From: Rhodospirillaceae bacterium
GTDB lineage: Bacteria; Pseudomonadota; Alphaproteobacteria; GCA-2731375
Length of the DNA stretch: 64,000 bases
NCBI GenBank assembly: GCA_018660265.1
Contig: JABJKS010000121.1
Location: 1-64,000 of the forward strand
Direction of reading: 5' to 3'
Each line of letters starts with the position of its first letter. Position 1 is the first letter of the stretch. Positions 1 to 64,000 of the stretch are shown piece after piece. The position numbers and the translations under genes were made by a program. Under the pieces are notes generated by a model. That model was given only the letters and a program-made list of their open reading frames with translations, was not told the origin of the DNA and made no database searches.

Positions 1-360
1 ACCGCGCGCTTCCCATTCATTGAAATCCGTCGGCGCGCCGCGGTTGGCCATTTGACCGTTGATGGAGGAGCCACCACCCAACACTCTGGCTTGCTCATAC
101 TTGCGCAGGGGCGGGCGATCCACATCCGGGTTGTTGTGGGAGATGACCTCCGTCGTGACCTTTAAGTCATTCCAGATAAATCGCTTGTCCAGATAAGCTG
201 TGCCCGGATAGCTATCCAGGATCTCTTCCGGCACCTTGCCATGCGGTGTGTCCTGCCCCGCTTCGCACAGCAGTACCTTATTGGCGCTACGTGCGGATAG
301 CCGGTTGGCCAGTACGGAACCGGCGGACCCTCCACCCACAATGATATAGTCGTATTGCAT
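1..360 (-). CDS. GMC-family oxidoreductase (choline dehydrogenase-like), N-terminal part
   Basis: Reverse-strand gene running off the left edge; about 120 N-terminal residues are visible, starting at the ATG at 360. The N-terminus is the FAD-binding Rossmann motif [16 protein letters not shown], and further on [16 protein letters not shown] matches the first GMC signature. Family members oxidise primary or secondary alcohols such as choline with FAD. The substrate cannot be read from this fragment. It is the last gene of a reverse-strand pair with the small membrane protein at 405-989, 44 bases upstream. The family call is firm; the specific enzyme is not. Confidence 0.9.
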
Positions 361-404
361 TTCTCTCCCCTTCATTACCGCTTCCAGCCGTTGTTCGACC
401 GCGA

Positions 405-989
405 TCATTCTTCCTTGGCGACATAATAGAGCACGAATTCCTGCGCCAGGCTTTCAATTTTTCGCACGGGCATGGATAGTTGGGAAATAGGGATATGGAC
501 AGACGGATAACCATCCGACTGGTCTTTGAATTTCCGCAGTTGCGGCGAGACCATGGTCAACATACCCATAGAGTTGGAGATATAGGTGCGCGCCTCTTCA
601 TTCAGTTGGCTGGGATCTACCGCAACCATTAATACCCTGCGGACCAGGGTTGCGTTCGCCGCCCCCATGCCGATCACTGCCGCCCATGGCATCAGGCCCA
701 AGGGCGGGCGTTGACAATAGATACCTTTTTCGTCGAACACCAAAACAGGCTTTCGATCAAATGCCATCTGGACAATCAGGCCCGCGACGAACAGGGAGAT
801 GACGACTGCGGCAATATTGGTCCAGCTCATCTCCGCCAAGACAAATTCCGATGCGCCGTCTGTTTGCAAAGCCATACCGACGCCAAACAGGCACGGCACG
901 ATCAATATCCCCAACTTGGCCTTCGACGGATAAATCTTTACGGGCGTCGGCGGCGGACCGGTCTGTGCTGAAGCTTCTGCTCGTTCCAT
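405..989 (-). CDS. Small membrane protein, STM3941-like
   Basis: 194 residues. I start it at the ATG at 989 (MERAEASAQ) because the open frame upstream only runs antisense through the SDR gene. Two hydrophobic segments (about residues 24-42 and 50-70) are followed by a soluble C-terminal half with a PH-like pattern: a [15 protein letters not shown] stretch, then a run ending in VAKEE. This layout resembles the STM3941 family of uncharacterised membrane proteins. No catalytic motif is visible. It is divergent from the SDR gene, which begins 94 bases away. Function unknown. Confidence 0.7.
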
Positions 990-1082
990 AAATCGTCCCT
1001 GCGAAAACGGTCCGCAATCATAGCCATTGGAACTATTCACCGCTACTCTGTGTTCAAAGAAATGGAAAGCAGGAGAAATCCC

Positions 1083-1904
1083 ATGAGCCTCAAAGATCAG
1101 GTCGTTGTGATCACCGGTGCGGGCAACGGCATCGGCGCGGGTATTGCCCAAGCTATGGCAGAGGCGAAGGCCCACGTGGTTTGTGCAGATATTGATTTGG
1201 ACGCCGCACAACGCACCGCGAATAACGCTGCCCAAATCGGCGCGGAAAGCCTGGCTGTGATGGCCGATGTGGGCGATATCGATGGGATTGAGACGATGTT
1301 GGATGCCGCGATTGACCGCTTTGGTCGCCTGGACGTGATCGTCAACAACGCCGGCGTCACCCGCAAGGCCGATATTATGGATCTGACCGAGGCAGATTGG
1401 GATCGCATTCACCGGGTCAATTCAAAAGGCGTGTTCTTTTGCCTGCAAGGGGCGGCACGGCGAATGATCGAGCAGAACGAGGGCGATAGCACGTCAGGCG
1501 ACATGGCGAGCGGCACGACAGGCGGGCGGATCATCAACATGGCCTCTATCGCCGGGCGCGGCTATGCCGGCACTTCCAACGCTGCCTATGCCGCATCAAA
1601 AGGCGCGGTCATCGCCTTGACCAAAACTGCGGCCCAACAATTGGCGCGGCATAATATCACGGTTAATTCGATCTGCCCCGGCGTCACCCGCACGCCGCTG
1701 TTGGAACAGGTCTTCACAACTCTGGAAGAAACAAAAGGCATCAGCAAAGCGGATTCCGAGGCCCGCGCCGCACGTCCCATCCCCCTGGGCCGTATCAACG
1801 AACCATCGGATATTGCGGCCATGGCGGTTTTTTTGGCATCCCCCGGGGCCAGAAATATCACCGGGCAATGCTATAATGTGGATGGTGGCCTGATCACGTC
1901 TTGA
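1083..1904 (+). CDS. SDR-family NAD(P)-dependent oxidoreductase
   Basis: 273 residues. The start at 1083 (MSLKDQ) is preferred over the in-frame ATG at 1050 because AGGAGA lies seven bases before it. The cofactor motif VITGAGNGIGAG is at residues 9-20, followed by VNNAGV and the catalytic triad in NMASIAG...YAASKGA (Ser, Tyr, Lys). The C-terminus ITGQCYNVDGG is typical of classical 3-oxoacyl-ACP reductase-like or sugar/alcohol dehydrogenase SDRs. The substrate is not determined. A slightly long insert after the first half (about residues 140-155, rich in Ser, Gly and Thr) is unusual but keeps the frame. Confidence 0.92.
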   Translation: MSLKDQVVVITGAGNGIGAGIAQAMAEAKAHVVCADIDLDAAQRTANNAAQIGAESLAVMADVGDIDGIETMLDAAIDRFGRLDVIVNNAGVTRKADIMDLTEADWDRIHRVNSKGVFFCLQGAARRMIEQNEGDSTSGDMASGTTGGRIINMASIAGRGYAGTSNAAYAASKGAVIALTKTAAQQLARHNITVNSICPGVTRTPLLEQVFTTLEETKGISKADSEARAARPIPLGRINEPSDIAAMAVFLASPGARNITGQCYNVDGGLITS

Positions 1905-1926
1905 AGGTACGTATTGGAATAGGCGA

Positions 1927-2133
1927 ATGGAAGCTGTCTTTAAAGACGGGCTGGATTGGGCATCAGGCTATTCCTTTGCCTTAACCTTATTATTGTTTAC
2001 CCCTGCTATAGTCGCCTTTCTGCGCAATCATCCCCGGCGCTGGCCCATTACCATTCTGGTATTTTCATTAGGCTGGACCGGTGTCGGCTGGTTGGTCGCG
2101 ATGATTTGGTCCCTATCGGCGACAAGACGGTAA
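1927..2133 (+). CDS. Superinfection-immunity-like small membrane protein (Imm_superinfect family)
   Basis: 68 residues with two transmembrane segments (about 16-32 and 41-62). The pattern FLRNHPRRWPITILVFSLGWTGVGWLVAMIW matches the superinfection immunity domain, named after the T4 Imm protein, although most chromosomal homologues have no demonstrated antiphage role. It lies 22 bases after the SDR stop and 57 bases before the FecR gene, so it could be co-transcribed with either. No phage genes are nearby, so a general membrane role is as likely as defence. Confidence 0.75.
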   Translation: MEAVFKDGLDWASGYSFALTLLLFTPAIVAFLRNHPRRWPITILVFSLGWTGVGWLVAMIWSLSATRR

Positions 2134-2190
2134 TTGACAAGAGGCGCGCAGTTCGCGACCCTACGACTGCGATTAATGGGAGACGTTTTA

Positions 2191-2625
2191 ATGCGTTGGA
2201 TATTGGCAATTCTGCTATTCCTACTGCCCGCCACGGCATCTACTGCTTGGGCGGAAATAGGTCAGATTAAGTTGAGCTTTGGCCAGGCATCACTGGAACG
2301 CAAGGGCGAATTAATCCCCGCCAAAGTTGGCCTATTGGTCGAAGCGGCAGACGTCATTATTACCGGCAAAGATGGCCGCCTGGGCATCACGTTCACCGAC
2401 GACAGCCGCTTTGCCGCCGGGCCCAACAGCCGGATCGAGCTGACGACTTTTAAATTTAATGCCACCACGCACGAAGGCGAATTCGTCACCAAAGTGGATC
2501 AAGGTACCCTGGCCGTGGTGTCAGGCAATATTGCAAAACATCGCCCCGATGCCATGCGTGTCCGCACGCCGTCCTCCGTCTTGGGTGTACGGGGCACCAA
2601 ATTCCTCGTCAAAGTCGCGCCATAG
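2191..2625 (+). CDS. Secreted FecR-domain protein
   Basis: 144 residues. The start at 2191 is chosen for the GGGAGA eight bases upstream and for the clean signal peptide (MRWILAILLFLLPATASTAWA). The mature protein is almost entirely a FecR-like domain: an ITFTDDSRFAAGPNSRIEL core, then VDQGTLAVVSG and the terminal VRTPSSVLGVRGTKFLV. It lacks the membrane anchor and sigma-regulator part of classical FecR, so it is probably a periplasmic ligand-binding protein rather than an anti-sigma factor. It is 16 bases upstream of the OmpA lipoprotein gene and faces the CHASE2 phosphatase. Proteins of this type are often found beside CHASE2 sensors. Confidence 0.87.
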   Translation: MRWILAILLFLLPATASTAWAEIGQIKLSFGQASLERKGELIPAKVGLLVEAADVIITGKDGRLGITFTDDSRFAAGPNSRIELTTFKFNATTHEGEFVTKVDQGTLAVVSGNIAKHRPDAMRVRTPSSVLGVRGTKFLVKVAP

Positions 2626-2641
2626 GGTCCGGTAATATAAA

Positions 2642-3250
2642 ATGAAATCACGTCTATGCATTGTGCCGTTGCTGCTATCCATGGTTCTGGTGTTATCCGC
2701 CTGCGGTGCCAATGAAACTCTGGTGCTATTACGCGACGACGACGGTAAGGTCGGTGCCCTGGCGCTTTTGAACCAGGATGGATCCGATAAAGGCATTGTC
2801 ATGAACAAGGTCAATCAGATGACCCGCATCGACGGTGCCGGTTCCATACAGACCATGACGGCCAGCCAACAGGATCTGGATAAAGATTTTGCTGCAACCC
2901 TGGAAACCCTGCCGGCACAATCGAAGCATTTCATTCTGTATTTTGAAATGGCCAGTACGCGGGTTAAGGCCGAAAGTCAGAAAGTTCTGGTGGCCTTATT
3001 TGACGAAGTCGCTGGCCGTCAAGCGGTCGAAGTTTTGGTGACCGGCCATACGGATACCATTGGCCTTAAGAAAGACAACGACCAACTGGCCATGAAACGG
3101 GCCCAAAAGGTTCGCGAAATGTTGATGGAACGCGGCCTGAAAGCATCCTTTGTCTGGGCAGCCGGCCGGGGGGAGCGTGAATTGTTGATCAAGACAGCAG
3201 ATGAAACCGCCGAACCCCGCAATCGCCGGGTCGAGATTATTGTTCGTTAG
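2642..3250 (+). CDS. OmpA-family outer-membrane lipoprotein
   Basis: 202 residues. The signal peptide ends in the lipobox LSAC (Cys about residue 21), so the protein should be lipid-anchored. The C-terminal 110 residues are an OmpA-like peptidoglycan-binding domain: FEMAST at the first strand, VLVTGHTDTIG, a KRAQKVREMLMERG helix and a closing EPRNRRVEI. It follows the FecR gene by 16 bases, and its stop lies only three bases from the convergent CHASE2 phosphatase stop. The likely role is a cell-wall-tethered partner of the FecR protein; that pairing is inference from position. Confidence 0.9.
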   Translation: MKSRLCIVPLLLSMVLVLSACGANETLVLLRDDDGKVGALALLNQDGSDKGIVMNKVNQMTRIDGAGSIQTMTASQQDLDKDFAATLETLPAQSKHFILYFEMASTRVKAESQKVLVALFDEVAGRQAVEVLVTGHTDTIGLKKDNDQLAMKRAQKVREMLMERGLKASFVWAAGRGERELLIKTADETAEPRNRRVEIIVR

Positions 3251-3253
3251 CCT

Positions 3254-5404
3254 TTAAGACGCCCGCACCCAGCGCAGGGCCATTATGGCGACATCGTCAT
3301 AGGCAGGCGCACCCCTGATAAAATCATTCACCGCACTCTGTAGTCCAGTGCAAATTGCTTCCGCATCCAGATCGGGATTGCATTGAACCAAGTGTTCATG
3401 AATGCGATCCATCCCGAATTGCATGGTGTCCGAGCCCTGGGCCTCTGACACTCCATCAGTAAACAGCACCACGGCATCACCTGGCGACAGTTGCACCTCC
3501 TCAACCGGATAGGGAAAGCCTTCCAGCACGCAGAAAGGTGGGCCTCCCTTGGAGTGCAAGTTTCGCACTACGTTATCCGATCCAAGCAAGATCGGCGCGT
3601 CATGGCCGGCATTGCAAAATTGCAAAATACCTGTCGCGGTATCTAATAACCCGGCCACGGCCGTTACGAACATCACGGCGGGATTTTCCCGGGCAATCTC
3701 GCTGCTGGCAACGTTGACCATTTCGCCCAGGTTAACGTCGCCGCGCAGGGCCGCGCTTTTGCACAGGGCTTTGCTCAACGCCATGAATAACGAGGCACCA
3801 ACGCCTTTGCCTGATACATCCCCAATTAAAAAGAAGAAACGCGTCTCATCGACCATGAAGGCATCATAAAGATCGCCGCCCACTTCCCGTGCCGGTTCCA
3901 ACAATGCATGAAAATCCAAACTATCAGGCTGCCCGGCTATGGCCTTCGGGTCGGGCAATATCCCTAGCTGTATTTCCCGCGCAGCACCCAATTCACCCGC
4001 CATGCGGGCTGTCTCCAAGCGGGCAAGGGCAAGGGCTTCATCCAGGGCCCGTTTGCGCCGATTGGCCTGGGCATAGCCCGTGGTCAAAAGAAAGGCACAT
4101 ATCAGGCCACTGCCCAGCAACCCTGATGTAGGGTCCAACAGCAATCGACCTTGGATAAACATGGTCACGCCAAGGACAAGCGCGACAGCACCGGGGACAA
4201 GAAATAAAATCGCCAAACGCCACGGAGGGGCATCCCGGCCGGCCAGAACCAGCATGCCACCCAACAACAGCAACAACACCGCCTCAACACCTGACATCCA
4301 GGATGGGCGCATCAGCCGGGTCCCAGCTAGCTGGGTTTCGATCATTTGGGCCTGAATTTCTATGCCGTCCATGCGAAAGGATAACGGCGTCGGCGGCGCA
4401 TCGCGCAGACCCAGGGCAGTGGCCCCGATCAGGACCACTTGATCGGCAAAGATGTTCTTGTCCAATTTTCCCTGGAGCAAATCCAAAGCAGAAACACGAC
4501 GACGGGAATCTGCATGAGAAAAATGCAAGCGCACGGTACCGTCGGGATCAAGAGGCAAATAGGAACGTCCAATATGCAGCCCCACCGCGCCATTATCATT
4601 CGCCTCCAGAATTACATGCTTTTGCCCCAAAGCCAAGCGTAGCACTTCTGTGGACAAGGTTGGGTAGATCCCGCCCGCAACCTGAACGACCGCGGGCACC
4701 GACCGAACGATACCGTTGGGTCCAGGCTGGCTATTCAGAAAACCATGCCCCTGGCCCGCCGCTTCGATCGTCGGCACATTGCCCAGATGCCGGGTGAAGC
4801 CCAGTAATTTGTCGTGCGGCGGGCGTCCCTTCAGCTTGACCGTCGTCAGAGCGGGAGGTGGCGAACCCAAAGCCGAGGCGTCCGTATCGTTCAAACCTGC
4901 CTGACCAATCACGACAGGCAAGGGAAACAATGTCATGGCAAAAAGGTCGTCGTTGCCCGGAAGGGAAGTCAAATGGTCGCGTACGGTCGGTTCCAAATTT
5001 GGGTAACGGGCAACCAATTGGGCCGGGTTGAAACGATCAGCCTCGGGCATCAGAATATCCAGGCCTACCGCCAAGGCCCCGGCAGCCGCAACGCCTTCTA
5101 CCAGCCGGGCCAATTCCGTGCGCGGCCAGGGCCATTGGCCGATGGCCTTTAGGCTGGCCTCGTCAATATCCACAATGGCAACGGGCAGGCGCTCAATCTT
5201 TCGGGGCGAGATACGCTGATAACTATCAAAGACACTGTTGCTTATTCCGGGCCAAAGGCTGGGCAGCAACCATGGCTGGGGCAGAAACAACAGCAATAAT
5301 ATCAAGGCCGGCCATCGCTGTGCGGTCCACTCCCCGTTCACTCGCCCACCGGAAGGAATATTCTTCGGCCTGGGGTGTGGGGCGCGGGGCGCGGGGTCTG
5401 GCAT
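3254..5404 (-). CDS. CHASE2-domain sensor with C-terminal PP2C/SpoIIE serine phosphatase
   Basis: 716 residues. After an N-terminal membrane segment (LILLLLFLPQPWLLPSLW) comes a periplasmic CHASE2 domain (about 45-350: VAIVDIDEASLKAIGQWPWPR, VLIGATALGLRD). Three closely spaced transmembrane helices follow (about 370-445), then a coiled linker and a SpoIIE-type PP2C domain with metal-binding acidic motifs GGDLYDAF, IGDVSGKGVGAS, LFTDGVSEAQG and YDDVAIMAL. PP2C domains of this class dephosphorylate STAS anti-sigma-factor antagonists, and a STAS gene lies in the same reverse-strand run. The extreme N-terminus is GC-rich, repetitive DNA, so the exact start is uncertain. Confidence 0.92.
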   Translation of the reverse strand: MPDPAPRAPHPRPKNIPSGGRVNGEWTAQRWPALILLLLFLPQPWLLPSLWPGISNSVFDSYQRISPRKIERLPVAIVDIDEASLKAIGQWPWPRTELARLVEGVAAAGALAVGLDILMPEADRFNPAQLVARYPNLEPTVRDHLTSLPGNDDLFAMTLFPLPVVIGQAGLNDTDASALGSPPPALTTVKLKGRPPHDKLLGFTRHLGNVPTIEAAGQGHGFLNSQPGPNGIVRSVPAVVQVAGGIYPTLSTEVLRLALGQKHVILEANDNGAVGLHIGRSYLPLDPDGTVRLHFSHADSRRRVSALDLLQGKLDKNIFADQVVLIGATALGLRDAPPTPLSFRMDGIEIQAQMIETQLAGTRLMRPSWMSGVEAVLLLLLGGMLVLAGRDAPPWRLAILFLVPGAVALVLGVTMFIQGRLLLDPTSGLLGSGLICAFLLTTGYAQANRRKRALDEALALARLETARMAGELGAAREIQLGILPDPKAIAGQPDSLDFHALLEPAREVGGDLYDAFMVDETRFFFLIGDVSGKGVGASLFMALSKALCKSAALRGDVNLGEMVNVASSEIARENPAVMFVTAVAGLLDTATGILQFCNAGHDAPILLGSDNVVRNLHSKGGPPFCVLEGFPYPVEEVQLSPGDAVVLFTDGVSEAQGSDTMQFGMDRIHEHLVQCNPDLDAEAICTGLQSAVNDFIRGAPAYDDVAIMALRWVRAS

Positions 5405-5430
5405 CCGGGATGCGGGATCCGGGACGCGAA

Positions 5431-6387
5431 TTAAAGTTCGATTTCCAGGCCGTCGTAGGCCATGGAAACCTTTAATGCCGGGCCGCGGTTCATTATTTCC
5501 TCGTAGCGCCTGGTTTCGTCCAGAATTTTCTGCAAAGCATAATCGTCATAAATAGGCTCATGATGAAACATGCAATAATGGGCGACGCCTGCGCGATGGC
5601 ACATGTCCACCCCGACGATATTTGAAGAATGGCCCCAATCCTGTTTGACCGAGACCATGTCCGCCATGGAATACATGGCATCAAAAATCAGTAGATCCGC
5701 ACCCGATAGGAAATCAATAAAGCGCTTCGTCTCCACCTCTGAGGCTTGGGTGTGTTCGCCATCGGTCGAATAGACCGCACTTTTTCCCCCGCGCGTGAAC
5801 CGGTAGCCGTAGCTGTCTCCGGCATGGTTTTGCTTCGCCGCCCTGACATCAAAGCCACCGAATTGATAGGTCTTGTCCGGCTGGATTACATCAAGAATGA
5901 TATTTGCCCCCATCTGGTCCCAATGAACCGGGAAACAAGGATCCGATTGCTGGCGGCGAAAGGCTTCTTCCATCACATCGTGACAGCCGTGGATATGGAT
6001 TTCGTTGCCGGGAATATAGGCTGGTGCGAAAAACGGCAATCCCATGATGTGATCCCAATGCACATGGGACATAAAGAAGTCATAGCGTTGGGGCACGCCT
6101 GGTCCAAGATCCGCCATGACCTGCTGGCCAAATTGCCTCAGGCCTGAACCCATATCGCAGATCACATAATTATCGCCGCCGACCACTTCAACACAGGATG
6201 AATTTCCGCCAAATCCGTGGGACGTTGGAAAATCCAGTTCATTGTCGATAAATTGGTCCAAATCCGTATCGGAAGCGAATGACCGCCCAGCCGCTTGCTG
6301 CAAGGCCCTGCGCACCTTGTCCCGAACGCCGGGGCCGCTTAGGGCTACTGGCAGGGACCCTCGGGTGCCCCAAAACCGAAATATCAT
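5431..6387 (-). CDS. MBL-fold metallo-hydrolase (class II phosphodiesterase-like)
   Basis: 318 residues. The N-terminus MIFRFWGTRGSLPVAL is characteristic of the metallo-beta-lactamase subfamily that includes class II cyclic-nucleotide phosphodiesterases. The metal motif HVHWDH is at about residue 110, and later histidines (NHAGDSYGYRF, a DAMYS acidic site, and HHEPIYDD near the end) complete the site. A cytosolic hydrolase is expected; the substrate, possibly a cyclic nucleotide, is not proven. It lies 26 bases upstream of the CHASE2 phosphatase on the same strand, suggesting both belong to one signalling operon with the STAS and EAL genes. Confidence 0.88.
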   Translation of the reverse strand: MIFRFWGTRGSLPVALSGPGVRDKVRRALQQAAGRSFASDTDLDQFIDNELDFPTSHGFGGNSSCVEVVGGDNYVICDMGSGLRQFGQQVMADLGPGVPQRYDFFMSHVHWDHIMGLPFFAPAYIPGNEIHIHGCHDVMEEAFRRQQSDPCFPVHWDQMGANIILDVIQPDKTYQFGGFDVRAAKQNHAGDSYGYRFTRGGKSAVYSTDGEHTQASEVETKRFIDFLSGADLLIFDAMYSMADMVSVKQDWGHSSNIVGVDMCHRAGVAHYCMFHHEPIYDDYALQKILDETRRYEEIMNRGPALKVSMAYDGLEIEL

Positions 6388-6423
6388 TCCATTACCTCAT
6401 GCTTAAGACTGAACCCGGTGGCA

Positions 6424-6500
6424 AGAGCAATTCCGATCCAACGTGGACCGCCCTATAGCTTAGGGCGATCCTAAGTGATTGAAAAAATTGCTCGATTCTT
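6424..6500. repeat. Dispersed GAGCAATT palindrome, copy A
   Basis: An imperfect inverted repeat between the metallo-hydrolase and STAS genes. It is bounded by AGAGCAATT on one side and AATTGCTCGATTCTT on the other, with an internal hairpin CGCCCTATAGCTTAGGGCG. Read on the reverse strand it begins AGAATCGAGCAATT and continues CAATCACTTAGGATCG, which matches copy B at 11847-11925 and more loosely copy C at 29564-29630. Copies B and C have an extra perfect hairpin just outside the core, here replaced by a weak one (GAAGCATTTCC). It lies in a 176-base gene-free gap. Confidence 0.7.
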
Positions 6501-6563
6501 ATGAGTCGAAGCATTTCCTAATCAGGAACGCCCTGGCCTTCAACAAACAACCAACCGGCATCA

Positions 6564-6947
6564 TTAATCTTTCTTGGCTAAAGCAGCTACGGCGGCGGCG
6601 CGATCCTCATAGACCGGAAATACCATGTCAAATCGGCTGATATGGAAAATTTCCTGCATTTGCGCACTAAGTGCAGCGACAACGATATTGCCTTGCTGCC
6701 CCTTGCATTGTTTGGCGGCCAACATCAGCACTCGAAGTCCGACACTGCTCATATATTCCACTTTGGATAGATCCAGTACAATGGCCACCCCGTCCTCGTG
6801 GCAGTCATTCAATTGTGGCAAAAGATCATCCTGAAATCCCTGCACCGAAGTATGATCTATACGACCAGTCGGGCACAAAATCCTGACGTCATCTACCGCC
6901 CCTTCCAACATCTGCCCCATTCCCTTATCCACCCAACGATCGTTCAC
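6564..6947 (-). CDS. STAS-domain anti-sigma-factor antagonist
   Basis: 127 residues covering one STAS domain. The phosphorylation loop reads LDLSKVEYMSSVGLRVLM, so Ser67 or Ser68 is the likely phospho-acceptor. The core VRILCPTGRIDHTSVQ is the usual first strand. Proteins of this class bind an anti-sigma or switch kinase when unphosphorylated and are reset by PP2C phosphatases, and a PP2C gene (3254-5404) lies two genes away on the same strand. No cognate HATPase-type kinase is visible in the window. An alternative start at 6920 (MGQMLEGAV) is possible. Confidence 0.92.
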   Translation of the reverse strand: MNDRWVDKGMGQMLEGAVDDVRILCPTGRIDHTSVQGFQDDLLPQLNDCHEDGVAIVLDLSKVEYMSSVGLRVLMLAAKQCKGQQGNIVVAALSAQMQEIFHISRFDMVFPVYEDRAAAVAALAKKD

Positions 6948-7132
6948 AGAGGTCCGGCCCGCGTTTTCTAAGCCTACTGCAAATTAGTAAGCACGCAAAC
7001 GGGCGGTCTGTTTATAGTTAATTGGAAATTAAACATATTTCGCGGAAAGGGTAGTGACGATGGTCACCAAATACTGCTTTGGGTCAATTGTTCGATGCCA
7101 TTCAGAAGAACAACCATCGGCCTATAGGCTAT

Positions 7133-8785
7133 TTATTGAGCCGCCTGGATCGATTTCGCGGTCCGAGGCCGCCAACCAGTGACATCTTTGGTTGGTTTTC
7201 CGAACAGATATCCCTGGCCATAGCGGACGCCAATTTCACGCAGAAATTCAGCCGAAGAATCTGTCTCCACCTGCTCACCAACTGTTGAAATGCCGAGATC
7301 CCGGCAAAGGGAGGCAATGGATCGCATGAAGGCCTTACCTTTGGCGGATTGTTGGGCCTCCTGCACATAGACGCCATCGATTTTGACACAATCCACATCC
7401 AGGGCGCGGAGATACTGAAACGCCGCCGCCCCGGAGCCGAAATCGTCCAGGCATACCTTGTGACCCAGGGACCGTAAGGAATTGAGAAAGTTTCGGGTAC
7501 CTTCAAGGTCATGGATCGTGGCGGATTCCGTGACTTCGAACTGCAACCAATCCCGTGGCGGTTTGAAGTGACTCAATAACTGAGTCAACTTGTCCAGAAA
7601 GATCGGGGTTTCCAGTGAGCGCCCGGAAATATTGACGGCGACGGAAATTTCCCGTCCCTGTTTCTCGACACTGTCCAGAAACCGCATGACCCGGCCGCAC
7701 ATGGAGAGATCAAAATCCGAAATAATACCGGCATCCTCGGCGAAGGTGATAAAGCGAAAGGGTGAATCTTCCGGTCCGCCGCCATTCAACCGCACCAGCG
7801 CCTCATAATGATGCACATCCCGGTTGCTCAACTCCACAACGGGTTGATAGAAAACTTTAAACTCGCCATTGGTGACCGTGGATTTGAAGGTGAGGATTTT
7901 TTCCCGCGTATCCTCCAGCATCATTTTGTAGCCGTCTTGCAAATCCTTGATCGTAAATTTGCTGCGCTGTTCTGAGAATTTGTTGATGGTATACAGCAAC
8001 GCCTTGGCGTCGTCGAAGTCGGATAATTCTTCGCTGCCCAAATCAACGGACGCAGTATGAACGGTAATCCCTTCACCTTCAGGATCAGCTTCTTGGGCCC
8101 GGCTGCTTATTGTCTTTTCCAGATCTGAAATATCGACGCTGGGATCATGCACAACGCCGAACAGATCTTTGTCCAGACGACCGGCGGATTCTCCGGCAAT
8201 CGCGCGGGCCTGAATATTGGCGCTGATATCGGACATAAGTTCGTCCGCATCACCCGCCTCCATCCGTTCCATCACGCTGCTTAAACCATCCAGATCCAAC
8301 ATGGTCATCATGGCCGGACGGTCGCCCAGGCGGGCGGAATTTATCGCCTCCTTGGCGGCTTCGGCAAAGCCGTCCTTGTCCATCAACTCGGCAACGCTTG
8401 TTTGCGTGGAAACTCCATGATTGAGGGACAGAAATAAACCGCCGCCATTAATAGGCAGATAGGTGCCACGCACTTCAAGTCTGATAGGCTCTCCCGTGTC
8501 CGACTTCAAATGCAGGCGAATAGGGCCACATCGCCCCTGTTTAGCTGCCATCTCACAGGCAACAGCGACCATCGAACGATCTTCAGAGATGATTAAATCA
8601 AGGAAGTTTTGTCCGATTAATTGCCCCCCATCCATGCCGGTCAGGGATTTTATGGCACCGGTGGCGTAGCGGATCGACTGCTCGTCATCCAATTCGACAA
8701 AGGCGTCCGCTGCTGAAAATGCAAAGGCGACAAAACGGTCCCTATCCCGCTTAACATCGCCGCCTGATTTATCATTCTGGTTCAT
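7133..8785 (-). CDS. PAS / degenerate GGDEF / EAL cyclic-di-GMP phosphodiesterase
   Basis: About 550 residues when started at MNQNDKSGG (8785); an ATG at 8797 is equally close to a GAGGGG-like site. A PAS domain (about 10-125) is followed by a GGDEF fold in which the signature is replaced by RLDKDLFGVV, so it cannot be a normal cyclase. A full EAL domain follows (about 295-540) with YEALVRL, NISG, FEVTES, DDFGSG, KIDG and GYLFGKP. The EAL motifs needed for metal binding look intact, so c-di-GMP hydrolysis is expected. It is upstream of, and on the same strand as, the STAS/metallo-hydrolase/PP2C set, but is separated by 185 bases. Confidence 0.92.
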   Translation of the reverse strand: MNQNDKSGGDVKRDRDRFVAFAFSAADAFVELDDEQSIRYATGAIKSLTGMDGGQLIGQNFLDLIISEDRSMVAVACEMAAKQGRCGPIRLHLKSDTGEPIRLEVRGTYLPINGGGLFLSLNHGVSTQTSVAELMDKDGFAEAAKEAINSARLGDRPAMMTMLDLDGLSSVMERMEAGDADELMSDISANIQARAIAGESAGRLDKDLFGVVHDPSVDISDLEKTISSRAQEADPEGEGITVHTASVDLGSEELSDFDDAKALLYTINKFSEQRSKFTIKDLQDGYKMMLEDTREKILTFKSTVTNGEFKVFYQPVVELSNRDVHHYEALVRLNGGGPEDSPFRFITFAEDAGIISDFDLSMCGRVMRFLDSVEKQGREISVAVNISGRSLETPIFLDKLTQLLSHFKPPRDWLQFEVTESATIHDLEGTRNFLNSLRSLGHKVCLDDFGSGAAAFQYLRALDVDCVKIDGVYVQEAQQSAKGKAFMRSIASLCRDLGISTVGEQVETDSSAEFLREIGVRYGQGYLFGKPTKDVTGWRPRTAKSIQAAQ

Positions 8786-8927
8786 TTTCCACCACATGCC
8801 CCTCGTCAAACCGAGGGTATCCATAGCTGAAAAAAAATACACGGCAAAGATGAAGCTGCAGTTAATGGAGCACTGTTGGCTAATTGTGGCCATACCGATG
8901 TAGGATGAGGTCCCATGCGAGGATAAT

Positions 8928-10118
8928 TTGAGAAAACAGCTTCCAGTAACATACAGCATACGTTTTAAGAACTGGCTGAACATCGCCGGACGCCTGCTAT
9001 TGTGGGAGCTGGTCGGCGGCTATGCCCTATTGAGCATCTATATCTTTATCCAGCGCCTGGAAGGGCCGAACCCAGGCGCCGATTTTGTTATCTATTACGG
9101 CGCATCTCTGTTGAGCCTTGCCAACAACCCAGCGGCCATATTCGATTGGTCCGCGATGGCAGAGGCCCAGGCCAGCGTCATTGGCGAGGCGGTAAAATAC
9201 CTGCCATGGCTGTATCCGCCGCCATTATTGTTGCTTGCCGCCCCCTTGGCCGGCCTGCCATATATCCCGGCATTGGGGGTCTGGATTCTAGGGCAGTTCG
9301 CCCTGTTGTTGATTGCAATCAGGAGCCTGATTTCCCGGCACAATTTGGGGCCTTTGGCTTACCTGGCAGCATTTGTTTTTCCTGCCACGGTCAACAATAT
9401 GCTGGCTGGGCAAAACGGGGCCCTTAGCGCGGCCCTGCTGGGTGGTGGGTTGGCGGTGCTGCAACGTCGCCCCGTTCTGGCCGGCCTGCTGTTTGGTCTA
9501 TTGATCTATAAACCCCACCTGGGGATCATGCTGCCCTTTGCGCTACTGGCCATGGGTGCCTGGCGCACCATTGCCGCCGCCCTGTCTTCTGCCATCTGCA
9601 TATCGCTGGTAAGTCTGCTGGCATTCGGCACGGCCCCGTGGCTGGGGTTTTTCCAAAGCGCCGGCGTGGGCGCCAATGCCCTGGAATACGGCCAGACCCA
9701 TTGGGCCAAGATGGCCACAGTGTTTGCTGCCCTGCGTCTGGCCGGCGCAGACCTTCCCCTCGCCTATGCAGGCCAGGCCATTGCGGCGATCCTTGCCATT
9801 CTGGCGGTTTTATATCTTTGGCGGCGCAAGACCGCCGACCTTGTGTCCCTACCTATCCGCGCGTCGGGGCTTTTGTTCGCGACATTTTTGGCGACGCCTT
9901 ATGCTTTTTTCTACGACCTGGTCGTGTTGATTTTTCCCATCCTTTGGCTCGGATCCATGCGATGGCTTCCCGGATGCCGCCAGATCCTGGGATTGTTGTG
10001 GGTGGCACCGGTGGCATTGTGGCTTTTAGCCCGCTACAGCCAAATATCCCTTTGGCCCATTGTTCTGGCCGGATGCCTTATTTGGCTGCTGTATCACAAC
10101 AAGCAACAGCGTCAATAG
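8928..10118 (+). CDS. GT87-type (DUF2029) membrane glycosyltransferase
   Basis: 396 residues with roughly ten hydrophobic helices. I use a TTG start at 8928 because GCGAGG lies six bases upstream and no ATG fits better. An early periplasmic loop contains NPGADFVIYYGAS, where the Asp is the expected GT87 catalytic residue, and a conserved LAGLLFGLLIYKPHLG stretch is typical of the family. Members use polyprenyl-phosphate sugars to mannosylate or arabinosylate cell-envelope acceptors. It is divergent from the EAL gene with about 140 bases between the starts. Acceptor and sugar are unknown. Confidence 0.85.
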   Translation: MRKQLPVTYSIRFKNWLNIAGRLLLWELVGGYALLSIYIFIQRLEGPNPGADFVIYYGASLLSLANNPAAIFDWSAMAEAQASVIGEAVKYLPWLYPPPLLLLAAPLAGLPYIPALGVWILGQFALLLIAIRSLISRHNLGPLAYLAAFVFPATVNNMLAGQNGALSAALLGGGLAVLQRRPVLAGLLFGLLIYKPHLGIMLPFALLAMGAWRTIAAALSSAICISLVSLLAFGTAPWLGFFQSAGVGANALEYGQTHWAKMATVFAALRLAGADLPLAYAGQAIAAILAILAVLYLWRRKTADLVSLPIRASGLLFATFLATPYAFFYDLVVLIFPILWLGSMRWLPGCRQILGLLWVAPVALWLLARYSQISLWPIVLAGCLIWLLYHNKQQRQ

Positions 10119-10207
10119 GGCCACTTGCCGGGGTCCGGCAGATCGTTATTGTTTGCCCTTAGTGCCAATGGTGGTGTTGGTGTTGCTTGGTTTTATGAGG
10201 TTTAGGG

Positions 10208-11746
10208 ATGGATATTCGTAGCTTGATGCGCCGCGCGGTACAATTCAATGGCAGCAGGGAGGCCATTGTCCATGGCGATATTCGCCTGACGTTTGAACAA
10301 TCCTGGCAGCGGGGCCTGCGCCTGGCAAATGCCCTGCTGGCCATGGGCCTGAAACCAGGCGACCGGGTTGGCTCGTTAGAGGACAACGGTATCCCGGCAG
10401 CGGATTTTTTTGTTGCCGCCGCCGTGGCAAACCTGGTTCGCGTCCCCCTTTATCCCCGCAACAAGGGGGAGACCCATGTCCATATGCTCGGTCATACAGG
10501 TTGCCGTGCCGTCATCGCAGCGGAGGAATATGTTGCCGAATTGGATGGCTTGCAGGATCAACTGCCGGCCCTTGAACGGATCATAACCCGCGATGACGGC
10601 TATGAAGACTGGCTGGCGGGATTTCCCGATACGGACCCGGATGTGCCGGTCGATCCCGACGATTATTTCATCATCCGTCATACGGGCGGCACCACGGGAC
10701 TGCCCAAAGGCGTGGCCTATACCCATCGGGCGTGGTTGGCAGCGGGGCGGGATTGGATGTATCTGTTCCCGCCCATCGAACCGGGCGACCGGTGCCTGCA
10801 CATCGCCCCCATCAGCCATGGCTCCGGCTATTTCTTCGTGCCCATGTGGCTTAGTGGCGCGGCCAATGTGCTGTTGGATCATTTCGATGCCACGGCAACA
10901 ATGGATGCCATTGAAAACGAACAGATCCAGTATCTCTTTATTGTACCAGCCATATTGAACATGATGAACCGGGACCCGAAGGCCCGCAGCCGAGATTTCT
11001 CGAAACTGAAATGCATGCAGGTGGGCGCCGCCCCTATCGCAGATGATACGGCCCTGACGGCACGGGAAATTTTCGGCGATGTGTTATGGCAGGGCTATGG
11101 CCAGACCGAGGCTGTACCGGTCACCATGATGGGCCCACGGCAATGGTTCACCGAGATCGAGGGGTCGGAACCCCTTCGGTCCTGCGGCTTGATATTACCC
11201 TTTGCCGACGTCGAAATCTGGGATGACAACAACAAACCCCTGGCCCAGGGCAAGGAAGGGCAAATCTCTGTCCGTTGCGACGGCCAGATGGCCGGCTTTT
11301 GGGATGATGAAGCGGCGACGGCGGAACGGGTTGTGGACGGTTGGGTCCTGACCGGCGATATCGGTATGATTGATCGTAACGGCTATCTCTACCTGCTGGA
11401 TCGGGCCGGCGATATGATCGTTTCGGGCGGTTATAACATTTATCCGGCGGAGCTGGAAAACGTACTGTCTGACCATGATGACGTTGTTGAGGCGGCTGTC
11501 TTTGCCGTACCTGATGAACGCTGGGGCGAAACCCCCATGGCGGTATGCACAGTGATTGAAGGCGCAAAGGTCACGGCAGAGGAACTGATCGGGATCTGCG
11601 CCGATGCCTTAGGATCTTACAAACGGCCAAAAGCTGTGGAATTGACGACAGACCCGCTGCCCAAAAGCATCGTCGGCAAAGTCCAACGCAAGGTCCTGCG
11701 AGAGCCATATTGGGAAGGTCACGAACGGCGCATCGCGGGTAATTAA
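10208..11746 (+). CDS. AMP-dependent acyl-CoA ligase
   Basis: 512 residues, an ANL-superfamily enzyme of normal length. The P-loop HTGGTTGLPKGV (about 157-168), the WQGYGQTEA adenylate motif, TGDIGMIDRNGYLYLLDR hinge and the C-terminal catalytic Lys in PKSIVGKVQRKVLR are all present. It activates a carboxylate to acyl-AMP and then acyl-CoA. The substrate cannot be read from the sequence. It converges on a 2-hydroxyacyl-CoA lyase and a CaiB-type CoA-transferase, so a hydroxy- or branched-chain acid is a reasonable guess. Confidence 0.92.
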   Translation: MDIRSLMRRAVQFNGSREAIVHGDIRLTFEQSWQRGLRLANALLAMGLKPGDRVGSLEDNGIPAADFFVAAAVANLVRVPLYPRNKGETHVHMLGHTGCRAVIAAEEYVAELDGLQDQLPALERIITRDDGYEDWLAGFPDTDPDVPVDPDDYFIIRHTGGTTGLPKGVAYTHRAWLAAGRDWMYLFPPIEPGDRCLHIAPISHGSGYFFVPMWLSGAANVLLDHFDATATMDAIENEQIQYLFIVPAILNMMNRDPKARSRDFSKLKCMQVGAAPIADDTALTAREIFGDVLWQGYGQTEAVPVTMMGPRQWFTEIEGSEPLRSCGLILPFADVEIWDDNNKPLAQGKEGQISVRCDGQMAGFWDDEAATAERVVDGWVLTGDIGMIDRNGYLYLLDRAGDMIVSGGYNIYPAELENVLSDHDDVVEAAVFAVPDERWGETPMAVCTVIEGAKVTAEELIGICADALGSYKRPKAVELTTDPLPKSIVGKVQRKVLREPYWEGHERRIAGN

Positions 11747-11755
11747 AACGATACC

Positions 11756-11787
11756 GCCCCCTGGGCTGAATTTACAATTCAGGGGGC
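11756..11787. terminator. Bidirectional terminator between convergent ligase and lyase genes
   Basis: Stem GCCCCCTG/CAGGGGGC with an inner TGAATT-TAC-AATTCA hairpin, ten bases after the acyl-CoA ligase stop. On the reverse strand it is followed by TATCGTTTTAATT, on the forward strand by no T-run. It may end the reverse-strand lyase transcript better than the ligase transcript. Confidence 0.55.
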
Positions 11788-11810
11788 CAAGGGGCGGCGC
11801 AGTCTCGTCT

Positions 11811-11925
11811 AGAGCATGTTTTTTTCAAACATGCTCTACCTTTTAAGAATCGAGCAATTGAACCAATCACTTAGATCGCGCCAATTGAGCGACGGGGGCG
11901 ATCCTAATTAATTGAAAATTGCTCT
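11811..11925. repeat. Dispersed GAGCAATT palindrome, copy B, with adjoining hairpin
   Basis: Two parts. A perfect hairpin AGAGCATG...CATGCTCT (11811-11837) with an 11-base loop precedes the core at 11847-11925. The core begins AGAATCGAGCAATT, has CAATCACTTAGATCG, and ends GATCCTAATTAATTGAAAATTGCTCT. It shares the start and the CAATCACTTAG run with the reverse strand of copy A (6424-6500) and the hairpin-plus-core layout with copy C (29531-29630). Its last bases abut the stop codon of the 2-hydroxyacyl-CoA lyase gene. Confidence 0.7.
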
Positions 11926-13579
11926 AGGTCGTCAACCAACCAAACTGTTGTGGTTTCCGGCCTGCTTGGGGATGCAGGATGACGTTGACCAGGGTTGGGC
12001 CATCAAAGGCTTTCGCCTCCTCCAAAACTCCGGCCAGGTCGGCGGGGTCGTTGACCAGGAAGCCCTTGCCGCCGAAAGCTTCCATCATCAGGTCATAGCG
12101 GGCACCGATAGTCAGAATTCCCGGCGGGATTTGGGCATCGGTAGGAAATTCCGCGATACCCTGCCCGATGCCGCCATTATTCAGCACCACGATCTTGATG
12201 GGGAGCTTGTGGCGGCAGGCCGTCTCGATCTCCATACCGGAAAAGCCGATGGCGCTGTCGCCCGAAACGGAGATGATCGGGCGTTCGGGATGCACGGTCG
12301 CAGCCGCAATGGCAAACCCCATACCAATGCCCATCGTACCATAAGTGCCCGCATCAAGACGCAGACGGGGTGAGGCATTGGGCAGTTGAGTGCGGCCAAT
12401 GTCCATTGTATTGGCTCCCTCACCGATGATCACGGCATCCTCCGTGGCCCAGGCGCTGATGTCCTTCAGGGCACGGTAATAGTTCGTCGGTGTGGAATTA
12501 TCATCGATCATGGGCTGGATCGCGGCGGCATTGCCCGCTGCCTTCTCGGCGATGGCGGCTTTCCAATCCGTGTCGGCGGGATAGAACCACTGGCGGTTCT
12601 CCAACTCTGTATTCAACTGCCCGACAATGGTTTTGCCGTCACCGACCAAGGCCACTTCCGTGGGCACATTGTCGCCTATGGCTTCAGGCGAGATATCCAG
12701 CTGCACAACGCGGACATCTTTCTTGAAGCGCGGCGGCAGGCCGTAATGCATGATCCAGTTCAGGCGCGCGCCCATGACAAAAATCACATCGGCTTCCTTC
12801 AAGGCATGGCTACGGGCCGCACCGACCGAAAGCGGATGATTGTCATCCAGAACACCCTTACCCATGGGGGATGCCAGGAAGGGCAGCTGGGTCCGTTCAA
12901 TAAAGGCACGAACCTCGTTCTCGGCCCGGGACCAGGCCATGCCCTTGCCAACGATGACCAGGGGGCGTTCGGCAGATTCCATCGCATCCAAGGCAGCCGT
13001 AACATTCTCGGCCACAGCCGCCATGCGCGGCGGCTCCGGCACAGTGGCAAAGGTTTGCACATCGTCCTCCTCTACCTCGCCCTGGATGATGTCATCGGGC
13101 ATATCAAGATAGGTCGCACCAGGGCGGCCATAGATGGACTGGCGCACCGCCTTCTCCACATAGAATGGAATACGCTCCACATGCTCTACAGCGTGGGCGA
13201 ATTTGCAGAAGGGAGAGGCGATCTGCACCTGGTTCTCTTCCTGGAAGCTGCCCATGCCGTTTTGATAGGTGGGTGCCGCACCACCGATCAAAATCATGGG
13301 CCAGCAATTCTGTTGGGCATTGGCCAAACCAGCCAGGCCATGCACAACACCAGGGCCCGACACGGTCAGACAGGCACCGGGACGGCCGGTCAGATAACCC
13401 GCTGCCTGCGCGGCGTAAGAGGCGGATTGTTCGTTCCGCATGCCGATATATTTGATGCCCACCTCTTGGGCCGCAGCTGCGATGGGCTGTACGGGGAAAC
13501 CGACGATCCCGTACATGAATTCAACACCCTGCTGCTTCAAACTCCGCGCCATCAACATAGCGCCCGTAACCTTAGCCAT
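11924..13579 (-). CDS. 2-Hydroxyacyl-CoA lyase (thiamine diphosphate enzyme)
   Basis: 551 residues from the ATG at 13579, which has GGGAG a few bases upstream; the open frame extends further but lacks a better start. The TPP glutamate is in MRNEQSASYAAQ, and the metal/diphosphate motif runs SGDSAIGFSGMEIET...VVLNNGG. The stretches GARLNWIMHYGLPPR, EGANTMDIGRT and the tail PQAGRKPQQFGWLT are closer, from memory, to eukaryotic HACL1 than to oxalyl-CoA decarboxylase. Such enzymes cleave 2-hydroxyacyl-CoA into an aldehyde and formyl-CoA. Oxalyl-CoA decarboxylase remains the alternative. A CaiB-type CoA-transferase gene sits 31 bases upstream in the same operon. Confidence 0.87.
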   Translation of the reverse strand: MAKVTGAMLMARSLKQQGVEFMYGIVGFPVQPIAAAAQEVGIKYIGMRNEQSASYAAQAAGYLTGRPGACLTVSGPGVVHGLAGLANAQQNCWPMILIGGAAPTYQNGMGSFQEENQVQIASPFCKFAHAVEHVERIPFYVEKAVRQSIYGRPGATYLDMPDDIIQGEVEEDDVQTFATVPEPPRMAAVAENVTAALDAMESAERPLVIVGKGMAWSRAENEVRAFIERTQLPFLASPMGKGVLDDNHPLSVGAARSHALKEADVIFVMGARLNWIMHYGLPPRFKKDVRVVQLDISPEAIGDNVPTEVALVGDGKTIVGQLNTELENRQWFYPADTDWKAAIAEKAAGNAAAIQPMIDDNSTPTNYYRALKDISAWATEDAVIIGEGANTMDIGRTQLPNASPRLRLDAGTYGTMGIGMGFAIAAATVHPERPIISVSGDSAIGFSGMEIETACRHKLPIKIVVLNNGGIGQGIAEFPTDAQIPPGILTIGARYDLMMEAFGGKGFLVNDPADLAGVLEEAKAFDGPTLVNVILHPQAGRKPQQFGWLTT

Positions 13580-13610
13580 TCTCAACTCCCATTTCTTTTC
13601 TAATAAATAT

Positions 13611-14840
13611 TCAGATGACCGATCGGTCACGCATCTCTTTCACTTCGTCGCTGGAATATCCCAGCCAATCACCGTAGATCGTTTCGTTGTCCGCACCCAA
13701 CAACGGCGAAGGTTCAACCGGCACATGGCTGTCCGACATGTGCAGCGGCCAGCCGGCCACATTCACTTCGCCCCGTTGAGGATGATCGATTTTGGTCATG
13801 ACGCCGCGCGCATGAAGATCCGGATCATGCATCAATTCCAAACTATTGTAGACCGCACCACAAGGTACACCGGCACCCGCTATAATGGCCATCACCTCGT
13901 CCTTGGTATGTTGCATGGTCCATTCGGTGATCACACGATCCACCTCTTCACGTTTTTCATAACGGGCATCGGGGTTCTGCAGGCTGGGGTCGTCGATCAT
14001 ATCCTCCCGCCCGATGAGCCGCGCCAGGCGACGCCAATGTTCTTCGTTCGCACGGGATGGGAAAATAAAGCAATGATCATCAGGCCCGCCCGGCTTACAT
14101 GCATAAAGCCCACCGGGGGAGGAGCCGACGATTGCGTTACCGGCCCGCGGCAGGGGTGTTTCAGACGCCACCTGTTTCGACATCGCCGTGCGGCAATAGT
14201 TCAACATGGCATCACGCATGGCGATCTGAATATGCTGGCCCCGGCCCGTCGTGTGCCTTTGGAACAGTGCGCCCAGAATACCCATGGCACACAACATGCC
14301 GGTTCCCGTATCCCCAATGGTTGAACCGGGCCGGACCGGCGGGCGGCCCGCCTCGCCATTAATCGCCATGGTCCCGCCCGTGGCCTGGGCGATCATGTCG
14401 AAAGAGAGATAATTCGCATGCGGGCTGTCCGGTGCGAAGCCTTTGATCTGGGCAAAGATGACCCGGGGGTTTATGGCGCTCAATCTCTCGTAGTCAAAGC
14501 CCAGGCGGGCGAAGGTGCCCGGTGCCATATTTTCGATCACCACGTCGACGCTTTCGATCAATTTGGCCAACAGTGCCTTGCCCTCATCTGACTTCAGGTT
14601 GCAGGTGATGGAGCGTTTGTTGAGATTGAAATAGAGAAAATAATTCGCATCCATACCCGGCTTGTCCGTGAAGCTCCACCGCCCCGGCTCACCTTGTTTA
14701 GGTTCTTCGACCTTGACGACTTCCGCGCCCATCCAGGCCAGGGCCTCGGTACACGATGGCCCCGCTTCAAACTGGGTCAGGTCCAGAATTTTAATACCAT
14801 GCAAGGCGGGTTTGCTCTCAGACGATGTGCTGCCATTCAT
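13611..14840 (-). CDS. CaiB/BaiF-family CoA-transferase
   Basis: 409 residues, a class III CoA-transferase. N-terminal LDLTQFEAGPSCTEALAWMGAEVVKVEEP is the usual opening, and the family catalytic aspartate is expected in GSTIGDTGTGM (compare formyl-CoA transferase Asp169). It moves CoA between acids. Paired with the downstream 2-hydroxyacyl-CoA lyase it may load a 2-hydroxy acid with CoA or recycle CoA from formyl-CoA, as Frc and Oxc do for oxalate. The substrate is not determined. A promoter should lie in the 129 bases shared with the divergent glyoxalase gene. Confidence 0.92.
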   Translation of the reverse strand: MNGSTSSESKPALHGIKILDLTQFEAGPSCTEALAWMGAEVVKVEEPKQGEPGRWSFTDKPGMDANYFLYFNLNKRSITCNLKSDEGKALLAKLIESVDVVIENMAPGTFARLGFDYERLSAINPRVIFAQIKGFAPDSPHANYLSFDMIAQATGGTMAINGEAGRPPVRPGSTIGDTGTGMLCAMGILGALFQRHTTGRGQHIQIAMRDAMLNYCRTAMSKQVASETPLPRAGNAIVGSSPGGLYACKPGGPDDHCFIFPSRANEEHWRRLARLIGREDMIDDPSLQNPDARYEKREEVDRVITEWTMQHTKDEVMAIIAGAGVPCGAVYNSLELMHDPDLHARGVMTKIDHPQRGEVNVAGWPLHMSDSHVPVEPSPLLGADNETIYGDWLGYSSDEVKEMRDRSVI

Positions 14841-14969
14841 AAGGCGTCTTCCTTCTTAGGGATGATCGGATTTTGTTATGGTGGACAATCGGGGGGGATT
14901 GCGTCAAGACCGGGAACAGAGGAATATCGAAACAGATAATTATTATAACCACAGGAAGCAGAGCAGCGC

Positions 14970-15410
14970 ATGAGATATCTTCACACAATGGTTCGGGTAT
15001 CGAACCTGGATGAAACTTTGAATTTTTTCACCAATCTGCTGGGCATGGTCGAAACCCGGCGTATGGAAAGCGAAAAGGGCCGCTTCACCAATATTTTCCT
15101 CGCCGCAGGCAACGACGAGGGCGTGGCCCGTGACAGCAAAGCACCGGTGCTGGAGCTGACCTATAATTGGGACCCCGAAGAATATTCCGGCGGTCGCAAC
15201 TTTGGCCATCTGGCTTACGAGGTCGACAATATCTACGACACCTGCCAAAAGCTGATGGATGCCGGCGTCGACATTAACCGCCCCCCACGGGATGGCCGCA
15301 TGGCGTTCATCCTGACGCCGGACAATATCTCGATTGAGCTGTTGCAGGCGGGCGACGCCCTGCCCAACCTCGAGCCCTGGGCCTCAATGGAAAATACCGG
15401 CAGCTGGTAG
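14970..15410 (+). CDS. gloA: Glyoxalase I (lactoylglutathione lyase)
   Basis: 146 residues, the normal size of bacterial GloA. The metal ligands sit where expected: His5 in MRYLHTMVRV, Glu in the second strand region, His in NFGHLAYEVDNIY and Glu in ISIELLQ. It converts the hemithioacetal of methylglyoxal and glutathione to S-lactoylglutathione in the cytosol. It is transcribed alone, divergent from the CoA-transferase, with a hairpin about 110 bases downstream. Confidence 0.93.
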   Translation: MRYLHTMVRVSNLDETLNFFTNLLGMVETRRMESEKGRFTNIFLAAGNDEGVARDSKAPVLELTYNWDPEEYSGGRNFGHLAYEVDNIYDTCQKLMDAGVDINRPPRDGRMAFILTPDNISIELLQAGDALPNLEPWASMENTGSW

Positions 15411-15519
15411 CCATAAACGGCTGTTTTCATAGCTGACCTGATCCCCGCTGGCCGCTATCTGTCGGGGCCTGGGGTATATCTGGCTGACTCTCCTCAACTA
15501 GGACTGCAAACAAACTAAA

Positions 15520-15567
15520 AGAGCCGGCCACCGAGGGGTTTCCTCTTGGTGACCGACCCAATTTTTT
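15520..15567. terminator. Bidirectional intrinsic terminator
   Basis: Hairpin GGCCACCGAGGGG-TTT-CCTCTTGGTGACC (15526-15554) with G-T wobbles. On the forward strand a run of six T follows at 15561-15566; on the reverse strand GGCTCTTTTAG follows. It can end both gloA and the reverse-strand small membrane protein gene at 15630-15737. Confidence 0.65.
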
Positions 15568-15629
15568 ACGAATGCCACTTCGTTTTTAGCGCGGATTTTG
15601 TGGGCGCAGGACGCCTCGAAAGACTTTGA

Positions 15630-15737
15630 TCAGGACAGCATGTGCCACATGTATGCCAGTCCGGCGACAGAAATGAGCCAACCCATCGCGACCACGAAGA
15701 ATACCGGCTGTGAATGTTTCATTGTTGACGCTTCCAT
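15630..15737 (-). CDS. 35-residue single-span membrane protein
   Basis: A short reverse-strand reading frame starting at 15737 with a strong GAGGGAGAG ribosome-binding site 5-9 bases upstream. The product is MEASTMKHSQ followed by one hydrophobic helix (PVFFVVAMGWLISVAGLAYM) and a WHMLS tail. About 80 bases past the stop lies a good terminator hairpin. The combination of RBS, helix and terminator makes a real small protein likely. The family is not recognised; CydX-like subunits were considered but there is no cyd operon here. Confidence 0.6.
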   Translation of the reverse strand: MEASTMKHSQPVFFVVAMGWLISVAGLAYMWHMLS

Positions 15738-16059
15738 CTCGATCTCTCCCTCAAAAATCTCTTTCGATGCGGATCTCGTATGCATCGATATGTCCTAAGG
15801 TGCAGAATCCGTGCCAGTTTTATTGAAATTGGAAAATGGCTGTTAACTGCCAAAACGCCGTTTGAGGCTGCTGATACATGTGTCAAAACGAGAATAATTA
15901 GCTGTTTTGGCTGTACCAATTTGAGAGATGTTAGGAGAATTTTAGGTCTATCGGGAAACCATTTGGTAACAACCGCTCATCAAATTGTAAGACTTCACCC
16001 CTTATGCTGCAGGTTCAAGTTACTCAAGGTAATAGCGTTCAACAGGTTAGAGTTACAAC
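15738..16059. other. AT-rich intergenic segment, no gene recognised
   Basis: About 320 bases noticeably richer in A and T than the flanking genes. It must hold the promoter of the 35-residue protein (reverse) and of the kinase-like gene (forward). I see no convincing coding frame, tRNA or strong hairpin in it. Confidence 0.5.
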
Positions 16060-17430
16060 GTGACCGTAATAGTGAATATGAACCATCTGCCCGAAATAAT
16101 GGTCCCCCCCCGCCTGCGCACCGATGATCGGACGGGGCGGTTGTATCGTTGGTTTATTTCCTGTCATTTGGTATTCGGCTTGCTGGCCTTGGGCCTTGCG
16201 GCCTGGATCTTTCAGGTGAGCGCCCAGATCCCACCGGCTTATTGGTTGTTTTTGGCCCTGACCACATTCCTTTTGCTGCAACCGGTGCTGTTTCGCATTA
16301 CCGGGGCCTACAATCTGCTGGCCACGATCTCCATTGTCATATTGAACGCGATGATCCTGGTTGCGGCCTATAATTACGGTGGCCATCTCTCCCCCGCCCT
16401 ACCGATTTCCATTGTCGTCCCCATGTTCTGCCTGTTTTTCTTGCCCGGTCTGGGGCAAATTGTGGGCCTGGGTGCCCTGGTGGCCTGCTATGGCATTCTC
16501 ATCACACTTTATGTGAACGGCCACAGCTTTCCGCAATTCCTACCCGCATCACAGCTGCCCGGTCTGTTTATGGCCGGCATTATTGTGGCGGCCGTACTTG
16601 TCGCGGCCATGGCGCGGGCCTATCTGGACCTTTACGCCCTGTCCCGCGATGTTCTGCGTACGGAGGTCGCCCGCCACAAAGATACCGCCGATAATCTGGC
16701 CCGGGCCCGGAATATGGTTGAAGCCGCCGCCAAAACCAAAGGGCAAAGCATTGCCGCCATATGCGACGAAGTACGCATGCCTTTGAATGCCATAATCGGC
16801 TTCTCGCAGATTATTTCACGGGAGTTGATGGGTAAACTGGCGGACGAGCGCTATCGCTCCTGCGCCTCTGATATTGAAAGCAGCGGCCGCCAATTGTTGG
16901 GCGTCATTGATGAAGTTCTGGATTTGGTTCGTGTTGAATCTGGTGATTTGGAATTGACCGATACGGAATTCGATCTCGCCCTGGCGATCAGAAAATGTCG
17001 CAAATCGGTAAACAGCCTGGCCCAGGCCCGGGATATCGCATTGTCGGAAAATCTGCCCAGCGACGGCCTCATGGTGCGCGCTGATCACAGCCGGATACGC
17101 CAGGTGATCATTGCCCTGATGTCCAATTGCATCGCCCTTGTCGGTGGCGGCGGGCAGATCGAAGTGCAGCTTTCCAAGACCGCCAAAGAAGAAGCCATGC
17201 TGTTGATCCGATCCACCGGCAGCACTATATCGCCGGAGGGTTTGGCCATGGCCCTGGATGCGCCTGATGGGAATAATAACGATAATAGATCGGAAAGCCT
17301 GGGTGTCGGCTACGGCCTGCCAATCGCCCGCCGTCTTGTAGAACTGCATGGCGGCAGCTTGGAAGTCGGCGGACCAAATTCAGACGAATCCCATATTATC
17401 CTGACCCTGCCAACGGAACGCGTTGTCTAA
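16060..17430 (+). CDS. Membrane histidine-kinase-like protein lacking the phospho-acceptor histidine
   Basis: 456 residues: five or six transmembrane helices (about 28-190), a coiled linker, a HisKA-like dimerisation helix and a HATPase-like domain. The H-box reads ICDEVRMPLNAIIGFSQ, where the usual SHELRTPLN histidine is Asp236 (codon GAC at 16765-16767). The G1 box is also altered: IRSTGSTISPE in place of a DTGxGI. The N-box asparagine (IALMSNC) and the G2 box (GVGYGLPIARRLVELHGG) remain. It probably signals without autophosphorylation, or scaffolds another kinase. No response regulator is adjacent. Confidence 0.88.
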   Translation: MTVIVNMNHLPEIMVPPRLRTDDRTGRLYRWFISCHLVFGLLALGLAAWIFQVSAQIPPAYWLFLALTTFLLLQPVLFRITGAYNLLATISIVILNAMILVAAYNYGGHLSPALPISIVVPMFCLFFLPGLGQIVGLGALVACYGILITLYVNGHSFPQFLPASQLPGLFMAGIIVAAVLVAAMARAYLDLYALSRDVLRTEVARHKDTADNLARARNMVEAAAKTKGQSIAAICDEVRMPLNAIIGFSQIISRELMGKLADERYRSCASDIESSGRQLLGVIDEVLDLVRVESGDLELTDTEFDLALAIRKCRKSVNSLAQARDIALSENLPSDGLMVRADHSRIRQVIIALMSNCIALVGGGGQIEVQLSKTAKEEAMLLIRSTGSTISPEGLAMALDAPDGNNNDNRSESLGVGYGLPIARRLVELHGGSLEVGGPNSDESHIILTLPTERVV

Positions 17431-17564
17431 ATTCCATCGGGGGTCCATAAACCTACGCTGGATCTACAAATTTACTCTGCTTCTACTATTTTGCTCTGGG
17501 CAAAAAAGCCTGTGATGGCCGCCTGTGTTAGTTATGATTAGAGCTGACCAAAGGAATTCACGGC

Positions 17565-19355
17565 ATGAAGACAACAGCCACCACAACAACCGTCTTTGCT
17601 GCCATCATCGCAGCCGCAGTCGCGACAACGGCGCTGACAACAACGCTGTCCCCCTGGCAGGCGGCGCATGCTGCGGGGGGCGGTGAATTCCATTATGGTC
17701 AGCGGCTGTATTCCCTTGGCGACTACACTGGTGCCCTAAGCATATGGCAGCCTTTGGCAGAACGGGGCGAGGCAAAAGCACAATACAGCTTGGCGATCAT
17801 GTATCTAAAAGGCCGTGGCGTCACAATGGACAAGGCAGAGGCCAAAGCATGGGCCCGAAAGGCCGCAGACCAGGGCTATCGACCAGCGCAAAAATTATTG
17901 CAGGGCCTGGAGCGGAAAAAGCCGGCTAAAAAATTCGCCAAAACAGCCGATGTGAAGACCGCGCAAAAACCGCGCAAGCCCAGAAAACCCAAGAAACCCA
18001 GAAAAGCACTCAGCGCCATGACCGAGTTGGAGCGAGTGGAGGCTGCGGTCGAAGACCTTTTGCAACAGATTGCCGGCAAAGTGGCCAAGGACGGCAGCCT
18101 TGAATATGGCGACCTAAAGGCCGTTCAGTTGGCCAATGCACCAAACGCAATTGAGATCACGATCCCGGATCTGGTGATCAATGCTGCCGATGGCGGCGTA
18201 TTCTCTCTCGGCACCGTGGTCGCCCATGTCCGCCACCTTGATGCCCGGTTCGATGATATTACCCTGGCCCTGCCCGGCGTCGTGCGCTTTCGCCAACCGT
18301 TTGGCGGTGCCTGGGGACGCATCACCATCGCCCGACGCCTTGCCACCATACGCTGGGACCGGCAGTTGGAAACCAGCACGGATTTTGAATTCCGTTTCGG
18401 CGATCTGGTGTTTCTGTTGGACGACAAGGGTGAAATGGGACGGGTCGCTGAGGTGTTGGTGCAGGCCGATCTAAAGGAGGCGGACGACCTTTGGACCGGC
18501 CCCATGCGGTTTGCCCTGGACAAGGTCAACATCACCTCGGAGAACGGCGGGAACTTGAAACTAGACCGGGTGAATTTGGTTTTGGATCTGCGCGGCCTGG
18601 ACATTGCCGCCTATGCCAACCGAAAAGAAACAGACACCAACACCGTACCAACAATGCCGACATTGAAAGATGCGCTGGGTCTGGCCAACGGTGTCGGGCT
18701 GCGTGCCATTGTTGATGGCCTTGCCCTGACCCATCCAAGCCAGGGGAATTTTAGCCTGGGCGGTGCGGATTACGGCATCGATCTATCCTCTGACGATGGC
18801 AGGATGTTAAAACTCAGCCTGACGACAAAACATCACGGTTTGGTCGGCACGGGCAGCGCGGCACCCGAAGCCTTAGTGCCCAAGGATTTGGATATCGCCC
18901 TGGTTCTGGACAGCGTACCCAGTGAAACCGTCGTCAATGTAGGCGTCGCCGCGGTGATCGAAGTCGCCTTGCTGGGTCAATTAAGCTCAGGCCCACAGAC
19001 GTTTGAACGTCTGCGCGATGAATTGAGTGCGGCCGGGGCGGTATTGCAACTGAAACGCGCCAATATAACGGCCCAGGATTACGACATCGCCATGGCCATG
19101 ACACTATTGGCGGATAAGGCAGCCAAAGCCGGATTTCTGGGCGATGGCAATCTGCGCATCCGGGGCCTGGACAAATTGCGGGCCATCGCCGGTGATCAAA
19201 AGGGCGGCCCCATGGCAATGATTTTTAACAAGGGTAAACCTATCGATGGCGACAAGGGGCGGTTGTTTGAGCTTCAGGTGCGCCCGGACGGACAGCTAAC
19301 CGTGAACAATGATCCGGTCGCCTCTCTGGCACCATTCCAAGACGGGACGAATTAA
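17565..19355 (+). CDS. Secreted Sel1-repeat protein with long uncharacterised C-terminal domain
   Basis: 596 residues. A signal peptide ends near AAHAAGG, followed by two Sel1/TPR-like repeats (about 45-110: YSLGDYTGALSIWQPLAERG, YSLAIMYLKGRGV, ARKAADQGYRPAQ). A very basic linker of repeated KPRKP units (about 130-150) joins a roughly 440-residue domain rich in beta-strand-like patterns (ITIPDLVINAADGG, LRIRGLDKL) that I do not recognise. The location is probably periplasmic. It is seven bases upstream of the antiporter gene, so the two are likely co-transcribed. Confidence 0.75.
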   Translation: MKTTATTTTVFAAIIAAAVATTALTTTLSPWQAAHAAGGGEFHYGQRLYSLGDYTGALSIWQPLAERGEAKAQYSLAIMYLKGRGVTMDKAEAKAWARKAADQGYRPAQKLLQGLERKKPAKKFAKTADVKTAQKPRKPRKPKKPRKALSAMTELERVEAAVEDLLQQIAGKVAKDGSLEYGDLKAVQLANAPNAIEITIPDLVINAADGGVFSLGTVVAHVRHLDARFDDITLALPGVVRFRQPFGGAWGRITIARRLATIRWDRQLETSTDFEFRFGDLVFLLDDKGEMGRVAEVLVQADLKEADDLWTGPMRFALDKVNITSENGGNLKLDRVNLVLDLRGLDIAAYANRKETDTNTVPTMPTLKDALGLANGVGLRAIVDGLALTHPSQGNFSLGGADYGIDLSSDDGRMLKLSLTTKHHGLVGTGSAAPEALVPKDLDIALVLDSVPSETVVNVGVAAVIEVALLGQLSSGPQTFERLRDELSAAGAVLQLKRANITAQDYDIAMAMTLLADKAAKAGFLGDGNLRIRGLDKLRAIAGDQKGGPMAMIFNKGKPIDGDKGRLFELQVRPDGQLTVNNDPVASLAPFQDGTN

Positions 19356-19362
19356 CGCTGCC

Positions 19363-20631
19363 ATGGAAAATCTCTCCCGCGATATTGCGACCTTGTTGGG
19401 CTTGGCCGCTGTCTTCGGATTTCTCAACCACAAATTCCTGCACCTGCCGCGCACCATCGGGCTGGTACTGATCGCCATGGCCGCATCCCTATCCGCCCTG
19501 GCCATTGATGCCCTGATACCCGGTTGGGGGGTTGGGCCGGGGTTGCGGGCCGCCCTGATCGAGATTGATTTTACCGCCGCACTGATGAACGGGATGTTGG
19601 GTTTCCTGCTGTTCGCAGGTGCCCTGCATGTGGATCTGGCACAATTGGCGGCGCGGCGCTGGCCCATCGCGGCCATGGCCACGGGCGGTTTGTTGATGTC
19701 CACGGCAATTGTAGGCGGCGGCATTTGGCTGGCTTTTGAACTTGTGGGGCAGTCGTTGCCGTTCATCTATTGCCTGGTGTTTGGTGCCCTGATTTCGCCG
19801 ACTGATCCGGTCGCGGTTCTGGGCATTCTGAAAACAGCCAAAGTCCCCGCCAGCCTGGAAGCGAAGATTGCCGGGGAAAGCCTGTTCAACGATGGTGTGG
19901 GCGTTGTTGTCTTCCTCATCCTGCTGGCCATGGCCACGTCGGATGCCGGGCATGGATCGGGCGAAGCCATAGATGCGATGGGCATCGCCATTTTATTCCT
20001 GCGGGAAGCCGTCGGCGGTGCCATCCTTGGTCTGGCCGCTGGTGCCATCGCCTTTTGGGCCCTGCGTTCCATAGATGAATACAATTTGGAAATCATCATC
20101 ACCCTGGCTCTGGTCACCGTGACCTACGAAATCGCCCACCTGCTGCACACATCGGGACCCATCGCCGTGGTCGTCGCCGGGCTGTTGATCGGCAACCACG
20201 GCACCCGCCTGGCCATGAGCGAGACTACGCGTAACCATCTAACCAATTTTTGGACCTTGATCGATGAAATTCTCAATGCCGTGCTGTTTTTGTTAATCGG
20301 CTTGGAGGTCGTGGTGATTTCAATGGAACCCGGTTTGATGTGGGTTGCCCTGATCGCCATTCCCCTGGTCCTTGGCGCCCGTTTTGTCGCCGTTGCCGTA
20401 CCCATCGGGCTGTTGGGCCTGTGGCGGGATTTCACCAAAGGCGCTATTCCGGTGTTGACTTGGGGCGGCCTGCGCGGCGGCATTTCCGTCGCCCTGGCAT
20501 TATCCCTTCCCGCAGGTACGGAAAAGGACGCCATCGTCACGATCTGCTACGCGGTCGTCGTATTCTCCATCCTGGTTCAAGGCCTGACGATTAGCCGCCT
20601 GGTTGATCGGGTTGTGCCCAAGGATAATTAG
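19363..20631 (+). CDS. Na+/H+ antiporter, CPA1 (NhaP-like) family
   Basis: 422 residues from the ATG at 19363, with about 12 membrane helices. The ion-binding region is visible as LVFGALISPTDPVAVLGIL and KIAGESLFNDGVGVVVFL, where the ND pair is the expected proton/sodium site of CPA1 exchangers, and TWGGLRGGISVALALSLP near the end is another family hallmark. It exchanges Na+ (or K+) for H+ across the inner membrane. It follows the Sel1 protein gene closely and is ten bases upstream of the Nudix gene. Confidence 0.92.
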   Translation: MENLSRDIATLLGLAAVFGFLNHKFLHLPRTIGLVLIAMAASLSALAIDALIPGWGVGPGLRAALIEIDFTAALMNGMLGFLLFAGALHVDLAQLAARRWPIAAMATGGLLMSTAIVGGGIWLAFELVGQSLPFIYCLVFGALISPTDPVAVLGILKTAKVPASLEAKIAGESLFNDGVGVVVFLILLAMATSDAGHGSGEAIDAMGIAILFLREAVGGAILGLAAGAIAFWALRSIDEYNLEIIITLALVTVTYEIAHLLHTSGPIAVVVAGLLIGNHGTRLAMSETTRNHLTNFWTLIDEILNAVLFLLIGLEVVVISMEPGLMWVALIAIPLVLGARFVAVAVPIGLLGLWRDFTKGAIPVLTWGGLRGGISVALALSLPAGTEKDAIVTICYAVVVFSILVQGLTISRLVDRVVPKDN

Positions 20632-20641
20632 GACGCGCAAC

Positions 20642-21283
20642 ATGAGTAAGCCCCATAAGAGTAAGTCCCATATGAGTAAGCCCGAGGACCGCAAGGTCGA
20701 AATCATTGAAAAGCGTACGGCATTTCAAGGCTACACCAGGATCGATGAATATCGATTACGCTACAGCCTCTATCAAGGCGGCATGGGTGCGGAGATCAAA
20801 CGCGAGGTAATGGAGCGGGGCCACGCCATCCTGGTCCTGCCCTATGATCCGGCGCGCGATGAGATCGTTTTGATAGAGCAATTCCGCATGGGCCTTTACG
20901 CCCGTGGCGATGATCCGTGGTGTCTGGAAGTGGTTGCCGGCATTATTGAAGACGGCGAGGCGTTGGAAGACGTCGTCCGGCGGGAGGCGCGGGAAGAAGC
21001 CGGTATCGAGTTGGACAACATCACCCATGTCGTGGATTGCTATACCTCCCCCGGTATTACCAGTGAACAAATTTCGATCTATTGCGCCCAAACAGACGCC
21101 GCCAACGCCGGCGGCGTTCACGGGGTAGAAGCGGAAGGCGAGGACATCAAGGTCATCGTCATGGCCTTCGATGATGTCATGGCGGCGCTGTCCGATGGTC
21201 GTATTACCGCCGGGCCCGCGATTATTGCGGCCCAATGGCTGGCCCTGAACCGGGATGATATTCGCCGTCGCTGGCTGGCTTAA
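20642..21283 (+). CDS. Nudix hydrolase, ADP-ribose pyrophosphatase type
   Basis: 213 residues from the ATG at 20642, just after AGGACG. The N-terminus carries two short MSKP repeats, so the next Met could also be used. The Nudix box reads GEALEDVVRREAREEAGIEL, and the upstream EQFRMGLYA and downstream YTSPGITSEQISIY motifs are those of ADP-ribose pyrophosphatases (NudF type). It cleaves ADP-ribose to AMP and ribose-5-phosphate. It is the last gene of a three-gene forward run. Confidence 0.9.
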   Translation: MSKPHKSKSHMSKPEDRKVEIIEKRTAFQGYTRIDEYRLRYSLYQGGMGAEIKREVMERGHAILVLPYDPARDEIVLIEQFRMGLYARGDDPWCLEVVAGIIEDGEALEDVVRREAREEAGIELDNITHVVDCYTSPGITSEQISIYCAQTDAANAGGVHGVEAEGEDIKVIVMAFDDVMAALSDGRITAGPAIIAAQWLALNRDDIRRRWLA

Positions 21284-21383
21284 TTTTACAGCATTTGTTT
21301 GTATTAAATTCGTATTTACTTGTTTCCTTCGGATATCGTACCTAGATTTCAATTGATTGTGGAATTAGGTGCCGGAGTGAGAC

Positions 21384-22394
21384 ATGGACGTACGAGATGG
21401 ATTTATCGACAGCATCGGCAATACGCCGTTGATCCGCCTGCAGAAGGCTTCGGAGGTGACGGGCTGTGAAATTCTGGGCAAGGCGGAATTCCTCAACCCC
21501 GGCGGTTCCGTCAAGGACCGCGCCGCCCTGGCCATCGTCAAGGCGGCAGAGGCGCGGGGTGATCTGAAACCCGGCGGTATTATCGTTGAAGGCACCGCCG
21601 GCAACACCGGCATCGGCCTGGCTCTGGTCGCCAATGCACGCGGCTACAAATCGGTCATCGTCATTCCTGAAACTCAGACCCAGGAAAAGAAAGACATGTT
21701 GCGCATGTGTGGTGCGGATCTGCGGGAAGTCGCCGCCCTGCCCTACCGCGACGACAATAACTACATCAAATATTCAGGGCGGTTAGCCGCCGAAATAGCG
21801 GCCCAGCACCCTGAAGGTGCCATCTGGGCCAATCAATTCGACAATGTGGATAACCGCCAGGGCCATTATCAGACCACGGGGCCGGAGATATGGCGGCAGA
21901 CGGATGGCAAGATCGATGGCTTCATATGCGCCGTCGGCTCCGGCGGCTCGTTGGCTGGTATCGCGCAATATTTGCGGGAGCAGAACCCCGCCATCACCAT
22001 CGGCCTGGCTGATCCGCCCGGGGCGGCATTGTACAATTATTACGCCAACGGTGAATTGAAGTCAGAGGGGTCCTCCATCACCGAGGGCATTGGTCAGGGA
22101 CGGATCACCGCCAACCTGGAGGGTTTGGCTGTGGACCGTCCTTTTCAAATTCCCGATGAAGAGTCTTTACAGATCGTCTTTGACCTGATTATTGAAGAAG
22201 GTTTGGTTCTGGGCTCCTCCAGCGGGGTGAATGTTGCCGGTGCCATCCGTCTGGGCAAAGAATTAGGGCCCGGGCACACAATTGTGACCTTGCTTTGTGA
22301 TGGCGCACAGCGTTATCAAAGTAAGATGTTCAATGTGCCGTTTTTGCGAGAGAATGGCCTGCCTGTGCCAAGTTGGATGGCAAACAACGGGTAG
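21384..22394 (+). CDS. cysK: Cysteine synthase A (O-acetylserine sulfhydrylase)
   Basis: 336 residues. PLP lysine is Lys44 in NPGGSVKDRAAL; the substrate loop is EGTAGNTGIG and the phosphate cradle is GSGGSLAG. It makes cysteine from O-acetylserine and sulfide. The EGTAGNTG loop differs from the usual E. coli TSGNTG form but is common in alphaproteobacterial homologues. A large inverted-repeat element begins six bases after its stop and separates it from the alaX gene. Confidence 0.92.
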   Translation: MDVRDGFIDSIGNTPLIRLQKASEVTGCEILGKAEFLNPGGSVKDRAALAIVKAAEARGDLKPGGIIVEGTAGNTGIGLALVANARGYKSVIVIPETQTQEKKDMLRMCGADLREVAALPYRDDNNYIKYSGRLAAEIAAQHPEGAIWANQFDNVDNRQGHYQTTGPEIWRQTDGKIDGFICAVGSGGSLAGIAQYLREQNPAITIGLADPPGAALYNYYANGELKSEGSSITEGIGQGRITANLEGLAVDRPFQIPDEESLQIVFDLIIEEGLVLGSSSGVNVAGAIRLGKELGPGHTIVTLLCDGAQRYQSKMFNVPFLRENGLPVPSWMANNG

Positions 22395-22399
22395 CAACA

Positions 22400-22673
22400 A
22401 GTGTCCTGGTTCAGGAATACGCCGTGTTTAGGATCGCTTCTCCGTGCCTCCGGGTAGGAGGTGCCGCGCCGACGATGTGGTGCATCGTTAAACGGTGCCG
22501 ACGCCGTCCGGAGGCGTGGAGAAGCGACCAAATTGGCGGCCATATAGGCCCCTCGGACGTTGTCGCGCGATCCTTGTGATGATAGCATCACGGCGAACCA
22601 CGCTCCCAGTGCCATCGGGCCGAGGGGCCTATATGGCCGTCCTAAACACGGCGTATTCCTGAACCAGGACACT
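22400..22673. repeat. Cruciform element 1 (274 bp, 34-bp perfect arms)
   Basis: Outer arms 22400-22433 and 22640-22673 are perfect inverted repeats of 34 bases (AGTGTCCTGGTTCAGG outward end). Directly inside lie two further stems: 22434-22453 with 22508-22527 (20 pairs, two adjacent of them G-T wobbles) and 22537-22556 with 22620-22639 (20 perfect pairs). Each loop has its own small hairpin, such as GTGATG-ATAG-CATCAC. The result is a clean three-way junction between cysK and alaX. No protein is encoded. A second element of the same plan is at 61956-62233. Confidence 0.85.
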
Positions 22674-22687
22674 GGATAGAGGCTTAT

Positions 22688-23401
22688 ATGACCGAACTGC
22701 TGTTCCGCGACGACCCTTATACAAAAACCTGTGAGGCCACCATCACGGCCATCAACGAACGCGGCGGGATAGAGCTGGACCGCACCATATTTTATCCCAC
22801 GGGTGGCGGACAGCCGGGCGACACGGGCGTCCTGCGCCTTAGTGACGGCAGCGAAATCGCCATCGCCACCACGGTCAAGGGCGACGGCCCCGATGGTGTC
22901 ATCCATGTTCCCGCCGAGGGACAGGATGTTCCGGCTGTGGGCACGACCGTAACGGCTGCCATTGACTGGGATGTGCGCCACCGCCTGATGCGCATTCATA
23001 CCTGCTTGCACCTGCTGTCATCCGTCGTGGAATATCCCGTCACCGGCGGCCAGATCAGCGACGGCAAGGGCCGGCTTGATTTCGACATGCCCGAGATGAC
23101 GGTGGAGAAAGATGCGATAACGGAACGCCTGAACGAGCTGATTGCACAGGCCCATCCGGTCAGCGTCGGCTGGATTTCCGATGAAGAATTGACCGCCCAG
23201 CCGGACCTGGTCAAGACCATGTCCGTGAAGCCCCCCATGGGCCAGGGCCGGGTTCGTCTGATCGATGTGGACGGCTGTGATCTACAGCCCTGTGGCGGCA
23301 CCCACGTCGCCAACACCTCGGAAATCGGACCGGTTCGGGTGCGCAAGATTGAGAAAAAAGGCAAACAAAATCGCAGAATTTCAATCGAATTTTCTGAATA
23401 A
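22688..23401 (+). CDS. Alanyl-tRNA editing protein AlaX (AlaXM type)
   Basis: 237 residues. The zinc-binding editing site is present: RIHTCLHLLSS (His-x4-His) and CGGTHVANTSEIG (Cys and His). The N-terminal part (TIFYPTGGGQPGDTG) is the glycine-rich domain seen in AlaXM. It removes serine or glycine wrongly attached to tRNA-Ala. It starts 15 bases after the cruciform element and is 35 bases upstream of the sulfurtransferase gene. Confidence 0.92.
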   Translation: MTELLFRDDPYTKTCEATITAINERGGIELDRTIFYPTGGGQPGDTGVLRLSDGSEIAIATTVKGDGPDGVIHVPAEGQDVPAVGTTVTAAIDWDVRHRLMRIHTCLHLLSSVVEYPVTGGQISDGKGRLDFDMPEMTVEKDAITERLNELIAQAHPVSVGWISDEELTAQPDLVKTMSVKPPMGQGRVRLIDVDGCDLQPCGGTHVANTSEIGPVRVRKIEKKGKQNRRISIEFSE

Positions 23402-23436
23402 TATCAGATAATTAAAATATCTTCTTGAGGTAAATT

Positions 23437-24279
23437 ATGAATAATCCCCAGACCGTTTCCACGACCTGGTTGGCTGACAACTTAGGCCAGGCCAATGTTA
23501 AGATACTTGATGGTTCGTTCTACTTGCCGGCCGAACAGCGTGATGCCAATGCAGAGTATACCGCCCAGCATATCCCCGGCGCGCAACGCTTTAACATTGA
23601 TGTGGTTTGCGCACCTGACAGCGACCTGCCCCACATGTTTCCAAGCGGCAAAACCTTTGCCGATGCGGTAGGTGCGCTGGGGATTTCCAACGACGATACG
23701 GTCGTCACCTATGACGGCGGCAAGCTAACGGGGGCCTGTCGCGTCTGGTGGATGTTCCGTGCTTTTGGCCACGACAAGGTCGCGGTTCTGGATGGTGGCT
23801 TCACGAAATGGCAGGCCGAGGGACGCGCTGTCGAGGACACGGTTGCAACGCCAAAGGCCGCCAGTTTCTGCGCCGATTACAGGGAGGACATGGTGCGTTC
23901 CGTGGAACAGATGTTGGCCATGATCGATCAGGGTGGCGACAGACAGATCATTGATGCCCGCGGAGCCGGGCGTTTCGACGGCACAGCGGCAGAGCCGCGC
24001 GCGGGATTACGCTCCGGCCATATGCCGGGTGCCTGCAATTTGCCTTATGACAAACTGTTGAACGAGGATGGGACCCTACGATCAACCGAACAATTGCGCG
24101 CACTGTTTACCGACGCCGGCGTCGATCTGGAGCGCCCCGTCGTCACCTCCTGTGGTTCCGGTGTATCGGCGGCGGTTTTGTTGTTGGGTCTGCGCACTTT
24201 AGGGCATGAAGACAACACATTGTACGACGGCAGCTGGTCGGAATGGGGCAGCCGCAAAGACACACCTGTCGTGACCTGA
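23437..24279 (+). CDS. sseA: 3-Mercaptopyruvate sulfurtransferase (two rhodanese domains)
   Basis: 280 residues with an N-terminal inactive rhodanese domain and a C-terminal active one. The catalytic loop SCGSGVSAAV (Cys about 238) matches the CGSGV loop of mercaptopyruvate sulfurtransferases rather than the CRKG loop of thiosulfate sulfurtransferases. It passes sulfur from 3-mercaptopyruvate to thiols or cyanide. With cysK nearby the neighbourhood suggests cysteine and sulfur handling. Confidence 0.92.
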   Translation: MNNPQTVSTTWLADNLGQANVKILDGSFYLPAEQRDANAEYTAQHIPGAQRFNIDVVCAPDSDLPHMFPSGKTFADAVGALGISNDDTVVTYDGGKLTGACRVWWMFRAFGHDKVAVLDGGFTKWQAEGRAVEDTVATPKAASFCADYREDMVRSVEQMLAMIDQGGDRQIIDARGAGRFDGTAAEPRAGLRSGHMPGACNLPYDKLLNEDGTLRSTEQLRALFTDAGVDLERPVVTSCGSGVSAAVLLLGLRTLGHEDNTLYDGSWSEWGSRKDTPVVT

Positions 24280-25268
24280 TTGGTCGTCACGTGGAGCTGA
24301 GAACATACGGCGAGGCGGACGAGGCGGCGGTTGTTGATCTGTGGCAGCGGGCCGACTTGATGCGCAACCCTTTGAATGACGCCCGCAAAGATATCGCCTT
24401 TTGCTTATCGGGGGGGCATGGCGAAATACTGATCCTGGAAGATGACGGTCAAATCGTCGCGACGGCCATGGTTGGGCAAGACGGCCACCGGGGCTGGGTC
24501 TATTATGTCGCCGTCGACCCGGATCGCCAGGGCCAGGCTCTGGGACGGCGCATCATGCAAGGGGCCGAGGATCACCTGAAAGCTGCAGGCGTTCCAAAAG
24601 TGCATTTAATGATACGGGGCAGCAATACCCAGGCCGTCGGCTTCTACCAACGCCTGGGCTATAGGGTAGAACCGGTCACCACCATGAGCCATCGCCTCGA
24701 CGGCAACGCCCTGCCTGTGGGCCACCAGATGGACGACGGACCGGTCATTGTCACCTATTTGGAGATGTTGGAGCGTGGCTCCCTACCGCACGTAGTGCCC
24801 AAGGCCCGGCGCTTTGCCCTGATGGGTGCAGCCGATATCACGGTGAGCTTTTACCGCTACCTCTATGACGCAGTTGGCCGGCCCTGGTATTGGACTGACC
24901 GCAAAAAGCTATCGGATGAGGAGTTGACCGCGATCATCCAGGATGAAGCGGTTGAGGTTTATGTGTTGTATGTAGGCGGCGTGCCGGCGGGTTTTTTCGA
25001 ACTGGATGCCCGCGCCATGCCAACCATCGAGTTGGCTTACTTCGGCATCATGCCGGAATTCATCGGCCTAGGCCTGGGCCCATATTTGCTTGGCCAGGCC
25101 CTGGACATGATCTGGCAGCGGGAGCCCAGCCGGGTCACGGTCAACACCTGCACCCTGGACCACCCCAAGGCCCTGCCTCTGTATCAACGGTTCGGCTTCA
25201 ACCCCTACAACCAGGAAGAAGTCCCCGCGCCGTGGCAGGATGCCAACAACATCCTTGATTTTGCGTAG
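24243..25268 (+). CDS. Double GNAT-domain acetyltransferase
   Basis: 341 residues if started at the ATG at 24243, which overlaps the sulfurtransferase gene by 37 bases; a GTG at 24291 just after that gene is an alternative and would remove the overlap. Two GNAT folds are fused. The first (to about 150, YpeA-like) has the acetyl-CoA loop RQGQALGRRIM; the second (about 190-341) has MPEFIGLGLGPYLLGQ and a terminal LPLYQRFGFNPY. Substrates unknown. The fusion of two GNATs is seen, but two independent active sites are not proven. Confidence 0.85.
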   Translation: MGQPQRHTCRDLIGRHVELRTYGEADEAAVVDLWQRADLMRNPLNDARKDIAFCLSGGHGEILILEDDGQIVATAMVGQDGHRGWVYYVAVDPDRQGQALGRRIMQGAEDHLKAAGVPKVHLMIRGSNTQAVGFYQRLGYRVEPVTTMSHRLDGNALPVGHQMDDGPVIVTYLEMLERGSLPHVVPKARRFALMGAADITVSFYRYLYDAVGRPWYWTDRKKLSDEELTAIIQDEAVEVYVLYVGGVPAGFFELDARAMPTIELAYFGIMPEFIGLGLGPYLLGQALDMIWQREPSRVTVNTCTLDHPKALPLYQRFGFNPYNQEEVPAPWQDANNILDFA

Positions 25269-25271
25269 AGA

Positions 25272-25618
25272 TCAACCCTCCAACTTCTTTAATTCTTTCG
25301 ACGCTATGGCGGCTAGTCCAGGGAGTAGATCATGAACGTAACCCCAAGTCAGCGTTGGTATAATACCTTCATAGCCATGCCTAGAACACTGCCAAATTTT
25401 CGTAGTTCTGGAAGATTTAAATCGGGGTAATCCAGATCAAATTGATCGCCCAGGATCCTCGCGGCCTCGGTTATGCGCTGCATGCATCGTTCGACTGCAT
25501 CAATCGTGATTTGATCCCTCAAAAAATCGGCCATTTCCATCTCGGCCGTATATTCAGAAATGCGGTCTGCATTCTCAACTATATGTCGCAGACGGACGCC
25601 GGGATCCTTAGAAGGCAT
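25272..25618 (-). pseudogene. HepT-like RNase toxin, frameshifted at about 25381
   Basis: The intact frame from 25618 gives 89 residues of a DUF86/HepT helical bundle ending RKFGSVLGMAM and a premature stop. In the next frame the family C-terminus continues perfectly from 25379: HGYEGIIPTLTW to KELKKLEG with a stop at 25272-25274. Restoring one base between CTA and GG at 25381-25382 would give LRHGYE, the histidine-x-tyrosine site of HepT RNases. A single-base deletion (or a sequencing error) thus breaks the toxin. Its antitoxin partner is upstream and overlaps it by 11 bases. Confidence 0.8.
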
Positions 25619-26075
25619 ATATGATATCCTGCTCTACGGATTCACGGATACCTGCATGTAACCCCTCGTGAGATGCGACATCTACGCCAATATCGGGAAA
25701 TATCTCGCCAATGCCGGATTTTATCTCTTCGCAGATCTTCACATAATTTAGAATATCGCGCACGCGCTCAACATCTATGTCGATCAAAACATCAATATCG
25801 CTGTCTGCCCCGCCGTCACCACGGGCTGTACTGCCGAATATTCCCGCGTGTAGAACGCCGACGTCTTGCAAATGCGCCTGCATTGACTTGAGGCATCGTA
25901 TCACCGGGCCTAAGCGGTCATCAAAGGTGGGAACAGCCCGACCGCTATTCAGGTTCTTAGCGAATTCTGCGACGGCGGCGCGATGCTCCCGCAAAACTGA
26001 CACGGAAACATCCACGTAGCCTTCAGTGGCTAACCGTGCCCGCCGTCGTCTTTGCCGTTCCGCGCTTGTGCTCAT
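25608..26075 (-). CDS. MNT-type nucleotidyltransferase antitoxin with N-terminal DNA-binding-like segment
   Basis: 155 residues. The C-terminal 100 residues are a minimal nucleotidyltransferase with the catalytic FGSTARGDGGADSDIDVLI motif (GS and DxD). In MNT/HepT systems this enzyme AMPylates and so silences the HepT RNase. The N-terminal 45 residues are basic (AERQRRRRARLATEGYVDVSVSV) and look like a ribbon-helix-helix-type DNA-binding region, an addition to the usual ~100-residue MNT that would let it repress its own promoter. The palindromes at 26094-26126 fit that. Confidence 0.87.
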   Translation of the reverse strand: MSTSAERQRRRRARLATEGYVDVSVSVLREHRAAVAEFAKNLNSGRAVPTFDDRLGPVIRCLKSMQAHLQDVGVLHAGIFGSTARGDGGADSDIDVLIDIDVERVRDILNYVKICEEIKSGIGEIFPDIGVDVASHEGLHAGIRESVEQDIIYAF

Positions 26076-26093
26076 ATTCCTGCTTCCATTTCC

Positions 26094-26126
26094 GTTACAT
26101 GTAACATATAGGGCGTTACGTGTAAC
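26094..26126. promoter_or_regulatory. Paired palindromic operators of the MNT/HepT locus
   Basis: GTTACATGTAAC (26094-26105, perfect) and CGTTACGTGTAACG (26114-26127, arms GTTAC/GTAAC) lie 21 bases apart, two helical turns, just upstream of the MNT start at 26075. The spacing suits a protein binding the same face of the helix twice. The likely binder is the MNT protein with its RHH-like N-terminus. Confidence 0.65.
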
Positions 26127-26167
26127 GATGCAACAAGCGGAAATAGTGGTGCTTATCCAGGCTGAAC

Positions 26168-26959
26168 CTAGTGGCTGAGGATTTGACTTAGGAACAATTG
26201 GGTACGGTCGGATTTTGGGTTGTTGAAGAATTCTTCCGGTTCGTTCTGTTCAACGATTTCACCCTGGTCCATGAAGATCACCCGGTTGGCGACTTTGCGT
26301 GCGAAACCCATTTCATGGGTGACGCAGATCATGGTCATACCGTCTTCGGCCAGCTGGATCATGACTTCCAGAACTTCCTTGATCATTTCGGGATCTAGGG
26401 CTGATGTCGGCTCATCAAACAGCATGATGCGCGGGTTCATGCACAGCGACCGGGCGATGGCGACACGTTGTTGTTGACCGCCCGATAACTGACCGGGGAA
26501 TTTATCGGCCTGTTCGGGGATGCGCACGGTTTCCAGGAAGCGCATGCCAATCTCCTCCGCCTCCGCCTTGGGCATTTTGCGGACCCAGATTGGCGCCAGC
26601 GTACAGTTTTCCAAAACCGTCAGATGCGGGAACAGGTTGAAATGCTGGAACACCATGCCGACCTCCCGGCGCACGGTATCGATGTTTTTCAGATCATTCG
26701 TCAATTCCACATTATCGACAAAGATCTGGCCCTGCTGATGCTCCTCCAACCGATTAATACAGCGGATCAGAGTTGATTTGCCCGACCCCGAAGGGCCGCA
26801 GACAACGATCCGCTCCCCTTGATTGACTGTCAAATTTATGTCCTTGAGGACATGGAAGGAGCCATACCATTTATGCATGGCGTTGATCTGAATGGCGATC
26901 TCATCCGAGATCTTCAATTTCGATTGATCGACGTCAATATCAGCAGCGCTGTCACTCAT
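26168..26959 (-). CDS. aapP: Polar amino-acid ABC transporter ATP-binding protein
   Basis: 263 residues from the ATG at 26959. Walker [11 protein letters not shown]-loop [11 protein letters not shown], signature LSGGQQQR, Walker [13 protein letters not shown] and switch His in CVTHEMGF are all present. It powers the AapJQMP general L-amino-acid importer encoded upstream, of which it is the last gene. The protein is the usual size for AapP and GlnQ-like subunits. Confidence 0.94.
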
Positions 26960-26994
26960 AGTTAGTCTCCCTATTTCCGGGCTCTTATGGGGCT

Positions 26995-28320
26995 CTAATG
27001 GCCCGTATGGAGTTTGCGTTCGAGGTACATTGAATACCGCGACATGGAGAAGCAGAAGATGAAAAAGACGAAGCCGCAGAAGAAATAGCCTTCCTTGGAA
27101 AGGCCGATCCACTGCGCATCGGTAACCGCCAATTGCACCATGGTCAGCAGATCGTTCAAACCAACGATCTGCACCAGGGTGGTGTCCTTGAAGATTCCAA
27201 TGAACAAGGACACGATGGCCGGAATCATGATGCGCAAGGCTTGCGGCAGAATGATCAAACGCATCATCTTCCAATAGCCAAGGCCCAGAGCATTCGCCGC
27301 CTCGTACTGCCCCTTTGGCAGGGCCTGCAGACCACCACGGACCACCTCCGCCGTATAGGCCGCAACGAACAAGGTGACGCCGATCAATACCCGTAGCAAC
27401 TGATCAAACGATGTTCCCGCTGGTAGGAATAGGGGCAGGACCACCAAGGCCATGAACAAGATCGTGATCATGGGGACAGAGCGGAAAAACTCGATCACCA
27501 AAACACAGAACCACCTGATTATAGGCATCTGACTTCGTCGCCCCAGCGCCAGGGAGATACCGATCGGCAGGGCCCCCGTTATGGCCACCGACGATATAAT
27601 GATCGTTAAGACCAACCCACCCCATTTTGCATTGTCCACATGAGGCATACCGAAGACACCGCCCGAGAACATAAAGAAGGCAATGACAGGGAACGGGATC
27701 AACAGGAACATGGCAACCCGGCCCCGATGTGGCAGGCCGTCGGTCAACGCATAGATGATCATCAACAAGCCAATGCCAATCACCGCCGTTGGACGCCAAC
27801 GCTCTTCCCTGGGATAAAAGCCGTAGATAAATTGATCAAATCGGATGCCGACAAAGACCCAACAGGCTCCTTCTATGACCACATCTTTTTCAACCACCAC
27901 CTTGGCGTATTCCCGACCTTTGGCCCGGACCACGCCTTCGACCATTTTCCTCTCCCAGCGCACATTCGGGGTGACGCCTTCGGGAATAACGATACGGTCC
28001 GCCGTCGCCTGCACCTCAATTGTGCTGCCATCGGGCATGGTGCCCTGTGTTGTGACCTTGTCCCGGATGATCTGCACATTGGGTTTACAGGCCTTGCGGC
28101 TGTCGCCGACAAAATGGGCGTCCAACAAGGTCCAATTGATGATCGGTGGAATGACCATGAACAAGGCAATGATAGCCAACACGGTCATCGCACCATTGAA
28201 CCAATCGGGCACCAAATTGCTTCGCACCCAGCCAACCAGACCAACGGTGCTGGCGGGCGGCGGCAGGTCCGGTCTTGGGGTGAAGACCGCTTCGGTTTCG
28301 CCGTAATCTGTATGGCTCAT
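26995..28320 (-). CDS. aapM: Polar amino-acid ABC permease AapM, with long periplasmic loop
   Basis: 441 residues from the ATG at 28320, preceded by GGGAGG. The C-terminal half is a typical permease with the EAA-like loop [24 protein letters not shown]. Between the first helix and the conserved [18 protein letters not shown] segment is an insert of roughly 65 residues (from about NVQIIRDK to VVIEGA), rich in Val and Thr. AapM proteins normally have a much shorter loop here. AapQ lies four bases upstream and AapP 35 bases downstream. Confidence 0.92.
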
Positions 28321-28324
28321 GACG

Positions 28325-29512
28325 TCACCTCCCCACCAACGCGACACGGGAATTGTACCAATTCATAACGCCCGAGATGCTTAACGAGATAAGACAATAG
28401 GTACCCATCACCATCGCCATACATTCCAGGGCCTGGCCCGATTGGTTCAACACCGTGCCGGCCCAGACCTGGGTCATTTCAGGGTAACCAATAGCGGGCG
28501 CCAGGGACGAATTCTTCACCAGGTTCAGATACTGCGAGATCAGGGGTGGAATAATAATCCGCATGGCCTGTGGAATGATCACCAGGCGCAGGGTGGTGCT
28601 GGGCTTGATACCCAGGGCATGGGCTGCTTCCGTCTGGCCATGCGAGACCGCCTGAATACCGGCGCGAACAATCTCGCCGATAAAAGCGGCGGTATAAATG
28701 GTCAACGCCAACAACAGGGCCAGAAATTCAGGGATAATGACAGAGCCGCCCTTAAAGCCGAAACCTTGCAGGCGCGGCAAGCTCCACGTCCAGGGCAAAC
28801 CCGTGACCAGGGCCGCCAAAATAGGCAGGCCGAATATGAGGCCAAGACCGGCCCATATAGTAGGAAAGCCCTGACCAGTTTTTTCACGCCGGCGCTTCAC
28901 CCACTTCGCCAAAACAATGGTTGCGAGGATGCCAATGACGAAGGCGATGGGAACGGCCATAAAGCCCGATTCCGCCTGCATTGCGGGATAGAAAATACCG
29001 CGGTTATTGATGAAGACATTCTCAAAAAATATGATCGAGCTGCGCTGTTGCGGCATCAATTGCAGGACGCCGATGTACCAGAACAAGATCTGCAAAAGCA
29101 GGGGAATATTGCGGAACGTTTCCAGATACACCGCCGCAATGCGAGAGATCAGAAAGTTCTTTGACAGGCGCATCACGCCCAGCGTAAAGCCAAGAAGGGT
29201 GGCAAGAACGATACCCACGGCGGATACGAACAGCGTGTTCAGAACCCCAAGGATAAACACCGTTCTATAGGGCGAGGCCTCGGTATATTCGATCAGGGAA
29301 AATGGCACCCCGAATCCGGCCGGATGATTGAGGAATTCGAAACCGCTGGCGATGCCGCGTTTTTCGAGATTATCAATGGTGTTGACCGTCAGCCAGGCAA
29401 AGAAGAACACCACGGCGCCGGCCATTACGACCTGATAAATTATTGCACGAACCCGCGCATCGTAAAGTAACGATGCTTTCCCGGGCTTCACACCACCTTC
29501 GGCTACGGCCAT
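28325..29512 (-). CDS. aapQ: Polar amino-acid ABC permease AapQ
   Basis: 395 residues from the ATG at 29512 (a GTG three bases upstream is possible). A first helix is followed by a cytoplasmic region and eight hydrophobic segments. The EAA motif EAAHALGIKPSTTLRLVIIPQAMR marks contact with AapP. AapQ and AapM form the membrane channel of the amino-acid importer. The gap upstream to aapJ (354 bases) holds a terminator and a repeat, unlike the tight spacing to aapM. Confidence 0.93.
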   Translation of the reverse strand: MAVAEGGVKPGKASLLYDARVRAIIYQVVMAGAVVFFFAWLTVNTIDNLEKRGIASGFEFLNHPAGFGVPFSLIEYTEASPYRTVFILGVLNTLFVSAVGIVLATLLGFTLGVMRLSKNFLISRIAAVYLETFRNIPLLLQILFWYIGVLQLMPQQRSSIIFFENVFINNRGIFYPAMQAESGFMAVPIAFVIGILATIVLAKWVKRRREKTGQGFPTIWAGLGLIFGLPILAALVTGLPWTWSLPRLQGFGFKGGSVIIPEFLALLLALTIYTAAFIGEIVRAGIQAVSHGQTEAAHALGIKPSTTLRLVIIPQAMRIIIPPLISQYLNLVKNSSLAPAIGYPEMTQVWAGTVLNQSGQALECMAMVMGTYCLISLSISGVMNWYNSRVALVGR

Positions 29513-29530
29513 CACACCCCCCGCTGCCCC

Positions 29531-29630
29531 GAGCGCATTTTAAGAAAATGCGCTCAGACTCTTGAGAATAGAGCAATTAAGCCAATAATCTGGGTCACAT
29601 AAGTGACCCCAATAAATTGAAAATTGCCCT
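29531..29630. repeat. Dispersed GAGCAATT palindrome, copy C, with adjoining hairpin
   Basis: A perfect hairpin GAGCGCATTTT...AAAATGCGCTC (29531-29555) precedes a core at 29564-29630. The core starts GAGAATAGAGCAATT, contains the internal palindrome GGGTCACATAAGTGACCC, and ends AATTGAAAATTGCCCT. Its plan (hairpin, GAATNGAGCAATT, internal palindrome, AATTGAAAATTG) is the same as copy B. It is located between aapQ and aapJ. Confidence 0.65.
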
Positions 29631-29735
29631 AACAATCGGCCAATTAATGGTCGATTTTCCTAAGCATGTTGCAACAGTTCAGACAGTCCGTCTTTAGTGA
29701 CTTGTTTCCGGTCTGAGCGTTACAGCAATAGAAAC

Positions 29736-29789
29736 GAAAAAACCGCCTGATGGGACGCGCCCGGCCCTATAATCGGGTCGGGCGCGCCA
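29736..29789 (-). terminator. Intrinsic terminator or attenuator after aapJ
   Basis: On the reverse strand GGCGCGCCCGACCC pairs with GGGCCGGGCGCGTCC, followed by a GGCGGTTTTTTCG run. It lies about 80 bases after the aapJ stop. It should reduce read-through into aapQMP, giving more binding protein than permease, as is usual in such operons. Confidence 0.75.
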
Positions 29790-29866
29790 GCCATCTAGAC
29801 GGCTATCAATGCCCAATACATGTAGATTCTACACATAAAGCTTTGACTTAGATCGTTACGCTGCGA

Positions 29867-30883
29867 TCAACGGAACGGCGGTGAGTACAGGATACCGCCC
29901 TGGTTCCAGGCCGCATTTACACCACGGGTCAGACCAATCGCCGTATTCGGGCCAATGTTCCGATCGTAGCTTTCGGCATAGTTGCCGACCTGCTTGATGA
30001 CGTTCATGGCCCAATCGTTGGAAAGGCCAAGACGTGCACCATATTCACCTTCGACACCAAGCAGACGCTTGACCTCTGGATCCGAGGAGGAGCCCATCAT
30101 GCTGCCGACATTGGCAGACGTCAGGCCCTTTTCTTCAGCAATGATCATGACGTTGAGGGTCCAACGCACCACGTCGCCCCATTGGTTGTCGCCGTGGCGA
30201 ACCAAAGGACCAAGGGGCTCTTTCGAGATCACCTCGGGAAGCACCACGTGGGCATCCGGGTTCGGCATCTGTGAACGCTGTGCCGCCAGACCGGAACGGT
30301 CAGTCGTGTAGGCATCACAACGGCCAGCGATATAACCGGCGCGGACTTCATCAGATTTTTCGAAGACCACCGGGGTGTACTTCATGTTATTGGCGCGGAA
30401 GTAATCGCCCAGGTTCAATTCCGTGGTGGAACCCGTGGTCACACAAACCGTGGCACCATCCAATTCCAGCGCAGATTTTACACCGAGGTCTTTGCGGACC
30501 ATAAAGCCCTGGCCGTCATAGAAGTTGACGCCCGCAAACTCAAAGCCAAGCTTCACGTCCCGATCAAAGGTCCAGGTCGTGTTCCGGGCCAGCATGTCCA
30601 CTTCGCCGGACTGCAGGGTGGGGAAACGGCTTTTACCTGTTGTCGGCGTGAACTTCACTTTCATGGCATCGCCAAGGACGGCGGCGGCAACGGCGCGGCA
30701 GATATCCACGTCAAAACCGGCCCATTCGCCCTTATCGTTGGGAGCTGCAAAGCCAGCCAAACCCGTGGTGACGCCGCAATTCAGCTCTCCACGTTTTTGC
30801 ACATCGGCAATGGTCCCCGCAGTTGCTGCCGTGGCCAAAAAGGCCGCACCGACACCAGCTGCCAGAATAGCTATATTTTTCAT
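29867..30883 (-). CDS. aapJ: Polar amino-acid ABC transporter substrate-binding protein
   Basis: 338 residues from the ATG at 30883, preceded by GGGAAGA. The signal peptide ends at TAATAG. The mature protein starts with IADVQKRGELNCGVT and includes KGEWAGFDVDICRAVAAAVLGD, a ligand-binding signature of the family. In the periplasm it captures L-amino acids for AapQMP. It is transcribed divergently from the metC-like gene, with about 315 bases between their starts. Confidence 0.93.
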   Translation of the reverse strand: MKNIAILAAGVGAAFLATAATAGTIADVQKRGELNCGVTTGLAGFAAPNDKGEWAGFDVDICRAVAAAVLGDAMKVKFTPTTGKSRFPTLQSGEVDMLARNTTWTFDRDVKLGFEFAGVNFYDGQGFMVRKDLGVKSALELDGATVCVTTGSTTELNLGDYFRANNMKYTPVVFEKSDEVRAGYIAGRCDAYTTDRSGLAAQRSQMPNPDAHVVLPEVISKEPLGPLVRHGDNQWGDVVRWTLNVMIIAEEKGLTSANVGSMMGSSSDPEVKRLLGVEGEYGARLGLSNDWAMNVIKQVGNYAESYDRNIGPNTAIGLTRGVNAAWNQGGILYSPPFR

Positions 30884-31199
30884 TGATTGATCTTCCCTGT
30901 TGTTATCAACGTTGGTCGCCAATTGTTATCGTCAATATGTAATCGTCTATTAGTAGTCCGCAGGATCAAAGATAAACCCCGCCGTCTGTTCGTTGCCTCG
31001 CCCTCCATGAATTAAACTCATCTCTAAATTAGAAAAGCTAAGCGTAGCAAACGGTAACAAACATTTTGACACGCGACAACAAGATAGAATAAGCGCCATC
31101 ACGATTTTTTTTGGGACCAAATCCATAGGGAATGCCATTATAGAGGCAACCTCCTCCGGGCTATCACCCGCACCCACCATATGAATGAGACGCAACACC
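30884..31199. promoter_or_regulatory. Divergent promoter region of aapJ and metC-like genes
   Basis: This 316-base gap has no coding frame I trust. A TTGACA hexamer at 31066-31071 is present on the forward strand but the best -10-like hexamer (TAGAAT, 31085) is only 13 bases away, so I do not assign a promoter precisely. Confidence 0.4.
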
Positions 31200-32378
31200 A
31201 TGAAAGACGAAACCAAACTGGTCACGGCTGGCCGCGACCCGGAAAGCAACCTTGGCATTGTAAACCCGCCAGTCTACCACGCCTCCACTGTTCTTTACCC
31301 CACATTGGATGCACTTGATCAATCCAGGAAACGGCGCGAGGGGGGGGAACGAGGGGTCTATTACGGACGCATGGGCACACCGACCACATTCTCTTTGGAA
31401 GATATGGTCTGTGAAGTTGAGGGCGGCGACCGTTGCATGGTCTACCCCTCTGGCCTGGCGGCAATTGTCGCGGCCTTGATGTCGTTTCTGAAAGCCGGCG
31501 ATCATGTTTTAATGGTAGACAGCGTCTATGGCCCGACCCGGCGTTTCTGCGACACCCTGGCCAAGCGGATCGATGTCTCTACAACATTTTATGACCCCAC
31601 CATCGGTGCCGGCATCGCCGATCTGATCCAGGACAACACCCGGGTCGTTTATGTCGAGGCACCGGGTTCGCAAACCTTTGTCATGCAGGACATTCCCGCC
31701 ATCACCAAGGCAGCACATGCCAAGGGCTGCACGGTCATCATGGACAACACCTGGGCCTCACCGCTGTTTTGCAAACCGTTTGAGCTGGGCGTCGATGTCT
31801 CGGTACAGGCGGGCACGAAATATATCGTCGGCCATTCCGACGTCATGATCGGCACTGCATCCGCCACCGCAGCCGCCTGGCCGGAGTTGGAGGTGACCTC
31901 CCGCATGTTGGGACATACCGCCGGGCCCGACGATGTCTATCTGGCACAGCGCGGCATGCGAACCCTGTCCGTGCGCATGAACCAGCATTGGAAAAACGGC
32001 CTGATTGTCGCTGAATGGTTAAGGGAGCAAGAGGACGTTATTGAATGCGTCATGCATCCCGCCCTGCCGAACGATCCTGGTCACCAATTGTGGAAACGGG
32101 ATTTCAAAGGTGCCTCAGGCCTGTTCGGCACGACGCTGAAACCCTGCCCTCGTGTCGCACTGGCCGCATTGATCGACGGCCTGCAACTGTTTGGCATGGG
32201 CGCATCATGGGGTGGGTATGAAAGCCTGGTCCTGCCCCAAGATCCCAATGCGGGGCGCACGGTGACACCCTGGCCATATGAGGGGCAGTGCCTGCGCTTT
32301 CATATCGGGCTTGAAGATCCGGAAGATCTAATCGCGGACCTGGATGCGGGCTTTAACCGGCTGCGCGCGGCCATGTAA
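31200..32378 (+). CDS. metC: Cystathionine beta-lyase (Cys/Met metabolism PLP enzyme)
   Basis: 392 residues from the ATG at 31200; an ATG 15 bases earlier is also possible. The family motif is clear: YGRMGTPTTFSLED, then the PLP lysine in SVQAGTKYIVGHSDVMIG, and a C-terminal GASWGGYESLVLP loop of the beta-lyase type. It splits cystathionine to homocysteine, pyruvate and ammonia in methionine synthesis. Some homologues are O-acetylhomoserine sulfhydrylases, but the GYESL motif favours the lyase. Confidence 0.88.
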   Translation: MKDETKLVTAGRDPESNLGIVNPPVYHASTVLYPTLDALDQSRKRREGGERGVYYGRMGTPTTFSLEDMVCEVEGGDRCMVYPSGLAAIVAALMSFLKAGDHVLMVDSVYGPTRRFCDTLAKRIDVSTTFYDPTIGAGIADLIQDNTRVVYVEAPGSQTFVMQDIPAITKAAHAKGCTVIMDNTWASPLFCKPFELGVDVSVQAGTKYIVGHSDVMIGTASATAAAWPELEVTSRMLGHTAGPDDVYLAQRGMRTLSVRMNQHWKNGLIVAEWLREQEDVIECVMHPALPNDPGHQLWKRDFKGASGLFGTTLKPCPRVALAALIDGLQLFGMGASWGGYESLVLPQDPNAGRTVTPWPYEGQCLRFHIGLEDPEDLIADLDAGFNRLRAAM

Positions 32379-32387
32379 GTCTCCCCG

Positions 32388-33203
32388 ATGCGACATTTCC
32401 TCGCCCTCGCGTTTTGTGTCGCGGTACTAACCGCCGCGCCGAACGTGGGCAAGGCCGATACCCAGGCCGATACCCAGGCCGATACCCAGGGCGAAACCAA
32501 GGGCGAAACTATTGAGCTATTGGCGGCGGCATCCACGACAGAGGCGGTGGCCGCGTTGGTCGCGGATATAAAGCAGCGCCACGGCATAAAGGTGCGGCCG
32601 ACTTTCGCCGCCTCCTCCACCCTGGCCAAACATATTGCCGCAGGTGCCCCGGCACATCTGTTTCTCTCCGCCAATCTCGCCTGGACAGGCTATTTGCAGG
32701 AACGCGGCCTGATCGCGCCCAATGGCGTCATAGACCTGTTGGGTAATAGGTTGGTGTTATTGGCCAGGAATTCCGATACGGGAGGCGGTTTCAGTCTTGC
32801 CGAACTACCAAAAAAATTGGGCCGGGAACGCTTGGTCATGGGCGATCCCGCACATGTCCCAGCCGGTCGCTATGGCCGCCAGGCGCTTGGCAACCTAAAT
32901 CTATGGGCCGATGTTAAGGACCGGGCGGTGTTCGGTGCATCGGTTCGGAACGCCCTGGCCTTGTTGGCGCGGGGACAAGGCCGCTATGCCATTGCCTATG
33001 GCACAGATGCCCGGGTCTATGACGATTTGCAGCAACGGGCGGTGTTTCCAGGCACCAGCCATGATCCTATTATTTACCCCCTGGCCATCATCCATGGGCA
33101 GGACAATGATACGGCGCGCAAGGTCTTTCGCTACCTGCAAAGCGAACAGGCTGGAAAAATCTTTCAACAATTTGGCTTTACCTATCCGCCCAGGCACCGC
33201 TAG
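32388..33203 (+). CDS. modA: Molybdate ABC transporter substrate-binding protein, with tandem repeat near N-terminus
   Basis: 271 residues. After the signal peptide comes a low-complexity stretch, three copies of the 12-base unit GCCGATACCCAG (32454-32489, encoding ADTQ) and two degenerate GET units, before the ModA domain begins at IELLAAASTTEAVAALV. ModA motifs follow: FAASSTLAKHI, GAPAHLFLSAN, GDPAHVPAGRYGRQAL and AYGTDA. It binds molybdate (or tungstate) in the periplasm. First gene of modABC. Confidence 0.93.
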   Translation: MRHFLALAFCVAVLTAAPNVGKADTQADTQADTQGETKGETIELLAAASTTEAVAALVADIKQRHGIKVRPTFAASSTLAKHIAAGAPAHLFLSANLAWTGYLQERGLIAPNGVIDLLGNRLVLLARNSDTGGGFSLAELPKKLGRERLVMGDPAHVPAGRYGRQALGNLNLWADVKDRAVFGASVRNALALLARGQGRYAIAYGTDARVYDDLQQRAVFPGTSHDPIIYPLAIIHGQDNDTARKVFRYLQSEQAGKIFQQFGFTYPPRHR

Positions 33204-33213
33204 GTACGGGGAT

Positions 33214-33903
33214 ATGTTAAGTCCCTTGGAAATAGAGGCTTTGGCCCTCTCCTTAAAAGTAGCCCTGTGGGCGGTTGCATGCAGCCTGCTGCCAGGTATT
33301 GCCATCGCCTGGCTTTTGGCGCGACGGGAATTTCCCGGCAAGGCACTGGTGGATGGCATTGTGCATCTGCCCCTGGTGCTGCCGCCCGTTGCCTTGGGCT
33401 ATATGCTATTGGTACTGTTCGGGCGCAACGGTGCCATTGGTGCCTGGCTGTATGATTGGTTCGGGATCAATCTGGTATTTTCCTGGCGCGGTGCCGCATT
33501 GGCCGCCGCCGTGATGGCCTTTCCCCTTTTAGTCCGCGCGGTCCGCCTATCCATGGAAACCGTGGACCGACGGTTGGAGACAGCAGCCCAAACATTGGGT
33601 GCCAGGCCCGCCTGGGTCTTTCTGACCATCACGCTGCCGTTGACCACGCCGGGCATTCTGACCGGGGTGTTATTATCTTTTATCCGCTGCCTCGGCGAAT
33701 TCGGCGCGACCATAACTTTTGCCGCTAATGTGCCCGGGGAAACCCGTACCCTGCCCCTCGCCCTTTACACTGCCCTGCAGGTTCCGGGCGGCGAGGCTGG
33801 TGCCACCCGCCTGGCAATAATTTCCGTGATCTTGGCGATCTTTGCCTTGATCGCCTCGCAATATCTAGCCAAGCAGTTGTCCCGACGGATTGGGCTTCAT
33901 TGA
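33214..33903 (+). CDS. modB: Molybdate ABC transporter permease
   Basis: 229 residues from the ATG at 33214. About five or six hydrophobic helices with the ModB EAA-like loop ETAAQTLGARPAWVFLTITLPLTTPGILTG, and a second motif FIRCLGEFGATITFAANVPGETRTLPLALYT. It forms the channel for molybdate across the inner membrane. It starts ten bases after modA and its stop overlaps modC. Confidence 0.95.
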   Translation: MLSPLEIEALALSLKVALWAVACSLLPGIAIAWLLARREFPGKALVDGIVHLPLVLPPVALGYMLLVLFGRNGAIGAWLYDWFGINLVFSWRGAALAAAVMAFPLLVRAVRLSMETVDRRLETAAQTLGARPAWVFLTITLPLTTPGILTGVLLSFIRCLGEFGATITFAANVPGETRTLPLALYTALQVPGGEAGATRLAIISVILAIFALIASQYLAKQLSRRIGLH

Positions 33904-34991
33904 TGCTTAAGCTGGATATCACGGCCCAGGTTGGCGACTTCAACATCACGGCCGCGTTCGGTGCGGATGCGGGCATCACTGCTTTATTTGGTCCTTCCGG
34001 CGCGGGCAAGACATCCCTGGTCAACATGCTGGCAGGATTACAGCGCCCTAGCCAGGGCCGCATTGTGGTGCAGGACACTGTGTTGTTCGACAGCACTCTG
34101 GGCATCAACCTAGCACCGGAACAACGACGTCTGGGCTATGTCTTTCAGGAAAGCCGGCTGTTCCCTCATATGACCGTGGCCAACAATCTCTCCTATGGGG
34201 AGCGGCTGGTCCCGGGAGGTATCGACAGGGCCGACCGGGTCGACCGGGATGAGGTAGTGGATGTGTTGGCCCTGGCAGCCCTGTTGCAACGGCGGCCCAA
34301 CACTCTGTCGGGCGGCGAACGCCAGCGCGTCGCCATTGGCCGGGCCCTGTTGGCGGCACCGAGATTGCTGTTGATGGATGAGCCCCTGGCCAATCTGGAC
34401 GCCCCGCGCCGGGCCGAGATTTTGCCGTTCATTGAAAGGCTGCGACGGCAGTTTGATATTTCCATCGTATATGTTTCCCACAATATGGACGAAATCGTCC
34501 GCCTGGCAGATCAGTTGGTGGTCATGGCGGACGGTGCGGTCGTGGCCCAGGGCCCGGTCGATGAAATCACTGCCCGCCTGGACTTACGCGCCTTGACCGG
34601 GCGCTGGGACGCTGGCGCGGTCCTGTCCACGACCGTTGCCGAACAAGACGCGGCAGATGCCCTGACCAAGCTGTCTTTCGAAGGCGGCGATTTATGGCTG
34701 CCCCAGCTTGACCTGCCTATAGGTGCAACTTTACGAATTCGGGTTCGGGCCCGTGACGTTAGCCTGGCCCTAACGCCACCTGCACAAATCAGCGTTCTGA
34801 ATGTCTTTCCCGGCATTGTGTTAGAGGTGGGGGAGGACGATGGCCCGCAAGTCGATGTGCTGGTCGATATCGGCAGCCACCTGTGGGCCCGCATTACCAA
34901 ACGCTCGCAACGGGAACTGGACATTAAGCCAGGTACAAAGGTCCACGCTTTAATCAAAGCCATGGCGGTAGACCGCAATCACGTCAGTTAA
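33903..34991 (+). CDS. modC: Molybdate ABC transporter ATP-binding protein with C-terminal TOBE domain
   Basis: 362 residues. Its ATG (33903) overlaps the modB stop in TGATG. Walker A GPSGAGKTS, signature LSGGERQR, Walker B LLLMDEPLANLD and VSHNMDE are in the first 235 residues; the C-terminal part (about 290-360, RVRARDVSLAL) is a TOBE molybdate-binding domain that senses molybdate. The end overlaps the convergent small membrane protein by four bases. Confidence 0.95.
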   Translation: MLKLDITAQVGDFNITAAFGADAGITALFGPSGAGKTSLVNMLAGLQRPSQGRIVVQDTVLFDSTLGINLAPEQRRLGYVFQESRLFPHMTVANNLSYGERLVPGGIDRADRVDRDEVVDVLALAALLQRRPNTLSGGERQRVAIGRALLAAPRLLLMDEPLANLDAPRRAEILPFIERLRRQFDISIVYVSHNMDEIVRLADQLVVMADGAVVAQGPVDEITARLDLRALTGRWDAGAVLSTTVAEQDAADALTKLSFEGGDLWLPQLDLPIGATLRIRVRARDVSLALTPPAQISVLNVFPGIVLEVGEDDGPQVDVLVDIGSHLWARITKRSQRELDIKPGTKVHALIKAMAVDRNHVS

Positions 34992-35245
34992 TCTTTGGCG
35001 GGGCTGGAAATATTCGGACGCTCCGCCACGCCATCGGGCACGGCCACGGTGCGGGCGGATTGATTGACGTAGATATAAGCCGGCACCGCACCGGCAATAA
35101 GGGCAATCACCAAAAGGCCCGGCCAATGGAAATCATTGATACTGGCGACGGCCCGACGCCGGAATGATTTTGTCATGACAACAGCCATGATCACAACCAG
35201 AGTAGATACCAGCCAAACCAGCAAAAACGAACTTGTTGGAGACAA
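34988..35245 (-). CDS. 85-residue two-helix membrane protein, unknown
   Basis: Two hydrophobic segments (about 6-24 and 43-61) with a basic stretch between them (KSFRRRAVASIND) and a polar C-terminus. It lies 16 bases downstream of the HpcH/HpaI aldolase gene on the same strand, so it may be the last gene of that cluster. No family recognised. Confidence 0.6.
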   Translation of the reverse strand: MSPTSSFLLVWLVSTLVVIMAVVMTKSFRRRAVASINDFHWPGLLVIALIAGAVPAYIYVNQSARTVAVPDGVAERPNISSPAKD

Positions 35246-35261
35246 ATTATCTGTTCCCCGT

Positions 35262-36044
35262 CTATTTCACGACAGCACTTAAACCTTCAGCCCGGGTCCG
35301 GCCCGCGGCCATAAGGAAGGATAGATCACTGCCGCCCAAAACCATGCGTACACCCATGGAGATATATTTCTGCGCCAGATCATCATAGACCCCGCCCATG
35401 CCGGCCCATTTGCCGTTGTTGTGACAGGCAGCGATTGTGGTGTCATAGGCGGCAACCACATCGTCATGGCCATATTGGCCGGCAATACCCATTTCAGCGC
35501 ACAAATCATTGGTGCCGATCAACAGCACATCCACGCCCTCAACAGCGGCGATCTCGTCCGCATTGACGATAGCTTCGGGACTTTCCAGCATCACCACGAC
35601 CAACAGATTGTCGTTGATGACCCGGGCCGCCTCGGCCATGGGCAGGTTGTCGTATTCCAGAACCGCCATGCCGCCTGCCATGGAACGATGGCCCAAGGGC
35701 GGGTAAAGGCATTGGGCCACCACGCGGCGGGCTTCTTCCGCCGTATTCACATGCGGCACGACAATGCCCTGGGCACCCGCATCCAAGGGGCGGGAGGCAT
35801 GGTGATGCAAGTGGGATGATGAACGCACGATGGGCGTACAGCCCGCATCCAGTCCGGCCAGGGTCATATCAGCCACGGTTTCGATAGATAGCGGGCTATG
35901 TTCCATATCGATGAACAGCCAGTCATAGCCGCAAACCTTGGCAACTTTGGCAATCTCCGTGCCACGGGCCAGACGCACACCCATGCCAAGGGAGAGTTCA
36001 CCCGCTGCCAGTTTTTGTTTGGTTATATTTGGAACGACAGCCAT
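35262..36044 (-). CDS. HpcH/HpaI-family aldolase
   Basis: 260 residues. The family motifs are MGVRLARGTEIAKVAK, the catalytic neighbourhood YDWLFIDMEHSPLS, VVPHVNTAEEARRVV, VVVMLESPEAI (the metal-binding Glu) and VDVLLIGTNDLCAEMG. Such metal-dependent class II aldolases cleave 2-keto-3-deoxy acids or 4-hydroxy-2-oxo acids to pyruvate and an aldehyde. In this cluster it would fit the last step after the enolase-superfamily dehydratase. It is 15 bases downstream of the second epimerase. Exact substrate unknown. Confidence 0.9.
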   Translation of the reverse strand: MAVVPNITKQKLAAGELSLGMGVRLARGTEIAKVAKVCGYDWLFIDMEHSPLSIETVADMTLAGLDAGCTPIVRSSSHLHHHASRPLDAGAQGIVVPHVNTAEEARRVVAQCLYPPLGHRSMAGGMAVLEYDNLPMAEAARVINDNLLVVVMLESPEAIVNADEIAAVEGVDVLLIGTNDLCAEMGIAGQYGHDDVVAAYDTTIAACHNNGKWAGMGGVYDDLAQKYISMGVRMVLGGSDLSFLMAAGRTRAEGLSAVVK

Positions 36045-36059
36045 AGACCCGCCTCCTAC

Positions 36060-36881
36060 CTAGACTTTTTCCTGAAATCGTTCCCGGCAAACGCGGATAA
36101 CTTCCGCACCGGGACGCTTCCACCAATTATGGGCGGAAAATATCTCAACTTCAATCAACCCGTTATAACCGGTGTTTTCCACCCAGCCGCTAATCTGCTG
36201 AATATCGATGACGCCATCGCCCATCATGCCTCGGTCCAACAACAAATCCGTAGTCGGTACCAACCAATCACAGACGTGATAGGCCACCACCCTGCTGCCA
36301 GCCCGGTCGATTTGCGCTTGCAAATCAGGATCCCACCACAGATGGTAGACATCAACGGCCACGCCAACGCCCGCTCCCAATTCGTCGCACAGGTCCAGGG
36401 CCTGGGACAAAGTGTTGATGGCACATCGATCGGCGGCATACATGGGGTGCAGGGGTTCAATGGCCAGGGGCACTTTGTTGGCGCGGGCATGGGGCAACAT
36501 GGCCCCAATACCATCACGAATCATCTCCCTGGCAGCGGCCAGATCTTTCGATCCTTCCGGCAGGCCGCCTGCCACCAGAACCAGGCAATCGGCACCAAGG
36601 GCTGCTGCCTCGTCGATGGCGGCACGATTGTCATCCAGGCTGGTTTGCCTACCCGCAGCGTCGATAGCGGGGAATGATCCACCCCGGCAAAGGCCCGAAA
36701 CCCGCAGGTTGCTGTCGCCCAGCATGCGAACAGCCTCGGGCAGACCACATTCCGCCAGTTTATCCCGCCAGATGGAAATCCCCGCCACATCCGCCTCGGA
36801 ATAAGCCGTAATCGCCTGGGCCAGGCTGTATTGTTCCCGTGTCGTCGCTTGATTAATGGACAGACGCGCCAGATCAGCCAT
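36060..36881 (-). CDS. Sugar phosphate isomerase/epimerase-type TIM barrel (first copy)
   Basis: 273 residues from the ATG at 36881. The xylose-isomerase-like barrel shows the motifs LAIEPLHPMYAADR (metal Glu), VAVDVYHLWWDPDL, YHVCDWL and IEVEIFSAHNWW. Enzymes of this superfamily isomerise or epimerise sugars, inosose and 2-keto acids with a divalent metal. It overlaps the enolase gene end by eight bases, which argues for translational coupling. Not closely matched to any named enzyme that I can recall. Confidence 0.85.
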   Translation of the reverse strand: MADLARLSINQATTREQYSLAQAITAYSEADVAGISIWRDKLAECGLPEAVRMLGDSNLRVSGLCRGGSFPAIDAAGRQTSLDDNRAAIDEAAALGADCLVLVAGGLPEGSKDLAAAREMIRDGIGAMLPHARANKVPLAIEPLHPMYAADRCAINTLSQALDLCDELGAGVGVAVDVYHLWWDPDLQAQIDRAGSRVVAYHVCDWLVPTTDLLLDRGMMGDGVIDIQQISGWVENTGYNGLIEVEIFSAHNWWKRPGAEVIRVCRERFQEKV

Positions 36882-38253
36882 TCGCCATCTCACGCATCAC
36901 GGAAAAGTCCGGCACCGCGCCATAGGCAAAGCCAACCGCATCGAGAGAGCCGATCGCGATCTGACCATCTGATATTTGCAGACGGGCAACACCGTCGGCT
37001 GAATGATACATATCCGGATGCGCCGAACAGAACGCCGCCTGCTCCGCTCCCGGCACGCCGTTCATACCATTGACATAATGGTGGCCGTTACGCTCCACAT
37101 GCGTAATCCCCAACAGATTGACCAGAGCCAGATCCTGTTGCACGCCAAGGCCCGCCTGGGTGGTCAAATCCTCCCCCGTCATAAAATAACCCTCGCCCCA
37201 ATGATTGCATCGGGCCGCATTCAGGATGGATTTATAAAGTCCCTTACAGGTCTTTGACGAGACCCCGCGATAGCCCAATTCCCGCCCTCTTGGGAAAGCG
37301 CCCAGGAAGCCATCGGATTCATCCAATATCACCGGCTTGCGCGCACTCAAGGCCGCAACGTCCACATCCAGCGCCACGGCGCGGGAGATCGGCTGTTCGA
37401 TGAACAGGATCGAATTGTTAAAGCGGTTAAGCGCGGCATCACCTTCGATCCGGTCCAACAGTTCCATAACGCCTGCCACATCATTGTATTGTTCGTTGCC
37501 GTCCAACGAGATGACATATTCGTTCGGGCTATCATCCAGGACCGAGGCGATATCCTGCAACCGCTGGACGTCTTCTTCCAAATCGCCGCAGACTTTGATT
37601 TTGAAATAACGGTGGCCGTAGGTGGCAATGACCTCCTGCAAGGTCTCAGGCAGGCCATCGCCCACGGGTTCCGGGTTCTCACGGATCGGATCGACCATGC
37701 CGACTGTGTGCCGGGCATGGATATGCGTGCTGGGGCGTAACGCTGACAAAAACGGATTAATATCAAACTCTTCCCCGACGATGCCCGGCAGATTGGCCTG
37801 CACCGCCTTATAAAACGACACCCCCTGCAATCGGCAGAGTGCATCAAGTATGGCGCGGTCAAGAACGGCGGGACCGTAACACGCCACCAGGGAACCATCG
37901 CCACGCGCATCACATATGCGGACTTGTTCATCATAATTGCCGCGAAACAGCCCGAACGCCGTCGTGGGATCTGACCCTTTATACAGCGTGGCGGCGGTGG
38001 TGAGGGCATGGCGCAACTGATCGAAATTGTCTTCGTTCGACAGCTCTAAATTCTTATCGAACCACTTTGGTGCCAGCATCTCCGCCGAATGGCCCCAGCC
38101 TTCCCGCCCATCGGCCAGCCGGATACGGACCTTGGCGAAGACCTGGGGGCTTTCCCGCAACGTGACAACGCCAAAGCGGAATGGCATACGCAACGTCACA
38201 TCGCGTTCATACAATTGCACATCGCAGACCGTTAGTTGGGTGGGCTCAGACAA
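36874..38253 (-). CDS. Enolase-superfamily enzyme (mandelate racemase/dehydratase-like)
   Basis: 459 residues, somewhat long for the family. The barrel has the general-acid/base and metal motifs: YFKIKVCGDL (the Lys-x-Lys catalytic pair), ISLDGNEQ, LFIEQP and ILDESDG. A C-terminal TGEDLTTQAGLGVQQDLAL segment matches the last metal/active-site region. Members abstract the alpha-proton of a carboxylate and either epimerise or dehydrate an acid sugar. In this cluster a sugar-acid dehydratase is plausible. It overlaps both neighbours by a few bases. Confidence 0.87.
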   Translation of the reverse strand: MSEPTQLTVCDVQLYERDVTLRMPFRFGVVTLRESPQVFAKVRIRLADGREGWGHSAEMLAPKWFDKNLELSNEDNFDQLRHALTTAATLYKGSDPTTAFGLFRGNYDEQVRICDARGDGSLVACYGPAVLDRAILDALCRLQGVSFYKAVQANLPGIVGEEFDINPFLSALRPSTHIHARHTVGMVDPIRENPEPVGDGLPETLQEVIATYGHRYFKIKVCGDLEEDVQRLQDIASVLDDSPNEYVISLDGNEQYNDVAGVMELLDRIEGDAALNRFNNSILFIEQPISRAVALDVDVAALSARKPVILDESDGFLGAFPRGRELGYRGVSSKTCKGLYKSILNAARCNHWGEGYFMTGEDLTTQAGLGVQQDLALVNLLGITHVERNGHHYVNGMNGVPGAEQAAFCSAHPDMYHSADGVARLQISDGQIAIGSLDAVGFAYGAVPDFSVMREMANG

Positions 38254-39076
38254 TTAAGGCCTCCTCAATACCGCGCAGGTACCCGATGGCACGGGCAGCA
38301 CAGGCGGCACCGTCTGGGTGATAGTCGAATGGTTCCACGGCAATGGTGCCCGTGTATTCATGCCGTCGCAAGGCCGCGAAAAGAGGCGTTAGCTGTAATG
38401 CCCCCTGCCCCGGCCCCCGGCCATTACCGTCATTGACCTGAATATGGGCGATATGGCCACTGGGCAGCCATTGATCGATCAACCCACCCAGGCCGTCCTC
38501 TGCCAATTTATGGGTGGCACAGCAATCCAGCATGGTGCGCATGGCAGGGTTATCGATGGCATCGACCATGGCCGCCGCCTCCCCCACCCGATTGATGAAG
38601 TCGGCATCTGCCGGGGCCAATGGCTCTATACAATAGACGACACCAGCTGCCTGGGCATCCTCGGCAACGGCGGCGAAACAGTCCAAGGCCCGGGCCTTGG
38701 CGCCTTCTTCATCGCCCGGTGTTAATCCGCGCTGCACCGGCGAGCCATGGACCAGGGCCTTGCCCCCTAATTCAGCACAAAGGTCTATCAGACGTCGCAT
38801 GACATCCACAGTCCGGGCCCTGAGCGCATTGTCGGGGTCGGTGATCGACAAACCTTCAGGCGCGACAAGCAACCAATGCAGCGAGGTAATCTCGATCCCG
38901 GCATCCCGTGCCGCCTTTCGCGTCGCGGCGGCATCAATAGCGCCCGGCACATGCGGCGTATCCGACAACGTGAACGGGGCGACTTCCAAGCCGTCATAAC
39001 CCAGGGCAGCAGCAAAATCGCATTGGGCCGCAAACGTCATCTCACGAATGACCTCGTTACAAAGTGAAATCTTCAC
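38246..39076 (-). CDS. Sugar phosphate isomerase/epimerase-type TIM barrel (second copy)
   Basis: 276 residues. The motifs LGYDGLEVAPFTLSD, ALVHGSPVQRG, YCIEPLAPADADF (metal Glu), MLDCCATHKL, IAHIQVNDGNGRGPGQG and TIAVEPFDYHPDG are those of the xylose-isomerase-like and D-psicose/tagatose 3-epimerase barrels. It resembles a ketose 3-epimerase or hydroxypyruvate isomerase more than the first copy does. It overlaps the start of the enolase-superfamily gene and the end of a Gfo/Idh gene. Confidence 0.87.
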   Translation of the reverse strand: MKISLCNEVIREMTFAAQCDFAAALGYDGLEVAPFTLSDTPHVPGAIDAAATRKAARDAGIEITSLHWLLVAPEGLSITDPDNALRARTVDVMRRLIDLCAELGGKALVHGSPVQRGLTPGDEEGAKARALDCFAAVAEDAQAAGVVYCIEPLAPADADFINRVGEAAAMVDAIDNPAMRTMLDCCATHKLAEDGLGGLIDQWLPSGHIAHIQVNDGNGRGPGQGALQLTPLFAALRRHEYTGTIAVEPFDYHPDGAACAARAIGYLRGIEEALIV

Positions 39077-40098
39077 AAGGTTATCCTTCGCTCTTTATCG
39101 GCAGACCGATAGATGGCGTCCAATATACGGGCCATGCCGACACCACATTCCTCCATCCCCGCCAGGGGCGGCGCTTTGCCATCGACCGCATCCAGGAAGG
39201 CGGTAAATTCGCCGGCCACCACCTGATGCGGTTCAACAATTGCCCTATAAGGCATCTCCACACCGCGATTGTTAGGCCGCCATAGGCCATCGTTAAGTTC
39301 ATGACGCACACGATGGAGACGCAGCTCGGATGTCTGATAGTCAATTTCCGCCGCACCCTCGCTACCCGCAACCACGAATTCTTTGGTCTGTGTGGAACCG
39401 GGCACAATGTTGTCGTTCCAGCGCCCGGGTTGAATACAACCAACCTCTATATTTGCAATGGCACCGGATGGGTAAAACAGTCGGATCAGGGCCAGGTCAT
39501 CATAACCGCGATCGAAATGATCGCGGCTGACAGCATCCACCGCAACAGGCAGCGCAGCCATCATCCAATTGGCCTGATCGATGAAGTGAACCGCATCATT
39601 GCCGATAACACCGCTGTCCCCACGGGCCCGTTTGAAGCCATGAAATCGGGCCGAGATATAACGCAGATCGCCCAATCCACCCGCAGTCACTTCGTCGCGG
39701 ACCAGCCTGGCCAGGGGATGGGCCCGAAAATAGAAGCCAACCTGGACCACCTGATCGCCACAAAGATCCCTTAACCCCTCTGCCTCCGCCAATGTGGCGG
39801 TCATGGGTTTTTCAATAAACATCGGCTTGCCGGTGGCGAGGAGCGGTTTGCAAACTGCAAAATGCTGATCCGTGGGGGCGAGAACAACAATTAAGTCCGC
39901 CAGATCCAAAAATGCCTCAGCCTCTGCGGCAACCCTGTCACCGGGCAAGCCGAGATCAAGGCAGCGTTGTCGGGACGCCGCCCCTGGATCGACCACATAC
40001 AACCCATCCGCCAGCCCCAGTTCCCGCCAGGCAGCCAGATGTGTCGGGCCGAAATTCCCGAAACCGATTTGCAGGATGTTACGAGTAGGTATGGTCAT
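39073..40098 (-). CDS. Gfo/Idh/MocA-family NAD(P) dehydrogenase (first copy)
   Basis: 341 residues. The N-terminal Rossmann motif LQIGFGNFGPTHLAAW precedes the family hallmark FIEKPMTATLAEAEGL, in which the Lys is the expected active-site base. GDSGVIGNDAVHFIDQANWM contains the catalytic His/Asp pair. It oxidises a hydroxyl of a sugar or polyol, or reduces the corresponding ketone. It overlaps the second epimerase start by four bases (ATGA), and a DUF993 gene lies 11 bases upstream. Confidence 0.9.
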   Translation of the reverse strand: MTIPTRNILQIGFGNFGPTHLAAWRELGLADGLYVVDPGAASRQRCLDLGLPGDRVAAEAEAFLDLADLIVVLAPTDQHFAVCKPLLATGKPMFIEKPMTATLAEAEGLRDLCGDQVVQVGFYFRAHPLARLVRDEVTAGGLGDLRYISARFHGFKRARGDSGVIGNDAVHFIDQANWMMAALPVAVDAVSRDHFDRGYDDLALIRLFYPSGAIANIEVGCIQPGRWNDNIVPGSTQTKEFVVAGSEGAAEIDYQTSELRLHRVRHELNDGLWRPNNRGVEMPYRAIVEPHQVVAGEFTAFLDAVDGKAPPLAGMEECGVGMARILDAIYRSADKERRITL

Positions 40099-40109
40099 GG
40101 CTGATCCGA

Positions 40110-41276
40110 TCAGCTTTCCACCCCGTGCATGGCCAGGACTGTGGCCATGCGGGATGCGGCCATGTCCGGGTCACGCAAAAGACCAGCCGCATCCGCCAGG
40201 CGGAATAGCTCGGCCAGATGAGAGAGGGAGCGGGCGCTTTGCTGTCCGCCGACCATGACAAAATGATCCTGATGGCCGTTCAGCCAGGCCATGAAAACGA
40301 CCCCTGTCTTATAGAACCGGGTCGGGGCCTTAAAAATATGTCTTGATAGGGGCACGGTCGGGGCCAGGATATCGTGGAACTTGGCCGTGTCACCGGCGGC
40401 AAAGGCATCCAGGGCGGCGGATGCAGCAGGCGCGATGGCATCAAAAATGCCCAGCAGGGCATCGCTGTAGCCAATTTCGTCACCGGCGATTAATTCGGCA
40501 TAGTTGAAGTCATCACCGGTATACATGCGCACGCCATCAGGCAAACGCCGACGCATGGCAATTTCCTTGTCTTTGTCCAGCAGGGAAATCTTGATACCGT
40601 CGATCTTCGCCGCGTTGCCAGCCAACATATCCAGGCAGACATCCATGGCCGCCATATGATCGCCATGGCCCCAATAACCGGCCAGGGCAGGGTCGAACAT
40701 TTCACCGAGCCAATGGATCAGCACCGGCTCCCGCACCTGGCCTAAAATACGGCCATATACTTTGGCATAATCATCGGGAGATTTGGCGCAGGCGGCCAGG
40801 GCGCGGCTGGCCATGAGGATAATGCGCCCGCCCTGTCCTTCGACGAATTCAACCTGTTCCTCATAGGCGCGGATGACATCATCAAGGCTTAGATCGGGCG
40901 ACGGTTCCAGATGATCCGTGCCCGCACCACAGGCGATGCGCGCACCGGGAATATCCTTGGCGGCAGACAGACTGCGGCGGATCAATTCCTGAGATGCGGC
41001 CCAATCCAGGCCCATGCCGCGCTGTGCCGTATCCATGGCCTCGGCAACGCCTAGCCCTAGGTCATACAGGCCCAAACGGTATTGAATGGTCGCATCCCAA
41101 TCGATGGCCGCATCAACCCATGGGTCAGCCTCCGCCCGGGGGTCGGCCACAACATGTGCCGCGGAATAGGCGATGCGGTTGAAGGGCCGGTTGGCGCGGG
41201 TGGGAAAATCCCGTGGTGTCGATGTGGTGAACGGGACCAGGCCACCGTTGTTATTGGGCAGATTAAGGGTTGGCAT
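40110..41276 (-). CDS. DUF993-family (dihydrodipicolinate synthase-like) protein
   Basis: 388 residues. The barrel signatures IACGAGTDHLEP and GRIILMASRALA, with the Lys in DGIKISLLDKDKE, resemble the class I aldolases of the DapA superfamily but in the diverged DUF993 family. Members are usually found near Gfo/Idh and epimerase genes, with no proven reaction. It lies between the two Gfo/Idh genes, with gaps of 11 and 2 bases. The Lys in KISLLDKD is the candidate Schiff-base residue. Confidence 0.85.
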   Translation of the reverse strand: MPTLNLPNNNGGLVPFTTSTPRDFPTRANRPFNRIAYSAAHVVADPRAEADPWVDAAIDWDATIQYRLGLYDLGLGVAEAMDTAQRGMGLDWAASQELIRRSLSAAKDIPGARIACGAGTDHLEPSPDLSLDDVIRAYEEQVEFVEGQGGRIILMASRALAACAKSPDDYAKVYGRILGQVREPVLIHWLGEMFDPALAGYWGHGDHMAAMDVCLDMLAGNAAKIDGIKISLLDKDKEIAMRRRLPDGVRMYTGDDFNYAELIAGDEIGYSDALLGIFDAIAPAASAALDAFAAGDTAKFHDILAPTVPLSRHIFKAPTRFYKTGVVFMAWLNGHQDHFVMVGGQQSARSLSHLAELFRLADAAGLLRDPDMAASRMATVLAMHGVES

Positions 41277-41278
41277 AC

Positions 41279-42436
41279 CTAGACCTCCAAATCAGGGATA
41301 TCCATCCAGCGACGCTCGGCCCAGCTTTGCAAGCCCAGTTCCGCCAATTGTACGCCCTTGGCACCTTCCAGCAGATCCCATTTGAAATCGTTCTCACCAT
41401 AAAGATGACGGATAAACAATTCCCATTCCGCCTTGAAGGCATTGTCGTAATGCACCGTGTCAGGCACTTCCTCCCAGCCATCCTGATAGTCAATGGCCGG
41501 GGGGATGTCCGGGTTCCAGACAGGCATGGGGGTATTAACCCGGGCCTGGGTGCGACAGCGGCGCAGGCCCGCCACGGCGGAACCATGGGTGCCATCCACA
41601 TGCAGGGTCAACAGATCATCCCGGCGCACACGGGTACACCACGAGGAATTGAACTGGGCGACAATTCCCCCCTCAAGCTCGAACGTGGCATAGGCCGCAT
41701 CATCCGTGTCCGCCTGATAGGCCGTGTCAGCCTCGTCCCAGCGGGTGGGGATATGAGTTGCGCCCAGGCAGGAGACGGATTTGACCGCGCCAAAAGTATT
41801 GTCCAGCACATAGCGCCAATGACAGAGCATATCCAGAATGATGCCGCCGCCTTCATTCTTTTTGTAGTTCCAGGACGGTCGTTGGGCGGGTTGCAAATCG
41901 CCTTCGAACACCCAATAGCCAAACTCACCGCGAACCGAGAGGATGCGGCCAAAGAAACCGGCGTCGATCAAATATTGCAGTTTGCGGATACCCGGCAGAA
42001 ACAACTTGTCCTGCACGACGCCGTGTTTGACGCCTGCCGCCTTCGCCTCCCTGTAGACCCGATAGGCATCATCGGCGCTGTCGGCGGTGGGCTTTTCGCA
42101 ATAGATATCCTTGCCTGCTGCAATTGCCTTGGACAACAGCCCCGCCCGCGCCTGCGTCGTGGCAGCATCAAAAAACAAAGTATCGTCAGGATTGGCGATG
42201 GCAGCGTCCAGATCGTTGGTCCAGCGGCTGATGCCGTGTTCCCGCGCCAAAGCGCCAATACGGCCCGCATCACGGCCCACCAGGATGGGATCCGGCATGA
42301 CCCGGGTACCGTCTGCCAATTCCAGACCACCGGCTTCCATAATCGGCAGGATGGAACGGATCAGATGCTGGTTCTTGCCCATGCGCCCGGTGACGCCATT
42401 CATGATGATGCCCAAACGTTTCTCGCTCATAGTCAT
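41279..42436 (-). CDS. Gfo/Idh/MocA-family NAD(P) dehydrogenase (second copy)
   Basis: 385 residues. The N-terminus LGIIMNGVTGRMGKNQH is an unusual Rossmann opening closer to dihydrodipicolinate reductases. Later GKDIYCEKPTADSADDAYRV gives the Lys base and NEGGGIILDMLCHWRYVLD the catalytic Asp and His. Longer than the first copy. It overlaps the ABC ATPase gene by four bases (ATGA). Presumably a second oxidation or reduction step of the same pathway. Confidence 0.9.
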   Translation of the reverse strand: MTMSEKRLGIIMNGVTGRMGKNQHLIRSILPIMEAGGLELADGTRVMPDPILVGRDAGRIGALAREHGISRWTNDLDAAIANPDDTLFFDAATTQARAGLLSKAIAAGKDIYCEKPTADSADDAYRVYREAKAAGVKHGVVQDKLFLPGIRKLQYLIDAGFFGRILSVRGEFGYWVFEGDLQPAQRPSWNYKKNEGGGIILDMLCHWRYVLDNTFGAVKSVSCLGATHIPTRWDEADTAYQADTDDAAYATFELEGGIVAQFNSSWCTRVRRDDLLTLHVDGTHGSAVAGLRRCRTQARVNTPMPVWNPDIPPAIDYQDGWEEVPDTVHYDNAFKAEWELFIRHLYGENDFKWDLLEGAKGVQLAELGLQSWAERRWMDIPDLEV

Positions 42437-43203
42437 TCCATTCCCAATAATTTGTAGATCCGGCGGGTGTAGTCGCCAAAGACTTCCGTCGTTTTGATAT
42501 CCAAACTGCGCGGATGGGGCAGATCAACCAGGAAATTATCTGCCATGCGGGCGGGCCCCGCCGTCAACACCACGACCCGGCTGCCCAGAAACACCGCTTC
42601 CTGGATACCATGGGTGACAAAGACGATTGTCTTGCCGCTCTCCCCCCAGATGCGCAGTAGCTCCAGGTTCATTTTTTCCCGGGTTAATGCATCCAGGGCC
42701 CCGAAGGGTTCGTCCATCAAGATCAATTTCGGGTCATGCACCAGGGCGCGCGCGATGGCGGCGCGTTGTTGCATACCACCCGATAATTCATAGGGATAAC
42801 TATTGGCGAAACCGGACAGGCCCACCATCTCCAGCAAATGGCCCGCGCGCTCCCGCGCCTCTCCCATGTTAAGGCCCAGAATTTCAGCCGGCAGCAATAC
42901 ATTGTCGATGACCCGACGCCATTTCAACAACAAGGGTTGTTGGAAGACCATGCCAATATCTTTGGCGGCATCAAAACTGTCCGCCGCGCTGCCGATACGT
43001 ACCGTGCCCTCTTCATGGGAATGCAGGCCCGCCAGGATTTTCAACACCGTGGTCTTGCCGCAACCCGATGGCCCGACCATGGCAACCAGCTCACCGGCCT
43101 GCACGTCAAATGTGACGTCGGAGACGGCGAGGAAATCCTCCCGCTTGCTACGGTAGACCTTGCGGACGCTGTCCAGCTGGATGAAGGCTTCTGAAGTGCT
43201 CAT
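42433..43203 (-). CDS. ABC transporter ATP-binding protein (SsuB/TauB/ThiZ-like)
   Basis: 256 residues. Walker A GPSGCGKTT, Q-loop FQQPLLLKWRRV, signature LSGGMQQR, Walker B LILMDEPFGALD and VTHGIQEAVFL are present. Ile-Gln-Glu in the switch region and the FQQPxLLxW Q-loop are typical of the nitrate/sulfonate/taurine and thiamine-precursor group. It belongs with the permease at 43204-44010 and the binding protein at 46799-47791. Confidence 0.93.
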   Translation of the reverse strand: MSTSEAFIQLDSVRKVYRSKREDFLAVSDVTFDVQAGELVAMVGPSGCGKTTVLKILAGLHSHEEGTVRIGSAADSFDAAKDIGMVFQQPLLLKWRRVIDNVLLPAEILGLNMGEARERAGHLLEMVGLSGFANSYPYELSGGMQQRAAIARALVHDPKLILMDEPFGALDALTREKMNLELLRIWGESGKTIVFVTHGIQEAVFLGSRVVVLTAGPARMADNFLVDLPHPRSLDIKTTEVFGDYTRRIYKLLGME

Positions 43204-44010
43204 CTATTCCATCCGGGCATCGCGGACCACCAACAGACGCTCCAACAACAACACAATGCCGTAAAGCGCGACGCCGACGGCAGTGATCATCAAAACAGCC
43301 ATGAACATACCGGCAGTATCCAATGTCACCTGCACCTGCATCATCAGATAGCCCAGGCCTTCCTCCGATGCGATGAATTCACCCACGATGGCGCCGGCGA
43401 CGGCCAGCACCACAGCCACTTTCATGCCCGAGAATATGAACGGCAAGGCACCGGGCAACTGGATCTTGGTAAAGATCTGCCAACGGGAGGCCCGCAAGGT
43501 GCGAACCAGATCAATCAGCTCAGGCTCCACATCCGCCAGGCCGCGGGTTGTGGTGATCAGGATGGGCAGAAAACAGATGGAAAAGGCGATCAAAATATTG
43601 GGACCTAGACCGTACGAGAACCAAACGATGAAGATCGGCCCCAGGGCGACCTTCGGGATCATGTTCAACGATACAATCAAGGGCATAAAGGCATCATTCA
43701 GAATGCGTGACCAGGAGAACAAGACCGCCAATGTCACTCCCACAATTACTGCAAGCCAAAAGCCACCAAACACCGAAGCGGCCGTGATCATGGTATTGTG
43801 GCCCCAGCGATAGGTGTCGTACTCCAACAACGTGGCGAAGGTGTCCAGGGGCGCGGGCATGATATAGGGCTCCACCTTCCCCAAGGTGATCCAGGCCTGC
43901 CAGGCCAACAGCGCGACAAGGTGCATGACGATGATCAACACCCATTTGCGGAAGGCTTCTCGCCCGGCTTCGCGCGCAGTCTCACGCCCCGCCTCTCGAT
44001 TGTTATCCAT
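43204..44010 (-). CDS. ABC transporter permease (SsuC-like)
   Basis: 268 residues from the ATG at 44010. Upstream the open frame runs into the inverted-repeat pair at 44049-44181, so a longer form is unlikely to be real. Six or so helices and the EAA loop DLVRTLRASRWQIFTKIQLPGALP are typical of SsuC/TauC/ThiX-type permeases. The N-terminus has a short repeat (EAGRETAREAGREAFR). It abuts the ATP-binding gene with no gap. Confidence 0.92.
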   Translation of the reverse strand: MDNNREAGRETAREAGREAFRKWVLIIVMHLVALLAWQAWITLGKVEPYIMPAPLDTFATLLEYDTYRWGHNTMITAASVFGGFWLAVIVGVTLAVLFSWSRILNDAFMPLIVSLNMIPKVALGPIFIVWFSYGLGPNILIAFSICFLPILITTTRGLADVEPELIDLVRTLRASRWQIFTKIQLPGALPFIFSGMKVAVVLAVAGAIVGEFIASEEGLGYLMMQVQVTLDTAGMFMAVLMITAVGVALYGIVLLLERLLVVRDARME

Positions 44011-44048
44011 GGGCGGACAGGCCACATTCAGCAGCACGACACCGGCCC

Positions 44049-44181
44049 TGGATTGCCGGGTCAAACCCGGCAATGACAGTGTTTAGATTGTTATTGTCAG
44101 CGTAAAAACTCTCATTGTGGGCGTATAATTTGTCATTGTGGGCGTATAGGTTGTCATTGCCGGGCTTGACCCGGCAATCCA
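44049..44181. repeat. Inverted pair of GGATTGCCGGGT palindromes with internal short repeats
   Basis: Two 30-base units, each itself a hairpin (GCCGGGTCAAACCCGGC and GCCGGGCTTGACCCGGC), lie in opposite orientation at 44049-44078 and 44152-44181. Between them is a 12-18 base unit CATTGTGGGCGTATA repeated twice with a third, degenerate, TTATTGTCAGCGTA. This TGGATTGCCGGGT...GGCAATGACA palindrome is a known type of intergenic repeat in alphaproteobacteria. It separates the ABC permease from the DHDPS-like gene. Confidence 0.8.
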
Positions 44182-44199
44182 TGATGCCACCCGCGACCA

Positions 44200-45255
44200 T
44201 CATGCCAGCCACCGCTGTAAATTCTCGGCTACAAAATCATCATCACACAGGTGGGGATAATCGGCGATAACCCGGTCCAGCGCCTCTGTCTGACCGGGGC
44301 TCATCGCCTCGTCTGGGTTCAGACACCAGGTTCCCTGCAACAGGCCCTGGCGACGCAGAACCTCGTGACAGCCGGCGATACATCCAGAGAAATCGTTGAG
44401 CACATCAAATAACGCGCCGTTGGCATCGGTGATCTGGCTGTCCAGTTGCAATAATTCCGCATCGACCGCTCCGGCCGCCACGGCGGCATGGGCCTGTGCC
44501 AAATAATCTACGGCAGGCTTTACCCAGACACTCCAATGGCCCAGCAGGCCGCCGCGGAAGCGAACCACCACATCCTCGCCAGCCCGACGGGCCGTAAAGG
44601 GCGTCAGCAGATCCAACAGAATATGATCATCGTTACCCGTATAAAGACTGACGCGATCTTCTGCCTCCGCCGCGACAACGCCATGCACCACATCCAGAGT
44701 GCGATAGCGATTGAAGGGCGCAACCTTGATGGCGATGACATTGTCGATGGCGGCAAAACGCTGCCAGAACCCGCGCGAGAGCACGATACCGCCCACCGCA
44801 GGCTGCAAATAAAAGCCGATCAGCGGAATGCGTCCGGCAATAGCTTCGCAATGGGCAATCAGCGCATCTTCATCCGCGCCCTTGTGAGCAGCGAGGCTCA
44901 ACAGACCAGCGTGATAGCCAAGGCCCAGGGCGACATCCGCCTCAGCCAATGCCTGATCCGTTGGGCCCGCCAGACCGGCGATCATGATGGGGCGTTGATC
45001 GCACCAATCCGCCGCCGTTTCCGCCGCCATACGCAAGACCGGTTCGTACAGGCCCACATCACGAATTTCGAACTGGGTGGCATGTACGCCGACGGCCAGG
45101 CCGCCCGCACCTGCATCCAGGTAATAGCGGGTCAGGGCACGCTGGTGGCGTTCATCCAGCTGCCTCTGGGGGGTCAAGGCCAGGGGATGGGCCGGTATAA
45201 CCACGCCTTTACGAAGCTGGACCAGAATTTCGTCAGGCAGTTCCTCACGATGCAT
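44200..45255 (-). CDS. Dihydrodipicolinate synthase-family aldolase
   Basis: 351 residues. The DapA-type barrel shows VIPAHPLALTPQRQLDERHQRALTRYYLDAGAGGLAVGVHATQFEI, a GAGG turn, IPLIGFYLQP and a candidate Schiff-base Lys in NVIAIKVAPFNRYRTLDV. Family members cleave or make 4-hydroxy-2-oxo acids, N-acetylneuraminate or dihydrodipicolinate; the usual biosynthetic DapA is about 60 residues shorter. It is 12 bases downstream of the PhyH-like gene. Confidence 0.88.
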   Translation of the reverse strand: MHREELPDEILVQLRKGVVIPAHPLALTPQRQLDERHQRALTRYYLDAGAGGLAVGVHATQFEIRDVGLYEPVLRMAAETAADWCDQRPIMIAGLAGPTDQALAEADVALGLGYHAGLLSLAAHKGADEDALIAHCEAIAGRIPLIGFYLQPAVGGIVLSRGFWQRFAAIDNVIAIKVAPFNRYRTLDVVHGVVAAEAEDRVSLYTGNDDHILLDLLTPFTARRAGEDVVVRFRGGLLGHWSVWVKPAVDYLAQAHAAVAAGAVDAELLQLDSQITDANGALFDVLNDFSGCIAGCHEVLRRQGLLQGTWCLNPDEAMSPGQTEALDRVIADYPHLCDDDFVAENLQRWLA

Positions 45256-45267
45256 CGGTATAAATCC

Positions 45268-46011
45268 TCAAAATGCTACGACCAGGGACAAATCATAGGT
45301 CAACGCCGGATGATCCAATTTTGTCTTGCCATTAGCGTAATGAATAGCACAGGCGCGACGCCAGCGGCTTGATCGATTGTCGGAAGATTGATGCAGGGTG
45401 TTGCCGTGGTGAAACGAGACCCCGCCCCGTGGCACCGGGGCCGCTGTCATTTCAAAAGTATCCGCCGTCTCGTCTGGGATCAACAGATTGAAAGGCTGCC
45501 CGTCCGGCGCAACGTGGGGCATGACGTCGCCAAGATTGCTGCCATCGGCATAGAACAGACAGCCATTGGCTTCGTCCGCATCGTCCAGGGCAATCCAGGC
45601 CGTTACCATGCCGTCCCGATCATTGGGGCCGAAATAGTAGTTATCCTGATGCACCGGCTTGGGCCCACCGCCGCCTGGTGATTTGAAAAACAGCTGGCTA
45701 AAGAACGCCTGGACCCCCGGACCGATCAATTGTTCCACCTGGGCCAACAAGCTTTCATTCGCTGCCAGGTCGCGAAACATCGGGCGGTGATAGACCGGGT
45801 TATCCAGTTTGCGCAGGACCGGCCTGCCATCCACCTCGCCCTCCACATACCAGGCGCGGTCAGCGGCATCCATTGCGGCAACTTCGTGATCCGCCCAGGC
45901 ATCGGCATCAGCAATGGCTGCATCCATCTCTGTGGCACTGAAAACACTCGCAACAGTCAAATGGCCGACGCGGCCATAAGCTGCCATTTCATCTGTGTTT
46001 AATGCTTCCAT
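45268..46011 (-). CDS. PhyH-family Fe(II)/2-oxoglutarate dioxygenase
   Basis: 247 residues. The iron triad is visible: KPVHQDNYYFG (His and Asp) and FHHGNTLHQS (distal His), followed by the arginine-bearing SSRWRRACAIHY, which would bind 2-oxoglutarate. The family hydroxylates phytanoyl-CoA, ectoine and many small metabolites; the substrate here is open. It is the first gene of the catabolic set after the TetR gene, and a palindrome sits 17 bases upstream. Confidence 0.9.
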   Translation of the reverse strand: MEALNTDEMAAYGRVGHLTVASVFSATEMDAAIADADAWADHEVAAMDAADRAWYVEGEVDGRPVLRKLDNPVYHRPMFRDLAANESLLAQVEQLIGPGVQAFFSQLFFKSPGGGGPKPVHQDNYYFGPNDRDGMVTAWIALDDADEANGCLFYADGSNLGDVMPHVAPDGQPFNLLIPDETADTFEMTAAPVPRGGVSFHHGNTLHQSSDNRSSRWRRACAIHYANGKTKLDHPALTYDLSLVVAF

Positions 46012-46027
46012 AGATGCCTCCCTCGAA

Positions 46028-46043
46028 GTAACTGGTTGGTTAC
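46028..46043. promoter_or_regulatory. Predicted TetR operator upstream of the PhyH-like gene
   Basis: GTAACTGGTTGGTTAC differs at only two positions from GTAACCAGTTGGTTAC at 46749-46764, in the divergent promoter of the TetR and binding-protein genes. It lies between the tetR stop and the PhyH start. Confidence 0.7.
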
Positions 46044-46065
46044 TTATCGCACCTGACAGCCCTGG

Positions 46066-46737
46066 TCAAGCGGGCCGCAGATAACCCATCACCACATCAA
46101 CCACATGGGCCCGCCGGGCCTCCAATTCCGTATCACTCATCAAATCCCGATCAAAAATCGTCGAAAGGGTGTGAATATTGGAAAAATAAAAGTACCCGAC
46201 AGAGGCATTGGTAATGAAGACCTGGATCGGGTCCGCATCAGCGCGAAAGACGCCACTGGCGACGCCACGGCGCAATAGATCCCGGATCATGCCAATGACA
46301 GGCCCATGTAGGTCAAGTATCGCCTTACTGCGTTTCAGGTGCCGGGCTTGATGCAGGTTCTCGCTGTTCAGCAAATTGATAAAATATGGCGCTTTGATGA
46401 AGTAGTCATAGGTGAAGGTGACAAGGCGGCGCATGCCGTCCTCCGGCGACAGATCATCGAGGTTCAATTCCAACTCCGCATGGCGAATTTCAGCGTAAGA
46501 AAATTCCAGGACGGCAAGAAACAAATCATCCTTGTTGCCGAAATAATGATACAGCATGCGCTTGTTCACATCGGCCCGCCGGGCAATGACATCGACGCGG
46601 GCGCCGCCCAGGCCCTTGTCTGAGAATTCGGCAAGGGCGGCCTGTAGGATGCGTTCCTTCGCCGCGTCGGGATCCCGCTTCGCCCCCCGTCTGGAGGATT
46701 CCCGGGAGGATTCGTTGACAGATGCCATGATGCCCAT
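46066..46737 (-). CDS. TetR-family transcriptional regulator
   Basis: 223 residues. The N-terminal helix-turn-helix is GGARVDVIARRADVNKRMLYHYFGNKDDLF. The C-terminal ligand domain resembles RutR-like regulators. The gene lies between the binding-protein gene (divergent) and the catabolic genes (same strand), and a 16-base palindrome sits at both of their promoters, so it probably represses both until a pathway metabolite binds. The start could be four residues later (MASVNESS). Confidence 0.92.
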   Translation of the reverse strand: MGIMASVNESSRESSRRGAKRDPDAAKERILQAALAEFSDKGLGGARVDVIARRADVNKRMLYHYFGNKDDLFLAVLEFSYAEIRHAELELNLDDLSPEDGMRRLVTFTYDYFIKAPYFINLLNSENLHQARHLKRSKAILDLHGPVIGMIRDLLRRGVASGVFRADADPIQVFITNASVGYFYFSNIHTLSTIFDRDLMSDTELEARRAHVVDVVMGYLRPA

Positions 46738-46748
46738 TTATGTTTCAG

Positions 46749-46764
46749 GTAACCAGTTGGTTAC
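46749..46764. promoter_or_regulatory. Predicted TetR operator in the divergent promoter
   Basis: GTAACCAGTTGGTTAC has perfect 7-base arms around GT and sits 12 bases before the TetR start (46737) and 35 bases before the ABC binding-protein start (46799). A near-identical copy is at 46028-46043. Confidence 0.75.
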
Positions 46765-46798
46765 AACAACTACTCGATAATCCTAGGGAGGATCAAGC

Positions 46799-47791
46799 AT
46801 GCGAATTCTGAAACCGGCCCTCGCCACGCTGTTAAGCGCGGTGATGTTGACGACATCTGCACAGGCAGCGGAAAAGGTCAGCTTTATTTTGAACTGGGTG
46901 GCGGGCGGCGATCACGCCCCGGTCTATTGGGCCAAAGAACAAGGCTGGTACAAAGATGCCGGCATCGACCTGAGCATCGAACAGGGCAAGGGCTCGACCC
47001 TGTCATCTCAACGTGTTGGCATTGGCAAAAACCAACTCGGCATTGCCGACCTGGGCACCGCCCTGGTCAACAAGGGTAAGGGTGCTGATCTGGTTGCGGT
47101 CTTTAACATCTATGCCAATTCGCCCTATGGGTTCTATTGGAAAAAAAGCTCCGGTATCAAAACCATCAAGGATTTCGCCGGCAAAAAAATCGGCAACCCA
47201 CCCTGGGATGCGGCCCGGCAGATGTGGCCGGCCTTTGCCAAAGCTTCCGGCATGATGGCTGATTCCGTGACCTGGGTGAACGTCAAACCAAACGCGAAAA
47301 TCGCGGCTTTGAAATCCGACTCCATTGCCGTCACCACCTCGTTCTACAATATCCACTTCATCTTCCAGAAAGTGTTTGGCGACGACATGGGCTTCGTCGC
47401 CGGTAAAGACCTTGGCGTGAACCCCTATGGTAATTCCGTCATCGCCAATGGTGCCTACCTGAAGGCCCACCCGGAGGTGGTGAAAAACTTCGTCATGGTG
47501 ACGCAAAAGGCCTATGCCGCCTGCGCCAAGAATGCCGACCCCTGCATCACCGCATTGATCGATGCCAACAGTGGCCTGAAACGGCCTTCATCCATGGCCA
47601 ACTGGGCCCTGGTGAAAGAGTTGATGGATGCGGACAGCTCCCGCAACGGGGCCATCGGTTATTTCGATCCCGTCCGCATGGACGCGGATTACAAGTTGAT
47701 CGAGGCCTACTTCAAGCTCAAGACACCGTTCGACATCAAGAAAACCTACACCAACGACTTCCTGGATATGTCCGTGAAGTTCGGCGGCTGA
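46799..47791 (+). CDS. ABC transporter substrate-binding protein (SsuA/NMT1-THI5-like)
   Basis: 330 residues. Signal peptide ends TSAQAAE. The mature N-terminus KVSFILNWVAGGDHAPVYWAKEQGWYKDAGIDL is the hallmark of the NMT1/SsuA/TauA group, which bind thiamine precursors, sulfonates, nitrate or aromatic anions. RBS GGGAGG is 8-9 bases upstream. It is divergent from tetR; its permease and ATPase are about 3 kb away on the reverse strand. The ligand is probably the substrate of the catabolic enzymes. Confidence 0.93.
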   Translation: MRILKPALATLLSAVMLTTSAQAAEKVSFILNWVAGGDHAPVYWAKEQGWYKDAGIDLSIEQGKGSTLSSQRVGIGKNQLGIADLGTALVNKGKGADLVAVFNIYANSPYGFYWKKSSGIKTIKDFAGKKIGNPPWDAARQMWPAFAKASGMMADSVTWVNVKPNAKIAALKSDSIAVTTSFYNIHFIFQKVFGDDMGFVAGKDLGVNPYGNSVIANGAYLKAHPEVVKNFVMVTQKAYAACAKNADPCITALIDANSGLKRPSSMANWALVKELMDADSSRNGAIGYFDPVRMDADYKLIEAYFKLKTPFDIKKTYTNDFLDMSVKFGG

Positions 47792-47810
47792 TTGATCGTT
47801 TAAAAAAGAG

Positions 47811-47848
47811 GACCGCATCGGGCCCAGCGTCTGGTGCGGTCTTTTTTT
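47811..47848 (+). terminator. Intrinsic terminator after the substrate-binding protein
   Basis: GACCGCA (47811-47817) pairs with TGCGGTC (47835-47841), followed by seven T. It lies 19 bases after the binding-protein stop and next to the convergent GNAT gene. Confidence 0.9.
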
Positions 47849-47850
47849 GT

Positions 47851-48480
47851 TTAGAGATCCATGACCATGCGATAGATCGACGGTAGGCCGTGCTGTTCGA
47901 TCAGGTCGGGAATTCGTACCTCGCAGGCCAGATGCATGCCCAGATGCAAGTAGAAGCCGACGGCGGGGTTAGTGTCCATAACATCCAGACAAACCTGTTT
48001 ATAGCCAGCATCCGCTGCCCGCTGAAATGCGCCTTGGAGCAACAGGCGGCCCAGGCCCGGCACCTTATCGGTATCTGTGACGGCGAGATTATGGACGCAG
48101 TAATTGCCGGGCGGCGTGAACGGCGTCAGATAGACGAACGGGCGGCGTCTTTCGCCGATCTGGGCAAGCTGATCTTTGCTCAGATGGTCACTCATCGCCG
48201 CATAGGTGCCGGCAAAGGCCGCTGCTTCAGCACTTTCGTCAAAGCCGAGTTCGATACCCATCAATGTGCCGTCATCCCGATAGGCACCCAGGGCATGGGA
48301 ATGACTGAACATACTTTCCTCCGCCTGCCAAAGCTGCGCCAATATGCCCGCACGAAGGGTCGGATCCGGTCCGTATAAATAGTCAAAGATCGGGCGCGCG
48401 GTGGTGTACAATAGCTCTGCCGCCTGCTCCCCCTGATCCGGCGTTGCCGGCCTGATTTCAATATCCGCTAGATCGACCAT
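47851..48480 (-). CDS. GNAT-family acetyltransferase
   Basis: 209 residues. The C-terminal half has the acetyl-CoA-binding pattern LAVTDTDKVPGLGRLLLQGAFQRA and closing AVGFYLHLGMH. The N-terminal part is less conserved. Substrate unknown. It lies two bases from the end of a second GNAT gene upstream on the same strand. Confidence 0.88.
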   Translation of the reverse strand: MVDLADIEIRPATPDQGEQAAELLYTTARPIFDYLYGPDPTLRAGILAQLWQAEESMFSHSHALGAYRDDGTLMGIELGFDESAEAAAFAGTYAAMSDHLSKDQLAQIGERRRPFVYLTPFTPPGNYCVHNLAVTDTDKVPGLGRLLLQGAFQRAADAGYKQVCLDVMDTNPAVGFYLHLGMHLACEVRIPDLIEQHGLPSIYRMVMDL

Positions 48481-48482
48481 GT

Positions 48483-49307
48483 CTACCCCAACTCCGGCCC
48501 GGCAATCAGAAATACGCGCCCTGGATCATCTATGGGCGTATTCCGTCCCAACAGCATGCGCATATAGCCCCGTTGCCTGGTAAAGCCAACATCCTCCAGC
48601 CAACGGCCTAGTTCTCCATGATGATCGGCCGCATCAAGAAACACCGGGCCATCATGGCCTGACAAGGCTGCTTGCAACAAAGCCAGCGCACCAACTTCAG
48701 TCTCCGCTGACAGGGGACCGATCTGCGTGGCCATGCGCCCGTTGCGGGCCAGAACAAAACCGCCACCACCTACCAAAACAAAGGCCCGCTCGGGACAGCG
48801 TTCATAGAGATGGGTCAATAGAGCCGAACGGGGGGCACCGGATATCTCGGTGTCCCTCGCCGCGACTGCGTCAAGGTCCGTGGCCCACATGGGGCGCACA
48901 CCCTCCCCCTTTGGCACCTTCGGGCCGTCCGCCTGCCAGCGGGTCAGGGGATAGATATCCTGAAATCCCAACGGCAGATAAACCTGCCGCCCGGCCTCTG
49001 TCGCGTCCAATCCTGCAATCAGATCCAGCGCCTCGGCCCGGGCGATACAGCGGCGCATCAAGTCACTGGCCAGCCCCTGGCGCTGCCGGGCCCCGGTCAC
49101 CAATATCATGGCGATCCAGGCAAATTGATCGCCCTGCGGCAGCAACATCGACGTTGCGATCAGACGATCCGCATCGACGATGCCCGTCCCCTCCCCCTGC
49201 TCCAGCATGAACTGCCAATCGGCTGCGATCTGGTTCCAGCCTGCTTCTTGGTTCAGGGCGACCGCGCCGGGGATGTCGGCTGCCACCAACGGCCTAGTAA
49301 TTGCCAT
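48483..49307 (-). CDS. GNAT-family acetyltransferase with C-terminal extension
   Basis: 274 residues from the ATG at 49307, overlapping the epimerase gene by 14 bases. The N-terminal GNAT domain shows ARQRQGLASDLMRRCIARA, and the C-terminal region (about 140-274) is the usual extension of the family with a VGFTRQRGYMRMLLG end. It is the middle gene of a tight three-gene run. Confidence 0.87.
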   Translation of the reverse strand: MAITRPLVAADIPGAVALNQEAGWNQIAADWQFMLEQGEGTGIVDADRLIATSMLLPQGDQFAWIAMILVTGARQRQGLASDLMRRCIARAEALDLIAGLDATEAGRQVYLPLGFQDIYPLTRWQADGPKVPKGEGVRPMWATDLDAVAARDTEISGAPRSALLTHLYERCPERAFVLVGGGGFVLARNGRMATQIGPLSAETEVGALALLQAALSGHDGPVFLDAADHHGELGRWLEDVGFTRQRGYMRMLLGRNTPIDDPGRVFLIAGPELG

Positions 49308-50340
49308 CACGCACTTCAAAATGGGTTGGTTTGCCCAAGGATCCACCATCACCGGCCACCCATTCGGCCATCCAATCCACCATGCAATGCAGCGGTACCA
49401 CGGGATAGCCGAACAACTTCGTGGCCTGGGCCGTGTTGATCAACCAGGCCATCTTTTCAGGCTGCCCCACCATTTCCACAGATTTGCCGAAACGATCGGC
49501 AAAGGCCTGGGCCAGCCAGGCAATGGCAATGGTCTCGGGGCCTGAAACATTGATGGGGCTGGGGGGCGTTGTGCAATGACACAGGGCACGCAGCACCTGG
49601 GCATTGGCATCGCCCTGCCAAATCACGTTCACATGGCCCATGGACAGATCTATTACCTCACCCGACCAGACCTTCGTCGCCACATCGTGGAGGACGCCAT
49701 AGCGCATATCGATGGCATAGTTCAGGCGGATGATGCGCCCCGGCGTGCCGTACTGGTTGGAAAAATGTTGAAAAATCCGCTCCCGACCGACGCAGGAATT
49801 GGCATATTCGCCGGGCGGCGGGGTGGCGGGCATAGCCTCTGTCGCGCCCTGGCTTTCGATGGGCACAAAAGGATAAACGCAACCGGTGGAAAAGGCCACG
49901 ATGTTGGATTGGTGAAAGCACTCCGCGACAATTGCCGGCACATGGACGTTCATGGCCCAGGTCAGTTCCTCGGCGCCCGCCGAGCCGAATTTTCGCCCGG
50001 CCATAAAGACAATGTTCGCCACATCGGGCAGTGCTGCGACCGCTGCCCGGTCCAGCAGATCACAGGCAATGGTCTCAACCCCATGGCCCTGCAATTGCGC
50101 CTGCAACCCGGCCTCGGAAAAGCGCGCGACACCGATAACCCGTTTGTCAGGCGCGGCCCGTTTCGCCAGGCGCGCCAGGGTCGGCCCCATCTTGCCCCCC
50201 ACGCCCAGAACCATAATATCACCGTCCAGCGTGGCCAGATCATCGATCAGGGCCTGGGAGGGGCGGGTCATGAATTCTTCCAAGGCATCGCCGTCAGGGA
50301 AAGAGGTTGGAAAATTGGCTGGTTTCAAAATATCTGACAT
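49294..50340 (-). CDS. NAD-dependent epimerase/dehydratase (extended SDR)
   Basis: 348 residues from the ATG at 50340 (MSDILK). The Rossmann motif IMVLGVGGKMGPTLARLA starts near residue 40 after an N-terminal extension. GCVYPFVPI followed by CVGRERIF lies where the extended-SDR active site is expected, but the usual YxxxK is not clear: ANSCVGRER carries no Tyr, so catalysis may differ. Usual substrates are nucleotide sugars or sugar acids. First gene of the epimerase/GNAT/GNAT run. Confidence 0.82.
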   Translation of the reverse strand: MSDILKPANFPTSFPDGDALEEFMTRPSQALIDDLATLDGDIMVLGVGGKMGPTLARLAKRAAPDKRVIGVARFSEAGLQAQLQGHGVETIACDLLDRAAVAALPDVANIVFMAGRKFGSAGAEELTWAMNVHVPAIVAECFHQSNIVAFSTGCVYPFVPIESQGATEAMPATPPPGEYANSCVGRERIFQHFSNQYGTPGRIIRLNYAIDMRYGVLHDVATKVWSGEVIDLSMGHVNVIWQGDANAQVLRALCHCTTPPSPINVSGPETIAIAWLAQAFADRFGKSVEMVGQPEKMAWLINTAQATKLFGYPVVPLHCMVDWMAEWVAGDGGSLGKPTHFEVRDGNY

Positions 50341-50440
50341 ACATTCCATCTTATAGTCTGGCCATCTTATGATCTGGCTTGCGTTCTGAGCATGACGCCA
50401 CAACAATAGCGTCATTCGGATAAGCCTAGGAAGAGAGTAA

Positions 50441-51496
50441 ATGCGCGCAGCACTGTTTGATGCACCGGGCCAACCCCTGATCATCGGCGAGGTAGAGGCC
50501 CCGCAACCCCTATCCACGGATTTGCTGGTCAAGGTCAAGGCCTGCGGCATCTGCGGCACAGACCTGCATCTTGCCGCTGTTACCGACCGTTCGGGGGGCA
50601 TGGCACCACTTGGCCAGGGCAGCATCATGGGTCACGAATTCTGCGGTGAAGTGGTAGAGGTCGGATCGCAAGCACAAAAATCGGCTGGCGGTAGCTGGCA
50701 TGAAGGCGACCGGGTCTGTGCCCTGCCTTATATTGCCTGCGGCCAATGCCTGGATTGCCTGGCCGGGCGCGGCCACCGCTGCGCCGGGGCGGCCTATAAC
50801 GGCATGGGATCATTGGCCGGCGGCTATGCGGATTATGTGCGCGTTGGTGGGGCGGAGGCATTGGCCCTGCCCCAGGGCGTGGATTACCAGGCCGGTGCCT
50901 TGGTGGAGCCCCTGGCCGTGGGCCTGCACGCCGTCCGCGCGGCCAATCTGCGGCCTGGCGAAGCTGTCCTGATCGTCGGCGGCGGACCTATTGGCCTGGC
51001 GGTGGCCTTGTGGTGCCGGTTTTTCGGGGCCCGTCATGTGGTGATCTCCGATCTGTTGGCGGGACGACTGGACAAAGCGGTCGCCATGGGTGCTACAGAC
51101 GGCATAGATGCCAGCCGCGAAGACGTCATCGGGCGCTACAAGCAAATCGCGGGCAGCCGGGCCGATGTCATATTTGACTGCGTCGGGGTCACGGGCAGCC
51201 AGCAACTGGCCATGGATTACGCACCCATGAACGGACGGGTGGTCGTCGCTGGCGTTTGTATGCGCCCCGACACGGTGATGCCGGTCAAAGCCATCACCAA
51301 GGAATTGCAGGTCAATTATGTCTACATGTACGAACGTCGGGATTTCGAATTGGCGTTGGAGATGCTGGATCGGGCGCGTATCGATGCTTCCGCCATGATT
51401 ACGGACGTGGTTGGCTTCGATGCCTTCTCCGCCGCTTTCGAGGGCCTGAAAACACCGTCGGATCAGTGCAAAATATTGCTCGATCCCCAGCGCTGA
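50441..51496 (+). CDS. Zinc-dependent alcohol dehydrogenase (threonine/polyol type)
   Basis: 351 residues. Catalytic zinc motif CGICGTDLH and GHEFCGEV, structural zinc lobe CGQCLDCLAGRGHRC, and Rossmann motif VGGGPIGLAVALWCRFFGA. The class oxidises secondary alcohols of amino acids, polyols or sugar acids with NAD(P). It is divergent from the epimerase run and 64 bases upstream of the SDR gene. Confidence 0.92.
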   Translation: MRAALFDAPGQPLIIGEVEAPQPLSTDLLVKVKACGICGTDLHLAAVTDRSGGMAPLGQGSIMGHEFCGEVVEVGSQAQKSAGGSWHEGDRVCALPYIACGQCLDCLAGRGHRCAGAAYNGMGSLAGGYADYVRVGGAEALALPQGVDYQAGALVEPLAVGLHAVRAANLRPGEAVLIVGGGPIGLAVALWCRFFGARHVVISDLLAGRLDKAVAMGATDGIDASREDVIGRYKQIAGSRADVIFDCVGVTGSQQLAMDYAPMNGRVVVAGVCMRPDTVMPVKAITKELQVNYVYMYERRDFELALEMLDRARIDASAMITDVVGFDAFSAAFEGLKTPSDQCKILLDPQR

Positions 51497-51560
51497 TGCG
51501 ACAGTAGCCGACCGGCGTGCTAACATTCGGCAAAAATTCTCATATAAAGGACGTTACCAA

Positions 51561-52319
51561 ATGGATTTAGGACTCAAGGGTAAAAAGGCGCTGATCACCG
51601 GCAGTACCAAGGGCATCGGTCGGGCCATCGCGAACCGGTTTGCCATGGAAGGCGCTGATGTCGCCATCTGCGCCCGCAACGGCGACGAAGTGACAGAGGC
51701 CGTTGCCAACCTGAAAGACATGGGCGTGAATGCCACGGGTGCCAGCGTTGATGTTGCAGACGAAGCAAACCTGAAAGGCTGGATTAACAGCGCGGCAAAA
51801 GAACTCGGCGGTTTGGATATTGTCGTGCCAAACGTGTCTGCTATGGCCGGCAATGAAAAGGAAGATTGGCGCAACGCCTTTGAGATCGACATCATGGGCA
51901 CCATCAACACCATCGATGCCGCCCTGCCTTATCTGGAAAAATCCGATGCGGGATCGGTTGTCGCCATCAATTCGGTCGCAGCATTGCAGTTTTTCGGCGG
52001 CGTCAGATCCTACGGCACCATGAAAGCGGCGTTGATCAATCACCTCTCCAACCTGGCCCACGCCTACGCGCCCAAGGGTATACGGTTCAATTCCGTATCA
52101 CCGGGCACGGTCTATTTCGAAGGCGGCGTCTGGCATACCCGGCAGCGGGAAATGCCCGAGGCCTATGAATTTGCCCTGGGCTTCAATCCCATGGGCCGCA
52201 TGGGCACACCCGAGGAAGTGGCCAACGCCACAGTCTTCCCGGCCAGCCCCATGGCCAGCTTCATTTCCGGCACCAACCTACTGGTCGATGGCGCCGCCAC
52301 ACCCAGCGTTCAGTATTAA
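51561..52319 (+). CDS. SDR-family oxidoreductase
   Basis: 252 residues. Cofactor motif LITGSTKGIGRAIANRF, catalytic SVAALQFFGGVRSYGTMKAAL (Ser, Tyr, Lys) and a C-terminal FISGTNLLVDG. The usual NNAG is replaced by VPNVSA. Substrate not known. With the upstream alcohol dehydrogenase it would suit two successive oxidation-reduction steps. Confidence 0.9.
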   Translation: MDLGLKGKKALITGSTKGIGRAIANRFAMEGADVAICARNGDEVTEAVANLKDMGVNATGASVDVADEANLKGWINSAAKELGGLDIVVPNVSAMAGNEKEDWRNAFEIDIMGTINTIDAALPYLEKSDAGSVVAINSVAALQFFGGVRSYGTMKAALINHLSNLAHAYAPKGIRFNSVSPGTVYFEGGVWHTRQREMPEAYEFALGFNPMGRMGTPEEVANATVFPASPMASFISGTNLLVDGAATPSVQY

Positions 52320-52394
52320 CCATTAAATACTAGTTAACCGTGTTGACTCTCAAGGAATACGTGTGCCAAAGTTGCGATACTCGCAATAGGAATA

Positions 52395-54479
52395 TTGAAT
52401 TGGCACATGGCGTACTTAATTTTGAAATTTCAAGTCGCGCTAAACTCAATACTGCAGAACACATTTTATTTCATACGTGCAAAAAATGTAGTTCTGATGG
52501 CCGTTGTGGTGCTTTCGTCACCGGCCTGGGCCGACAGACCGACCATTGGCGTCCTGTCATCCATCGACTTCCAATCCCAACCTTCGTATGCGGGGCAAGG
52601 ACATCGGTTAGCCATCGGTCAATTGATCACGACTGGGTCATCGGAGCGCGCGCAACTGTTGTTTGTAGATGGTTCCGCCATCTTTATGGGCCCCGGTTCA
52701 TCGCTTCGCCTTGAAGAATTCTCTTATGAAGCCGCAAGCAAATCCGGGGAATTGGTGGTAAATGTCACATCGGGGACATTTCGTTTCATCGGCGGTAGCA
52801 TATCAAAAAAGCGACCCGTCTTATTCAAATCACAAGGCGCGGTCGTTGGCATTCAGGGCGGTGTCGCCGCCCTGAATTTCTCCCCGCGCTCACCAACCGT
52901 CGGGGGTCAACAGCCCGCAAAGCCGCGCGTCACCGCAACAATGTTGTATGGGGATCATTTATACATCCAGGCTGGATCGGCACGGCAGGTCGTGAACAGG
53001 CCCGGATTCAAATTGTCGCTATCCATAAATGGCAGCATTTCACCGCCACAAATTGCCAGCCAGTCCGATCTGGCTCCCATCCCGCTGACGTCCCCAGGGC
53101 GTCAGGAACAACAGCTTGTTGATGCCAACCTTACGCCGGAACAATTGGGCCAGATTGCCCCTGCAAGCGGCGGGGCCCTATTCGCCAGCAGCAACGTCGC
53201 CCGAAACCAGATCGCAAGATTGGCTGCCGTAACGTTACCCAGAAATGATATCCAGGCCGGGTTACCGAGCAGTAGATTAAGCCGGGCACCTCGGCTTCGA
53301 GCGATTCAAACCGCCAGTAGACAAGAAACCGTCGTCCAGCAAGCCATTGCCAAAAAGAAGACGGAAAAAAAATCTGAGGAAGAAGAGGAAAAGCTGGAGG
53401 ACGACGCAGGCGTTGTAGGCGGCTTTATACTTTTCGATAATGCATCAACCAGCGGCCCGACGAGAGCCATATTCTTAAACAATCGGTTTGGCTTCTCGCC
53501 GCCTCGGTTAAATTCATTCCCCAACCGACCTCTGGTCCCAATCGGCGGTACGGTTTTTGGAGGACGCATTACCGAAACTACCAGCACCAGAACTACACGT
53601 ACAATTTCAGGATATAGCACTGGTGAATTCCGCTCAGTCCAGGCTGATGGCGATCCTACGGCTATGACATTGTTTGCGACCGCTGACGGCCGACCCTCGA
53701 ATATTCAGATTTCTACCAGCGCTGAAACAGACCGGGTATATGCAGAATTCACGATTGCTTATCCCCTTGCGGGCATATCGAAAGAGCTAACTCTGAATTT
53801 TGGAGACAAAGATTTCTCTCCGCTCGGCAACAGCCTATTTCTGAATGATTCTTTGTTTGGTGCAATAAACAGCACGTTAGAACCTTCAACCGGGGACACC
53901 ACACAATTAGCCTTGGTTGCAGATCGACAAGGGACAGCTTCGACGTTCAGCCGTATTGGTATCACCGTATGTGACTGCCGTTACCTCTTATGGGGCTTCT
54001 GGTCAGGGTCCATAGATCATACCAATGGATCCCAAGATCAACTTTATTTGGCAACATGGGTCGCCGGTGACATTTCTAAATTATCGGCCATCCAAGGCAT
54101 GACTGGTACCGCAACTTATACCGGCCATGTGATCGGTACCGTGATAACTGATAATAATACCCATCTGGCAACCGGCGACTGGCGTTATGCGATGAACTTC
54201 GACAATCCTTCGGCATCCTCTGGTGCGGTTGGAAACTTTGATGGCGGCGACTACGCATTGAGTGGCGTGGCATTGGCGGCCGCTGGGGCTGGCCATAAAT
54301 TCAGCGGCACCGTGACCGGGGACAGCAGCGCAACCGTTGGCCGGAACGGCACCTTTACGGGATCGTTCATGTCAGGTGGCGGCGACGACGCTGCTGAAAT
54401 GGGTGGCCAGATCCTGATTTCAGGCCCCAATTATCAAAGTGCCGCGATCTTCGCCGCAAGAAAATCTCCCGAACCATAA
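52395..54479 (+). CDS. Large FecR-domain surface protein with TbpB-like C-terminal barrel
   Basis: 694 residues if started at the TTG at 52395; the ATG at 52407 is a close alternative. A signal-like segment ends SPAWADRP. A FecR-type domain (about 60-160: LLFVDGSAIFMGPGSSLRLEEFSYE, VTSGTFRFIGG) is followed by a disordered region with a KK/EEEEE charge-rich stretch, then a C-terminal region ending GTFTGSFMSGGGDDAAEMGGQILIS, similar to the barrel lobe of transferrin-binding protein B. It is transcribed alone. AT-richer than its neighbours at the 5' end, so possibly acquired. Confidence 0.75.
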   Translation: MNWHMAYLILKFQVALNSILQNTFYFIRAKNVVLMAVVVLSSPAWADRPTIGVLSSIDFQSQPSYAGQGHRLAIGQLITTGSSERAQLLFVDGSAIFMGPGSSLRLEEFSYEAASKSGELVVNVTSGTFRFIGGSISKKRPVLFKSQGAVVGIQGGVAALNFSPRSPTVGGQQPAKPRVTATMLYGDHLYIQAGSARQVVNRPGFKLSLSINGSISPPQIASQSDLAPIPLTSPGRQEQQLVDANLTPEQLGQIAPASGGALFASSNVARNQIARLAAVTLPRNDIQAGLPSSRLSRAPRLRAIQTASRQETVVQQAIAKKKTEKKSEEEEEKLEDDAGVVGGFILFDNASTSGPTRAIFLNNRFGFSPPRLNSFPNRPLVPIGGTVFGGRITETTSTRTTRTISGYSTGEFRSVQADGDPTAMTLFATADGRPSNIQISTSAETDRVYAEFTIAYPLAGISKELTLNFGDKDFSPLGNSLFLNDSLFGAINSTLEPSTGDTTQLALVADRQGTASTFSRIGITVCDCRYLLWGFWSGSIDHTNGSQDQLYLATWVAGDISKLSAIQGMTGTATYTGHVIGTVITDNNTHLATGDWRYAMNFDNPSASSGAVGNFDGGDYALSGVALAAAGAGHKFSGTVTGDSSATVGRNGTFTGSFMSGGGDDAAEMGGQILISGPNYQSAAIFAARKSPEP

Positions 54480-54620
54480 AGTTTCCCGCGTTAGGGCAAA
54501 TTTGGAACTTATCCTGTGGCCGACCGGCCAATTCTATTCTCAAACTGGATTATATCGAATTAACAGGTAGTATCAGGGCAGATCCGGTTTGATGCCTCTA
54601 GAGGAATAGGAGCGAAGAAA

Positions 54621-55562
54621 ATGCCATTGAAACCCCAATTGGTCGAAATATTGGAAGCCATGAAAGCCCTGGGCATGAAGCCCATGCACGAGTTGAGCCC
54701 GGTCGATGCCCGGGAGCAGATGGAGGCCGGCGTACGGGCCCGCAATGTGACCCCGATCGAGTTGGGATCAATCGAGGAACAGAGCATCCCCGGACCGCAC
54801 GGCGATATACCCGTGCGGATCTATCGACCAAAAGGCGCATCCGGGCCGCTGGGTGCCCTGGTCTACTACCATGGCGGCGGCCATGTCATCGGCTCCATGG
54901 ACACCCACGACGGTGTCGCCCGCGCCATGTGCAAGGATGCCAATATCGTGGTCCTGTCCGTGGATTACCGCATGGGGCCTGAGGCGAAGTTTCCCGCCGC
55001 CGTGGACGATTGCTATGCCGCCACGAAATGGTTGTCGGACAATGCGGATGCAATGGGCGTCCGCGCCGACCGTATTGCGGTGGGTGGTGATAGTGCGGGG
55101 GGCAACCTGGCCCTGGTCGTTTCCCTCATGGCGCGGGATACTGACGACAGCCTGTCCGTTGCCTATCAATTACTGGTCTACCCGGTGATGGATTACACCG
55201 GCGGCACCTCCAGCTACGAAAGCTATGGCAATGGCTTTGGTCCCCTGCAAGCCGCATCCATCCCCTATTTCGTAGAGCATTACTTAAACGACAGAAACGA
55301 GTTGGCCGATTGGCGCGCCTCTCCGGCGCGGGCGGAAAGCTTCGTCGGTCTGCCGCCTGCCCTGCTGATCACGGCGGAATGCGATATCCTCAATGATGAA
55401 GGCACGGCATGCGCGGCGCGTTTGAATGCCGAGGGCGTCGCCTGTGAGCATGTAGACTATGAAGGCATGATGCATGGCTTCTTCTCCATGGCACCGATGC
55501 TGGATGACAGCGTCGCGGCACAGGCATTGGCTGCCAGTCGTTTGAAAACCGCCCTGTCGTGA
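54621..55562 (+). CDS. Alpha/beta hydrolase, HSL-type esterase
   Basis: 313 residues. The oxyanion motif YYHGGGHVIGS, nucleophile VGGDSAGGNLAL and the closing acid/His in ECDILNDEG and DYEGMMHGFFSM make up a complete hormone-sensitive-lipase-family active site. It hydrolyses short-chain esters. RBS AGGAGCG is about eight bases before the start. The next gene begins inside its stop codon. Confidence 0.93.
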   Translation: MPLKPQLVEILEAMKALGMKPMHELSPVDAREQMEAGVRARNVTPIELGSIEEQSIPGPHGDIPVRIYRPKGASGPLGALVYYHGGGHVIGSMDTHDGVARAMCKDANIVVLSVDYRMGPEAKFPAAVDDCYAATKWLSDNADAMGVRADRIAVGGDSAGGNLALVVSLMARDTDDSLSVAYQLLVYPVMDYTGGTSSYESYGNGFGPLQAASIPYFVEHYLNDRNELADWRASPARAESFVGLPPALLITAECDILNDEGTACAARLNAEGVACEHVDYEGMMHGFFSMAPMLDDSVAAQALAASRLKTALS

Positions 55563-56302
55563 AGACAGAGGTAAGCGGGGCCGAGTGGAATGCGCGGGTC
55601 GATCTGGCCGCGTTCTTCCGCATCGTTGCCAACTTTGGCTGGGATGATTTGCTGTTGGCGCATATTTCGGCCCGCCTGCCGGACGAACATGCTTACCTGG
55701 TCAATCCCTATGGCCTGTTGTTCGCTGAGATCACGGCATCAAGCCTTTTGAAGGTGGATTTCGAGGGGCAAAAACTGTTGCCCAGCGAATATGAAATCAG
55801 CCCGGAAGCCAACGTCATCCATGGTGCCATTCTTGCCGGCCGCGAAGATGTAAATTGTGTCGCCCATGTGCACACAGTTGCCGGCACCGCTGTTTCGAGC
55901 CAGAAGGAGGGGTTGTTGAACATCTCTCAACAATCCATGATCGTCGCCCTTTCCCTGGCCTATCACGATTATGAAGGTGTTGTCTTTGATCCTGCCGAAG
56001 CGCCCAGCCTGCAAGCGGACCTGGGCGATAAACAGCATATGATCCTGCGCAACCATGGTCTGATCGCCGTGGGCGCAACGGTTTCCAAGGCCTTTTATGG
56101 CCTCTACAACCTACAGCGCAGTTGCGAGATGCAGGTCGCCTCCCAGGGCCAGGACGCCGAACTTATCCCGATTTCGGATGCGGTGATGGAGAAAACCAGG
56201 AAAATGGTCGCCGAACGCTTTTCAGACCCCAACGCACGGGATTTTCTATGGGAAGCCAAACTGCGTGAGCTTAGAAAATCCCAGCCGGATTTTGAAAACT
56301 AG
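55559..56302 (+). CDS. Class II aldolase/adducin-family protein
   Basis: 247 residues. A GTG start (55559) overlaps the esterase stop by four bases, so the two are coupled. Zinc-type motifs AHVHTVAGTAVSSQKEGL and LRNHGLIAVGATV are conserved. The family includes fuculose/ribulose-phosphate aldolases and epimerases but also many decarboxylase-like members. Substrate unknown. Confidence 0.9.
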   Translation: MKTEVSGAEWNARVDLAAFFRIVANFGWDDLLLAHISARLPDEHAYLVNPYGLLFAEITASSLLKVDFEGQKLLPSEYEISPEANVIHGAILAGREDVNCVAHVHTVAGTAVSSQKEGLLNISQQSMIVALSLAYHDYEGVVFDPAEAPSLQADLGDKQHMILRNHGLIAVGATVSKAFYGLYNLQRSCEMQVASQGQDAELIPISDAVMEKTRKMVAERFSDPNARDFLWEAKLRELRKSQPDFEN

Positions 56303-56305
56303 ACC

Positions 56306-57391
56306 CTAGCGAACCTTGCGGATGCGCCATTCGAAGGCGTCGTCGCCATAGTCCATGCGATCCCCGGTTTGCAGGGCCAGGGTGCGGTTATGCACGGCCA
56401 GGCAGCCTTCCCACAGGCCGTTCCAGGCCTCGAACACGGCCGGGTGGCGGTCTTCCCGACCGCGCATCAGACGCCAGCCGGTAACACGCACGGTGGCGTC
56501 ATCGGTGCCGCCCAAAACTTCTGCGACGTCATCCTGGGCCGTCGCCATTGCCGCCATGAAGCTGGCGAAATCCAAGGCGCTGTCACCAGCTGTGCCTAAC
56601 AGCGCCTCAACCTGGCGATAGAATTGTCGACCGATAATGTTGCCTGCCAGATTACCCAAAGCCCCTGCCTCCCCCGGCCCCAAGGTCGCCACCAATTCGG
56701 GCAGAGAGGTTTTGATATAGTCCATGGAATAGTTGCGGTTGGCCTTGTGCAGACGGTCCGCCGGCCAATCATCTGGGTTCAGCTTTGGGGCAGCTTCAGG
56801 ATCAAATGCCGGGGCCCATTCCGCAGGGGCGAATAGCAGGCGTTCTTCCGATGCCAGGTCATGGTCGTATTCCTTGAAATAGCCCGCCAAACCGTATTGC
56901 GCCGTCATATCCTGGCTGGTACAGACAAATCCAACACGCGGGTTACCCATGGAGACACCATTTTGGCCGTACCAACCGTTTAAAAAACCATGGCTGACCT
57001 GTTGCGGTACGCCGCACAGGGCGGTGCCGTCATACATCCAGCGGGGATGGCAGAAATGCACCCAGGCCTTGTCGTCCGCCTCGTACATATATTCAACCTC
57101 CACCCCGCCGACGCTGTTGGATAAATAGTGGTATTGTGCCGCAGCAACCGCATCAGGTAGATGATCCAGGCCCAGTTTATTGAATGACGACAGGAATTTA
57201 TCGTGATGTTGCCGGCGGAATGTGCGAAAAATCCAATTCCCTGCGGCATCCGCGCCGCTGCGGGATGCGACCATCAGGATCAAGCCTGTAAAAAAGGCAT
57301 GATAGATGCTTGCAACACCTTTCCATTGAGCTGTCGTTGATCCAGGCGCGCCACTTTGGGCGAGAACGGCGTTGAAGGGATTTACGGACAT
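56306..57391 (-). CDS. Hypothetical protein, 361 residues
   Basis: I start it at the ATG at 57391 with GAGG eight bases before. It looks globular, with motifs VHFCHPRWMYDG and GFLNGWYGQNG around the middle and a C-terminal WRLMRGREDRHPAVFEAWNGLWEG. There is no signal peptide or clear transmembrane helix. I do not recognise a family. It is divergent from the MFS gene and convergent with the aldolase gene. Confidence 0.7.
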   Translation of the reverse strand: MSVNPFNAVLAQSGAPGSTTAQWKGVASIYHAFFTGLILMVASRSGADAAGNWIFRTFRRQHHDKFLSSFNKLGLDHLPDAVAAAQYHYLSNSVGGVEVEYMYEADDKAWVHFCHPRWMYDGTALCGVPQQVSHGFLNGWYGQNGVSMGNPRVGFVCTSQDMTAQYGLAGYFKEYDHDLASEERLLFAPAEWAPAFDPEAAPKLNPDDWPADRLHKANRNYSMDYIKTSLPELVATLGPGEAGALGNLAGNIIGRQFYRQVEALLGTAGDSALDFASFMAAMATAQDDVAEVLGGTDDATVRVTGWRLMRGREDRHPAVFEAWNGLWEGCLAVHNRTLALQTGDRMDYGDDAFEWRIRKVR

Positions 57392-57456
57392 GTTGCGCCT
57401 CGCAGCTATAAACCTGGACGGAATTGGGATATTCGCTCTGTAACTGATATGGCATA

Positions 57457-58980
57457 ATGTCGACGGCTCCAGCAACACATAGTATGACCACCGCGCGGCG
57501 CGTTGCCATTACCGCCACGGTGATGTTCGCATCGTCCATGTACGCGCTGGATTGGACCATCGCCGCCGTTGCCCTGCCCCATATGCAGGGCACGTTTTCC
57601 GCCACCCAGGATCAGATTTCCTGGGTTTTGACGTCATATATCGTGATTTCGGCCATTGCCATGCCGACCACCGCCTGGCTGGCGGAGCGTTTGGGTCGCA
57701 AAAAGCTTTATCTCATCGCCATCAGCGGGTTCACCTTTTTTTCCGTCCTGTGCGGCGGGGCAGATTCCCTGGAAACGGAAATTGCCTATCGTCTGGCCCA
57801 GGGTGCCTTTGGCGCATTCCTGATCCCGCTATCCCAATCCATCCTGCTGGATACCTATCCCCCCGCCCAGCATGCCAAAGCCATGGCAATCTGGAGCGTC
57901 GGGATCATGTTGGCCCCGGTCATCGGACCTACCGTCGGTGGATATCTGACCCACGAATATTCCTGGCGCTGGGTCTTTTTCATAAATATCCCCATGGGCC
58001 TGTTGGGCATTTTGGGCGGGGTCATTTTCCTGGCTAAAATGCCACGCAGCCAGGCGGCCAGAGGGTTCGATTGGCTGGGCTTTTTCGCCCTTGCCATTGG
58101 CGTCGGGGCCTTGCAAACCATGCTGGACCGGGGCGAGCGGTTGGATTGGTTCCAATCGGGCGAAGTCATCATAGAAAGCACCCTTGTGGTCGCCGGTCTG
58201 TATATTTTTGTGGTGCAGGGCCTGTCGGCCAAGGCGCCCATGGTCAATTTACGGTTGTTCCATGATCGAAATTATGCGCTGGGGACCTTTTTTGCTTTTC
58301 TTTATGGACTATTGAGCCTGGCACCATTGGTGATGCTGCCGCCCTTTCTGCAAAACCTGCAAGGTTACCCCATCACCACCGTCGGCCTGTTAATGAGCCC
58401 CCGGGGCCTGGGCATGATGTTCTCCATGATGCTGTTCGGGCGATTTAGTACCATGTTGGATCCTCGAATGTGGGTGACCCTGGGCTTTTGCCTTCTGGGG
58501 TTTTCCAGCATGGCCATGTCCCAGTGGACGTTGGAGGTCAGCGCCTGGCAAATTTCGTGGACCGGTTGGGTGCAGGGAATGGGCGCGGGGATTGTCGTCG
58601 CGCCGCTGAATTTCATTACTTTCTCAAGCCTGGATCCACGCCATCGAACGGAGGCCTCCTCTGTTTGGAATTTGGTCCGTAGTCTGGGCAGCAGCATGGG
58701 CCTGGCAATCGCCCTGGCGATATTGGTGCGGATGAGCAGTACCTCTCACGCCGGCTTGTCCGAGAATATAAACCCCTATAACAAATCACTTTGGCTTTTC
58801 GGTGGTATCTGGCGGCCCGCGCCCGACAACCCCGCGCTCTCCTTCGCCGAAGCGGAAATTGCCCGGCAGGCGGCGATGATTGGCTACCTCGATGTCTTCT
58901 ATCTCTCCGCCATTACCTCCGTTATTGTGGTGCCTCTCGTTTTTTTGATCAAAAAGGCACCGTCAGCACCGAGACGCTAA
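57457..58980 (+). CDS. DHA2-family multidrug MFS transporter (EmrB/QacA-like)
   Basis: 507 residues with 14 predicted helices, the DHA2 size. Motifs DWTIAAVALPHMQG in helix 1, WLAERLGRKKLYL (motif A), and GPTVGGYLTHEYSWRWVFFINIPMG (motif C). It exports hydrophobic compounds by proton antiport. No EmrA-type periplasmic adaptor is visible in the window. Divergent from the hypothetical protein. Confidence 0.93.
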   Translation: MSTAPATHSMTTARRVAITATVMFASSMYALDWTIAAVALPHMQGTFSATQDQISWVLTSYIVISAIAMPTTAWLAERLGRKKLYLIAISGFTFFSVLCGGADSLETEIAYRLAQGAFGAFLIPLSQSILLDTYPPAQHAKAMAIWSVGIMLAPVIGPTVGGYLTHEYSWRWVFFINIPMGLLGILGGVIFLAKMPRSQAARGFDWLGFFALAIGVGALQTMLDRGERLDWFQSGEVIIESTLVVAGLYIFVVQGLSAKAPMVNLRLFHDRNYALGTFFAFLYGLLSLAPLVMLPPFLQNLQGYPITTVGLLMSPRGLGMMFSMMLFGRFSTMLDPRMWVTLGFCLLGFSSMAMSQWTLEVSAWQISWTGWVQGMGAGIVVAPLNFITFSSLDPRHRTEASSVWNLVRSLGSSMGLAIALAILVRMSSTSHAGLSENINPYNKSLWLFGGIWRPAPDNPALSFAEAEIARQAAMIGYLDVFYLSAITSVIVVPLVFLIKKAPSAPRR

Positions 58981-59034
58981 TCATCAGAAATCTAATATTA
59001 ACCTATTCGCGTCACCTTAAACCCAGGACTTCGA

Positions 59035-59595
59035 ATGCACCTCGTATGTGCGATCGATCGGGACGGGATGCAGCGGATGGACATGTCTGGCCAGACCACA
59101 GAAGCAAAAAACCTTTCGACGCCGGATGAAACGGAGCGTCTAAAAGGCTTGTTGGCGGATACCAACGTCAATACAGATACTTTTCTGGCGACGGATTATC
59201 TCAATCATTTCAATGAGATCGTGATGCTTCTTGAGATGATACCTGATATGCCGGATATCCTGGAAGAAGCACAGGAATGGTGCCCGAAAAGTTACCAGCA
59301 GCATTTTCGCGATAGTGGCCTTTCCGATAGTGACCTTACCATTGAAGCTTATGAGAATGCCCCTGCGGCATTTCGCGAACCGTTCGATGAAACCGTCGAA
59401 CGTATGAACCAGGTCGTCATTAGGGGGATTGAGACTATCGCTGCCGCTGTTGATAGCCCGCGCCCGGAAGAACTTGCCGCCGCCGCCGCCACAGCTTCAC
59501 GCCTGCTGCAACGCCTTGTGGATGTAGCTTCTGCCATCATTCATGGGAACACGCCACAGCTGGAACAGGGCGAGATTGACGAACTTTTGAGTTAG
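59035..59595 (+). CDS. Hypothetical helical protein ending in a DELL-type tail
   Basis: Up to 186 residues; starts at the ATG at 59035 or later (MDMSGQTTE, 59074) are possible. Mainly helical and acidic, with an Ala-rich stretch (EELAAAAATASRLLQRLV). The C-terminus QGEIDELLS resembles the short IDELL/DELL tail used in chemotaxis and flagellar-motor proteins to bind partners. No other motility gene is here, so I do not name it. Confidence 0.55.
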   Translation: MHLVCAIDRDGMQRMDMSGQTTEAKNLSTPDETERLKGLLADTNVNTDTFLATDYLNHFNEIVMLLEMIPDMPDILEEAQEWCPKSYQQHFRDSGLSDSDLTIEAYENAPAAFREPFDETVERMNQVVIRGIETIAAAVDSPRPEELAAAAATASRLLQRLVDVASAIIHGNTPQLEQGEIDELLS

Positions 59596-59731
59596 GCAAA
59601 ACCGTCGCCGTCAACGCACTGTCGGTATAGCCCGGAAACGCCCGCTTCACCCTATCAATGATGCCATCATCGTCCGGCCCAATCCCACGGACGGTCTGAT
59701 ATTTCATGTCTCGTTGACTGGCTTTTTCCAT
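59537..59731 (-). CDS. Possible small protein (64 residues)
   Basis: A reverse-strand frame from 59731 (MEKASQRDMKYQTVRGIGPDDDGIIDRVKR) overlaps the end of the preceding gene by 59 bases. The first half looks protein-like; the end is probably not. It may be a real short protein or the remnant of a larger one. I see no clear ribosome-binding site. Low confidence. Confidence 0.3.
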   Translation of the reverse strand: MEKASQRDMKYQTVRGIGPDDDGIIDRVKRAFPGYTDSALTATVLPNSKVRQSRPVPAVACSHE

Positions 59732-59808
59732 AGAAGCAGCGTTATAAGAGGACAGTAAATTATTGAATGACGATTATTTTATGCATGTAGATATTTTTAG
59801 GAATTCCC

Positions 59809-60204
59809 ATGAGTGTCTTGCAAACAGCGGATGACGGTTTCAGATCCTGGCGGCGCGCCTTAGGACGTGGCGTTCGACATCAGTGTCCGGCCTGTGGCAA
59901 GGGTTCGATCTACGGTCGTTATCTGAAAGTGCGCCAGGAATGTGATGTCTGCGGGTTGGAGTTGCATCATCACAGAGCCGACGATGCGCCGCCCTATTTC
60001 ACCATGATGATCCTTGGCCATATTCTTGTTCCCTCGGCCCTGATCCTGGAGCGGGCCGCCATGCCGCCTTTATGGCTGCATTTTTCCCTATGGCTGCCCC
60101 TGACGATCATTTTGTCCCTGACGGTCCTGCCCCGTGTAAAAGGTGCCTTAATCGGCTTTCAATGGGCCCATCGGATGCATGGCTTTGGCGAGGCGCATGA
60201 TTGA
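59809..60204 (+). CDS. DUF983-family membrane protein
   Basis: 131 residues. The N-terminal zinc-finger-like CPACGKGSIYGRYLK...CDVCGLELHHHRADDAPPYF is the DUF983 hallmark, followed by two transmembrane helices. Function not established, though members often lie near cytochrome-oxidase or cofactor genes. It overlaps the next GNAT gene by eight bases. Confidence 0.92.
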   Translation: MSVLQTADDGFRSWRRALGRGVRHQCPACGKGSIYGRYLKVRQECDVCGLELHHHRADDAPPYFTMMILGHILVPSALILERAAMPPLWLHFSLWLPLTIILSLTVLPRVKGALIGFQWAHRMHGFGEAHD

Positions 60205-60661
60205 ACTGCGCGAGGCACGAAGCGATGAAGCCGCCGCGTTAAGCGAATTATGCTTTCGCTCAAAGCAATCAAATGGTTATGACGATGCGTTTATGGAAGC
60301 CTGCCGCGAAGAGCTGACGGTGGGCGAAGAGCGCCTGCAACGCGGCGATTTTTGGGTCGCGGTCGAGGGCACGATCTGCGGCTGTGCCTGCCTGGATATT
60401 GATCCCGACGGTACTTCCGGCGAAGTGCATGCATTCTTCATTGATCCTGATTGGCAGCGCAAAGGGGTCGGGCGCCTGCTGTGGCAAAAGCTGGTGGACC
60501 GGGCGACGTCCGAGGGGCTGGTAAGTCTCTATCTCGATGCCGATCCATTTGCCGTGCCGTTTTACAAGGCGCTGGGTTTCAAGACGGCGGGTGAAGCATC
60601 CTCGGGCTCGATCCCGGGACGGCACATCCCGCATATGACATTTGCCCTTGGCTTAGATTAG
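60197..60661 (+). CDS. GNAT-family acetyltransferase
   Basis: 154 residues from the ATG at 60197, preceded by GCGAGG. The GNAT motif is HAFFIDPDWQRKGVGRLLWQKLV with a closing AVPFYKALGFKTAG. Substrate unknown. It is coupled to the DUF983 gene and converges on the ATP-grasp gene. Confidence 0.9.
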   Translation: MIELREARSDEAAALSELCFRSKQSNGYDDAFMEACREELTVGEERLQRGDFWVAVEGTICGCACLDIDPDGTSGEVHAFFIDPDWQRKGVGRLLWQKLVDRATSEGLVSLYLDADPFAVPFYKALGFKTAGEASSGSIPGRHIPHMTFALGLD

Positions 60662-60673
60662 CCGCGATATGAT

Positions 60674-61945
60674 CTAGTTGGAAATTTCGATCTGTATTTC
60701 CAACTTTTCATGCGCTTCCCGCAAGGCAGCCTCGACCATGTCCGGGGTCTCCGCCGTGGCGAAGATGAAGCCCAGATATCGATTACCCTCGGGCACCGGC
60801 ACCAACACATCGCCCAGGGGAATGGATATTGTGATGTCATCTATGGCCGGCAGCCCACGGGCCTCCTCCAACCCAGCGATATGGCTCAGGACTCCCGCAT
60901 GCGGTATCGGTATCATCATAACACCGGTGGCCGGCTGAAGACCGCCCTCGTCGGGCTGTTCCAACCCCATGGCATGGTGAATGATCAGATCTTCCAAGCC
61001 GATGCCTTCGCCAAAACGTAACGTCCGGCCACATAATCCGCCAATAGAGCGGGCCGCCACCTCAATCAGCCAGGCACCGCCGTCATTTATGCGCAATTCC
61101 GCGTGGATAGGACCTTCGGACAGACCGATGGTCCCTACTGCTTCTGCCACCGTGGCCGTGATCTCCCCTTGCACCTGCGCAGACAGCCGGGATGGGGTGA
61201 TATAGATGGTTTCCTCAAAATACGGCCCTTCCAACGGGTCCGGCTTGTCAAACAGCGCCAGAACACGCAGCCGGCCGTTTTCGAGCAATCCTTCCAAGGC
61301 GACCTCACAACCCGGAATATAGCTTTCCACCAAGACGTGATTGGCCGTTTCGTCGCTTTGACCGGATTGGTCAGTTTCATCCGTCGCGGCCAAAATCGCC
61401 TTTATCCGCGCTTGGGCTGCCATGAATTGCCCTGGATCATTGGCGCGAATGACACCACGGCTGGCAGAAAGCGCCAGGGGCTTCAAGACCACGGGGTAGG
61501 GCATTTGCATCGATTGTTTGCTTAGGTCATCGGTATCGAATGACAGCAGCGTGAACCACGGCGCGGGCAGACCGGAATTCGCCATCCGGCTGCGAAAGCG
61601 ATACTTGTTCTCCGTCGTTTCGATAGCTGCCGGTGCGTTATGGGGCAGGCCCAATGTCTGCGATGCCAGGGCAGCCAAAAGAGTGGTTCCCTGGTCCACG
61701 CCGATGATCGCTGCCAGGGGATATTTATCATGATAGGCACTGATCTGGGCGATGCCACGATCGGGAACCGCAAAATCCACCGTCAGGGTACGCCCCTGGG
61801 AAAAAGCTTCCAAGACGCTTTGCTGATCGGAACCGACGGCAACATCGACATTCAGACGCTCTGCCGCCGCAAGGAAATCGCCAATCCGGTACGACGTCGT
61901 CGGCACCAGTAGCAGAAGGCGACCGCCGTTATCCCGGTTGGGCAC
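60674..61945 (-). CDS. ATP-grasp carboxylate-amine/thiol ligase-like protein
   Basis: 423 residues. N-terminal domain RLLLLVPTTSYRIGDFLAAA, then an ATP-grasp fold with lysine in PYPVVLKPLALSASRGVIRA and metal-binding residues in LIEVAARSIGG. A small C-terminal domain ends IEISN. Related enzymes include L-amino-acid ligases and D-Ala-like ligases that join a carboxylate to an amine with ATP. Substrates unknown. The end of the gene is 12 bases from the convergent GNAT. Confidence 0.87.
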   Translation of the reverse strand: MPNRDNGGRLLLLVPTTSYRIGDFLAAAERLNVDVAVGSDQQSVLEAFSQGRTLTVDFAVPDRGIAQISAYHDKYPLAAIIGVDQGTTLLAALASQTLGLPHNAPAAIETTENKYRFRSRMANSGLPAPWFTLLSFDTDDLSKQSMQMPYPVVLKPLALSASRGVIRANDPGQFMAAQARIKAILAATDETDQSGQSDETANHVLVESYIPGCEVALEGLLENGRLRVLALFDKPDPLEGPYFEETIYITPSRLSAQVQGEITATVAEAVGTIGLSEGPIHAELRINDGGAWLIEVAARSIGGLCGRTLRFGEGIGLEDLIIHHAMGLEQPDEGGLQPATGVMMIPIPHAGVLSHIAGLEEARGLPAIDDITISIPLGDVLVPVPEGNRYLGFIFATAETPDMVEAALREAHEKLEIQIEISN

Positions 61946-61955
61946 GATTGTAGGT

Positions 61956-62233
61956 GGCTAGAGCGCTTCCGAGGTATTGTGACCCATTTGACCGCCCCCC
62001 AAGGCCCCGTGGGTAGGCGCGGTTCGCTGGGCGATGCGACACATCTTCCGAGAACCGCCCCAGGTTCCGGGCCGCCACGGGACCTTGGGGGGCGGCCTTC
62101 GGTGGTGACCCTAAGCCATTCGGATGTGTTGCGCCGCTTGCCCGATGAACCACATCGCGCTGCGCGACGCGCCTACCCGAATGACGTATGGACGCCATCA
62201 AATTGGTCACAATACCTCGGAAACGCTCTAGCC
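61956..62233. repeat. Cruciform element 2 (about 274-278 bp, imperfect 34-36-bp arms)
   Basis: Outer arms 61956-61991 and 62198-62233 pair over 36 bases with two mismatches (GGCTAGAGCG outward end). Directly inside the left arm is a 21-pair stem 61992-62012 with 62075-62095 (one mismatch). A second lobe has CATTCGG (62117) pairing with CCGAATG (62177). The right arm contains the nfu stop codon. It shares with element 1 a GATGMACCACATCG core and a CCTACCCG motif 14 bases away (62144 and 62172). Confidence 0.8.
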
Positions 62234-63076
62234 CTTACCCTGCTGGTAGTAAGGATTGCTGCCACCCGCATGGTCCGTCACATCCAAAACGTGAACGATA
62301 GATGGTACCAGAGCGCGAATTTCCGTCGCCACGCCTTGTTTCAAGGTCACATCCGCCATGCCGCAACCCTGGCACCCGCCTTCCAGGCGTAAATAGACCG
62401 TATCATCGGCAACATCCACCAAGGCAATGTGTCCACCATGGCCCGCGACCTGGGGATTGATATGTTCATCGAGCAGCTTTTTGACCGCCCGGCCCTCTTC
62501 CGTATCCAAGCCTGGCTTTGGCGTCATGTCATCAAAATCGACAACGCCTTCAATCTCGTGCAGGTAATGGCGCATCATGTGTTCGATATTCATGCGAAAG
62601 TCCCGCGCCGCGCCACGCAATTCCATGATCACCATGCCATTCTTAAAACCGCGATAGATCGCCTCTCCATCAGTGTCGGCCAGCGCGGGTCTGACATGGC
62701 TTTCCATCAAATCCTTAATATTGGCAATCACTTCAGGGTCTACGTCCGGGTCCGTCAGATCGGCTTCGGTTTGCACCTTTTCCTCTTCCAGCAGGACCAC
62801 GGCTTCACCGGTCGTGAAGTGGTTCATGATCGCCGCCAGGGCGAAGGTCTTGAGAACCTGCCAGTCCCAGTCATCTGCCTTCGAAAGGGTAATAGAATCC
62901 CCATCCAGGGAGACACCGGTTACGCCTTCAACCGCGAACAAACGCTTTGCCAGGGGCGACCGGTCAGAGGTCGTCACATTAGGGAAATGCGCTGTGCCTG
63001 ACGGCATCACCTGCTGTCCCGGCAGAAATTTCATCTGATCAGGGTTTGGTGTCGGCTCTGTCTGGATAAACATCAA
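62228..63076 (-). CDS. NfuA-type iron-sulfur scaffold with a degenerate extra NifU-like domain
   Basis: 282 residues, longer than the usual ~190-residue NfuA. The N-terminal Nfu domain (FIQTEPTPNPDQMKFLPG) and the C-terminal NifU domain with CQGCGMADVTL, the Fe-S cysteines, are both normal. Between them (about 110-185) is a second NifU-like module (IANIKDLMESHVRPAL...MVIMELRGAARDFRMN) with no CxxC. It delivers Fe-S clusters to apoproteins. The stop codon lies inside cruciform element 2. Confidence 0.9.
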   Translation of the reverse strand: MMFIQTEPTPNPDQMKFLPGQQVMPSGTAHFPNVTTSDRSPLAKRLFAVEGVTGVSLDGDSITLSKADDWDWQVLKTFALAAIMNHFTTGEAVVLLEEEKVQTEADLTDPDVDPEVIANIKDLMESHVRPALADTDGEAIYRGFKNGMVIMELRGAARDFRMNIEHMMRHYLHEIEGVVDFDDMTPKPGLDTEEGRAVKKLLDEHINPQVAGHGGHIALVDVADDTVYLRLEGGCQGCGMADVTLKQGVATEIRALVPSIVHVLDVTDHAGGSNPYYQQGKG

Positions 63077-63243
63077 ATCAATCCCTTATTTGGCTACCTG
63101 CCTCACTACAGTGAAGTTAATAACCCTTCGCAACGATTGGAACAAGGTCAATGCGTTAATCCAGGATAAAACTATCCGCACTGGACACGGAGGCAGCTGC
63201 CATGCGATTTTAGGGCTTCCTGTAATCCTGCCTATAGAGTGAT

Positions 63244-63963
63244 ATGTCCGAAAAATCCAAACCTCCCCGGCCTGATGTACCTCGGCGCGCTGTACGCCCG
63301 CGCGACGCCGCCACGCTGGTGCTATTGCGCCAAGTAAGGGGCAAGACAAACGTGCTTATGGGTCTGCGCCACGGCAAGCACAAATTCATGCCGGATCAAT
63401 GGGTTTTCCCGGGCGGTCGCGTGGATCGTGCGGATGGTTATGCCCATGCGGCAACGGAACTGCGCCCGCATGTCTCCAATTTCCTGGCCAAGACCTCCTC
63501 TCCCCATCGCGGGCGGGCCCTGGCCATGGCGGCGGTACGGGAGTTGTACGAGGAAACCGGCATGATCCTGGGCAAACGCCTGGATAAGACCTCACGCCAG
63601 GCACCTCAAAATGCCGCACCATCCTGGGCCCCGTTTTATGAGGCCGGCTTTGCCCCCACTTTGGACGGTCTGGAATATGTTTATCGTGCGGTCACACCGC
63701 CTTTTAGGCCCATTCGTTTCAATGCCCGGTTTTTCCTGGCGGATGGTTCCAACCTGCATGGCAAATTACAGGGTGATGGGGAATTGCTGGATCTAAGTTG
63801 GATCCCGATCCCGAAAGCCATTGAACTACAAACGCCGCCGATCCAACAGATCGTGCTGGAGGCCATACCCGGCTTTGTGGATGAGACCGGCAAAATTCGC
63901 CGGCAACGTAAGGTTCCGGTACGGATTATGCGACATGGTACACGACGGATTGAATACGAATGA
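63244..63963 (+). CDS. Nudix hydrolase (CoA-type/NUDT-like)
   Basis: 239 residues. The Nudix box GRALAMAAVRELYEETG has the REL-EE core but lacks the usual first Glu of the box. An N-terminal MSEKSKPPRPDVPRR is basic and probably disordered. FPGGRVDRADGY fits the PGG loop of peroxisomal-type CoA and large-substrate Nudix members. Substrate unknown. Its stop overlaps the next gene. Confidence 0.87.
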   Translation: MSEKSKPPRPDVPRRAVRPRDAATLVLLRQVRGKTNVLMGLRHGKHKFMPDQWVFPGGRVDRADGYAHAATELRPHVSNFLAKTSSPHRGRALAMAAVRELYEETGMILGKRLDKTSRQAPQNAAPSWAPFYEAGFAPTLDGLEYVYRAVTPPFRPIRFNARFFLADGSNLHGKLQGDGELLDLSWIPIPKAIELQTPPIQQIVLEAIPGFVDETGKIRRQRKVPVRIMRHGTRRIEYE

Positions 63964-64000
63964 GTGCTCTTGATGAAGCCCTGAATGGGCCGGCGCGGGA
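63960..64000 (+). CDS. Start of a further gene (partial)
   Basis: ATG at 63960 overlaps the Nudix stop (ATGA). Thirteen residues (MSALDEALNGPAR) are visible before the window ends. Too short to identify. Confidence 0.5.
   Translation, partial: MSALDEALNGPAR

Follow-up and report, generated by a model that had tools for sequence, protein, structure and literature searches.

Near-identical palindromes flanking a TetR-family gene predict joint control of an uptake gene and a catabolic operon in a Rhodospirillaceae bacterium

Background

Does a single TetR-family repressor control both the uptake gene and the catabolic operon that lie on either side of its own gene in a Rhodospirillaceae bacterium? 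The stretch analyzed (referred to as the window) comprises 64,000 nucleotides of contig JABJKS010000121.1. A preliminary description of this DNA had reported near-identical 16-mers on both sides of tetR, one assigned to the promoter of the catabolic operon and the other to the divergent promoter of the binding-protein gene, and had predicted that one repressor governs both halves of the locus.

Organization of the locus

The tetR gene (46066..46737, minus strand) is followed by a tightly packed catabolic operon of 11 genes, running from 46011 to 35262 in the same direction. The first gene, phyH, encodes a PhyH-family dioxygenase (45268..46011) and is followed by genes for a DHDPS-like aldolase/lyase (44200..45255), an ABC transporter permease of the SsuC/TauC type (43204..44073), an ABC transporter ATPase of the TauB/SsuB type (42433..43203), a Gfo/Idh/MocA oxidoreductase near PDB 3oqb (41279..42436) and a DUF993 protein near the uncharacterised PDB entry 4dnh (40110..41276). 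The remaining part (35262..40098), located on a single strand with its genes overlapping slightly or separated by no more than 20 bp, encodes a second Gfo/Idh protein (39073-40098), an AP_endonuc_2 TIM barrel (38246-39076), an enolase-superfamily-like protein (36874-38253), a second sugar-isomerase-like protein (36060-36893) and an HpcH/HpaI aldolase (35262-36044); all 11 genes are on the minus strand. Divergently from tetR, an NMT1/SsuA-like ABC transporter substrate-binding protein is encoded at 46799..47791 on the plus strand. The NMT1 protein and the permease and ATPase of the operon presumably constitute one transporter, and since its parts are encoded on opposite transcripts, a shared regulator would be sensible. 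The DUF993 gene recurs alongside Gfo1 and AP2b homologs near TetR relatives; an open-access search returned no paper on DUF993.

The product of tetR comprises a TetR_N helix-turn-helix (PF00440, E 5e-15, residues 30-76) with the recognition helix NKRMLYHYF and a C-terminal TetR_C_29 ligand/dimer domain (PF17938, E 1e-42, residues 98-216), as established by domain searches, and is a predicted repressor. Orthologs do not have the first ATG of tetR and their start matches the second one, so the ATG at 46728 is probably the true start. No second close tetR paralog was found in the Rhodospirillaceae genome, the next match being 29% identical (E 4e-7).

Two predicted operators at the tetR locus

Both 16-mers were found exactly as described. 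Operator O2, GTAACTGGTTGGTTAC (46028..46043, no strand assigned), is situated in the 54-bp gap between tetR and phyH, ahead of the phyH ATG at 46011 on the minus strand. Operator O1, GTAACCAGTTGGTTAC (46749..46764, likewise without strand), is situated in the gap that separates tetR from the divergently transcribed NMT1 gene. The two sequences differ at two positions, both central, and each forms a nearly perfect inverted repeat in which the GTAAC half-sites are separated by 6 bases. Thus, the TetR-family trait of a palindromic operator at the promoter of the regulator's own or a neighbouring gene is present at the sequence level, and by its domain and operator architecture the system is, as predicted from these features, a local TetR-family repressor.

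Pattern searches of the 5.5-Mb genome, with the reversed pattern serving as a control, revealed O1 and O2 as the sole exact matches to GTAACYRNNYRGTTAC, so the genome search proposed in the preliminary description returned two sites, both at the tetR locus, and not a motif that occurs widely with no relation to the gene set. The reversed control pattern gave more genome matches than GTAACYRNNYRGTTAC (21 per strand). In the window, GTAACYRGTTGGTTAC with up to 3 mismatches occurred 4 times, both strands counted, versus 0.42 expected. The three one-mismatch GTAACYRNNYRGTTAC sites elsewhere in the genome all fell within long open reading frames, which rules out a wider regulon in this genome.

Promoters under the operators

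The -35 box TTGACC (46064..46069, minus strand) and the -10 box TAAGTA (46041..46046, minus strand), separated by a 17-bp spacer, were assigned to the promoter of the catabolic operon. The tetR TGA stop codon lies in this -35 box, and O2 shares its first 3 bases with the end of the -10 box and extends over the start region. Both boxes are good, imperfect matches to the consensus. A promoter scan by itself gave no excess over chance, and the assignment rests on the conservation of the boxes in orthologs: TTGACC/G-N17/18-TAAGTA was present in 9/9 close orthologous loci, with an invariant -10 box and a fixed offset to the operator.

The NMT1 promoter consists of the -35 box TTGACA (46715..46720, plus strand), which sits in the tetR reading frame (Ser-Val-Asn codons) and is invariant in the nine orthologs, and the -10 box TATGTT (46739..46744, plus strand) after an 18-bp spacer. 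This TTGACA-N18-TATGTT arrangement was conserved in all nine loci (the -10 box being TATTCT in one), and in each of them O1 begins 4 bases past the -10 box. Both placements given in the preliminary description, in the catabolic-operon promoter and in the divergent binding-protein promoter, therefore agree with conserved boxes. The region of O2 itself is not divergent, with tetR and the catabolic operon being co-directional and the operon having its own promoter there.

The co-directional arrangement of tetR and phyH, only 54 bp apart, would also suit a different role of O2, namely that of mainly a roadblock to read-through from tetR, with the operon transcribed from the tetR promoter instead of its own. 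The conserved promoter between the two genes, with its fixed operator offset in all the orthologs, argues against this explanation and makes it improbable. It was also considered that TetR might bind both sites yet activate one of the transcripts, as a few proteins of the family are generally known to do. The normal place of an activator is upstream of the -35 box, whereas O2 overlaps one -10 box and O1, starting just past the other, covers the start site; activation is therefore still harder to credit than a roadblock role.

No clear sigma-70 promoter for tetR itself was conserved across all the aligned close orthologs. A block beside O1 (46765-46780), which reads GAGCTATCGA in most close orthologs and is slightly altered in a few, has diverged to AACAACTACTCGATAATC in the Rhodospirillaceae genome, and could belong to the tetR promoter.

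Conservation of the operators in related loci

TetR relatives were gathered from 385 genomes of the class and from the genome collection. Both operators were kept in place in 9/9 close orthologous loci (TetR 75-82% identical). One lay upstream of the aligned tetR start by approximately 30-60 bases, the other approximately 26-30 bases past the tetR end. The alignment of one locus (L100) covers the C-terminal half only; there, the upstream site has the same position with respect to tetR. In two loci (L035 and L041) the first gene of the operon encodes DHDPS, not PhyH, and the operator is kept nonetheless.

With no more than 1 mismatch allowed, the motif occurred within 300 bp of tetR in 43 of 106 unique TetR loci, whereas the reversed pattern occurred in none and shuffled sequences gave a mean of 0. 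In more distant relatives the site either adjoined tetR or preceded pathway genes located as far as several kilobases from it. In Burkholderiales (L052-L055, L058) it occupied the gap between the divergent DHDPS and NMT1 genes, about 2.7 kb from tetR, and elsewhere it preceded homologs of enolase, permease, phyH, Gfo1 or AP2. Of the 76 loci with an NKRM helix, 9 had no recognisable site in the DNA covered by the search. In Comamonadaceae (L059-L075, L113) the motif, ending in GTTAT, lies approximately 1.5-2 kb upstream of tetR between a TctC-type receptor gene and a gene for an FMN oxidoreductase, which suggests that a different transporter is under the same type of regulator; the gene content thus differs between loci.

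The exact motif was present in 23/56 class genomes with a close TetR match versus 11/329 without one (Fisher p 6e-14, a value that ignores the relatedness between the genomes). The latter 11 genomes could indicate that the motif is owned by another regulator, with the adjoining TetR being a bystander. Such an explanation is very unlikely, slightly more so than activation, since the presence of the motif tracks TetR across the genomes and its outer bases track the TetR recognition helix, even between paralogs of one genome. A functionless chance repeat has a negligible probability: the position of the sites is conserved in all nine orthologs and the motif is absent from shuffled sequences, and together with the reversed-pattern control these results rule out a chance origin.

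Proposed regulation of both transcripts

The position of O1 and O2 on the promoters fits a model in which one local TetR shuts off both transcripts by occluding their promoters. In the proposed mechanism, a TetR dimer would bind each of the two palindromes. The dimer on O2 would mask the -10 box and the start region of the operon promoter, and the dimer on O1 would mask the NMT1 start region together with the stretch just upstream of tetR. Occupancy of either site would obstruct RNA polymerase, and both transcripts would be off when the pathway substrate or intermediate is missing. Binding of such an effector to the C-terminal domain would release TetR and switch both transcripts on together. 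The control of both halves by one repressor, as put forward in the preliminary description, is thus well backed by comparative evidence: the conserved sites and promoters, the co-occurrence with TetR and the correlation with the recognition helix. Very probably, one TetR represses NMT1 and the 11-gene operon through both palindromes and is released by an effector. Autorepression of tetR is likely, O1 being located just upstream of the gene, and is less certain due to the lack of a clear conserved tetR promoter.

Relation to known TetR-family systems

RutR is a regulator of pyrimidine utilisation with the operator consensus TTGACCANNTGGTCAA, which has the ACCA-NN-TGGT core and the length in common with GTAACCANNTGGTTAC. 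It was also the top NCBIfam match to the DNA-binding part of the TetR protein studied here, with 50.4 bits versus the equivalog cut-off of 368 bits. In E. coli this TetR-family protein binds a palindrome of approximately 16 bp and represses rutA-G and rutR (PMC10891134). The present TetR differs from RutR in its C-terminal domain, in the outer operator bases and in the gene set. Its neighbours encode PhyH, DHDPS-like, Gfo/Idh and DUF993 proteins and an ABC transporter, with no rut genes among them, and this lack of association with rut pyrimidine genes, together with the score below the cut-off, rules out RutR identity.

In TetR/TetA of Tn10 and similar divergent repressors, palindromic operators lie on the overlapping promoters of regulator and target. 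The locus described here resembles that system in having palindromic operators at promoters beside the regulator gene. Unlike in Tn10, the operators are 705 bp apart and flank tetR, one per target transcript, and in place of an efflux pump the predicted targets comprise a binding protein for uptake and a catabolic operon. The tetR locus is a new example of an ordinary type of control.

In the open-access literature, where a single paper names PF17938, no published operator was found for the TetR_C_29 (PF17938) branch, to which the C-terminal domain belongs by its match, and searches for earlier accounts of the motif and of the DUF993 genes found none; a subscription paper could contain such an account. 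The analysis firmly predicts the regulon, including its operators and promoters, of a widespread, uncharacterised proteobacterial uptake-and-catabolism gene set, and the motif offers a means to locate scattered pathway genes in other genomes.

Recognition helix and operator specificity

Most TetR relatives have a recognition helix of the NKRM (rarely NKRL) or the NKQL/NKQM type. The proteins were divided into R and Q classes by residue 60, so that the perfect separation at this residue is by construction. The exact GTAAC-N6-GTTAC site was present within 300 bases for 33/78 R60 proteins and 0/22 Q60 proteins. The exact TCAAC-N6-GTTGA site was present for none of the 78 R60 proteins and for 11 of the 22 Q60 proteins, or 16 when one mismatch was allowed. 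The two operator forms have a common central core and differ only at the two outermost positions of each half-site (GT or TC). Three genomes (G203, G295 and G373) encode both types of TetR, each adjoining its own operator form.

Since the Q-type proteins belong mainly to one clade, the correlation, though strong, reflects few independent origins. With one main Q clade and no TCAAC form at the Acidobacteria Q-type loci, the pattern falls short of demonstrating a specificity switch as a repeated independent event. On balance, the evidence leans slightly towards the view that the first residues of the recognition helix, R60/M61 or Q60/L61, set the outer two base pairs of an otherwise common 16-bp operator. 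If true, duplicated repressors of related transport and catabolism gene sets would stay insulated from one another within one genome. The R60/Q60 correlation offers a natural series for studying the change of TetR DNA specificity after duplication.

The Acidobacteria Q-type loci (L103, L104, L110) have the palindrome AACCAAC(T)(G/A)GTTGGTT upstream of tetR. At further Q-type loci (L021, L022, L027, L074, L080, L119-L123, L125, L129, L132) TCAAC-N6-GTTGA operators, some with one mismatch, flank tetR on one side or on both, in a layout parallel to the two-operator arrangement of the Rhodospirillaceae locus.
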